A stretch of DNA of 35,649 nt from a virus: positions 1-35,649 of IMG/VR virus record IMGVR_UViG_3300021960_000246. One strand, given 5' to 3'. Below the pieces are notes generated by a model, which was not told the DNA's origin, made no database searches, and worked only from the letters and a program-made list of their open reading frames with translations. Numbering within the stretch: position 1 is the stretch's first letter; each line of letters starts with the position of its first letter. Positions 1 to 35,649 of the stretch are shown here, piece after piece. Made by a program: the position numbers and the translations under genes.

Positions 1-151
1 AATTGATGACCAGAAGTTGCTAGAGACAGTAAAAACAATTCGGCAATCTGCTAGAGATAGCGCATTAGCCTATGCCGCAAAGCATGGGTTTGTAGCACCG
101 CCGCGAGAGGAAAGATCACCGGCTGAAGATAACATAAAGAAATCCGAATGA
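1..151 (+). CDS. C-terminal part of a small phage protein split by the map ends
   Basis: The frame is open from base 2 to the TGA at 149-151 and encodes about 49 residues rich in Lys, Glu and Ala, ending ..DNIKKSE. No start codon is needed here, because the gene at 35555 runs off the right end of the window in exactly this frame. Joined, they give an 81-residue charged, mostly helical protein. It sits directly upstream of the large terminase, where phages often encode small packaging proteins, but I do not recognise a family and assign no function. The junction itself is the main evidence that the window is a linearised circle. Confidence 0.7.
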   Translation, partial: IDDQKLLETVKTIRQSARDSALAYAAKHGFVAPPREERSPAEDNIKKSE

Positions 152-164
152 TGGGCTATTAATC

Positions 165-1592
165 ATGCCTAAGATGCAGATACCCAAGAAGATGCTACCT
201 TTCTTGCAGCCAGCCCGATACAAAATCTGCATCGGCGGCAGAGGCAGTGGGAAGAGCATGACGATGGGTGATCTGTGCTTACAGGCAGCACAGATGCAGG
301 GCATCAAGACGCTCTGCGCTCGTGAGTTCCAAGCCAGCATTGACGATTCTATCCACACGCTGCTTTGTGCCGAGATAGAGCGGCTAGACCTAAAAGGATT
401 TGAGATCCAGCGCAATGAGATCCGTTACAACAATGAGACGGCATTCAAGTATATCGGGCTTGCGAGATCGCCAGAGTCTGTGAAGTCATACCACGGCTTC
501 CACAGGGTTTTTGTGGACGAAGCTCAGACAATCTCAGAGGCCAGTCTAAAGGCTCTCACGCCTACGCTCAGGACGGCAGGCTCAGAGATATGGATGGCAG
601 CTAACCCAAGGTCAGCCGCTGATCCATTCTTCCTACGATTCGTTAAGCCGTTTGAGAAAGAGCTGCGGCGAGATGGCGTTTATGAGGATGAGCATCATAC
701 GATTGTCTGGATGAATTATAGCGATAATCCAGCATTCCCAGAAGTCTTGGAGCAAGAGCGAGCCTATGACCAAGAGCATATGTCAGCGGCTCTTTATGCT
801 CATGTCTGGGAAGGCGAGACGTATGATGAGAACGAAGACTCAATCATTCCTGTTGAGTGGTTCTTGTCGGCGGTAGACGCTCATGTAAAGCTAGGCTGGA
901 AGCCTGAAGGCGCGATCATAGCCTCTCACGATCCATCGGATGAAGGCGGTGACAGCAAAGGCTTCACGCTTAGGCACGGCAACGTGATATTAGATGTGTG
1001 TGAAATGGTAACAGGCGATGCAAGTGAAGGCATGGACTGGGCTCTGGACAAGGCGCTGAAGGCTAACGCTGACCATTTCATTTGGGACGCTGACGGTCTT
1101 GGGGTAAGCCTCAAGCGGCAGGTAGATCAGGCGCTAGCAGGCAAGAACAGCATCAAGTACAGTATGTTCAAAGGCTCAGAGGCTGCTGAAGACCCAGAGC
1201 TACCGTACACCAGCGGCGGCATCCAGCGAGACAAGACCAACCGTGAGACCTTCAAGAACAAGCGAGCGCAATACTGGTGGCGGCTAAGAGACAGGTTTGA
1301 GGCCACGCACAGAGCTGTGACCAAAGGCGAGTATGTGAACCCAGAGGACATGATCAGCCTATCCTCGGAGATAGCAGTGCTAGACCAGCTACGCGCTGAG
1401 GTATGCCGCATACCACTTAAACGGAACAACGCTGGCAAGATACAGATACTCAGCAAGATAGAGATGGCAAAGCCTCCTTATCGGTTGCCGAGTCCGAACA
1501 TGGGTGATGCGCTGATGATGTCGCTGCATTCGCCTAAAGCAATAAACCAACAGAAGGTTGTTTTGAACTTCTCAGGATGGAAGCATGGCTAA
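165..1592 (+). CDS. terL: Terminase large subunit (TerL), DNA-packaging ATPase and nuclease
   Basis: This 475-residue protein would cut concatemeric DNA and pump it through the portal into the prohead. The N-terminal ATPase shows a Walker A motif GGRGSGKS at residues 24-31 and a Walker B motif VFVDEA at 115-120. The C-terminal RNase H-like nuclease has acidic candidates in SHDPSDEGGD (Asp256 and onward), WDADGLG (308-313) and a late MGDALMMSL motif. Length and motif order fit TerL of pac-type podoviruses such as P22. The ATG at 165 is chosen because earlier ATGs near 148 and 151 run into a stop after a few codons. It overlaps the portal gene by 8 bases, implying coupled translation. Confidence 0.95.
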   Translation: MPKMQIPKKMLPFLQPARYKICIGGRGSGKSMTMGDLCLQAAQMQGIKTLCAREFQASIDDSIHTLLCAEIERLDLKGFEIQRNEIRYNNETAFKYIGLARSPESVKSYHGFHRVFVDEAQTISEASLKALTPTLRTAGSEIWMAANPRSAADPFFLRFVKPFEKELRRDGVYEDEHHTIVWMNYSDNPAFPEVLEQERAYDQEHMSAALYAHVWEGETYDENEDSIIPVEWFLSAVDAHVKLGWKPEGAIIASHDPSDEGGDSKGFTLRHGNVILDVCEMVTGDASEGMDWALDKALKANADHFIWDADGLGVSLKRQVDQALAGKNSIKYSMFKGSEAAEDPELPYTSGGIQRDKTNRETFKNKRAQYWWRLRDRFEATHRAVTKGEYVNPEDMISLSSEIAVLDQLRAEVCRIPLKRNNAGKIQILSKIEMAKPPYRLPSPNMGDALMMSLHSPKAINQQKVVLNFSGWKHG

Positions 1593-3831
1593 AAAAGACG
1601 ATTATGAATACGAGAAAGACTCTAAGAAAGAGTATGGCGAGGACACTTATAACTCTTCGAGCTATGAAGATCACGAGTATGTGGCTAACCTGCTTTCTGC
1701 TTCTCAGGAGGCTGACCAAGACCTGCGCGACAATGGGCGCGAGGCTGCGTTGTTTGTGGATAAGCGTGATGGTCAATGGGAACCCTATTGGTACAGCAAC
1801 GCGAAAGAGTCCAAGTCTCCGCGCTACAGCTTTGATATGGTTAATCCGATTATTGATCAGGTTTGTTCGGAGATTGACCAAGCCTCCTTTGATGTCTCTG
1901 TCTCTCCTGCTGGCGGCAACAGTACCAAGGACATAGCGAATACCTACTCAGGCATTGTTCGTAATATTGAGTCTATGTCTGATGCTAGCGAGGTCTACAA
2001 CCACGCTGCTCGCACTATGGTGACTACTGGCTTTGGCGCTTGGCGCGTTGTGCATAAGTACGTCAGTCAGGATAGCTTTGACCAAGACCTGTTTATTGAG
2101 CCTATTGGCAATGCCTTAGACAGAGTATGGTTTGATCCTGCGGCAGAGAAGCAAGACAAGTCAGACTCACGCTATTGCTTTATCCTTCACGCAATCGGTA
2201 AGCAAGAGTATGACCGGCGTTTCCCAGAAGGCTCTGGCGAGTCAGTAGATGAAGGCCGTGATGGTGAGGCTTACTATGACAAGGCTGAGGTCGTGGTTAT
2301 TGGTGAGCTATTGTACTGCGAAGAGGAAGAGCGTGAGCTTGCAATGATGTCCAATGGTCAGGTTCATGAGGTTGACGATGACTTCAAGAAGATAGCTGAT
2401 GAGCTTGAATCCATTGGAGTGACAGAAGTACGCAGGCGTAAGCGCGTCAAGAAGTCGGTCTGCTCACGGTTATTTGACGCTAGTGATTGGCTTGAAGAGA
2501 AGAAAGAGACAGTCTTCAGCATGATTCCGGTGATTCCTATATTTGCCAACTACAAGATATTTGAGAACAAGACGATCTTCTGGGGACTCGTAGAGAAGCT
2601 GATGGACTCACAGCGAGTGCTGAACTACTCAGTCAGCCGTGAGGTAGCAGAGACTAGCCTTGCGCCAAGGTCTAAGTATTGGATGACAATGAGTCAGGCT
2701 GCTGGTCATGAAGATTCATTACAGACGCTGAACACTAACCACGATCCAGTGCAGTTCTTCAACGTAGATCCTGAGTACCCGCAAGTACCTCAGCAGCAAG
2801 GTGGCGCACAGATCAACCCAGCGCTACGCACAATGTCTGAGGCTATGCGAGGCATGATTACTTACGCCTCTGGTATGTTCTCCAGCAACATGGGTGACAA
2901 TCCACAGAATCAGTCTGGCGTTGCTATCAATGCTCTACAGAACAAAGGCGATAACTCTACGATCAAATACTTCAAAGCCTTGGAGTTTGGCATTCGTGCC
3001 ACTGGTCGCATCTTGGTGTCTGCCATCCCAGAGATATACGACTCAGCGCGTACTGTGAGGCTGCTGAAGGAAGATAACACCTATGACGTTGCTGACATCA
3101 ACCAGAAGGTTATAGACCAACAGACAGGCGATGTGGTGACTGTGAATGACCTGTCGGTAGGTAACTATGATGTGCAGGTCAAGGCTGGTGCGAGCTTCAA
3201 GAATCGTCAACAGGAGACTATTGAAACAATCATTGAGATTGCTAAGGTCGATCCAAGCATCCTCCAGATCGCTGGTGATGTCCTGCTAGACAACGTGGCT
3301 ACGGCCTCAGCTCAGCAAATCTCTGACCGCAAACGCTCACAGATGATAGCTGCTGGCCTGATACCTCAAGACCAGATGACCGAAGAAGAGCTGACGGCAG
3401 CGCAGCAGCAGCAAGGCGAGCCACAGCAAGACCCAAACATGGTCTTGGCACAGGCCGAGCAGATGAAGGCTCAGGCCGAAATGCTGCGAGCGCAGATAGA
3501 GCAGGCCAAGCTCCAGAACGAGCAGATGAAGCTACAGCTAGAAGCGCAGAAGCTCCAGACGCAGATGCAAGGCGATCAGGCTGAAAACCAGATAGACTTC
3601 TTCAATGCAGAGACTAAGCGCATGGACACTCAGATCAAGGCTCAGCAGGCAGGAGCTACGATTGACAGGACAAGCGCACAGGCAGTAGGCGAGCAGCTCA
3701 ACAACCAAGAGAAGATGGCTGACATCAGCGACAGGCAACGTGCAGAGGCCGAGAGGATGCGAGCTGAGGCTCAGCGCAGAGCCATGAGATATATGTCCGA
3801 CTCTGAGATAGCGAGAATGCAGAATGGCTGA
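1585..3831 (+). CDS. P22-type portal protein
   Basis: At 748 residues this is close to the 725 of the P22 portal gp1. It would form the dodecameric vertex through which DNA enters and leaves the capsid, binding TerL during packaging and the gp4-like adaptor afterwards. The N-terminal half carries the conserved core, including NPIIDQVCSEI and a segment ending DRVWFDPAA. The last roughly 150 residues are a Gln-, Lys- and Glu-rich helical stretch full of AQ/EQ repeats, matching the position of the long C-terminal barrel of the P22 portal. Its ATG lies inside the end of terL, and the next gene starts 8 bases before its stop. Family assignment is firm; the barrel function is by analogy. Confidence 0.92.
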   Translation: MAKKDDYEYEKDSKKEYGEDTYNSSSYEDHEYVANLLSASQEADQDLRDNGREAALFVDKRDGQWEPYWYSNAKESKSPRYSFDMVNPIIDQVCSEIDQASFDVSVSPAGGNSTKDIANTYSGIVRNIESMSDASEVYNHAARTMVTTGFGAWRVVHKYVSQDSFDQDLFIEPIGNALDRVWFDPAAEKQDKSDSRYCFILHAIGKQEYDRRFPEGSGESVDEGRDGEAYYDKAEVVVIGELLYCEEEERELAMMSNGQVHEVDDDFKKIADELESIGVTEVRRRKRVKKSVCSRLFDASDWLEEKKETVFSMIPVIPIFANYKIFENKTIFWGLVEKLMDSQRVLNYSVSREVAETSLAPRSKYWMTMSQAAGHEDSLQTLNTNHDPVQFFNVDPEYPQVPQQQGGAQINPALRTMSEAMRGMITYASGMFSSNMGDNPQNQSGVAINALQNKGDNSTIKYFKALEFGIRATGRILVSAIPEIYDSARTVRLLKEDNTYDVADINQKVIDQQTGDVVTVNDLSVGNYDVQVKAGASFKNRQQETIETIIEIAKVDPSILQIAGDVLLDNVATASAQQISDRKRSQMIAAGLIPQDQMTEEELTAAQQQQGEPQQDPNMVLAQAEQMKAQAEMLRAQIEQAKLQNEQMKLQLEAQKLQTQMQGDQAENQIDFFNAETKRMDTQIKAQQAGATIDRTSAQAVGEQLNNQEKMADISDRQRAEAERMRAEAQRRAMRYMSDSEIARMQNG

Positions 3832-5890
3832 ACGCAGCCCCAGCGCAGGATCATCGGCTCTTAACGCCATAGCGCAGCAGGAGCAAGCAAAAAAATACTC
3901 CTTGCAAGGTAGGACGCAGGTAGCTCCTCGTGTTCAGACTATGCAGAACGCCAGACCTACATTCAGGTCAGCTTTAAGCAACTTTATGCGTGATGCAATA
4001 GATGCGACAGGTCTGGAAGGTGGATACCGTCAAGGTCTTCTTAATGCCGCTGGAGGCGTTGAAACAGCAGCAGATTTCTTGCCAGTGGTCGGTGACGTTC
4101 TTGGCCTAGAGGACGCATCAAGAGCCTATGCACAAGGAGACATGGTTGGCACTGGCATTAACATGATGGGCGTTGTGCCTATTGTTGGCGATGCAGCCTC
4201 TAAAGTTGCAAAAAAAGCTAGAAGCAATTTGCGGAACATATACCACGGAACAAGTTCTGATTCTGCAAAAGCAATAGATAAATTTGGTTTTGATCTTGAT
4301 AAATCCGCAGACGGTTCTGCTTGGTTTACCACAAACCCAGATATCGGTGAGGTAGCAGCAGCCGGTGAAGGTGGAATTGTTCAACGCCAAATAGATGACT
4401 CTCAACTAAAGTTAGCCAGCTTTGATGAAACGGATAAATACTCAAACGGTCAACTCATAGATATGGGTTATGACGGCGCATATTACCCAGACGGAGAAGG
4501 CGGCGCTCATTACGAAATATGGAATCAGGATAAACTTAATAAGTTACCTTCATTAACTATTGGAGACACTCCGCTGGAAGGCGCTCCGTCTTTGCCGAGA
4601 ATCCCAGAGCGCGGCCCTGTTCGTGTTGGCCCTAACCCTGAAGTAGCAGCCGCCGCTCAAGATTACTCGCAACTTTCTGGCATTCCTTCTCAGCCAATCG
4701 TCCGTTATGTCTCTGTAGATGAGCCAAGAGCTACACAGATAGCTAGAGAATATGACTTGATGAGGCACGATCCTCAAAACCCTGAGGTAAAACGCTCTTA
4801 TGATGCAATGATTGAAGAAACTTTAGGACAGTATGAGTCTTTGATAAATAGAGGAATTGAGCCTTATTTTATCAATGATGTTGATCCTTATAAAAATAGC
4901 CCATACGAAGCGTTGATTGATCTTGAGCAAAATAGACGCTTAGGAATATTTCCTACTCGCTCTGGGTTTGGAAGCGATGTTAATTTTGATCCTAAAGATA
5001 ATCCTTTATTGGGTGAGTCAGGTTATAATATAGGCGGTCAACCTGCTCTAAATAATGACATTTTTAGATTTGTTCACGATGCAATGGGGCATGGTAGAGG
5101 TGGTGTAGGATTCAGGGCAATGGGCGAAGAAAACGCCTACCAATCTCATGCTGGAATGTATTCTCCATTAGCAAGGCGAGCATTAGCATCAGAGACCAGA
5201 GGACAAAACTCTTTCTTAAACTATGGGCCTAATGCTGAAGCAAACCGCACAGCTAGTGTTGAAGACACCATATTTGCAGACCAGAAAACAGGATTGATGC
5301 CGAGGTACGCATCTGAGTCAGGATTGATAATCAATGACGATAAGCGAGAAAGATTTTTTGATGCTTTGCGCCGTGGTGAGACAGGGCTGGAAGGAGCAGT
5401 CACAGATGATGGAAAGCTGCGAATCATCCACAGATCAAACCGGCCCATTGAGCGAGTCGATCCAGAAATGTACGGCGAAGGACTCTCTGGTAGGACCATT
5501 GCTGAAAGAAATAGAGCCTCAGACCCAGATTTCGTCAAGCGCTCCTATTACGGTATCCCTGCATCGGAGAATCCGTATAGACAAGAGATGGGAATAGGCA
5601 GCATTCAAAATGAAGTTTTAATTGAGCCTGAATTGCTTTATGACGCTAGGAAAGACCCTGATAAATTATGGACTCCAAATGATACAACTGCTTCCGAAAA
5701 GCGCATAGCAGACAGCAATTACACTGGCTATTTTGTAGACCATCCAAAGCTAGGCAAGGTTGCTGCTATATTTGATCCTTATGATATTACTAAGACATAC
5801 ATGGTTCCTTTGGCTACTGGCGCTGGAGCGCTAGGTGCTGTTTCGGCTTTGCGCGATGAAGAAAAAGAAATTACTGAGCCAAAATCTTAA
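3824..5890 (+). CDS. Multidomain virion-associated protein with two ADP-ribosyltransferase-like domains
   Basis: This 688-residue protein has at least three recognisable parts. Residues about 138-240 look like a small ADP-ribosyltransferase (ART) domain: it opens with IYHGTSS (His141), has AWFTTNPD near 166-173, a GYDGAYY segment, and HYEIW with a candidate catalytic Glu231. Residues about 290-500 form a domain seen in other phage structural-region proteins, with HDAMGH at 418-423, GEENA at 434-438 and ETRGQN at 457-462. Residues about 530-660 look like a second, divergent ART-like domain: IIHRSNR (His536), RSYYG, LYD, YTGYFVD, then AAIFDP. The N-terminus and residues 80-125 are Gly/Ala-rich and hydrophobic. 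It overlaps the portal gene and precedes the scaffold, so it is probably made with, and packaged in, the virion. Enzyme activity is inferred from motifs only. Confidence 0.7.
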   Translation: MAERSPSAGSSALNAIAQQEQAKKYSLQGRTQVAPRVQTMQNARPTFRSALSNFMRDAIDATGLEGGYRQGLLNAAGGVETAADFLPVVGDVLGLEDASRAYAQGDMVGTGINMMGVVPIVGDAASKVAKKARSNLRNIYHGTSSDSAKAIDKFGFDLDKSADGSAWFTTNPDIGEVAAAGEGGIVQRQIDDSQLKLASFDETDKYSNGQLIDMGYDGAYYPDGEGGAHYEIWNQDKLNKLPSLTIGDTPLEGAPSLPRIPERGPVRVGPNPEVAAAAQDYSQLSGIPSQPIVRYVSVDEPRATQIAREYDLMRHDPQNPEVKRSYDAMIEETLGQYESLINRGIEPYFINDVDPYKNSPYEALIDLEQNRRLGIFPTRSGFGSDVNFDPKDNPLLGESGYNIGGQPALNNDIFRFVHDAMGHGRGGVGFRAMGEENAYQSHAGMYSPLARRALASETRGQNSFLNYGPNAEANRTASVEDTIFADQKTGLMPRYASESGLIINDDKRERFFDALRRGETGLEGAVTDDGKLRIIHRSNRPIERVDPEMYGEGLSGRTIAERNRASDPDFVKRSYYGIPASENPYRQEMGIGSIQNEVLIEPELLYDARKDPDKLWTPNDTTASEKRIADSNYTGYFVDHPKLGKVAAIFDPYDITKTYMVPLATGAGALGAVSALRDEEKEITEPKS

Positions 5891-5893
5891 AAG

Positions 5894-5922
5894 TATTGCT
5901 TTTAACTAAATTGTGGTATATT
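5894..5922 (+). promoter_or_regulatory. Putative extended -10 promoter before the scaffold and coat genes
   Basis: The 110-base gap between 5890 and 6001 is the only real break in the head module. It contains TGGTATATT at 5914-5922, an extended -10 element (TGn followed by TATATT). A weak -35 candidate, TATTGC at 5894-5899, sits 17 bases upstream. A 7-bp AT-rich hairpin, TTAAAAG/CTTTTAA at 5887-5905, overlaps the upstream stop codon and the -35 region. The position suits extra transcription of scaffold and coat, the most abundant products. No experiment supports the start site. Confidence 0.4.
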
Positions 5923-5936
5923 TGACCACTAGCGCA

Positions 5937-5981
5937 CTCCACGCTTTCATGGAGGCACGGAACGTCACCGTTTATTTGACG
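5937..5981 (+). promoter_or_regulatory. Structured leader upstream of the scaffold gene
   Basis: Two short inverted repeats follow the putative promoter: CTCCA (5937-5941) with TGGAG (5950-5954), and CGTCA (5963-5967) with TGACG (5977-5981). Neither is followed by a T-run, so they are not ordinary terminators. They could fold the 5' leader of the scaffold/coat transcript and affect its stability or translation. Stems are only 5 bp, so this is tentative. Confidence 0.3.
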
Positions 5982-6000
5982 GCATTACAGTAGGTATAAG

Positions 6001-6810
6001 ATGCAACCAGACGATATGGTCGATGAGACTCAAGATGTTGAGTTTGAAGACATAGAGGATGTAGATCAGGAAACTGATTCCGATTCATCAGCGGATACTG
6101 ACGAAGGTCAGGAGAAATCTACTAGACCTGTTTTTAACGAAGAACAGCAGAAGGCTTTTGACAAGGCTATGGCTGAGAAGACTTGGAAGGCGCGAGAAGC
6201 AGAGCGTCAGGCCGAGGACTATCGCAATCGCCTACAAGAGCTAGAAGCTAGGCTTCCTAAAGAACAGCCGCCCGAAGTGCCGAAAGTGCCTGACTTCTAT
6301 AGTCTCTCTGATAGAGAGATACAGGAGCAGCTCCGACAGCGTGATGAGGCGATTGCTAAGCGAGCAGAGTTTGAGGCTAGGCAGCAGGCCATGCAAGGTC
6401 AGCAGCTAGAATTACAGCGTCAACAGCAAGCAGCGGCAATTAGTGAGCAGAATGCGAAGATCGCAACCTACGCAGAACGCTCTAAGAAGCTCGGTGTAAA
6501 GACTGAGGATCTGCAAAGCGCAGCTAACAAGATAGGCCAGTTTGGGATAAACCCAATGCTGTCCAGCCATCTAATTGATTTAGAAGATGGAAGTCTTGGA
6601 ACTCTGTACTTAGGTCAGAATCTCTTAGAGTTAGATAAGCTGGCGAATATGCCTGCTAATCAAGCGTTGCTGTATTTAGATCAGACCATTATGCCAAAGG
6701 CTAGAAAACTTAAACCTAATGTAAATGCCGCTCCTGATCCACTAGACACGCCAAAAGGTGCTGGGGTAAGTCCCAAAGCTGGTGGCCCTAAAGGAGCAAC
6801 TTTTGAATGA
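6001..6810 (+). CDS. Capsid scaffolding protein
   Basis: The protein has 269 residues with a very acidic N-terminus (residues 1-40 rich in Asp and Glu), a long central helical region rich in Gln, Glu and Ala (about 45-165), and a basic C-terminus with KARKLK. Position between portal and coat and the helical composition match P22 gp8-type scaffolds, which bind coat through a basic C-terminal segment and leave the capsid before packaging. The last residues, KGATFE, recur almost exactly at the ends of two small basic proteins downstream. Sequence similarity to known scaffolds is weak by eye, so the call rests on position and composition. Confidence 0.8.
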   Translation: MQPDDMVDETQDVEFEDIEDVDQETDSDSSADTDEGQEKSTRPVFNEEQQKAFDKAMAEKTWKAREAERQAEDYRNRLQELEARLPKEQPPEVPKVPDFYSLSDREIQEQLRQRDEAIAKRAEFEARQQAMQGQQLELQRQQQAAAISEQNAKIATYAERSKKLGVKTEDLQSAANKIGQFGINPMLSSHLIDLEDGSLGTLYLGQNLLELDKLANMPANQALLYLDQTIMPKARKLKPNVNAAPDPLDTPKGAGVSPKAGGPKGATFE

Positions 6811-6826
6811 ATGAGGTGATCCAGAA

Positions 6827-8089
6827 ATGGCTAATAATCTTAATAGCAACGTCACACGGAAAGTCGCTCGTGTCTTCTTAGATGCCTTTGAGGCTTCTCG
6901 TGTAGTAACAAAAACTGTCAACACTCAACTGTTGTCAGGCAAATTCAATCCTTCTAGCGGTTCAAATGTAGACTTTAAGCGTCCGCATGACTACAACACA
7001 ATCCGCACTTCTGGCGGTGATATCAGTGCTTCTACTAAGTCTGACATCATTGCTGGTAAAGCAACTGGTACAGTTCAAAACTACTTCACAGCCGCTACAG
7101 AATGGGGCAACGTGGAAGAGGCTCTTGAGCTAGACCAGTTAGACCAAATCCTTGAGCCAATGGCTCGCAGAATCGTAACTGACCTTGAGCTAGACCTTGG
7201 CGCGTTCATGCGTAAGAACGCAGCGTTGACCTATGGTGATCGTGGTACTGTTGTTGATGCTTGGTCAGACGTAGCAGGTGCTGGTGCGTTGATGGACTCT
7301 GTTGGCGTTCCAATGTCAGACGAGAAATACTATCTGATGAACCCATTCACAACCACTGCGCTGTCATCAGCTCAGAACGGTCTGAATGCGTCTGACGGTC
7401 TTGTTCGCACAGCTTGGGAGAGAGCGCAAATCAGCCAGAACTTTGGCGGCATGATGGCTCTGACTTCTAACGCTCTCAGCAGCTATACGTCTGGTTCTAC
7501 CACTGATCGTGCAGGCGCATTGAATGGCGCTCCTGACGCGACTTACGTCACAGCCAAGGACACCATGCAGCAGACTTTGGTTCTTGATGGTCTGGGTACT
7601 GGTACTATCAAAGCTGGCGATCAGGTAACTATTGCAGGCGTTAATCGTCTAAATGTTGCTACTCGTGAGCTTATCCTTGATAGCGCAGGTGCTGCTGTTC
7701 CGTGGACAGGCACTGTCCTTGAGGATGTTACTATCGCTGCTAACGCTGCGACTATTACAGTCTCTGGCGCGGCTATCTACGAAGCTAACGGTCAATACAA
7801 CAACGTAGACGCAGCTCCTGCTGACGGCGCGGTTGTGACTATCCTTGGTGCTGCGTCAACTGTCTATCAGCCTAATATGTTCTTCACCAAGCAAGCGTTT
7901 GGTCTTGGAACTGTGAAGCTGCCTAAGCTGTACTCAACCGATACGATTGCAACTACCAGCGATGGTATGAGCATCCGTGTGTCTAAGTACGCAGACGGTG
8001 ACGCTAACACGCAGAAGATTCGTTTCGATTTGCTTCCTGCGTACGCCTGCTTCAATCCTCTGTTTGCCGGAAGCGGATTTGGAAAGTAA
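6827..8089 (+). CDS. Major capsid (coat) protein, P22 gp5-like
   Basis: The 420-residue length fits P22 gp5 (430). It would form the icosahedral shell by the HK97 fold. Features in keeping with the P22 group are an N-terminal helix with FLDAFEASRVV, a central helix around LELDLGAFMRKNA, and a beta-rich inserted domain in the second half containing AGDQVTIAGVNRL, which resembles the GDKISFAGV region of gp5. A good ribosome binding site (gaggtg) lies about 9 bases upstream of the ATG. A strong terminator follows. There is no sign of a protease or a delta domain. Confidence 0.9.
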   Translation: MANNLNSNVTRKVARVFLDAFEASRVVTKTVNTQLLSGKFNPSSGSNVDFKRPHDYNTIRTSGGDISASTKSDIIAGKATGTVQNYFTAATEWGNVEEALELDQLDQILEPMARRIVTDLELDLGAFMRKNAALTYGDRGTVVDAWSDVAGAGALMDSVGVPMSDEKYYLMNPFTTTALSSAQNGLNASDGLVRTAWERAQISQNFGGMMALTSNALSSYTSGSTTDRAGALNGAPDATYVTAKDTMQQTLVLDGLGTGTIKAGDQVTIAGVNRLNVATRELILDSAGAAVPWTGTVLEDVTIAANAATITVSGAAIYEANGQYNNVDAAPADGAVVTILGAASTVYQPNMFFTKQAFGLGTVKLPKLYSTDTIATTSDGMSIRVSKYADGDANTQKIRFDLLPAYACFNPLFAGSGFGK

Positions 8090-8101
8090 CCTTGTGTGAT
8101 T

Positions 8102-8127
8102 CTGGGAGCTTCGGCTCCTAGTTTTTT
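8102..8127 (+). terminator. Intrinsic terminator after the coat gene
   Basis: An 8-bp stem (8102-8109 with 8114-8121, one G-T pair) closes a TTCG tetraloop at 8110-8113 and is followed by six Ts at 8122-8127. This is a textbook rho-independent terminator on the + strand. It lies 13 bases after the coat stop and 4 bases before the next start codon. It probably tunes the amount of downstream message rather than stopping it fully, since no promoter is evident before the tail genes. Confidence 0.85.
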
Positions 8128-8130
8128 ATT

Positions 8131-8391
8131 ATGGCTACTCCAAGAAAAGGTAAGGCAAAAGTAAAAGTCACCGCCACTGGCAAGAAAGTCTCCTATGGGC
8201 AGGCTGGTAAGGCCAGTGACGGTGGTTCTCGTGTACGCGCAGGAACAAAGAAAGGTGATGCGTATTGCGCGAGGTCTTTGGGTATTAAGAAGAGGTTATC
8301 TAAGAGACAACAAAACGATCCCAACACGCCTAATAACTTGAGTCGCAAGCGATGGAAGTGCAAAGGCGCAAAGAGTGCTACTTATGAGTGA
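8131..8391 (+). CDS. Small basic phage protein (86 aa), function unknown
   Basis: This Lys- and Arg-rich protein has motifs such as YGQAGKASDGG, GTKKGDAYCARS and LSRKRWKCKG, which recur in small proteins of many podovirus structural modules. The family is widespread but uncharacterised, so no function is assigned. A nucleic-acid or capsid-interior role would fit its charge. The start directly follows the terminator hairpin and has no clear ribosome binding site, which is unusual in this genome. It ends KSATYE and overlaps the next gene by 8 bases. Confidence 0.8.
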   Translation: MATPRKGKAKVKVTATGKKVSYGQAGKASDGGSRVRAGTKKGDAYCARSLGIKKRLSKRQQNDPNTPNNLSRKRWKCKGAKSATYE

Positions 8392-8554
8392 AGGTCTATA
8401 CGCTAACATCCACAAGAAACGCAAGCGAATCAAGTCTCAGAAGGCCGCTGGCAAAACGCCTGAGCGGATGCGTAAGGTAGGATCTAAAGGCGCTCCAACA
8501 GCACAAGCCTTTAGGAACTCAGCAAAAACTGCTAAAGGAGCTACATACGAATAA
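8384..8554 (+). CDS. Small basic phage protein (56 aa), function unknown
   Basis: The ATG at 8384 lies inside the end of the previous gene and the TAA at 8552-8554 shares a base with the next ATG. The protein begins MSEGLYANIHKKRKRI and contains GSKGAPTAQAF and AKTAK. This pattern is common in very short proteins of T7-like and marine podoviruses, of unknown role. Overlap on both sides and the matching family pattern make it a real gene despite its size. It ends KGATYE, nearly identical to the ends of the preceding gene product and the scaffold. Confidence 0.85.
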   Translation: MSEGLYANIHKKRKRIKSQKAAGKTPERMRKVGSKGAPTAQAFRNSAKTAKGATYE

Positions 8555-9036
8555 TGGCTACTGTCGCTCAAGTTGCAAAGTCCTCGCTACAGAGGATATT
8601 GGTACAAGCTAGTGAAGCTCCATTAGAGCCTGACGAGTACCAAGACTTTATATTCACTATGAATAATTACATGGCTGAGCTAGATGCCCAAGGTATTCAG
8701 CTTGGCTATACAGTTGTGACTGATCTTGGTGATGAAGTAACTATCCCAACAGGCGCACTGCGCGGACTTATCGCTAACATGGCGATTGAAGTCGCACCAG
8801 ACTACAACGGAGTCATCTCTGGAGGCTTGCAGAAAGCAGCTCGTGATGGGTTCAACACAATGCGTATGCTTGGACAAAGCATGGGTAAGACTAGATTTCC
8901 TTGTACGCTTCCTATTGGCTCTGGCAACGAAGACAATGACTTCGGCATGAATGGTCATTTCTATCCAGATCAAGAAGCGGCAATCCTTGCAGAGACAACT
9001 GGCGCTATAGCCTTGGAGGTCAACACCAATGGTTAA
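8554..9036 (+). CDS. Head-tail adaptor, P22 gp4-like tail accessory factor
   Basis: The 160-residue length and layout match P22 gp4 (166), which binds the portal after packaging and joins it to the tail hub. Shared features are an N-terminal helix, an acidic middle, a segment with IANMAIEVAPDY resembling the LACRIAPDY of gp4, and a C-terminal LPIGSGN followed by HFYPDQE, resembling PTGSGN..HYFPGE. P22 gp4 has also been described as having muramidase activity; no such site can be asserted here. It sits between the coat region and the gp10-like gene, as in P22, and overlaps the next gene by 8 bases. Confidence 0.85.
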   Translation: MATVAQVAKSSLQRILVQASEAPLEPDEYQDFIFTMNNYMAELDAQGIQLGYTVVTDLGDEVTIPTGALRGLIANMAIEVAPDYNGVISGGLQKAARDGFNTMRMLGQSMGKTRFPCTLPIGSGNEDNDFGMNGHFYPDQEAAILAETTGAIALEVNTNG

Positions 9037-9874
9037 AAGAGCGGATGGACGCAAGAAGTCGGACTTTGTAGCACAGGATACTGTCCTTGCTAACTCGTTC
9101 ATGGATTACTTTGTCAACAATACGAACTATAGAATCAGCTATCAGGATTTGGTTGCTGGTCTAGGTGTTACTGGCAGTATTGTTACCGCTGGTTCTGGCA
9201 CAGGAACGCCTGTACTTGAAGTTGATGGGACAGTTAATAAGATTAGAAGTTTAGAAAATGGCTCTGGAATTGTAACCTCTCTCACCGCATCTAATGGAGC
9301 GCAGATAAGCCACAATTTCACAGCTAACGCTTTAGGTCTTCCTATCCTTTTAAACACAACAGCAGCGTCTCCTACTATAGCAAGCATTGTTGCGGGAAAT
9401 GGAATTAGTGTTTCAGCGGTAAATACTTACGGCATTCAGATAACGTCTATTGCCGATGAGATAAACGCTCAGGTCACGATGCACGATAATACAACTGCTA
9501 CAGTTATTGGAACAATAGACACTCCTGTAAAAGTAGCAGGTACATTTGTTGTAGGAACAGTTTCTACTTTCACAGCAGACAATACAGGCAAGCTGACTTA
9601 CACAGGCGCAACCACAACTACAGTTCAGTTTGTGGCCTCTGTTACTTTAGATGTTGTCGGGACTAATCAAGATTTAACGGTTCAGCTCCATAAAAATGGA
9701 ATTGCACTTCCTGCCGCTAAGATATCCAGAACAGTCACTTCAGGATCAGCAGGAAACGTAAGTTTGTTCTACAACATAGCAATGACTGCCTCTGACTATG
9801 TAGAAATCTATGTGGCTAATGGTTCAAGCACAAACGACATAACCGTGACGGACTGCCTGTTCGGAGTATCTTAG
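9029..9874 (+). CDS. Beta-rich virion protein with a C1q/TNF-like C-terminal domain (probable)
   Basis: This 281-residue protein has a basic N-terminus (VKRADGRKKSDF), then long Thr/Ser/Gly/Ile-rich beta segments with no Cys until the last residues. The final roughly 120 residues, from TGKLTYTGATTTTVQF to TVTDCLFG, alternate hydrophobic and polar residues in a way typical of trimeric jelly-roll domains found at the ends of phage fibres and decoration proteins. It lies between the gp4-like and gp10-like genes, where P22 has no extra gene, and abuts the next ATG. It may be a head or neck decoration protein or fibre. The structural class is an inference from composition. Confidence 0.55.
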   Translation: MVKRADGRKKSDFVAQDTVLANSFMDYFVNNTNYRISYQDLVAGLGVTGSIVTAGSGTGTPVLEVDGTVNKIRSLENGSGIVTSLTASNGAQISHNFTANALGLPILLNTTAASPTIASIVAGNGISVSAVNTYGIQITSIADEINAQVTMHDNTTATVIGTIDTPVKVAGTFVVGTVSTFTADNTGKLTYTGATTTTVQFVASVTLDVVGTNQDLTVQLHKNGIALPAAKISRTVTSGSAGNVSLFYNIAMTASDYVEIYVANGSSTNDITVTDCLFGVS

Positions 9875-11296
9875 ATGCCTAAAGTAGTCCTTCCTATAGC
9901 GAACGGATTCTACGAGAGCGATAGCCTGCCTATCTCGGCTCAGGAGTGTGTGAACTTCTATCCGAATATTGCTCAAGCTCCTGCGTTGAATCAGGAGACG
10001 CTGTACGGTACGGCTGGACTAGAAGAAGTAGCAAACGCTAATACCTTTACAGGTAATCGAGGCGCACATGAAATGAATGGTGTGCCTTACTTTGTCATGG
10101 AGAATCGTCTCTTTAGCATGGCTGCTGACTTCTCTCTTACTTTCCACGGTGAGATTGATGGGACTGTTAGAGTCTCAATGGCTGACAACGGCACACAACT
10201 TCTTATCTTAGTTCCTAATGGGAACGGATACATCTACAACCACGTTGCGGACACATTCTCTCAAATCACAGATACAGACTTTACTGCGAACGGAAATCCT
10301 CAACTGGTTGTTTATATTGACGGCTATTTCTGCTTAACGACTGACAGCAAAAAGTTTATTGTCAGCGCTTTAAATGATGGCTTGAGCTACAACGCATTAG
10401 ACTTTGGAACTGCTGAGTCTGATCCTGATGATATTGTTGCTCCTGTAGTTTTTAAGAACCAGCTATTTATAGGAGGTTCGCAGACGATAGAAGCATTTCA
10501 AAACATTGGCGGCGCTGACTTCCCATTTCAGCGAACAGGATTATTCTTACAGAAAGGCATTGTCAGTCCTTTCAGTATTCAAACTTTGCAAGATACGTTT
10601 GTATTTATTGGCGCTGGTCAAAACGAATCTCCAGCAATTTGGACGCTACAAGGAAACGATGTAGCAAAGATATCCACTACTGCTATAGATAAAGAGTTGA
10701 GTGCCTTAACAGAAGCTCAAGTAGCGTCTATCTATTCATGGGGATACGCAGAAAAAGGTGCTTATTTTGTTGGGTTTGCATTACCAAGCAGGACACTAGT
10801 TTACGATATAATTACCAAACGCTGGCATGAAAGAAAGTCTGTAATTGACGGCACTCTTGGCGGCTACCGTGTTACCGCCTTGGTAAGAGCGTACAATGAT
10901 ATTTGGGCAGGTGATTTAGTAGACGGAAGAATTGGAAATTTAGATCCAGATGTTTTTGACGAATACGGAACGGAAATCAGACGCTCTATAGTGACTCAGC
11001 CTTTCCAAAGTAATATGGAATCGTTTGTAGTTCCTGAGATAGAACTAACCGTTGAAAGCGGTGTTGGTAATGCCGCAGCTCCTGATCCTCAGATTGGTAT
11101 GGCTCGCAGCCGTAACTCCAAGACTTGGAGCGATACTCGTTATAGAAGCATTGGTAAAATAGGCGAGTACAACCATAGAGCTATTTGGCGCAGAAACGGT
11201 AGAGCAGCTAGGTTTGAATTATTTAGGTTTACTATTAGTGATCCTGTTAAGCCTGTAATCATACAGCTTACGGCTGATATAGAAGGTGTTCAGTGA
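9875..11296 (+). CDS. Tail hub / DNA-stabilisation protein, P22 gp10-like
   Basis: The 473-residue protein matches P22 gp10 (472) in length and in its opening: a short beta strand with LPIANGFYESDSLP, then AQECVNFYPNIA, where P22 has DYLPVNML. gp10 is a beta-propeller-like hexamer that plugs the portal-gp4 channel and carries the needle and tailspikes. The body here has repeated propeller-like strands such as APVVFKNQLFIGG and ESPAIWTLQGNDVAKIS. The ATG directly follows the upstream stop. The GTG of the next gene overlaps its end by 4 bases. Confidence 0.85.
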   Translation: MPKVVLPIANGFYESDSLPISAQECVNFYPNIAQAPALNQETLYGTAGLEEVANANTFTGNRGAHEMNGVPYFVMENRLFSMAADFSLTFHGEIDGTVRVSMADNGTQLLILVPNGNGYIYNHVADTFSQITDTDFTANGNPQLVVYIDGYFCLTTDSKKFIVSALNDGLSYNALDFGTAESDPDDIVAPVVFKNQLFIGGSQTIEAFQNIGGADFPFQRTGLFLQKGIVSPFSIQTLQDTFVFIGAGQNESPAIWTLQGNDVAKISTTAIDKELSALTEAQVASIYSWGYAEKGAYFVGFALPSRTLVYDIITKRWHERKSVIDGTLGGYRVTALVRAYNDIWAGDLVDGRIGNLDPDVFDEYGTEIRRSIVTQPFQSNMESFVVPEIELTVESGVGNAAAPDPQIGMARSRNSKTWSDTRYRSIGKIGEYNHRAIWRRNGRAARFELFRFTISDPVKPVIIQLTADIEGVQ

Positions 11297-11544
11297 GCTA
11301 TAAATTAAATGTTGGTCAGCCGATAGTTGAGTCAAATGGCACGATGAGTCAGGCTTTTAGACAGTTTACACAAGAGGCTTCGTTGGGTATTCCTATTATT
11401 GGATCTGGCAGTCCTGAAGGAGTTATAGAGGCTGTACAATATAGTCTTTATTTGGATACTACTGGCGCTGCTGGAGCTATTCAATACAGGAAGATGCTTC
11501 CTAGTATTGCTGGAGACAGAAAACAAGGCTGGATTCTTGCTTGA
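11293..11544 (+). CDS. Small virion-module protein (83 aa), function unknown
   Basis: It starts with GTG in a GTGA overlap with the gp10-like gene, with GAAGG upstream. The central motif PIIGSGSPEGVIEA, followed by YSLYLDTTGA, recalls short beta motifs at the ends of phage fibre and tail proteins that begin a trimeric domain. It occupies the place of the P22 tail-needle gene 26 but has neither the length nor the heptad coiled coil of a needle. A role in tail closure or attachment is possible but unproven. Confidence 0.65.
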   Translation: MSYKLNVGQPIVESNGTMSQAFRQFTQEASLGIPIIGSGSPEGVIEAVQYSLYLDTTGAAGAIQYRKMLPSIAGDRKQGWILA

Positions 11545-12005
11545 TTACCAGAACGGTAGACGCTGACTTCATAAGATCATTTGTTACCGGATCTGAAGTG
11601 TTTGATGAGATCAGCGAGGATGACTTCTCAAGAGATGAGTGGTATCCAGATATGCACAGTGGTTGGTTCGTACATACAGAAGATGATGAAGTTTGCGGCC
11701 TCTGGATGGCTGAATTACGCAACGGCATAACCATAGAAATCCATCCAATGATCTTAAAAGAGTTCAGAGGAAAGAAAGCGTACAAAGGTGCAAGAGAGTT
11801 TTTTACTTGGATAACAAAGAACACCAAGTATGAAAAGGTAAACGCAGAGATCGCCACTTGCTTTCCTAATGCCAAGATGTTTGCGGTACAATGCGGCATG
11901 AAGTTAGAAGGAACAATTAGGCGGTCTTTTAAAAAAAACGGCAAAATACATGACCAATGGTTACTAGGCATTACTAGAGCAGAGCTAGAGGCGAGATATG
12001 AGTAA
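11541..12005 (+). CDS. P22 gp14-like, GNAT-fold-like virion assembly protein
   Basis: This 154-residue protein is in the same position as P22 gp14, between tail-hub and ejection genes. It has a layout like the GNAT acetyltransferase fold: strands in VCGLWMAEL and ITIEIHPMIL, a helix after EFRGKKAYKGAREFF, then VNAEIATCFPNAKMFAVQCGM and EGTIRRSF. In P22 the protein is needed for efficient infection rather than known catalysis. The usual acetyl-CoA loop is only loosely present. It starts with TTG in a TTGA overlap with the upstream stop; the first in-frame ATG would delete a third of the fold. Confidence 0.75.
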   Translation: MITRTVDADFIRSFVTGSEVFDEISEDDFSRDEWYPDMHSGWFVHTEDDEVCGLWMAELRNGITIEIHPMILKEFRGKKAYKGAREFFTWITKNTKYEKVNAEIATCFPNAKMFAVQCGMKLEGTIRRSFKKNGKIHDQWLLGITRAELEARYE

Positions 12006-12492
12006 ATTAGTCACAACACTATTCGGCGGCGAATCAGACAAAGGCATTAAGGCTCAAGAAGGCGCAAACAGAGAACTGATGCAATTTATGGAACGTCAAC
12101 AAAATATGGCTAGGTCTGATATTCGACAAGCTATGCCTAGCCAATATGGAGCAATGACAGCAGGCCAGCAGGCTGGATTAGATGTTTTTGGGCAAACAAT
12201 GCCTCAGCAAGCCGATGCCTTTGTTGGTGGCAACGTAGCTGCACAACAGGCGCTTCTTGCAGGAATGCCTATGTACGAACAGGCGATTAGAGGCACTAAT
12301 GTAAACTATGGCAACTTGCAGCCATATCAAGGTAGTTACGATATGTCTTTTGCTCAACAGCAGCTACCTGATGCGGTGGCTAATCCTGAGTATATACAGC
12401 AAATTGCTCAAAATAATACGGCAAATTCTTTAGGTGGAATGGGTATAGATGCCGCCACTTTAGCCGAACTTGAAGCGCTGAGGTATTCCTAA
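11998..12492 (+). CDS. Putative ejection protein, small (164 aa)
   Basis: A Gln-, Ala- and Met-rich protein with segments such as MQFMERQQNMARSDI and AAQQALLAG, compatible with a helical virion-interior protein. It begins inside the gp14-like gene and ends in a TAATG overlap with the giant repeat protein. P22 encodes ejection proteins gp7, gp20 and gp16 at this place, and this one occupies the gp7 slot, but no sequence identity can be claimed by eye. The name is based on position and composition. Confidence 0.6.
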   Translation: MSKLVTTLFGGESDKGIKAQEGANRELMQFMERQQNMARSDIRQAMPSQYGAMTAGQQAGLDVFGQTMPQQADAFVGGNVAAQQALLAGMPMYEQAIRGTNVNYGNLQPYQGSYDMSFAQQQLPDAVANPEYIQQIAQNNTANSLGGMGIDAATLAELEALRYS

Positions 12493-15400
12493 TGGAAGAG
12501 AATTTTACTGAAGGTCTTGGCGGCATAGGAATAACGCCAGAGAGCATTGTGATTGATTATATTAATGGCAATCCAAATGCTTCTTTGTCTGATATATCTA
12601 ATTTAATACAGCAGACCGGAGCAAATCTTGACTCCCTATCGGCTACATTTGGAGTTGATCCAGCTGAAGCTAGGACTGCTTATAATCAAGCACTAAGCGG
12701 GCCTAGCGCGGCAGATCAAGCAGCAGAGCAAGCAGCGGCAGCTCAGGCTGAGGCGGCAACAGTTGCAGCTCAGGCTAATACGGCAGCATTGGCAGCGACT
12801 GAAGTAGCAGAAACAGAAGTTGCGGCAAAAACTGGTCTTCAGAATGTTCTTGATTTTGTTTCCCAAGGAAATAAATCTGATGAAGATATTTATAGAGAGA
12901 TGGTTAAAAATGATGTCAGCATTGAGCAAGCTGCTGCCGCTGTAAATTATCCAATAGATGAAGCTACCGCTAGATACTCTCGCGCTCAAGAAATGGTTCA
13001 AATTGATGACATAGCGAAAGGCGGTGTTGAAAAGGCGTTAAAAGATTTTCCTAATGGCATCCCAGATAATTTAATAGCTCGCTATGTTTCAGAAACGACA
13101 GACTCTGCCGAAAAAATAGCTGGGTATATGGATGGGCTTGGTTTAACTCCTGACGATATGTCTAGGGCCACTGGGCTTCCTTTAGCTGATGTACAAGCAG
13201 CGTATAACCAAGCAAAAGACGGTGGTGCTACAGAAGGAACCGGCAGCACTGTTGCGGGAGCTTCTGTAGCAGGAGGAACCGGATCAGGAGCTGATTCTGG
13301 AACAACCTCTGTGGCTTCTTCAACAGCAGTAGGAGGCCGAGCTGGAAGCGGCGGTCAAACTGGGCTATCGGGAGCAGAACGCGCTTTAGCTGGTGGAGTT
13401 ACGGCTGCTGCACAGGCTATCGAGTCAGGCGCTGGTCAGGCTAGATCTGATTTACTTGCTGGCACTGAATTGGCTCGTAATGATCTTGCGACAGGAGCAA
13501 CAGAAGCAACTGGCGCAATCAACACTTCTACAAATCAAGGTCTTCAGGCTTTAAGTTCTGGCTTGCAGTCTGGTCAGTCTCAGATTCAGCAAGGCACTAA
13601 CCAAGGTCTTCAGGCTTTAACGGCTGGCTTGCAGGCAGGCCAATCTCAAATTCAGCAAGGTACTAACCAAGGCTTACAAGCGCTTACTGCTGGAATTCAA
13701 TCTGGTCAGCAGAATATAAATCAAGGCGCATCCGCAGGACTTCAAGCGTTAGGGCAAGGGCTTGGAGTTGCTAGAGGAGATGTTGCTTCTGGAACTGCGG
13801 CTGGATTACAAGCGCTTGGTCAAGGATTGGGTGCGGCAAGGCAAGATATTACCTCAAGCACAGGACAAGGCTTACAGGCTCTTGGTCAAGGCTTAGGCAC
13901 AGCTAGACAAGATATCGCAGGCGGCACACAAGCTGGCCTTCAAGCTCTTTATCAAGGTCTTGGTGGCGCTAGAACAGACCTTCAGGCAGCTCAACAAGCT
14001 GCTAGTCAACAGTACGGAGCAGGTCTTGGAGACATCACACAAGCTCGTGATCTTGCGTCTCAGCAAGTTGGTCAAGCCTTTGGTCAAGCTGGTCAGATGT
14101 TTGATCCGTATCGTCAGGCAGGCGCTGCGGCAACACAGCAACAGGCGGCGTTATCAGGCGCTCTAGGACAAGAAGCATTTAATCAGGCATTTCAAGAAAG
14201 TCCTGCTCAACAGTTCTTGCGCGAGCAAGGTGAAAGAGCAGCGCTGCGAACGGCCTCTGCTCGTGGCGGCTTAGGTGGCGGCAACGTCATGAAAGAACTA
14301 TCTAGGTTTAACACTGGCCTTGCTGCTCAAGACTTACAGAACCAGATAGGCAACCTTCAGGCTCTAGGCGCTCAAGGTCTTGGCGCTAGTGGAAGTGCTG
14401 CTCAACTAGCCGCTCAAGGTGGCTCAGCCCAAGCTGATTTGCAAACGCAAGCAGCTCAACAGATGGCGGCTCAGCGCGGTCAAGTGGCTCAGTCGCAGCT
14501 AGGAACTGGTCAGCAGTTAGCAGGACTTGGCACTCGTGCCGCTGAGTCAGGTTTGGGCGCTTTAACTCAGGCAGGACAACAGCTTGGTCAATTAGGAATA
14601 ACTGGCGGCACACAAGGCTTGCAAGCAATGCTTGGTCAAGGACAACAGCTAGGTCAGTTAGGCGTTACTGGTGGTACTCAAGGATTAAACACAATCACAG
14701 GTTCGGCGGGAAGATTAGCCGACATGGCTTACGGTGCTGGCGGTCAAAGCCTTCAGTCATTACAGCGAGCAGGAGAGCAGACAGGTCAAATGGCTTACGG
14801 CGGTGGCACTCAAGGCTTGCAGGCGCTACAAGGCATGGGCAGAGATTTAGGCCAGATGTCTTACGGTGCTGGTCAGACAGGCTTGCAGGCTTTGCAAAAC
14901 ATGGGTAGTGAGCTAGGACAAATGTCTTACGGCGCTGGCGGTCAGGGCATGAATGCTTTGATGTCATCAGGCAACAGCATAGCCGATATACTTAGTGGTA
15001 GGTCTTTAGGTCAATCTCAGCTTGCAATGCAAGCAGGTCGTGGCCTTGGTGACATAAGCATGACCGGAGGAATGACAGTTGGTGATTACCTCTATGGAAC
15101 TGGTGGCGCTCTGGCTCAAAACAGGATGATGGCAGGCCGAGACATTGCTGGAAATATTACTAATCAAATTAATGCGCTTGCAAATTATCAATCTGGTCAA
15201 GGCGCGGGTATGTCTGATCTAATAGGTCAGCAAGGAAATACTCTGGCAGGTATGCAAACCGGAGCGGGTGCTGGAATGTCTAACCTGATTGGAGGTACTG
15301 CTGGTCAACTAGCAGGAATCGCCACAGGAACTGGCGCAGCTTACAACCCAGCCAGATTGGGTGGAACAAGTCAGGTTAAAGGCATTATTCCTGCTGCGGG

Positions 15401-15656
15401 TCAAGCTATTGGGCAAGGAATTGCAGCATTCAACTTAGCTTCTGACATCAGACTTAAAGAAAACATTGAGCAGGTAGGAATAACCTCAAGCGGTCATAAT
15501 TGGTATAAATGGGATTGGAACAAAGCAGGTAAATCCATTGCCAAGGATCAGCCTTCTTATGGCGTTATTGCTCAAGAGGTAGCAAACAAAGATTCTTCTG
15601 CTGTAATTATAGGCGATGACGGTTATCTCCGAGTAGATTATACAAGGATATTATAA
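12492..15656 (+). CDS. Large repeat-rich ejection-type protein with a C-terminal S74-like chaperone domain
   Basis: This 1054-residue protein is probably a virion-interior or tail-tip protein delivered at infection. Residues about 15-240 hold three diverged helical repeats, each ending in a motif like DPAEARTAYNQA or PLADVQAAYNQA. Residues about 345-500 contain seven or so roughly 21-residue repeats built on QGLQAL..GLQ.G. Residues about 690-835 hold a second series built on GGTQGLQAL..LGQM.YGAG. The last 71 residues begin SDIRLKENI and include YGVIAQEV and RVDYTRIL, the signature of the Peptidase_S74 intramolecular chaperone normally found at the end of tail fibres and endosialidases. Composition is extremely rich in Gly, Ala and Gln. 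Downstream ejection-type genes follow without gaps. Confidence 0.7.
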   Translation: MEENFTEGLGGIGITPESIVIDYINGNPNASLSDISNLIQQTGANLDSLSATFGVDPAEARTAYNQALSGPSAADQAAEQAAAAQAEAATVAAQANTAALAATEVAETEVAAKTGLQNVLDFVSQGNKSDEDIYREMVKNDVSIEQAAAAVNYPIDEATARYSRAQEMVQIDDIAKGGVEKALKDFPNGIPDNLIARYVSETTDSAEKIAGYMDGLGLTPDDMSRATGLPLADVQAAYNQAKDGGATEGTGSTVAGASVAGGTGSGADSGTTSVASSTAVGGRAGSGGQTGLSGAERALAGGVTAAAQAIESGAGQARSDLLAGTELARNDLATGATEATGAINTSTNQGLQALSSGLQSGQSQIQQGTNQGLQALTAGLQAGQSQIQQGTNQGLQALTAGIQSGQQNINQGASAGLQALGQGLGVARGDVASGTAAGLQALGQGLGAARQDITSSTGQGLQALGQGLGTARQDIAGGTQAGLQALYQGLGGARTDLQAAQQAASQQYGAGLGDITQARDLASQQVGQAFGQAGQMFDPYRQAGAAATQQQAALSGALGQEAFNQAFQESPAQQFLREQGERAALRTASARGGLGGGNVMKELSRFNTGLAAQDLQNQIGNLQALGAQGLGASGSAAQLAAQGGSAQADLQTQAAQQMAAQRGQVAQSQLGTGQQLAGLGTRAAESGLGALTQAGQQLGQLGITGGTQGLQAMLGQGQQLGQLGVTGGTQGLNTITGSAGRLADMAYGAGGQSLQSLQRAGEQTGQMAYGGGTQGLQALQGMGRDLGQMSYGAGQTGLQALQNMGSELGQMSYGAGGQGMNALMSSGNSIADILSGRSLGQSQLAMQAGRGLGDISMTGGMTVGDYLYGTGGALAQNRMMAGRDIAGNITNQINALANYQSGQGAGMSDLIGQQGNTLAGMQTGAGAGMSNLIGGTAGQLAGIATGTGAAYNPARLGGTSQVKGIIPAAGQAIGQGIAAFNLASDIRLKENIEQVGITSSGHNWYKWDWNKAGKSIAKDQPSYGVIAQEVANKDSSAVIIGDDGYLRVDYTRIL
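13530..13970 (+). repeat. Tandem coding repeats, QGLQAL type
   Basis: About seven degenerate units of roughly 63 bases encode the motif QGLQAL followed by SGLQ, TAGLQ or GQGLG and then a QSQIQQG- or ARQDI-type segment. Codon choice varies between units, so the repeat is kept at protein level. It predicts a long amphipathic helical rod or solenoid. Confidence 0.8.
14550..14990 (+). repeat. Tandem coding repeats, GGTQGLQAL / LGQMSYGAG type
   Basis: A second, distinct repeat series of roughly 69-72 bases per unit encodes GG(T/Q)QGLQ, a short helix, then (L/T)GQ(L/M)xYG. About six units can be read, the middle ones sharing MAYG or MSYG. It lies in the same protein as the first series, separated by a non-repetitive stretch. 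Confidence 0.8.
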
Positions 15657-15657
15657 A

Positions 15658-17031
15658 ATGGTTGATGAAGTTGAAAGAATGTTAGGGCGCAGGGAAGAGC
15701 CTGCGCCAGTGGTTAATTCTGAGTCAATTAATCCTGTTAGATTTCGAAGTCTTGCAAACACAGAAGTAGACCCAAAGAAGAGGCGAACAATTAATCGTTC
15801 TGCTTCATCTCAAGATAATTTTAGGCCGATCCCTAGAGAAGAGCCTAGTTTTTTAGCTAAGGCTGGAGCTTTTGCTAAAGGTTTTGGTTTAGGCTCTGTA
15901 GGCGCAGGCGAAGGATATATTCAATCTTTAAGAGATCAGCGACAGCAAAAAGATATGCAGCTTTTGCAAGCTACAGTTATGGACGCAAATTCTATTCAAG
16001 ATGCTATAAGAAAAGAGAATATTCCAAAGGCTGTAGACATCCTTGTTGATCGCATGAACTTGCTAGAAGAAGGTGGCGAAGATTATGAAGACACCAAGAT
16101 GCTAAGAGATGCTCTTATAAGCGGCAGACCAGACATAGTAATGGGAGAGATTGATACCTTTATTAAATCGTTGCCTGAGCAAGTTGTTGATCCGAAAATG
16201 CTTACAAAAGACGGTCAATATGTTACTAGAATATTTGGACAAGATCCTACGGCTCAGAATGTCGCTGGGTTTACACCTGAAGTTGAAGATAACTACAGGC
16301 CAATGTCTCCTGAAGAGCTTGCGGCCTATAGACTTCCTCCTGAAGCTCCTTACAGATTTAACATGAAGACCAATAAGCCTGAGTACATGGGTGGAGCTAC
16401 AAGCACTACTAATATTAGAAACCCAGCCTCAATTCCTTCTGGTTATAGAGGAATCTATGACGCAGATGGCAATCTTACTCAGTTAGAAGCAATTGCAGGA
16501 GGCCCAGCTGCTGCTAGTGAAGCAGAAATTCAAGCAGAGCTAGATGCTGATGCTTCGAGAGCAGGACTAAGAACTTCAAGACAGTCTAAAATTGGTGGAA
16601 TAGTTTTAGAAGACATAGGACGCTACAGAACATTAATAGACAACCAAGGAATATTCACTCCGGTTACAGGAGTGCGTGGAGAATTGGCTGGAAGGATTGC
16701 TGGGACTCCTGCGTTTGACGCAAGAGAGCTTTCTAATACTATTGGCGCAAATGTTCAGTTTGAAGCGTTAGGACAAATGAGAGAAGAAAGCAAAACTGGC
16801 GGCGCTCTTGGAAGTATAACGCAAAATGAGTTAAGAGATTTAAGAGCCACGCTTGGAAGCATTGCTGCGGCTCAATCTGATGATCAGTTACTTTACAACC
16901 TAAACAGATTGGAACAGTTGTATATAACTGTAATGGAAAAAGCATCGTCTTACTCCGAAGAAGATAGGCAGAAATACGGGATCATAATTCCGTCATCTCA
17001 AGGCCCAGACCCATTAGGATTATTTCAATGA
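15658..17031 (+). CDS. Putative ejection protein (457 aa)
   Basis: Not recognised by a specific family motif. It begins with a disordered polar stretch (residues 1-60), then a short Gly/Ala segment KAGAFAKGFGLGSVGAGEGY that could associate with membrane, then a helical domain with a coiled-coil look (RDQRQQKDMQLLQAT). A Pro-rich linker (about 215-250) leads to a C-terminal helical domain with DIGRYRTLIDN and LYNLNRLEQLYITVM. It lies between the repeat-rich ejection-type gene and another helical protein and overlaps the next ATG by 4 bases. Virion-internal status is inferred from position. Confidence 0.6.
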   Translation: MVDEVERMLGRREEPAPVVNSESINPVRFRSLANTEVDPKKRRTINRSASSQDNFRPIPREEPSFLAKAGAFAKGFGLGSVGAGEGYIQSLRDQRQQKDMQLLQATVMDANSIQDAIRKENIPKAVDILVDRMNLLEEGGEDYEDTKMLRDALISGRPDIVMGEIDTFIKSLPEQVVDPKMLTKDGQYVTRIFGQDPTAQNVAGFTPEVEDNYRPMSPEELAAYRLPPEAPYRFNMKTNKPEYMGGATSTTNIRNPASIPSGYRGIYDADGNLTQLEAIAGGPAAASEAEIQAELDADASRAGLRTSRQSKIGGIVLEDIGRYRTLIDNQGIFTPVTGVRGELAGRIAGTPAFDARELSNTIGANVQFEALGQMREESKTGGALGSITQNELRDLRATLGSIAAAQSDDQLLYNLNRLEQLYITVMEKASSYSEEDRQKYGIIIPSSQGPDPLGLFQ

Positions 17032-18677
17032 GCGATAAACTAAATGCTTTTAGAGAACAATACCCAGATTACACAGGGACTCCAAATGGTCAGTTAGCTT
17101 TTGGTCTTTGGAATAAGTCTTATAAAGATCAAATGCCAATGGGACTTTATGCTGACTCGATTGGCTTGTCTAATGATGACTTTAGAGAAATGGTAAAGTT
17201 TTCAGAGCAGGAAGGATACAAGCCTACTGAATCTACTTATGCTGAAGGCTTTGTTCCTGAAGGAGCAAGATTAGCAACAGCAGCTAGAGGTATGAGCTTT
17301 GGAGCGGCAGAAAACATAGCTGCTGGAGCTGCTGCTGGAGGAGAGAAAGTAAAAAGGCTATTCGCTGGAGAAGAACAACGTCCTTTTGGTGAGGCTTATG
17401 AAGATTATCTAGGTCTTACTAGAGATATTATAGGACAGTACCAAAAAGAAAAGCCAGTTGAATCATTCTTTATGGAAGCTGGGCCAGCCGTTGCTTCAGG
17501 TGTTGGGCTTGAAAGAGCTGTAGCAATTGGAGCGCCAAAAATTATTGCGGCTATGTCTCCAGCAGCAAGAATTCCTGTTGGGACATCTCCAAGCATAGCA
17601 AAGACAGCAGCCGCATCTGGAACTGGAGGCGCTGTTTATGGGTTTAACACTGGAGAGACAGGAGAAAGATTAGAGTCTGCTTTCGAGTTGGCAATACCAT
17701 CTGCTATTTTTGGTGGCGGCGGTCAAGTAGTTTTAAATTTTGCAGCTCCAACAATCAGAGGAATAGGAAGAGCTTTTGGTCGAAGAATGGAGCAATTTGA
17801 TACCAGACCTACCGTAGAAGCAGCAAGACAATTAAAAAATGACATCTATAAAAGAGCGACAGACTCTGGCGTTGTTTATGATGTCGCAGCTATGAGGTCT
17901 TTACACGGAAGAGCGAAAAGATTGGTTGCCGATAGCGCTTCTTATGTTCCTGAAACCGATGATCAAATGACTGCTGCGCTGAAAATATTGAAAAGAAACA
18001 GCAGGACTCCATCGAATCTTATTCAGTTAGAAAAGATAAGAAGAGCAATGTTTGATCGTTATAAGAAATCTGGTTACTCAGACCAAACAATTAGAGATTT
18101 AGTTGATTTAGTTGATGACACTATTCAAAACTTTGGTACTGGAGATGGAACTGTAATTAAAGCAGCTCGTCTTGCTAATTCAAGATACAAGAAAGCAGAA
18201 CTTATTGACGCAGCTTTTGATAAAGCAAGAAGATCAGCAGAGGCTGCTGGGTCTGGTGGAAACACCATTAACAGGTATAAACAAGTTGTAAATAACATAC
18301 TAAACAGCGAAAAAGAAATGAGATTTTTTGATGCCGCAGAAGAAGAAGCAATGAGAAATTTTGTTGAATTTACCACTCAAGAACAACTGACAAGAGTTCT
18401 AGGAAAGCTAGATCCTACCTCCGGTGGATTGATGGCTGCTTTAGGCTTTGGTAGTTATTTAGCTGATCCTGTAGCTACAGCCGCTGTTGCAATTCCAGCG
18501 GCGGTTGCTCGGAGAGGATTGGAGCAAACAACCGGAGAAGCTGGCGAAGCTCTTGTCACTAGGATGGCTACAGGAAGAACTCCAATGACTACTCCTGTAA
18601 CAACGCCTTCTACTGCGGGATCTCAAGTCGTATCAGGCTACGAGCGAGAAATGGAAAACATTCGAGGAAATAGGTAA
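17028..18677 (+). CDS. Putative ejection protein with Gly/Ala-rich hydrophobic segments (549 aa)
   Basis: The N-terminus is polar. Residues about 75-250 alternate Gly/Ala-rich stretches (ENIAAGAAAGGEKV, AVASGVGLERAVAIGAP, AIFGGGGQVVLNF) with polar ones, which suggests membrane-active segments. Residues about 260-450 are helical and charged, with KILKRNSRTPSNLIQLEKI and IRDLVDLVDDTIQNF. A further hydrophobic stretch lies at about 465-490, and the tail is Thr/Pro-rich. Such proteins are ejected with DNA in podoviruses and help it cross the envelope. It begins in an ATGA overlap and ends in TAATG with the tail fibre gene. Confidence 0.6.
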   Translation: MSDKLNAFREQYPDYTGTPNGQLAFGLWNKSYKDQMPMGLYADSIGLSNDDFREMVKFSEQEGYKPTESTYAEGFVPEGARLATAARGMSFGAAENIAAGAAAGGEKVKRLFAGEEQRPFGEAYEDYLGLTRDIIGQYQKEKPVESFFMEAGPAVASGVGLERAVAIGAPKIIAAMSPAARIPVGTSPSIAKTAAASGTGGAVYGFNTGETGERLESAFELAIPSAIFGGGGQVVLNFAAPTIRGIGRAFGRRMEQFDTRPTVEAARQLKNDIYKRATDSGVVYDVAAMRSLHGRAKRLVADSASYVPETDDQMTAALKILKRNSRTPSNLIQLEKIRRAMFDRYKKSGYSDQTIRDLVDLVDDTIQNFGTGDGTVIKAARLANSRYKKAELIDAAFDKARRSAEAAGSGGNTINRYKQVVNNILNSEKEMRFFDAAEEEAMRNFVEFTTQEQLTRVLGKLDPTSGGLMAALGFGSYLADPVATAAVAIPAAVARRGLEQTTGEAGEALVTRMATGRTPMTTPVTTPSTAGSQVVSGYEREMENIRGNR

Positions 18678-20146
18678 TGGCTAGATTCGGTGAAATTAAC
18701 GCACAATACTTTGATGACGCTGGCGATCCGCTGGGCAGTGGTAAGCTGTACTTTTACGAGTCTGGCACAACTACAGCTAAGATTACCTATGCAGACATTA
18801 ACTTTACCATTCCTAACACGAATCCGGTAATTCTTACTGCGGCAGGCCGTCAGCCTAACATTTTCTTTGACGGTGTAGCTAAGGCTATCCTAGCTGATAA
18901 AAATGACGTACAGATACTTGTCAGAGATCCGGTAGGAGAGACAGGCACTAACTTTGGTGATCCTTGGGTAGCGACTCGCATTTACTCTACGAACTCCGTG
19001 GTTATTGGTAGCGATGGTGTTTACTACCGATCTCTTGTCGCTGGTAATCAAAACAACAATCCTATCAACACTTCTGGATTTTGGTCTTTGCTGTATTCGG
19101 TACAGTGGAATGCTGGAATAACTTACCAAGAAGGTTCTGTAGTCACTTATGACGGCGAGCAGTATCAAAGCCTGACTAATGGCAATGTGAATAACAATCC
19201 ATCTATTAGCGCTGCTAACTGGGTTTTATTGAGCTTTGCGTGGATATCTACAGCAGAGTACGCATTAAATCAGAATGCAGTAGGCACTGATGGCATTCTG
19301 TACACCTCCCAACAGGCCGCTAACACTGGAAACGATCCTACAGACCCTGCTAATCGTCCTACTTATTGGGTAGGAACGTCAGCAGACGCAGCGGCAAGCG
19401 CGGCGGCAGCGGCTGCGAGTGCCTCTGCTTCGGCCTCAAGTGCAACTGACAGCGCTAATAGTGCAACTGCATCAGCTAATAGTGCAACTGCATCAGCTAA
19501 TAGTGCAACTGCGAGTGCTTCAAGCGCTACCGACTCGGCCAATTCGGCCACAGCAAGTGCAAGCTCGGCTACGGATTCGGCTAATTCGGCTGCTGCTAGT
19601 GCAACATCTGCCACGGCAAGCGCTGGTAGCGCCACAGCATCTGCTACCAGCGCCACAGAGGCGGCTAACACGCTAGACGAGTTCCAAGACATTTACCTTG
19701 GTGAAAAAGCCTCTGATCCTACTACGGATAATGATGGCAATCCGTTGCAGACCGGAGCGTTATATTTCAATACTACAACCGACCTACTTAGAGTGTATAA
19801 TGGGTCTGGATGGCAGAACTCAGCCGATATAGCGACATCTGTACTTTGGAGCCAAATTACAGACGCTCCAGATTATAACGGTCAGCCTAATAAGTACCTA
19901 AAATCAGATGGTTCAGCAATTAGCTGGGAAATCGTTGCAGATGAAATACCAGATCAGTCTGGGGAGAACGGTAACATTCTTAGCACTGATGGAACAAATC
20001 TATTATGGGCTGCTCCATCACCAGATGAATTACCTGTACAGGCTGGTAACGCTGGCAAGTATTTAACAACTGACGGTTCTACTCCTTCATGGGCAACCGT
20101 TGAATCATTCGCAGAAAGTAAGGCTTACTTTTTCTCAGGATTTTAA
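18677..20146 (+). CDS. Tail fibre with head-binding-like N-terminus and three chitin-binding-type repeats
   Basis: In this 489-residue protein, residues 1-95 (GKLYFYESGTTTAKITY, then ILTAAGRQPNIFF) resemble the head-binding domain of P22-type tailspikes. Three tandem modules follow at about 97-136, 144-182 and 189-231. Each starts with Trp, has V..DG..Y.S (or a close variant) and an Asn-rich loop, and closes on Trp, as in carbohydrate-binding families 5/12. Residues about 235-330 are a pure Ala/Ser/Thr/Asn heptad-like repeat, probably a trimeric stalk. The C-terminal part contains LQTGALYFNTTTDLLRVYNG, a common fibre module, and ends in beta strands. It should attach to the tail hub and bind a surface polysaccharide. 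Confidence 0.8.
   Translation: MARFGEINAQYFDDAGDPLGSGKLYFYESGTTTAKITYADINFTIPNTNPVILTAAGRQPNIFFDGVAKAILADKNDVQILVRDPVGETGTNFGDPWVATRIYSTNSVVIGSDGVYYRSLVAGNQNNNPINTSGFWSLLYSVQWNAGITYQEGSVVTYDGEQYQSLTNGNVNNNPSISAANWVLLSFAWISTAEYALNQNAVGTDGILYTSQQAANTGNDPTDPANRPTYWVGTSADAAASAAAAAASASASASSATDSANSATASANSATASANSATASASSATDSANSATASASSATDSANSAAASATSATASAGSATASATSATEAANTLDEFQDIYLGEKASDPTTDNDGNPLQTGALYFNTTTDLLRVYNGSGWQNSADIATSVLWSQITDAPDYNGQPNKYLKSDGSAISWEIVADEIPDQSGENGNILSTDGTNLLWAAPSPDELPVQAGNAGKYLTTDGSTPSWATVESFAESKAYFFSGF
19454..19516 (+). repeat. Exact 21-base tandem repeat in the fibre stalk
   Basis: Three consecutive 21-base units encode ANSATAS. The first two are identical and the third differs only near its end. 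They sit inside a longer Ala/Ser/Thr repeat region running from about 19380 to 19675. Such repeats can expand or contract by slippage and change stalk length in 7-residue steps. Confidence 0.85.
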
Positions 20147-20148
20147 TT

Positions 20149-20460
20149 ATGGCTACTGGAACTCTAGGACAAGCAGCTCTGGCGGCTGCAACAAATACAA
20201 CGGTCTACACTGTGCCGTCTTCTACTACGGCTACTTTTAGCCTTAGTGTGATGAATCCAAACTCAAGCGTTGCGGTTATTAGGGTGGCAATTGCGGCAAG
20301 CGGAACTCCTGCTCAGGCTGAGTATATTGAGTATGATGTAGCGCTTGGCGCAGGAGACGTTTTGGAAAGAACAGGACTTGTCGCATCTGGCGATAAAAAT
20401 ATAGTGGCGTATTCCTCACAGGCGAATGTCACGGTTAATGTTTACGGATACGAGGCTTAA
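20149..20460 (+). CDS. Small beta-rich virion protein (103 aa), function unknown
   Basis: The sequence is almost entirely beta-prone: TNTTVYTVPSSTTATFSLSV, VAVIRVAIAASGTP, EYIEYDVALGAGDVLERTG, KNIVAYSSQANVTVNVYG. It resembles short jelly-roll proteins in marine phage tail clusters. It lies between two fibre genes and is likely a fibre-associated or decoration subunit. No enzymatic motif is visible. Confidence 0.6.
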   Translation: MATGTLGQAALAAATNTTVYTVPSSTTATFSLSVMNPNSSVAVIRVAIAASGTPAQAEYIEYDVALGAGDVLERTGLVASGDKNIVAYSSQANVTVNVYGYEA

Positions 20461-20463
20461 AAA

Positions 20464-23310
20464 ATGGGACGTTCAATTTCAGGTGATACAACAAGCAATC
20501 CATCAAGGTCTGTCCTTAGTGTTGACGGTTTTCAGACAGGTGATTTGATATATGAAACATCCGGTAATGTTGGGCGCATTCCTGATAATTTTGTGTCTGT
20601 AGGAACTTTTAATGCAACATCAGATCAAGTAAGACAAGAAAATAATTTTTCAACTATTTATAGTTCAAAAAATGTTTTTGAGCCAGAACTGAATATATTG
20701 CGTAGCTTTGGCACAGGCAGGCCATCAGCAACATTAAGCAATGGGAATATTGTTACTGTATTTTTTCAGCAGTTAGATCCTCAAAGCAACGGGACTTCCG
20801 CACAATTTAAAGACGTTTATATATCAATAGATCAGCCAGATGGAACTTCTGTTTTGGCTCCAACAGTTATTCATCCTTCAGGAAACTCAGATTGGATGAA
20901 TTATGAAAACTCCTGTCTAGACGTAGTTGCAAGTTCTTCAGGTGGATTTGCTGTTGTTTGGTCAGCAAGGACTAGCTTTTATCCTGCTTGGGCTGTTTGC
21001 GATAATAATGGAACAGTCTTAAATCTTTCTCAAAAAGGAACGACTTATTACAAGTTTAAGATTGAGACGTTTAATGCCTCAAATACTTACTCAATACTCG
21101 CAGTCAATCCTTCCAATACCGCTTATATGATTCGTGTAAGTAATTCTGGAGAACTAGGAACGACAACTGTCACTGGCAATATTACTTATAATGGCAATAT
21201 TGATATGTGCAGCTTATCTGATAACACTGTTGGATTTGTATATAGCCAAGGAAATCGCCTTTATTACAGAAACTATAATCAATCAAATACTCTACTGGTT
21301 AGTGAAACAAATACTTCGCCATCAGGATTAGGTACTTGGTTTGAAGTTACTTGCGCTAGCAACTCTTTAGATCAAGTTTGCATTGTTGTCGCTTCAAATA
21401 ACGGAAATGGCAAATATATGCAGTTCAGAAAAGCAGACGGAAAAGTTAGCGGAGGTTGGGGTGAATTTATTTATTTGAACAATACTATAAATAACTTGGC
21501 GGCTACGCAACACGCTGCTAATTATACTGGAAATATTCCTGATACAAATAACTTCTTTTATACCGTTGCAGGTAACAAATCTATTCAAACACGAGCAATA
21601 GACTATGAAGGAAATTCTCTTGGTCCTGTTTTGTATAATTTGATCCACCAAGCCAGTCAAGGATCAAGAGTTTTAATAAAAGCAGGAAGTGAATTAAGGT
21701 ATTACGCATCTAGCGGATCTCAAGCTATTAACGACTACAGAATTTATGGTTATTCTTTAGGAGTTCCTCAATACACTGTTATTAACAGCGAAACTTATAC
21801 TCCAGATGGAGAAAACTCCGTTGAAAGCATTGTTACGACAACTACCGCGTCTGTTTCTGGATATGTAAAATCCTCAGCTACTCCTAAAACTGCAAAGTTT
21901 TATGCATCGACAACAGCAACCACTAGCGGAGTATTGGATAGCACAACAAGCAGTGGAACAGTATCAAAAAACATAACTTCGCTTAATTTCCAATGTTGGT
22001 ATGTAAAAGGCTTAGAATTAGATAACGGAAATATTGCAATAGTTTATGTAACTGGGACTTGCACTATTCGCTTAAAAATAATTGATTCAAACTATGCTGA
22101 GATAAGCGACACTCTTCTCCAAACATCTAATAGCACAAATGGAAGGTTTAAGTTTGATTTAGCACGACTAAACAATGGGAAAATTATTGTTGTCCATGCC
22201 GGTCCTGATTACCGAACATTACTCTACAGAGTGTACAGCTCCACTATGGCATTAGAAGTTGATGCGACTGAGTTAGATCTTAGTGGTCAAACCATAGTTG
22301 GAAGTGCGCAAGCAATAGCTGTATGCTCACTTGCTAAAAGTTCTCAAACTGGCTTTGCTGTTAGTTTTGCTCAAGCTAATAGTTATCCTTTTGTTATAAC
22401 TTACAACACTACCGATTTTCTTCCTGTTAGCAGTAGATTGGTTAGAAGCGCAACAATTCAAAGTCAAAGCTCTATGAGCATGGTTACGGATGCTCAAGGA
22501 TATCTGTACCACTCAGCAGATTATTCTTCTTCAGGATTTTATTGTCAGCGAAGTTATATTAATCCTGTATCTCTGAGTTCAAGCAGTTTTGTAACTATGG
22601 AACAACGTGGAGCAACAAATTATGCTCGGTTAAATAGTGAGGTTTGCGTTTTGTCAGACGGAACAATAACTTTTCCTTGGGCAGATACTAGCGGTCAAGA
22701 TGGAATTATTAGATGTTTTGGAACATCAACCAGTGACAGGATTAGTGGTGATGAAAGCACTTCGCGAGGTGATAACTGGGGATCGGTACAAAATGTAACT
22801 GGAGACGGTAAATGGTTTATGTTCCAAAATAGGACTGTTGGATCTTATTCAGGCGTATTGTGGACGCTATCAGCGGAATCTGGAGAGGCTAACTTTAGAA
22901 ATTACAGTAACGGAGTTATTGCACCTACGTCTTCTAATAGTTCGTATAGTTACGCTGCTTGTGGAATTCCATCTAGAGGATCTAAAGCTCATATTATTTA
23001 CTACAATGATACGGAGGCTAGTCATTCAATATTTCAGATAAGGGTAGCTCCAGAAGGTTATATATTAAATACTGTATCTGGAGTAACAGAAAGCGCTGTT
23101 TTACCTTTAAATGAAAATACGTCTCCTCTTATTGGTGTAGCGGTTCAAGATTGTGCGGCGGGTGAAGTAGGACTTGTTCAAACAAAAGGCTCTGCTTCTT
23201 TAAATACAAATTATCCTTCCAGTACAAGCGAATCATTTGACTTCAGAACTCAAACTGCTGACGGCGTTAAAGGATTTATTTCTGGTCGCAACATATCTTT
23301 AGGAGATTAA
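20464..23310 (+). CDS. Large beta-propeller-like tail protein, probable adhesin (948 aa)
   Basis: Repeated strand pairs such as LSNGNIVTVFFQ, GGFAVVWSA, DNGNIAIVYVTG, NNGKIIVVHAG and SDGTITFPWAD have the pattern of propeller blades: a polar turn NG or GG followed by a hydrophobic strand. They span most of the protein. The N-terminus has a short motif, GDLIYETSGNVG, and the C-terminus ends with a small conserved-looking segment, GVKGFISGRNISLGD. Composition is rich in Ser, Thr and Asn with few charges. It is likely a receptor-binding tail protein. Number of blades and any catalytic activity are unknown. Confidence 0.6.
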   Translation: MGRSISGDTTSNPSRSVLSVDGFQTGDLIYETSGNVGRIPDNFVSVGTFNATSDQVRQENNFSTIYSSKNVFEPELNILRSFGTGRPSATLSNGNIVTVFFQQLDPQSNGTSAQFKDVYISIDQPDGTSVLAPTVIHPSGNSDWMNYENSCLDVVASSSGGFAVVWSARTSFYPAWAVCDNNGTVLNLSQKGTTYYKFKIETFNASNTYSILAVNPSNTAYMIRVSNSGELGTTTVTGNITYNGNIDMCSLSDNTVGFVYSQGNRLYYRNYNQSNTLLVSETNTSPSGLGTWFEVTCASNSLDQVCIVVASNNGNGKYMQFRKADGKVSGGWGEFIYLNNTINNLAATQHAANYTGNIPDTNNFFYTVAGNKSIQTRAIDYEGNSLGPVLYNLIHQASQGSRVLIKAGSELRYYASSGSQAINDYRIYGYSLGVPQYTVINSETYTPDGENSVESIVTTTTASVSGYVKSSATPKTAKFYASTTATTSGVLDSTTSSGTVSKNITSLNFQCWYVKGLELDNGNIAIVYVTGTCTIRLKIIDSNYAEISDTLLQTSNSTNGRFKFDLARLNNGKIIVVHAGPDYRTLLYRVYSSTMALEVDATELDLSGQTIVGSAQAIAVCSLAKSSQTGFAVSFAQANSYPFVITYNTTDFLPVSSRLVRSATIQSQSSMSMVTDAQGYLYHSADYSSSGFYCQRSYINPVSLSSSSFVTMEQRGATNYARLNSEVCVLSDGTITFPWADTSGQDGIIRCFGTSTSDRISGDESTSRGDNWGSVQNVTGDGKWFMFQNRTVGSYSGVLWTLSAESGEANFRNYSNGVIAPTSSNSSYSYAACGIPSRGSKAHIIYYNDTEASHSIFQIRVAPEGYILNTVSGVTESAVLPLNENTSPLIGVAVQDCAAGEVGLVQTKGSASLNTNYPSSTSESFDFRTQTADGVKGFISGRNISLGD

Positions 23311-23313
23311 AGA

Positions 23314-24006
23314 ATGGCTTTTCCAATTCAAAATTCAATACAGTCTAATCCTGTGACCGGAGTGTTTGGAAACGGTCAGATTCAAATGTTTCCTCAATCG
23401 GGAACATTCACCGTTCCAATTGGAGTCTCAAAAGTCAGAGTCAGACTCTGGGGAGGAGGAGGAGCCAATCAAGGAGGAGGTGGCGGCTTTGCAATGAAAG
23501 TTTGCGATGTCACTCCTGCTCAAGCTATTGCGGTGACTGTTGGCGATTCATCACAAGCGTCTTCTTTTGGATCTTTTGTGTCAGCTACAGCAGGAGTAAC
23601 TTCTTCAGTAGGAGGAATCGGAGTAGGTGGAGATGTAAATTATCAAGGAGGACTTGGAGGCAGCGCAGGAGGAGGAGCTGCTAACATCTTTGGTAACGGA
23701 GGAAATAGAAATTCTAGCGGTGCATCCGGTGGAGGACAATCAGCTAATGGAACTCAATCTGGCGGTTCAGGTTTTGGTAGCACAGGAGGATTTCAGAACG
23801 GAACTACAAACGATGCTAAATATCCTCCTACTACGCTTCCTATAACTAGCATTGACTTTATTGGCACTGGAGGAGGAGGAGGATACTCTCAACACGGTGT
23901 AAATGGAGGAGGTGACGGAGCAAACGCTCCAACTGGCGTTGCATCATTTCCTGCTGCTGGAGGAACAAGCTCTGGCGGCAGAGGTCTGGTAATAGTGGAG
24001 TATTAA
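23314..24006 (+). CDS. Glycine-rich tail tip protein (230 aa)
   Basis: An N-terminal strand region with SGTFTVPIGVSKVRVRLWGG leads into long Gly runs (GGGGANQGGGGG, GGSAGGGA, GTGGGGGY), a pattern known from phage tail-tip adhesins, where Gly-rich loops form polyglycine-helix bundles and contact the receptor. It ends with SSGGRGLVIVEY, a closing strand typical of this family. It follows the propeller protein by three bases. It is a likely host-range determinant. Confidence 0.75.
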   Translation: MAFPIQNSIQSNPVTGVFGNGQIQMFPQSGTFTVPIGVSKVRVRLWGGGGANQGGGGGFAMKVCDVTPAQAIAVTVGDSSQASSFGSFVSATAGVTSSVGGIGVGGDVNYQGGLGGSAGGGAANIFGNGGNRNSSGASGGGQSANGTQSGGSGFGSTGGFQNGTTNDAKYPPTTLPITSIDFIGTGGGGGYSQHGVNGGGDGANAPTGVASFPAAGGTSSGGRGLVIVEY

Positions 24007-24007
24007 C

Positions 24008-24301
24008 ATGAAAGCAATTTTTAATGAAAACACGGTAGCTCAAATTCTTACTCCTGTAGACGGTTTTGATTTAAAAGACTGCTTTCATAAGGATCTATTG
24101 AAATCTGCTATAGAAGTTCCTGATTATGTTTCTTCTGGCTGTACTCTACAGGATGATGGAACTTGGTTTGATGCTGAAGGCGTTTTGATTGAAGCGTCTG
24201 TGGTTGAAGAGCCTGCCGTTGAAGAGCCAGTAGTGGAAGAACCTGCTGAGGAACCTGCTGAGGAGCCTGCTGAAGAACCTGCTGAGGAGCCTGCCGAGTA
24301 A
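24008..24301 (+). CDS. Small tail-region protein with acidic EEPA repeats (97 aa), possibly frameshifted at its end
   Basis: Residues 1-65 include GCTLQDDGTWFDAEG, a short Cys/Trp motif. The remainder is a run of EEP(A/V) units. The frame stops at 24299-24301, inside the repeat. In another forward frame immediately downstream, a second copy of the GC..DGTW motif can be read, so this protein may originally have continued. Its position after fibre genes suggests a tail-tip or chaperone-like accessory protein. The function is not known. Confidence 0.6.
   Translation: MKAIFNENTVAQILTPVDGFDLKDCFHKDLLKSAIEVPDYVSSGCTLQDDGTWFDAEGVLIEASVVEEPAVEEPVVEEPAEEPAEEPAEEPAEEPAE
24202..24301 (+). repeat. 12-base coding repeat (EEPA units)
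   Basis: Degenerate 12-base units encoding Glu-Glu-Pro-Ala/Val are repeated about eight times up to the stop codon. The last five are nearly identical at DNA level. Such a tract is prone to slippage during replication, or to miscounting in assembly. Confidence 0.85.
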
Positions 24302-24383
24302 TGACGCACCTGTTCCTGCTGATTGGTACGGCTGCAAGTATAACTGTGCCGCTGATGGCACTTGGTCTTTAGTTGAAGGTTGA
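24297..24383 (+). pseudogene. Out-of-frame continuation of the EEPA-repeat protein
   Basis: Read one base later than the upstream gene, this stretch encodes NDAPVPADWYGCKYNCAADG, then TWSLVEG and a TGA at 24381-24383. The GC-x(n)-DGTW pattern repeats that in the first half of the upstream protein (GCTLQDDGTW), so it is very likely the true C-terminus cut off by a one-base shift. It has no start codon of its own. Confidence 0.55.
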
Positions 24384-24432
24384 GTAGACCCGCGCATAGA
24401 AGAAGATGCTGCTTAGGGCAAGAGTATGAATA

Positions 24433-24645
24433 GTGATTCATGTGTTTGTTTTAATTATGACTATAGGCGGTTTAGAGGTAGCTAACGATAACTGCTCAGA
24501 GTCTATGTGCTTTCGGAGCGTTGACACTTGTAACGGTTTTGCTGCGAAGCTAAGACGCAGAGGAAGTCCAAGCACTTTAGTAATAACGACATATTGTAAG
24601 CCGATTTTAGTAGACCCAAAGCAAGATGGGATAAGGATTTACTAA
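24433..24645 (+). CDS. Small Cys-containing, possibly exported protein (70 aa)
   Basis: The frame begins with GTG at 24433. The first 14 residues are hydrophobic (IHVFVLIMTIGG) and are followed by a short domain with four cysteines (NCSESMC, DTC, YCK), suggesting export and disulfide bonding. No convincing ribosome binding site is visible and an internal ATG at 24457 is an alternative start. It is followed immediately by a membrane protein at the start of the lysis region. I do not recognise a family. Confidence 0.5.
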   Translation: MIHVFVLIMTIGGLEVANDNCSESMCFRSVDTCNGFAAKLRRRGSPSTLVITTYCKPILVDPKQDGIRIY

Positions 24646-24646
24646 T

Positions 24647-25117
24647 ATGGCGGCAGAGATTATCGCAGCAGTACAGATATGCGCCTCTGCTTACCGCTTC
24701 ATGAAGACAGCGGTTAATGAAGGCAAAGAGCTTGGAGATATGACCAGAGCGTTAAGTAAGTTCTGGGATGCGCGGGAAACGGTTAGTGTGCTTGAACAAA
24801 AAGCTACTAACCCGAGCAAGATAGAGCGATTGTTCGGCGGTAAATCTGTTGAGAGCCAAGCTCTTGAGATAACGCTACAAAAAAGAAAGGCTCAACAACT
24901 CGAAAGAGACCTCAAAGACCTTTTCTACTGGTCGGGCCATGCAAACCTTTGGCACGATATGCTCAAGGAAAGAACAAAGATACGGAATATGAGAATCGCT
25001 GAAGCTAAAGCTAAAGCAGAGACTAGAGCTGCAATGATTGATATTGTGGCGATTGTAGGAACTTTTTCAGCTCTTTTTGTTTCAGCGATGTTTATTATTA
25101 ATCTGGTAATAAAATGA
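24647..25117 (+). CDS. Membrane-anchored helical protein in the lysis region (156 aa)
   Basis: Residues 1-130 are helical and charged. Residues about 132-154 (AIVGTFSALFVSAMFIINLV) form one clear transmembrane segment near the C-terminus. It overlaps the next gene by 4 bases. The topology does not match a classic holin, but a membrane-tethered accessory to lysis is possible. The family is not recognised. Confidence 0.65.
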   Translation: MAAEIIAAVQICASAYRFMKTAVNEGKELGDMTRALSKFWDARETVSVLEQKATNPSKIERLFGGKSVESQALEITLQKRKAQQLERDLKDLFYWSGHANLWHDMLKERTKIRNMRIAEAKAKAETRAAMIDIVAIVGTFSALFVSAMFIINLVIK

Positions 25118-25338
25118 TTGAATTTCAAACAGGGTTTAACATCTTTCTGGCAATCGTAAGTTTTGGCGGCGGCTGGCTAGTCAATCGGGTTTTCGTACTG
25201 TTAGACCGCATAGATGCCGATATGAAACAGATACCGGAAAAATACGTGGCTAAAGACGATTACCGTGAAGACATCCGCGAAATCAAAGAAATGCTTGGCG
25301 CGATATTTAAGCGTTTAGAAGGCAAGGCTGACAAATGA
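25114..25338 (+). CDS. Single-span membrane protein with coiled-coil tail (74 aa)
   Basis: One N-terminal transmembrane segment (FNIFLAIVSFGGGWLVNRVF, residues about 8-27) is followed by a charged coiled coil containing KYVAKDDYREDIREIKEML. This is a frequent small protein beside phage lysis genes. The shape fits an inner-membrane spanin or a holin regulator, but no family signature decides between these. It overlaps both neighbours by 4 bases. Confidence 0.65.
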   Translation: MIEFQTGFNIFLAIVSFGGGWLVNRVFVLLDRIDADMKQIPEKYVAKDDYREDIREIKEMLGAIFKRLEGKADK

Positions 25339-26075
25339 AACTTGATCCTGTCCTTCTAAAGATTGCGTGTTCTTGGTCTATTAAGGCTTACAACGATACT
25401 AATCGTGATGCTATAAAGATTGAAAACAGGATTACAGGAGCCACGGCTTTTGTAATCAAGCGCAAGACCATTGATATCATTGCGTTCCGTGGTACAGAGA
25501 AAAAGCTAAACGATATTCTCACAGACCTGACTGCCATCCCAGTTCCGTATGCTGGCAGGATGTGCCACGCAGGTTTCGCTCTACAACACGCTTCTATCTG
25601 GAAAGAGATCAAGAAGCACATTGACCCAAAGAAGCGCACATTATTTACGGGACATTCACTCGCGGGAGCTCTCTCCGAAATATCAGCCGCCATTTTGATG
25701 CAGGAAAATAAGAAAAGAAGTAAGAAAGGAAATAAAGACATTTATAAGAATATAAACCTCGTCACGTTTGGAAAGCCTAACGTCTTTTTCAAAGGCTTTA
25801 AGCGACCTATGAAGTTAGATACGCAAATTTCTTGTGTCAATGGGAGCGATGCTGTGGCTAGAATTCCTCGTCTCTGCTACGGCCCTAGCATATCTCAAGA
25901 TATGCTGTACTTCTCTAATGGAGGAGTAGACTACATAAATCCGTCCAAATACCTTCGCAAGAAGGATAGAGGTATAAAAGACCGCATCTCAGACCACTTT
26001 ATGGAAGGTTACAAAGAACGACTAACCCAATTCTTAGAGGACCAGAAAAATGGTAAAACTGGCGTTAATATTTAG
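25335..26075 (+). CDS. Class 3 lipase-like hydrolase
   Basis: This 246-residue alpha/beta hydrolase has the class 3 (fungal lipase-type) arrangement. FRGTE at 51-55 is an oxyanion-loop-like motif. GHSLAG at 106-111 carries the nucleophile Ser108, GSDAVARIP carries the candidate acid Asp172, and SDHFMEGY carries candidate His221, so all three triad residues are visible. No signal peptide is seen. It lies inside the lysis cassette between a membrane protein and a lipoprotein gene, overlapping the latter by 26 bases. It may act on membrane phospholipids late in infection, but the substrate is unknown. Confidence 0.85.
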   Translation: MKLDPVLLKIACSWSIKAYNDTNRDAIKIENRITGATAFVIKRKTIDIIAFRGTEKKLNDILTDLTAIPVPYAGRMCHAGFALQHASIWKEIKKHIDPKKRTLFTGHSLAGALSEISAAILMQENKKRSKKGNKDIYKNINLVTFGKPNVFFKGFKRPMKLDTQISCVNGSDAVARIPRLCYGPSISQDMLYFSNGGVDYINPSKYLRKKDRGIKDRISDHFMEGYKERLTQFLEDQKNGKTGVNI

Positions 26076-26259
26076 TGTAGCCCTGCTCATGGTTTCCTGC
26101 ACTACAGTCGAGCAAGTCAAAGCAAACAAAGAAGTTTATTGCTCCGGTCTATATAAAGGCATGAGAGCCGTAGGACGAGGCGCACTGTCTGCCACTACGG
26201 GCGTAGTCGTACCGGATGTTTGTGACACCATTGACGAGATCGTAGCCGAAGATGCTTAA
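26050..26259 (+). CDS. Small lipoprotein, candidate outer-membrane spanin
   Basis: A 69-residue protein with a signal sequence (KLALIFSVALLMVSC) ending in a lipobox-like LMVSC, with Cys17 the predicted lipidated residue. The -3 position is Met rather than the usual Leu. The mature part is about 52 residues with two further cysteines. Size, lipidation and position next to holin and lysozyme fit an outer-membrane spanin subunit, although the usual Pro-rich character is missing. It overlaps the lipase gene by 26 bases and the holin gene by 8. Confidence 0.7.
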   Translation: MVKLALIFSVALLMVSCTTVEQVKANKEVYCSGLYKGMRAVGRGALSATTGVVVPDVCDTIDEIVAEDA

Positions 26260-26725
26260 ACTCGGCAGCTTACTAAAATCTCTTGCTCCTACCGTGGCAG
26301 AGGCCGCAGGAGGCCCGTTAGCAGGCATGGCGGTAAAGATGGTCGCATCCAAAATCGGAAGTCCTAACGCATCTGTAGAAGAGATTGAGAAGATACTGGA
26401 AATTCAGCCAGAGAAAGCCGTTTTAGTTAAACAAGCTGATGCTGATTTTCAGAATCGCTTGAAAGAGATGGAGATAAATCTGGAGTCTTTCAAGACCGAA
26501 GTTGAAGACAGGAAGGACGCAAGAAAGACTTTTGGCGATGATCCTGTTCCAAAGATATTTGCTATGGTTGCGCTAATCGGTTTTCTTGGATACGTCTTCA
26601 TGGTCACAATACAGCCTCCTGACGCGAATGATGATGGCGTGGTCAACTTAATTCTTGGTTATTTGGGCGGTTTAGTATCAGGCATATCTGCGTTCTTTTT
26701 CGGAGGCAGTAATGGAAAAAAATAA
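26252..26725 (+). CDS. Holin of the 3TM / gene-transfer-agent type (157 aa)
   Basis: The N-terminus has a Gly/Ala-rich amphipathic segment (EAAGGPLAGMAVKMVASKIG), followed by a long charged helix with EMEINLESFKTEVEDRKDAR. Two transmembrane segments follow, about residues 104-122 (KIFAMVALIGFLGYVFMV) and 130-152 (VVNLILGYLGGLVSGISAFF). This layout matches the 3TM phage holin family, which lets the lysozyme reach the cell wall. The gene overlaps the lysozyme start by 14 bases. Confidence 0.8.
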   Translation: MLKLGSLLKSLAPTVAEAAGGPLAGMAVKMVASKIGSPNASVEEIEKILEIQPEKAVLVKQADADFQNRLKEMEINLESFKTEVEDRKDARKTFGDDPVPKIFAMVALIGFLGYVFMVTIQPPDANDDGVVNLILGYLGGLVSGISAFFFGGSNGKK

Positions 26726-27167
26726 AATGGACAAGCTAATTGAAATGCTCAAGCGCCACGAAGGTGTCGAGACTCATGCGTATGACGATACTGGCGCACC
26801 AGTAGATTGTCTGGGCAAGATCACGCTAGGCGTAGGCAGAAACATTGATCCTCGCGGTGGTATCGGTCTGTCGATGGATGAGATTGAGTACCTGCTGTCT
26901 AATGACATCCTGCGTTGCATTAAAGAACTAAGCAAAGAATACCGCTGGTTTGGTGAACTTGATGATATTCGGAGAGAAGCGGTAATAGATGCGTTCTTTT
27001 GTCTGGGCGCAACACGCTTCCGCACTTTCTCAAAGATGATTAAAGCGTTTGAAGACGCAAATCACAAAGAGGCTTCAATGCAGCTATTGGATAGCCGTTT
27101 TGCAAAACAAACAGGTAGACGCGCAATAGAGCTATCAGCGATGATTGAGACCGGAAAATATGTATGA
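26712..27167 (+). CDS. Endolysin, GH24 T4-type lysozyme
   Basis: This 151-residue muramidase cleaves peptidoglycan glycan strands. The catalytic motif is intact: Glu17 in HEGVETHAYDD, Asp26 nine residues later as in T4 lysozyme, then ITLGVGRN with Thr38. The loop between Asp and Thr is longer than in T4. There is no signal peptide or SAR segment, so release depends on the holin. It is coupled to the holin gene upstream and to the nuclease gene downstream by overlaps. Confidence 0.93.
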   Translation: MEKNKMDKLIEMLKRHEGVETHAYDDTGAPVDCLGKITLGVGRNIDPRGGIGLSMDEIEYLLSNDILRCIKELSKEYRWFGELDDIRREAVIDAFFCLGATRFRTFSKMIKAFEDANHKEASMQLLDSRFAKQTGRRAIELSAMIETGKYV

Positions 27168-27561
27168 ATACAAATGCAAGATCGTAAAAGTCGTTGATGG
27201 AGATACTGTCGATGTTGACGTTGATTTGGGTTGGTCTATTAGTGTTCGTAAGCAGCGCATACGTTTGTACGGTGTTGACGCTCCCGAATCTCGCACTAGA
27301 GATTTGGAAGAAAAAAAATACGGCAAAGCCTCAAAGAAATTTGTCAAAGACTTCCTTAACAGCGACAACATACTTCTCAAGACGCGAGAAAAAGGTAAGT
27401 ACGGTAGGTATCTAGGAGACTTTTGCGTAAATGATAAATGGCTCTGCAATGAAATGATTGCGGCTTATCATGCCGTTCCTTACTATGGTCAAAACAAATC
27501 AGAGATACAAAAAGCTCACAAAGAAAACTACTTGAAGCTAAAGGAAAAAGGTTTTATTTAA
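27160..27561 (+). CDS. Staphylococcal nuclease-like (thermonuclease) protein
   Basis: From the ATG at 27160, which overlaps the lysozyme stop, the protein has 133 residues. An upstream TTG at 27145 would add five residues and is less likely. The nuclease core is clear: VVDGDTVDV, then RIRLYGVDAPE with Arg35, Asp40 and Glu43, and KGKYGRYLG with Arg83. These are the catalytic residue types of the family, a Ca-dependent phosphodiesterase. No signal peptide is visible, so the enzyme would act in the cytoplasm or be released at lysis. Its last codons overlap the end of the opposite-strand operon. Confidence 0.88.
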   Translation: MYEYKCKIVKVVDGDTVDVDVDLGWSISVRKQRIRLYGVDAPESRTRDLEEKKYGKASKKFVKDFLNSDNILLKTREKGKYGRYLGDFCVNDKWLCNEMIAAYHAVPYYGQNKSEIQKAHKENYLKLKEKGFI

Positions 27562-27773
27562 TGGAGCAATCCTCCATATTGATTCCTAGCCTGATGCTGA
27601 AAAAACTTATCGCTTAGCTCATCATTTCCAAAAATAAACTCATCCATATTTGCCAAATTGAAGGCCATAGTAGCAATATAGTTAAAGTCATCTTCGGACA
27701 TTCGTTCTTCCACTAGCTCTAGCCAATCTTCTAAATCTTCGTTGCTTTTAATTTCAAAGTCTAATCGCTTCAT
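27558..27773 (-). CDS. Small acidic protein (71 aa), function unknown
   Basis: The last gene of the minus-strand operon. The N-terminal 35 residues are strongly acidic and helical (SNEDLEDWLELVEERMSEDD). The ATG overlaps the previous gene's stop as ATGA. Small acidic phage proteins often inhibit host factors by mimicking DNA, but nothing specific supports that here. Confidence 0.65.
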   Translation of the reverse strand: MKRLDFEIKSNEDLEDWLELVEERMSEDDFNYIATMAFNLANMDEFIFGNDELSDKFFQHQARNQYGGLLH

Positions 27774-28306
27774 TTCAGCGCCTCCAGAAGTAATGGCAAT
27801 TTATAGAAGCTGGTTAGATGTTTAAATTTCATGACTCTAGCATCTTCTTTAATTCCTTGCCTAAAAACAGCCTCACCTTTTTTGTAGTCTTTTGCAACCT
27901 CTGTTTTCCAAAACCAAAATTTAGCACAGCATCCCATAATATATACGGCATTTTCAGGATAATTTATAGCGGCAAAAATATAAACCTCGCATTGCTGATT
28001 TCGCAGATAGTCGGTCAGCATTACATGATGGTCTTGTTTTATCTTACCAAAAATAAAATTAGTCGTTTTAACATCTACTTTAATGCCTTCAACTAAGAAA
28101 TCATACTCATAAGTATTGTCTACGCTGTGTTCAATACCAAGACTTGCAAGCGCCTGAGAAACAGCCAGTTCTCCGATAATCCCAGTTACAGATGAGTTAT
28201 TATTAACTGACCTAGAATTCAAGGTATTAGGACTATCTTCAGCAATCTCACGCCACAGCGGATCTATCTCAAGAATTACTTGTTTCAAAGGTAGGCCACG
28301 GCACAT
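27770..28306 (-). CDS. Putative PD-(D/E)XK nuclease in the recombination operon (178 aa)
   Basis: I start at the ATG at 28306, which has GGGA five bases upstream; an upstream TTG or GTG could add seven residues. A nuclease-type core is visible: GIIGELAVSQALASLGIEH (Glu46), then YEYDFLVEG (Asp69) and IKVDVKTT (Asp78 and Lys80), the pattern of the restriction-endonuclease fold used by Hjc- and MutH-like enzymes. Placed after ninG and a ninB-like gene, it could resolve branched recombination intermediates, but it could also be a site-specific nuclease. No specificity domain is recognised. Confidence 0.6.
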   Translation of the reverse strand: MCRGLPLKQVILEIDPLWREIAEDSPNTLNSRSVNNNSSVTGIIGELAVSQALASLGIEHSVDNTYEYDFLVEGIKVDVKTTNFIFGKIKQDHHVMLTDYLRNQQCEVYIFAAINYPENAVYIMGCCAKFWFWKTEVAKDYKKGEAVFRQGIKEDARVMKFKHLTSFYKLPLLLEALK

Positions 28307-28688
28307 GAATTCCCATCTTGTCACCAAAGTGACGGTTTAATGTCTCGTACACTTTAACGTAGTCTAGTTTCTCGGCACTAGCGGTAGAGTCTTTGCCTGT
28401 CATAGCTTCCTGCACAGGTTTCCAAAGATGTTCTTTAACGCCTCCCATAGTCCAATCAATAGATGCTTTATGCTCTAAAACCTTTTCCATTCCCAATCCT
28501 GCGGCATTGAGTTCATCAGCCATGAGCTGACACCAAACGTGTAAAGCTGAGTTCTGTTTTAAGCTGCGTTGTTTGCCAGTGGCCCATTTGATTACGAGGT
28601 ACTTTTCCTTGGCATACAGCTCGTCTATGTGCTCTTTGAACATTTTCATTGCGTGGTCTGAATTAACTATCCAATGCTCGCCTGTCAT
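28269..28688 (-). CDS. NinB-like recombination protein (139 aa)
   Basis: The motif KQRSLKQNSALHVWCQLMAD parallels the (R/S)L.QN..LW helix of the lambda Orf/NinB family, which acts as a recombination mediator binding single-stranded DNA and SSB. The C-terminal part has LDYVKVYETLNRHFGDKMGI. It overlaps the NinG stop by 4 bases and the following gene by 38, all in one operon. The match is moderate, and some relatives are only called phage hypothetical proteins. Confidence 0.6.
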   Translation of the reverse strand: MTGEHWIVNSDHAMKMFKEHIDELYAKEKYLVIKWATGKQRSLKQNSALHVWCQLMADELNAAGLGMEKVLEHKASIDWTMGGVKEHLWKPVQEAMTGKDSTASAEKLDYVKVYETLNRHFGDKMGIHVPWPTFETSNS

Positions 28689-29092
28689 TTTAATCGCTCC
28701 TCATGAATTTTTATTTGAGCCTTATACTCAGAAATCATATCGTCATAATCGGCTTTATAAAGTTTGTGAACAGCATTTTTAGTAGCAAGCATATGCTCTA
28801 CCCAATCCTTGCCGTAAAGATCTATCATGTAGATAGTATAGTTTTGAGCGGCAGCTCCGTGTTTCATGCCAAAGCCATTACAGCCTTTGCATTGCAAATG
28901 CACATTGCATTCCTCTAGCGCCCAGCGAGTGCTAGATCCTTTCGGTATGAAGTGACCGCCATCAGCGTCTTTGTAATGCACAGATTTTCCGCAAGTTGCA
29001 CAGTTAGCCATCCCGCTGTCATCAGCAGCTTTCATCCTGACAAGCTGCTGAAGCAGTCTTAATGCTTTAGCTCTTGGAGTTTCTTTAGCCAC
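28685..29092 (-). CDS. ninG: NinG/Rap-like recombination protein (135 aa)
   Basis: Starts with GTG. The zinc-binding motif is clear: CATC at 31-34, then DGGHFIPKG, STRWALEECNVHLQC and KGCNGFG, giving paired cysteines at 31/34 and 68/71 with His47. This is the core of the lambda NinG/Rap family, a structure-specific endonuclease acting on branched DNA. At 135 residues it is shorter than lambda NinG. It overlaps both neighbours. Confidence 0.85.
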   Translation of the reverse strand: MAKETPRAKALRLLQQLVRMKAADDSGMANCATCGKSVHYKDADGGHFIPKGSSTRWALEECNVHLQCKGCNGFGMKHGAAAQNYTIYMIDLYGKDWVEHMLATKNAVHKLYKADYDDMISEYKAQIKIHEERLK

Positions 29093-29324
29093 GGACTTTT
29101 AAAACCAGATAACGCTCAGCAGCTGAATCTGAAAACTGCTTAGCCTTGTATTTAGTTTTGTTATTGCGGCAATAACTGTTTATCGAATAATACGCAGTAC
29201 GCATATCGTCATAATCATCAAAAGACAGGGCTTCTGTCTCAGAAATTTCAAGCCAACGCGCAACGAATTTGCTGCGCGATGGTGTCTTTTTGATACCTGC
29301 TTCTTTCAAATCTATAACTTTCAT
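29085..29324 (-). CDS. Hypothetical protein in the recombination operon (79 aa)
   Basis: A charged helical protein (KFVARWLEISETEALSF, then DDMRTAYYSINSYCRNN) followed by a basic stretch NKTKYKAKQF. Basic plus aromatic content would suit nucleic-acid binding. The family is not recognised. The ATG overlaps the preceding stop as ATGA, and the stop overlaps ninG by 8 bases. Confidence 0.7.
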   Translation of the reverse strand: MKVIDLKEAGIKKTPSRSKFVARWLEISETEALSFDDYDDMRTAYYSINSYCRNNKTKYKAKQFSDSAAERYLVLKVRG

Positions 29325-29602
29325 CAGAACGGTATGTCCTCAAAGGTAGCTGATTCTGCTGGAGCCGCTGGTGAGCTTTCAAGCGGAGCTGCCCATTTCA
29401 GCGATATGTATGGCTGGCCTCCGTCCTTAGACTCGTTCCTCCAGCCTTTAAGACTGATCTTGCCATTCTTATTAAGATTAACAGCGCCTTGCTCGTAAGC
29501 AGCGAGTAGAGCCTTCAGCGACTCAGGATCAATAGAAGCATAATAGCTGTCATCGTACTGTGACTTATTAACGCTTGTAAGCGTGGTAAATTGATTGCTC
29601 AT
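29324..29602 (-). CDS. Small SSB-like protein with an acidic C-terminal tip (92 aa)
   Basis: It ends ATFEDIPF, which closely matches the ..DDIPF acidic tip of bacterial single-strand DNA-binding proteins that recruits repair and replication partners. The body has a lysine- and aromatic-rich beta segment (KNGKISLKGWRNESKDGGQ and YISLKWA), compatible with a reduced OB-like fold, and a proline/alanine linker before the tip, as in SSB. It lies between annealase/exonuclease and NinG. SSB identity is inferred; it is shorter than typical SSB. Confidence 0.6.
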   Translation of the reverse strand: MSNQFTTLTSVNKSQYDDSYYASIDPESLKALLAAYEQGAVNLNKNGKISLKGWRNESKDGGQPYISLKWAAPLESSPAAPAESATFEDIPF

Positions 29603-30206
29603 TTAAATTCTCCGTTTCGGTTTTAACATATTTGGCTGCGTCAATTAGAATCGGCACAGCCTTATCAATAAACTCATCATCGCGTTTTACCTCAACAATC
29701 AGCGGTTTAAGGTCTGGGTGGTAGCTGAAGAAGAAGTAGCGATCTACTTCAAGCAGCCACATACTCAGTTGAACTTGTTGAACATACTCCACAGGCAGCT
29801 TCTTATTACGCATATAACGAACATGAGTAGAGGCTCGTGGTGACTTAATCTCTACGCCAGTGTCAGACTCAAGCGTAAACAGGCCATCTGGCGAGCATCC
29901 TATGTCATAATCGTCATGAAGGTGGAAGCCTACCTCTTTGACATCTACCTCCATAATGGCGGCAAATAGGTCTCGTGCTGCGCCTTCACGCTCGTTACCG
30001 CGCTCCATGTCGGCATTCTTAAAAGTATCCACAGGCTCTCCTGTGAGCCTCTCAGCAATGACTTGGTTAAGGTAAGTATCACGAGTAGAAGATGCAGTCT
30101 TTTCACCACGGCTAGTTACCAGTGACTTAAAGCTAGATGCAGTTATGCAACCAGCTCTCAGTGCCAACCATTCGTCAGTACCTTGCTCAACGTAGTGAAC
30201 TCTCAT
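29568..30206 (-). CDS. YqaJ/lambda-type exonuclease
   Basis: This 212-residue protein has the viral recombinase nuclease core: QGTDEWLALRAGCITAS at 8-24, GNEREGAARDLF at 70-81, CSPDGL with Asp107, VEIKSP with Glu119 and Lys121, and YVQQVQLSMWL near 141-151. These are the metal-binding and QxxxY-like elements of the PD-(D/E)XK exonuclease group. It would resect double-stranded ends to give 3' single strands for the neighbouring ERF annealase. The start and stop overlap neighbours. Confidence 0.9.
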   Translation of the reverse strand: MRVHYVEQGTDEWLALRAGCITASSFKSLVTSRGEKTASSTRDTYLNQVIAERLTGEPVDTFKNADMERGNEREGAARDLFAAIMEVDVKEVGFHLHDDYDIGCSPDGLFTLESDTGVEIKSPRASTHVRYMRNKKLPVEYVQQVQLSMWLLEVDRYFFFSYHPDLKPLIVEVKRDDEFIDKAVPILIDAAKYVKTETENLNEQSIYHAYKR

Positions 30207-30787
30207 AATGCTGCCTCCAACTGATCAATGCGGCCTTGAATGATATTAGCTTGATCATTTGTTATAACCCAAGTCTTAGCTCCAGCCTTAGATAAAGCAG
30301 CCTCCTCTGGAACATTAAGATCAGAGAGCTTTGCGCGTATCTTAGCAACCGTCTCATCAGTAGCTAACTTTGGCTTTGCAGCAGGCTTTTTTCGGTTGCC
30401 ATGAGTAGCGAAGTCACCGCCATCATCCAATTTCGGATCTGAAATTAGAAAAAGGCTTGCGAGAAGATAGCGCTTTGCGTAAGTGTAGCAGCCGCCAGTT
30501 GCTTGGGCGCTGCGTTCTTTCTTGTCAACAAAGCATTCTTGGCAGTAATGCTGACCGCTATTCTCGTGCTTCAGCCAGATGCGAACTCCTGCTTGATGCT
30601 CTTGATTAAGGTCTTCAAAGTAAAAAAAGATGCCTTGCCCTGATAAAACTCTATGTACAGCAGGCAACAAGTCTTCTAGCTTGTGGTACTTATGACCATT
30701 AGCAAAGCTGTTGACTCCTGACTTCTTTGGTGAGGTGAAATTAGATTGGGCCGCTGAAAACGCTGCCCAGAAGTGTGCTTGTGACAT
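30203..30787 (-). CDS. erf: ERF-family single-strand annealing protein
   Basis: This 194-residue protein has the Erf core: AAFSAAQSNF, KYHKLEDLLPAVHRVLSGQG, and the diagnostic CYTYAKRYLLASLF at 100-113 with SAQATGG just before it. Erf of P22 promotes annealing and circularisation of phage DNA. The C-terminal part is a basic linker followed by a helical segment. It is the first gene of the leftward operon, with GGGAG upstream of the ATG. Its exonuclease partner overlaps its stop by 4 bases. Confidence 0.88.
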   Translation of the reverse strand: MSQAHFWAAFSAAQSNFTSPKKSGVNSFANGHKYHKLEDLLPAVHRVLSGQGIFFYFEDLNQEHQAGVRIWLKHENSGQHYCQECFVDKKERSAQATGGCYTYAKRYLLASLFLISDPKLDDGGDFATHGNRKKPAAKPKLATDETVAKIRAKLSDLNVPEEAALSKAGAKTWVITNDQANIIQGRIDQLEAAL

Positions 30788-30822
30788 GAGTAGACTCCCA
30801 TCTTCTCGTTAAAGGAGATGCT

Positions 30823-30851
30823 ACCTTACACTATGTTGAAATCATGTGCAA
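30823..30851 (-). promoter_or_regulatory. Possible leftward promoter of the recombination operon
   Basis: On the minus strand, TTGCAC (30851-30846) is a fair -35 box and TAAGGT (30828-30823) a poor -10 box at 17-base spacing. They lie about 35-65 bases upstream of the erf start codon, the right place for the operon promoter. Only the -35 matches consensus well. Confidence 0.3.
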
Positions 30852-30924
30852 GCTGGTTTTAAAAAAGTTTGAAAAGTAAGAATGCCAGCGCACCGCCGAG
30901 TCGGCTTGTGATGGGAGGTACAAG

Positions 30925-30944
30925 ATGTAGTAGGGAAACTACAT
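30925..30944. other. Perfect 7-bp hairpin in the control region
   Basis: ATGTAGT at 30925-30931 pairs with ACTACAT at 30938-30944 around a 6-base AGGGAA loop. There is no T-run on either side, so it is not a simple terminator. It could be an operator or RNA element. Confidence 0.5.
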
Positions 30945-30945
30945 T

Positions 30946-31008
30946 ACACCGGCATATGTTGTGTATTGTACATTACTATTGTTTAGTAGTATATTGGCAA
31001 TCCGGTGT
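30946..31008. repeat. Long inverted repeat enclosing a smaller hairpin
   Basis: ACACCGG at 30946-30952 is the exact reverse complement of CCGGTGT at 31002-31008. Between them, TACTA (30974-30978) pairs with TAGTA (30984-30988). The nested arrangement could form a cruciform or a branched RNA and surrounds a promoter-like sequence. Confidence 0.5.
30966..30995 (+). promoter_or_regulatory. Candidate rightward promoter inside the inverted repeat
   Basis: TTGTAC at 30966-30971 and TATATT at 30990-30995 are separated by 18 bases, giving four of six matches to each sigma70 box. Transcription would run into the structured non-coding block, consistent with a leader or small RNA, though AT-rich DNA gives such matches by chance. 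Confidence 0.35.
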
Positions 31009-31261
31009 GATAAATCCTGACCGAAAAAACTCAGCGATATGGCCTATGGGTAGCCTTTAAACGCCCAGATAGCGCAGTGTTCCGAGAGTGATGGGATCGC
31101 GCCCAACCAGCAGAGGACGGGCGGCAAACCAGTTAGCGGACACAGAGGAGGCTTGACGCAGCCATCAAGGATTGATGAAGCGTTCTGGCAATAGATACAC
31201 TGCGGATCATGCTGAAATCTAGGACTAGGTGTCCCAAACCATCTAAAATGATTTTTTCTTC

Positions 31262-31281
31262 AAATAAGTGTGAAATAAGTG
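31262..31281 (+). repeat. Two direct repeats AAATAAGTG at 11-base spacing, probable operator
   Basis: AAATAAGTG occurs at 31262-31270 and 31273-31281, one helical turn apart, with the second copy reaching into the -35 box of the strong rightward promoter. This arrangement suits cooperative binding of a repressor or activator such as the XRE-type protein encoded at 34702. Confidence 0.55.
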
Positions 31282-31307
31282 GACACAAGGTGTTATTAGT
31301 GTACAAT
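31280..31307 (+). promoter_or_regulatory. Strong sigma70-like rightward promoter
   Basis: TGGACA at 31280-31285 and TACAAT at 31302-31307, each five of six to consensus, are spaced by 16 bases. The expected start, near 31314, gives a short leader before the ribosome binding site AGGAG and the ATG at 31354. It faces the long + strand gene array and is the best promoter in the window. Confidence 0.7.
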
Positions 31308-31353
31308 GCTTTACATGAAGTGGCACAACGCTGCTCATCAATAGGAGAAGACC

Positions 31354-31512
31354 ATGATAACAGTACGAGCAACATGGGAAGCAAAAATTCAACGTCGCTA
31401 TAACGAGCGAAAATTTCTAAGGCTTGAAAAGAAAGCAAAGAGAGCAAACCTGAAAATGGTGAAGGCTTTAGGCGGGTACAGAATTGTAGATATGATTAAC
31501 CAACAGAGATAA
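31354..31512 (+). CDS. Small basic protein, first gene of the rightward operon (52 aa)
   Basis: It begins ATG after a good AGGAG at about 7-base spacing. The product is highly basic and helical (AKIQRRYNERKFLRLEKKAK), ending RIVDMINQQR. As the first product of the strong promoter it may be a regulator or host-takeover peptide, but the family is not recognised. Just after the stop, another frame reads NEFKTKAEVIKAID, which may be its lost C-terminus. Confidence 0.65.
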   Translation: MITVRATWEAKIQRRYNERKFLRLEKKAKRANLKMVKALGGYRIVDMINQQR

Positions 31513-31562
31513 CGAATTTAAAACCAAAGCCGAAGTAATCAAAGCAATCGACTAAACCAACC

Positions 31563-31580
31563 GCGCCTCTTCGGAGGCGC
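31563..31580 (+). other. Stable UUCG-capped hairpin in the early leader
   Basis: GCGCCTC (31563-31569) pairs perfectly with GAGGCGC (31574-31580) around a TTCG tetraloop. No T-run follows, so full termination is unlikely. It lies 23 bases before the next ATG and could protect or process the mRNA, or pause polymerase. Confidence 0.7.
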
Positions 31581-31603
31581 ATCACTCTTGACGGAGAAAA
31601 ATT

Positions 31604-31984
31604 ATGGAATGTTTAAGTACAGTAATTAATGAAAATCTGGAAGAGATGGTAAATGCAGAGGATCGTTGCGTTGAGCTTACATCTGCTCACAAGGATCTCT
31701 TAACGGTAGCTTACATAGAAGACAATGGCTCGCTCGATGAGCTGATAGCAGAAGATATGACCTGCGCTGAATATGAGCAGTTTCAGGCAGATATGGCAAA
31801 AGCCTTTGCTGGCCTGATGGGACACGACAGCTTCTTCCTGAAGTACGATAATGCTTATCAAAAAGCAAAAGATCTTATCCTAGACGGCATTGAGGAAAGA
31901 ATCTGGAATCGCTATTGCGACATCTTTAACCCGCCTGCGCTTGACTACTACGAAGAATATGGCCTTTCAAGGAGTTCTTTCTAA
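31604..31984 (+). CDS. Acidic hypothetical early protein (126 aa)
   Basis: A strongly acidic, helical protein (NLEEMVNAEDRCVELTSAHK, and later IEERIWNRYCDIFNPP) with a clear ACGGAG ribosome binding site. No known motif is visible. The early position suggests a host-interaction or regulatory role, but none can be named. It ends in TAATG with the next gene. Confidence 0.7.
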   Translation: MECLSTVINENLEEMVNAEDRCVELTSAHKDLLTVAYIEDNGSLDELIAEDMTCAEYEQFQADMAKAFAGLMGHDSFFLKYDNAYQKAKDLILDGIEERIWNRYCDIFNPPALDYYEEYGLSRSSF

Positions 31985-32214
31985 TGACAAATCGAAAAGC
32001 TGGATTTCTAATGTTTTTGATTTTTGGGGCGTTTCTTATTGTGAGCAAAGCTGACAAGCAGGATCTAGTTGCTGCGGAGTTCCGCTACTGCTCAGACGTT
32101 GTGATCTGGAACACTCACCAGATGACGGACGGATCAAGCGACTACGGTCATCCCGACTACAAAGGCATCTACGATGATGTCTGTAAGGAGCTAGAGCCAC
32201 ATGATCAGCCTTAG
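31984..32214 (+). CDS. Small early membrane or exported protein (76 aa)
   Basis: One N-terminal hydrophobic segment (AGFLMFLIFGAFLIVSKA) is followed by a polar domain with two cysteines (YCSDVV, DDVCKEL) and several acidic and aromatic residues. The start shares a base with the upstream stop. It overlaps the helicase start by 14 bases. Such small membrane proteins sometimes act in exclusion or envelope modification; no family is recognised. Confidence 0.65.
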   Translation: MTNRKAGFLMFLIFGAFLIVSKADKQDLVAAEFRYCSDVVIWNTHQMTDGSSDYGHPDYKGIYDDVCKELEPHDQP

Positions 32215-33703
32215 ACCTCATCAGGTAATCGCAGTTGACGCGCTTAGAGACAGCCTCAGAGCTGGCAACAAGCGCGTTATTCTTAGTGCGCCTTGTAGCA
32301 TGGGAAAGACGCATATAGCTGCTTACATAGCTGTAAATGCGGCAGCTAAAGGCAAGAAGGTAGCCTTCTTCTGCGATAGATTGAAGTTGTTGAGCCAAAC
32401 TACAGCCACGTTCGATTCTCTTGGAGCAAGCTACTCTGTCCTGCAAGCTGGCGATCCACGTTACAACCCAGACGAGAACATACAGATAGTCAGTACAGCC
32501 ACGGCTATCAGGCGCAACCACTTCGTCTATGACATTGCTATAATTGACGAAGCTCACCAGATGTACAAAGGTCTGTTAGATCAAATGAGAAGACTAAACA
32601 ACCTTGTGTACATAGGATTAACAGCGACACCTTACAGCCGAGGCATGGCAGCAGAAGGCTTATGGGAAGACCTCATAGTGACTACCACTCCGCAAGACCT
32701 GATAGATGAAGGCTGGCTCTGTCCTACAGATTACTACCACGGCAGGACGGCAGAGACCTCTGACCTCAAGCTTAAGAAGTCTCATACAGGAAACTCAGAC
32801 TATGACGCTGAGGCTCTAGGAGACCGCATGGCAGAGGATGACACGCTGGCAGGTGACATAGTGGCTAACTACGTCAAGCACTCTGAGAACCTCACCAAGC
32901 GAGCTGTGTGCTTTGCGCCTTCGATAGCTTACAGCAAGAGTCTCGTTGAACGGTTTAACGCAGAGCTGGGCCAAGAGATAGCTGTACACATAGACGGATA
33001 CGATGATGAGGCAACCAGACAGCTCAAGTACCAAGATTTTGAAGATGGCGTGTACAAGGTGATGATTAACAGCCGACTCTTGAATACTGGTTGGGATGAC
33101 AGCGGTGTTGAAATTTGCATTGACTGCTACAAGACTCGCAGCCTTACGACTTGGATTCAGCGCATAGGCCGCATATGGCGCATTCATCCTGATAAGGAGC
33201 GAGGTATTGTGCTTGACCATGCAGGCAATCTGTCTCACTTTGGCGCTTATCCTGAGTCTTTTGTGCCTTCTGAGTTGCATTCAGGCGAAAGAAACTTTGA
33301 TGAGCGCAAGCAGGTCAAGAAGGAGGAGAAAGAGCCAGTGGTTCACAACTGCAAGCAGTGTTCAGGAGCCTTTACAGGATTGCGTTGTAAATGCGGATGG
33401 GAGTTACCTATAGGTACGCCGACACTCAAGGATGACGGCACACAGCTCGTCAAGGCTGAGAACTTGTCACCTGCTGAGGCAAGGCGCAAGACGCTTACAA
33501 AGGAGCAGAAGCAAGAGTGGTATTCATCTCTTCTACATTACGGGTATCAGCACAACTACAAGAAAGGCTGGGCTTACCATAAGTACATAGATGCTTTCTC
33601 CTGCGCTCCGAATGGCCTGAAGCAAGTAGTCCGAGAGCCTATCCCAGAGGCACTGAGCTGGATTAAGAGCCGACAAATAGCGTGGAGTAAGCGGACATGG
33701 TAA
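32201..33703 (+). CDS. DEAD/DEAH-box (SF2) helicase with zinc ribbon
   Basis: A 500-residue superfamily 2 ATPase. Walker A is APCSMGKT at 30-37, the DEAH box is IIDEAHQ with DEAH at 116-119, motif III is TATP at 141-144, and motif VI is QRIGRIWR at 320-327. A zinc-ribbon-like motif CKQC..CKCGW has cysteines at 384, 387, 396 and 398. It probably unwinds or remodels DNA at phage replication, standing in for a DnaB-type helicase, and overlaps a primase-type zinc-finger gene by 7 bases. The zinc ribbon after the helicase core is a less common addition. Confidence 0.9.
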   Translation: MISLRPHQVIAVDALRDSLRAGNKRVILSAPCSMGKTHIAAYIAVNAAAKGKKVAFFCDRLKLLSQTTATFDSLGASYSVLQAGDPRYNPDENIQIVSTATAIRRNHFVYDIAIIDEAHQMYKGLLDQMRRLNNLVYIGLTATPYSRGMAAEGLWEDLIVTTTPQDLIDEGWLCPTDYYHGRTAETSDLKLKKSHTGNSDYDAEALGDRMAEDDTLAGDIVANYVKHSENLTKRAVCFAPSIAYSKSLVERFNAELGQEIAVHIDGYDDEATRQLKYQDFEDGVYKVMINSRLLNTGWDDSGVEICIDCYKTRSLTTWIQRIGRIWRIHPDKERGIVLDHAGNLSHFGAYPESFVPSELHSGERNFDERKQVKKEEKEPVVHNCKQCSGAFTGLRCKCGWELPIGTPTLKDDGTQLVKAENLSPAEARRKTLTKEQKQEWYSSLLHYGYQHNYKKGWAYHKYIDAFSCAPNGLKQVVREPIPEALSWIKSRQIAWSKRTW

Positions 33704-34152
33704 ACGAATGGTATCAGCCAGTATTAGATAGGCTCGACAAGGTAAGACAGCTAGGCACTAACAAGTGGACTGCCTGCTGTCCTGTACATGATGACAGCAA
33801 TCCAAGCATGAGTGTCAATTTGCATGACACGCCAGAAGGTCAAAAGCTCGGTATGTATTGTTTTTCTTGCGGTGCAAAAGGTGATAATGTGGTAGAATCG
33901 GTAGGACTCAAAATAGGAGACCTGTTTGAGCGTGATAAAGACTTTGAGCCAGATCATCACTATCTACTTAGAAAAACTGTAGAGAATGATGATTTCTATA
34001 TTTTGATATATGAGACAGATAAGTCTAAAGGCAAGAAGATTCGCTATAAAGATCACAAGGAATACGTGGCAGCAATGGCTCGCAGAGAGCTAAGGACTGC
34101 GGCAGGTATTCCTCAAACTATTATTGAAGTTGAGAAGGAAGAGTTCTTCTAA
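33697..34152 (+). CDS. Stand-alone CHC2 primase-type zinc-finger protein (151 aa)
   Basis: Residues 25-65 hold the DnaG-type CHC2 zinc finger: CPVH at 28-31 and CFSCGAKGD with Cys55 and Cys58, in the spacing used to read the initiation site on single-stranded DNA. No TOPRIM catalytic domain follows; the rest is a charged helical tail. It could guide host primase or act with the neighbouring helicase. It overlaps the helicase end and starts a TAATG junction with the next gene. Confidence 0.8.
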   Translation: MVNEWYQPVLDRLDKVRQLGTNKWTACCPVHDDSNPSMSVNLHDTPEGQKLGMYCFSCGAKGDNVVESVGLKIGDLFERDKDFEPDHHYLLRKTVENDDFYILIYETDKSKGKKIRYKDHKEYVAAMARRELRTAAGIPQTIIEVEKEEFF

Positions 34153-34532
34153 TGGCAAGACCTGCGCGAGTGTTTACAGATGATGAGGTAGAGCTGGTTG
34201 AGAAACTAGCACCGTCACTAACCCAGCAACAACTTGCTGATTATTTCTGCATATCTATCAACACCTTAAAAGAAATTATGCAGCGTGACTCACGAGTTTC
34301 TGACAGCTACAGCCGAGGTCTGACCAGAGCTGGCATAATGATGGTCGAGAAGCTCTATGACAAGGCGATGGAAGGCGATCATCCAAGCATGAAGCTATGG
34401 CTGTCTCAGCGGATGGGATGGACAGAGAAGAGCCGCACAGAGCATACAGGTGCAGACGGCAAGCCTATTATGATGGACATGGACACACACTGGACGATAG
34501 AGGTGATGAACGATGCCACTGAAGAGCGGTAA
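34152..34532 (+). CDS. Probable terminase small subunit, HTH DNA-binding protein (126 aa)
   Basis: An N-terminal helix-turn-helix ([17 protein letters not shown] then [10 protein letters not shown]) is followed by helices with [22 protein letters not shown] and [11 protein letters not shown], a pattern I know from phage small terminases and related HTH proteins. It lies about 1.3 kb before TerL across the map junction, in the same orientation. An alternative is a transcriptional regulator. The start overlaps the upstream stop. Confidence 0.65.
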
Positions 34533-34656
34533 GAGCAAAAAGACCATCTCCAAGAACATCAAGACAGAGATGGCGGCAGGCAAGCCGCAGAATCAGGCTA
34601 TCGCTATCGCAATGGCTAAGGCTAAGAAGAAGAAGAATACTGTGAAGTACGAATAA
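34513..34656 (+). CDS. Very small basic phage protein (47 aa)
   Basis: It starts inside the terminase-like gene (ATG at 34513) and stops at 34654-34656. The sequence [16 protein letters not shown], then [19 protein letters not shown], is a recurrent short basic family in podovirus genomes, of unknown function. It is Lys-rich and ends VKYE, loosely like the KGATYE endings in the head module. The match with the recurrent pattern and the overlap support it as real. Confidence 0.85.
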
Positions 34657-34701
34657 TAGAAGAAATAAATTAATTTTTTTAAATCATAAGCAGGAGACTC
34701 T

Positions 34702-35019
34702 ATGCAATATGATGATCTAGCGAAACTCGTACTCAGAAGACGAGGCAGCATGGGCATCAGGGCAGCAGCAAATGAAATCGGAATTAGCCCTACAACGCTT
34801 TCTAGAATTGAGCGCGGACATATCCCAGACAGGAAGACTCTGGACACCATATGTGAATGGCTTGGAGAAAAGCCGGCAAAATTCACGGGTATAGGCGAGT
34901 TGCAAATCGCCTTTAAAGCGAAAACAGCAATCTCTCCGCAAACGTCTCAGTCGCTAGCGAATCTTATAGAGCTGGCGCGAGATCAATTTAGTAACATTGA
35001 ACCAGAAGGACACCGTTAG
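34702..35019 (+). CDS. XRE-family HTH transcriptional regulator (105 aa)
   Basis: A classic helix-turn-helix: AANEIGISPTTLSRIERG at 25-42, with the DNA-reading helix SPTTLSRIE, and a C-terminal helical half. It has an AGGAG ribosome binding site. In temperate phages such genes encode repressors, but no integrase or partner locus is seen here, so it may control early promoters in a lytic cycle. A truncated ImmA/IrrE-like gene follows, a partner often paired with XRE regulators. Confidence 0.85.
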   Translation: MQYDDLAKLVLRRRGSMGIRAAANEIGISPTTLSRIERGHIPDRKTLDTICEWLGEKPAKFTGIGELQIAFKAKTAISPQTSQSLANLIELARDQFSNIEPEGHR

Positions 35020-35021
35020 TA

Positions 35022-35246
35022 GTGAAACGCGGATTTAAGTCCCAGTGTGAAAAACGAGCAATTGAACTCCGCAAGCAATTGGGACTTGAATCCACATCTA
35101 TGGTTCGTGGCGGTCTTGGTATTCCGTTGGTGATGGGCACAGACTTTCGCATTGCCCGGGCAACTACCCGAACGGCTACTGGCTGGAGCATGATTCCGAA
35201 GAACAAGAACGGCAAGATGATGCGTGGTGCAAAATTAGCGAGTTAG
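35022..35246 (+). pseudogene. Truncated ImmA/IrrE-like gene start with an implausible C-terminus
   Basis: The first roughly 40 residues (MKRGFKSQCEKRAIELRKQ, LGLESTS, then LGIPLVMGTDF) resemble the N-terminus of ImmA/IrrE metallopeptidases that cleave XRE repressors, and the gene directly follows an XRE gene. The HExxH zinc site never appears. The remaining 32 residues look like a shadow of the much better coding frame that overlaps it. I therefore read it as a decayed or frameshifted fragment starting with GTG. Confidence 0.5.
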
Positions 35247-35365
35247 AGACAAGGATAGAAAATATCGAAACGCGTCGCCGCGAAGAATCTAAGGTAGATG
35301 AAAAAGTGATAATGGAGTTAATTGAGCGTGTAAATTATTTAGATGCGCAGGTGGAGGGTAGATAG
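35090..35365 (+). pseudogene. Coding-like segment without a start codon, continuing from the ImmA-like fragment
   Basis: Between a TGA at 35087 and a TAG at 35363-35365 this frame encodes CPGNYPNGYWLEHDSEEQER, then a charged coiled coil (SELETRIENIETRRREES), which has clear coding character. No ATG, GTG or TTG start exists before the conserved part. Joining it to the frame at 35022 needs one base missing or two extra. It therefore seems to be the body of a gene whose start was lost, or a product of frameshifting. It abuts the next gene as TAGTG. Confidence 0.55.
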
Positions 35366-35562
35366 TGGCTACAACCGTCTTTGACGTGCTGAACGAAAAA
35401 TTAACAGAGCTTAAAGGCTCTAGCGAAGAATTCTTAACCTCGGGGGGTCCTAAAGACTTTGCCGAATATAAGGAGGTGTGCGGTGTGATTCGAGGTCTAA
35501 ACGCTGCATTAAGAGAAGTAGGCGACCTTTCGCGTAACTATATGGATGACGAAGATGACTGA
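35365..35562 (+). CDS. Small acidic conserved phage protein (65 aa)
   Basis: GTG start sharing a base with the preceding stop. The product (FDVLNEKLTELKGSSEEFL, then DFAEYKEVCGVIRGLNAALR) matches a helical pattern seen in many small podovirus proteins upstream of the portal and terminase genes, of unknown function. It ends in an acidic tail MDDEDD and overlaps the next gene as ATGACTGA. Confidence 0.75.
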   Translation: MATTVFDVLNEKLTELKGSSEEFLTSGGPKDFAEYKEVCGVIRGLNAALREVGDLSRNYMDDEDD

Positions 35563-35649
35563 AACAGTAACGGTTAGTGGGGTCGGCGCTGACGCGTCCG
35601 TATCTTCCACAATGACTGCATTAGAACAAAAAAGAAGCGCACGTATCGA
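35555..35649 (+). CDS. N-terminal part of the small protein continued at base 1
   Basis: The ATG at 35555 overlaps the upstream gene by 8 bases. Thirty-one codons (MTETVTVSGVGADASVSS...) run to the window edge, leaving two bases, GA. The first base of the window, A, completes a GAA codon and the frame continues from base 2 to the stop at 151, giving 81 residues in total. The product is Ala/Ser-rich at its start and helical and charged after that. It is not recognised, and is likely a small packaging-region protein. Confidence 0.7.
   Translation, partial: MTETVTVSGVGADASVSSTMTALEQKRSARI

What the first reader, a model, noticed from the sequence alone, without database searches (positions are those of the whole stretch)
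3824..5890. Two ADP-ribosyltransferase-like domains in one portal-adjacent protein
The 688-aa protein has an ART-like domain near residues 138-240 (IYHGTSS, AWFTTNP, HYEIW) and a second, divergent one near 530-660 (IIHRS, RSYYG, LYDAR, YTGYFVD). An unrelated conserved domain lies between them. ART enzymes delivered in T4 virions (Alt) or encoded as polyvalent/MuF proteins modify host targets at infection. Here the gene sits between portal and scaffold and overlaps portal, so virion packaging is likely. A two-ART arrangement in a P22-like head module would be a candidate virion-delivered host-modifying effector.
Basis: partly seen in the sequence, partly recalled or inferred. Interest (0 to 1): 0.85.

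Follow-up and report, generated by a model that had tools for sequence, protein, structure and literature searches.

The report
Tagged swappable effectors beside phage portal
A marine phage carries, between its portal and scaffold genes, a protein with two ADP-ribosyltransferase-like domains; relatives swap other enzymes into the same slot, and nearly all slot proteins share a short S-A-L-R peptide that may be the tag that loads them into the virus head.

Summary
The 688-aa protein is real, lies between a P22-type portal and a scaffold gene, and holds two ADP-ribosyltransferase (ART) folds. ART1 is well supported: nearly all of its top PDB fold matches are ARTs. ART2 is moderately supported: its best match is the anti-CRISPR ART AcrIF11. 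The proposed catalytic Glu231 is not conserved. The domain between them (MID) belongs to a large unannotated family with an invariant HD-x3-H motif and two invariant Glu.

The wider finding is the locus. In related marine contigs this slot is almost always occupied (48 of 50 readable cases), but by interchangeable modules: ART-PolyVal, PBECR5 nuclease, Zeta toxin and others. Leaders vary too. What they share is a short motif, S-[AS]-L-R-[GDNE]-[ILV], at N-termini, junctions and C-termini: 32 of 39 coat-anchored slot proteins (1.5 expected), but 1 copy in 126,123 residues of structural proteins, and rare in homologues from other lineages. Codons vary, so selection acts on the peptide.

I propose head-packaged, injected polyvalent effectors, with the motif as a capsid- or scaffold-loading tag resembling encapsulin cargo peptides. 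Packaging, activity and tag function are inferred.

The parts
3824..5890 (+). Whole slot protein (688 aa): leader, ART1, MID, ART2, hydrophobic tail
   Evidence: ORF and translation; same position in relatives
3854..3871 (+). SALNAI, residues 11-16: N-terminal variant of the shared motif
   Evidence: same variant at the N-terminus of slot proteins L306 and L316 that lack the strict motif
3926..4216 (+). Leader module, residues 35-131: helical, hydrophobic, low-confidence in the model
   Evidence: Alignment A5, 76 loci, model pLDDT below 50 over most of it
4223..4240 (+). SNLRNI, residues 134-139: motif at the leader/cassette junction
4226..4558 (+). ART1, residues 135-245 (H141 invariant; E231 not conserved)
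   Evidence: Model pLDDT about 85-95 and ART-only top fold matches; PF18760 sub-threshold E 0.073; alignment
4589..5359 (+). MID domain, residues 256-512, phrog_3170 family
   Evidence: high-confidence model
5075..5092 (+). HDAMGH, residues 418-423: invariant His-Asp-x3-His of MID
   Evidence: Alignment A7, on one helix of the model
5192..5194 (+). E457, invariant Glu of MID (SETRGQ)
   Evidence: Alignment A7
5396..5809 (+). ART2, residues 525-662 (H536, E588, Y606 invariant)
   Evidence: Alignment A10; model and fold matches to AcrIF11 and PolyVal ART
5843..5860 (+). SALRDE, residues 674-679: motif near the C-terminus
1585..3831 (+). P22-type portal gene (context, upstream)
   Evidence: PF16510 E 1.7e-143
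6001..6810 (+). Scaffold gene (context, downstream; possible binding partner of the motif)
   Evidence: phrog_8865 head scaffolding, E 1.5e-19
6827..8089 (+). P22-type coat gene (context; possible binding partner of the motif)
   Evidence: PF11651 E 1.3e-74

Best explanation
The gene fills a variable effector slot between portal and scaffold in a lineage of marine P22-type podoviruses. Its protein is a polyvalent effector: a flexible hydrophobic leader, an ART domain, an uncharacterised enzyme-like domain (MID) and a second ART domain. It is probably made with the head proteins, loaded into the procapsid and injected with the DNA, where the ART domains modify host targets, perhaps defence factors. 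The recurring S-[AS]-L-R-[GDNE]-[ILV] peptide is most likely a loading tag bound by coat or scaffold, working like a T4 or P1 capsid-targeting sequence or an encapsulin cargo peptide, so that any module placed with it becomes cargo. Shown here: gene, domains, predicted folds, slot, module exchange, motif enrichment and its restriction to this lineage. Inferred: packaging, injection, catalysis, targets and the tag's function.
For: Portal upstream and scaffold/coat downstream in the related loci; 48 of 50 coat-anchored slots occupied. Exchangeable effector cassettes: PBECR5, ART-PolyVal and Zeta_toxin, LPD23. ART folds. Motif: 41/48 at the junction and 34/48 near the C-terminus against 0.6 and 0.8 expected; 3.35 per 1000 aa against 0 in 93,563 aa of structural proteins and 0.042 per 1000 in homologues outside this set; 32/39 in an unbiased coat-anchored set (1.5 expected), including proteins with unrelated leaders; 16 unrelated upstream contexts; codons vary. 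Precedents: PMC9024508, PMC8402733, PMC7925596, PMC9503650.
Against: No virion proteomics. No single fold match to a solved ART reaches E below 0.001. E231 is not conserved. The tag's partner is unknown, its resemblance to encapsulin peptides is four residues, and the residue after Arg differs. A few slot proteins carry only motif variants. Shuffle tests ignore relatedness.
Confidence: 0.55

Rival explanations
1. The motif is a protease site: the slot protein is a polyprotein cut at each S-x-L-R into a leader and free effector domains, in the head or after injection.
For: The motif separates leader and cassettes and successive cassettes. Processing of multidomain polyvalent proteins by zincin-like peptidases has been proposed (PMC5512222), and some slot proteins carry an HExxH segment.
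Against: In 25 of 31 C-terminal cases the Arg is only 2-3 residues from the stop, where cutting would release almost nothing. No peptidase family was matched in the ten late and accessory window proteins scanned, apart from the S74 chaperone domain of the ejection protein.
Confidence: 0.2
2. The motif is a recombination scar: cassettes are exchanged by short sequence identity at the S-A-L-R codons, and the peptide itself has no function.
For: It marks module borders, and leaders and cassettes are clearly exchanged.
Against: All six Leu and all six Arg codons are used and copies within one gene differ in DNA. The motif also sits at extreme N- and C-termini, where no exchange of a following module is needed.
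Confidence: 0.12
3. The slot protein is not packaged but is made late in the infected cell, for example against rival phages or as a lysis- or exclusion-related toxin, and the motif binds a host protein.
For: No packaging data exist; the leader resembles, from memory, pre-toxin linkers of polymorphic toxins; a conserved acidic antisense ORF lies next to the gene in 37 relatives and could be an antitoxin.
Against: The portal-scaffold position, the very strong lineage restriction of the motif and the known packaging of such ARTs (PMC9503650) favour head loading. The window itself lacks the antisense ORF.
Confidence: 0.18
4. One or both ART domains are catalytically dead binding modules.
For: No conserved Glu at the E231 position; weak sequence scores to ART-PolyVal.
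Against: H141 and H536 are invariant. AcrIF11 is active with an H-F-H-D set instead of H-Y-Y-E (PMC12421852). ART2 keeps invariant E588 and Y606.
Confidence: 0.15

Closest known systems
Phage polyvalent proteins (Iyer et al. 2017, PMC5512222)
   Same: Several effector domains in one polypeptide, encoded among virion genes of portal-terminase phages; shared domain kinds (ART-PolyVal, PBECR, LPD23, MID in giant proteins)
   Different: Medium-sized proteins in one fixed slot of a P22-type head module, with exchangeable leaders and cassettes bounded by a shared short motif
T4 Alt and other head-packaged ARTs (PMC9503650)
   Same: ART fold, encoded near head genes, presumed injected
   Different: Podovirus of P22 type, DT/PARP-like ARTs, no MuF fusion, two ARTs around an unrelated domain
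AcrIF11, anti-CRISPR ART (PDB 6kyf, PMC12421852)
   Same: Best solved fold match of the MID-ART2 model, non-canonical residue set
   Different: Small stand-alone protein; no sequence relation shown; target of ART2 unknown
P1 DarB / T4 IPIII capsid-targeting sequences (PMC9024508)
   Same: Short signal directs internal, injected proteins into the head
   Different: Those signals are N-terminal; here the motif recurs at termini and junctions, and the phage is P22-type
Encapsulin cargo-loading peptides (PMC7925596)
   Same: Short peptide with a G-S-L-R core at cargo ends, bound inside an HK97-fold shell
   Different: Only sequence resemblance; the residue after Arg differs; shell here is a phage coat, binding untested
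Bacterial polymorphic toxins
   Same: Leader modules joined to exchangeable C-terminal toxin-like domains
   Different: Phage head locus; no immunity gene in the window; comparison partly from memory

Membership tests
ADP-ribosyltransferase superfamily (ART1) | ART split-beta fold | tested here: met
   Confident local model; nearly all of the top 50 PDB fold matches are ARTs, prob up to 0.92, best E 0.045
ADP-ribosyltransferase superfamily (ART1) | Conserved His of the first strand | tested here: met
   H141 kept in all ART1 sequences that cover it
   Gln in L187, Arg in L193; some active ARTs lack the canonical Glu
ADP-ribosyltransferase superfamily (ART2) | ART split-beta fold | tested here: inconclusive
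   Best PDB match AcrIF11 E 0.16, prob 0.60; PolyVal ART E 9.5e-4 in viral models; aligned ranges not printed; profile comparison weak
ADP-ribosyltransferase superfamily (both) | NAD+-dependent transferase activity | not testable with these tools
   Needs purified protein
Pfam ART-PolyVal PF18760 | Score above the curated cut-off | tested here: not met
   ART1 14.3 bits against 31.2; other slot proteins L196, L208, L209, L257 do exceed it
Polyvalent proteins | Two or more disparate effector-type domains in one polypeptide | tested here: met
   ART1, MID, ART2; ART1 + PBECR5 in L016
Polyvalent proteins | Encoded among virion genes of a portal-terminase phage | tested here: met
Polyvalent proteins | Presence in the virion and delivery to the host | not testable with these tools
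   Needs proteomics
MuF-fused head effectors | MuF domain | tested here: not met
   No MuF match in Pfam
Biopterin-dependent aromatic amino acid hydroxylases (MID) | Pfam PF00351 match or significant fold match | tested here: not met
   No PF00351 match among the families listed for 38 members; 1tdw only at E 3.8
Biopterin-dependent aromatic amino acid hydroxylases (MID) | Two His and one Glu iron site, HE/HD-x-x-G-H plus Glu | tested here: inconclusive
   Residues invariant; profile comparison aligns only the 14-column motif, prob 40%
Encapsulin cargo | Targeting peptide with G-S-L-[RK] core at the cargo end | tested here: inconclusive
   S-[AS]-L-R found at ends and junctions; resemblance only
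Encapsulin cargo | Peptide bound by the inner face of the shell | not testable with these tools
   Needs complex prediction or binding assay

The most novel reading that the evidence does not exclude
S-[AS]-L-R-x-[ILV] is a cargo code of a P22-type head: a roughly six-residue peptide recognised by coat or scaffold that lets the phage load any protein module joined to it, an encapsulin-like loading system working inside a tailed phage and feeding a hypervariable effector slot.
Probability: 0.4. Interest if true: 0.87.

Novelty: new variant of a known kind. Interest (0 to 1): 0.73.

Why it matters
Head-packaged ARTs and polyvalent proteins are known, but how such cargo is chosen is known in few phages. 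This locus offers a natural experiment: dozens of unrelated modules in one slot, sharing almost nothing except one short peptide, while homologous modules in other phages lack it. If the peptide is the loading tag, it gives a direct test of cargo selection in P22-type heads, a way to find unknown injected effectors by motif, and a link to encapsulin loading. The slot is also a short list of untested early-infection effectors, including the widespread unannotated MID family, which also occurs as stand-alone bacterial genes and in many mycobacteriophages.

Tried and rejected
Close relatives of the whole protein in bacterial genomes: none. PDB sequence search with the full protein and with the MID profile: nothing relevant. 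Pfam and NCBIfam on 38 MID members: only scattered chance hits. MID as a true aromatic amino acid hydroxylase: motif resemblance only, not accepted. MuF membership: rejected. The motif as a by-product of the leader module: rejected, since slot proteins recruited by the coat gene and without that leader also carry it. The motif as a DNA repeat: rejected on codon diversity. Profile comparison of ART2 with ART-PolyVal gave only 7% probability, so ART2 rests on structure rather than sequence. Search for the leader in isolated phages: nothing below E 5.
Full report
OBSERVATION. The ORF at 3824-5890 encodes 688 aa. It starts 8 nt inside the portal gene and is followed by scaffold and P22-type coat genes. 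The window is a 35,649-base virus record with no named host. Whole-protein Pfam search gives nothing at E<1; PHROGs recognises only the central part as phrog_3170, of unknown function.

DOMAINS. Relatives in viral contigs split the protein into four modules: a leader (about 35-131), ART1 (about 135-245), MID (about 256-512) and ART2 (about 525-662). The modules occur in different combinations: leader+ART1 alone (L018), leader+MID+ART2 (L007, L008, L010), and leader+ART1 followed by a PBECR5 nuclease domain (L016; Pfam PF18814, E 1.1e-17).

FOLDS. A model of residues 1-250 is confident only over ART1. Its fold search against the PDB returns almost only ARTs: diphtheria toxin, exotoxin A domain III, PARP15, PARP14, PARP10, tankyrases and MbcT, with probabilities up to 0.92 although single E-values are 0.045 or more. 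A model of residues 250-665 has mean pLDDT 95 and pTM 0.93. Its best PDB match is 6kyf, an anti-CRISPR protein (E 0.16, prob 0.60), with tankyrase-2 and MbcT further down; 6kyf is AcrIF11, a diphtheria-toxin-like ART with a non-canonical H-F-H-D residue set (PMC12421852). Among predicted viral proteins, a small protein named PolyVal ADP-Ribosyltransferase matches at E 9.5e-4. I therefore accept ART1 as an ART fold and ART2 as a probable one. The fold tool does not print aligned ranges, so the assignment of those matches to ART2 rests on target length and type.

CATALYTIC RESIDUES. H141 (ART1) and H536 (ART2) are invariant in the alignments. ART2 keeps E588 and Y606. Activity is untested.

MID. 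Many are in giant polyvalent proteins; others are stand-alone genes of about 220-300 aa in Micromonosporaceae, Aquimarina and Ruegeria. Most of the 200 isolated-phage records that match the protein are Mycobacterium phages (187), where the match is to MID. In a 38-sequence alignment H418, D419, H423, E435, E457 and Q461 are invariant. The spacing H-D-x-x-G-H with a downstream Glu recalls, from memory, the iron site of aromatic amino acid hydroxylases. A profile comparison aligned exactly this motif (prob 40%, P 2.9e-4, 14 columns), while two unrelated pairings gave 0.2% and 0.6%. However, the fold search placed human phenylalanine hydroxylase only at E 3.8, and no PF00351 match was listed. I call MID a predicted metal-dependent domain of unknown type, not a hydroxylase.

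THE SLOT. Using the leader as query, 76 loci were found. Wherever flanks allow, a P22-type portal lies directly upstream and scaffold and coat downstream; the two exceptions (L260, L262) match only 43 leader residues and were left out of the motif counts. The C-terminal parts fall into several unrelated groups, with Pfam matches above cut-off to ART-PolyVal (L257 with two stretches, L196, L208, L209) and Zeta_toxin (L247). By eye some look GNAT- or ParB-like, without Pfam support. To avoid bias I repeated the search from the coat protein. Of 80 loci, 50 show the slot; 48 are occupied and 2 empty. Many occupants have other leaders, and some carry LPD23 with an HExxH segment or a weak methyltransferase match. 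The nearest isolates by coat and portal, Pseudoalteromonas virus H6/1 and Vibrio phage 234P9, have no such gene there.

THE MOTIF. Reading the exchanged cassettes showed a recurring S-[AS]-L-R. Among 48 distinct complete proteins, 41 have [ST]xLR at the leader junction (0.58 expected from shuffles) and 34 in the last 30 residues (0.77 expected). The motif also separates successive cassettes. Its residues are S (85 of 88), A/S, L, R, then mostly G/D/N/E, then mostly I/L/V. It occurs in 16 upstream contexts that are unrelated at a 35% identity threshold. Ser, Leu and Arg codons vary freely, and the two strict copies in the window differ in DNA. In the same contigs, structural proteins have 0 copies in 93,563 aa, while 54 slot proteins have 96 copies, 3.35 per 1000 aa. 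MID/ART2 homologues outside the leader set have 9 copies in 213,277 aa, 0.042 per 1000; L036, L037, L038, L049, L179 and L187, read in full, have none, while L028 and L030, which sit beside a closely related portal, do. In the coat-anchored set, 32 of 39 distinct slot proteins have the strict motif against 1.5 expected. The others carry variants such as SALNAI or SSMREL (SALNAI also stands at residue 11 of the window protein), except a fragment and one with STLRLE. Structural segments there have 1 strict copy in 126,123 aa. The shuffle controls do not correct for relatedness, so the context count and the lineage contrast matter more than the raw ratios.

MECHANISM. The motif follows the phage lineage and the slot, not the enzyme. 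It lies at both termini and at junctions, often 2-3 residues from the stop. This fits a binding tag better than a cleavage site. Published precedents are the T4 and P1 capsid-targeting sequences (PMC9024508), scaffold-dependent loading of P22 ejection proteins (PMC8402733), and encapsulin cargo peptides with a G-S-L-R core (PMC7925596). The literature also reports that ARTs beside portal genes are likely head-packaged, and that NAD-ADP-ribose systems are less common in podoviruses (PMC9503650). The proposal is that coat or scaffold binds the tag during procapsid assembly, the protein leaves with the DNA, and the effector domains act at once in the new host. Packaging, partner and targets are inferred.

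NOVELTY. The protein belongs with polyvalent phage effectors (PMC5512222). The fixed slot with exchangeable leaders and cassettes and the shared short motif was not found described in the papers searched; that search was small. I rate it a new variant of a known kind, with a possible novel loading code.

Noticed in passing
L197, L204, L210, L226, L242 and others, just downstream of the slot gene, minus strand; not in the window: A conserved acidic ORF of about 57 aa (M[SN]D...FETDDP...) lies antisense between slot gene and scaffold in 37 loci, often with a GGAG-type site before the start, mean pS 0.50 against pN 0.20. It could be an antitoxin or regulator of the slot gene.
   Followed up: partly
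L128-L163 (mostly Micromonosporaceae), L117-L126 (Chryseobacterium, Aquimarina, Ruegeria and others): Stand-alone MID genes of about 220-300 aa in bacterial chromosomes; function unknown, neighbourhoods not examined.
   Followed up: no
L026:3776-5077, Mycobacterium phage Ava3 gp107: MID domain in a hypothetical protein of Bixzunavirus phages, present in most of the 187 matching Mycobacterium phage records.
   Followed up: no
L306:4327-6060, L316:876-2579, L338:3855-5849: Slot proteins with LPD23 and an HE[IVL]xHAVSxxEGR segment like a zincin peptidase; L306 and L316 carry the SALN variant instead of SALR.
   Followed up: partly
L349:2211-5102: 964-aa slot protein with a weak methyltransferase match between ART-like and other polyvalent segments.
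   Followed up: no
L186:5537-6263 and L020: The leader+ART1 gene is split by a frameshift inside ART1 in this contig; sequencing error or decay.
   Followed up: no
window 25335-26075 (+): Lipase_3 protein among the late or lysis genes, Pfam E 2e-14, phrog esterase/lipase.
   Followed up: no
window 27145-27561 (+): Staphylococcal-nuclease-like protein next to a phage lysozyme gene.
   Followed up: no
window 29568-30787 (-): RecE-like exonuclease and Erf-like annealing protein pair.
   Followed up: no
window 12492-15656 (+): 1054-aa putative ejection protein ending in a Peptidase_S74 chaperone-like domain.
   Followed up: no
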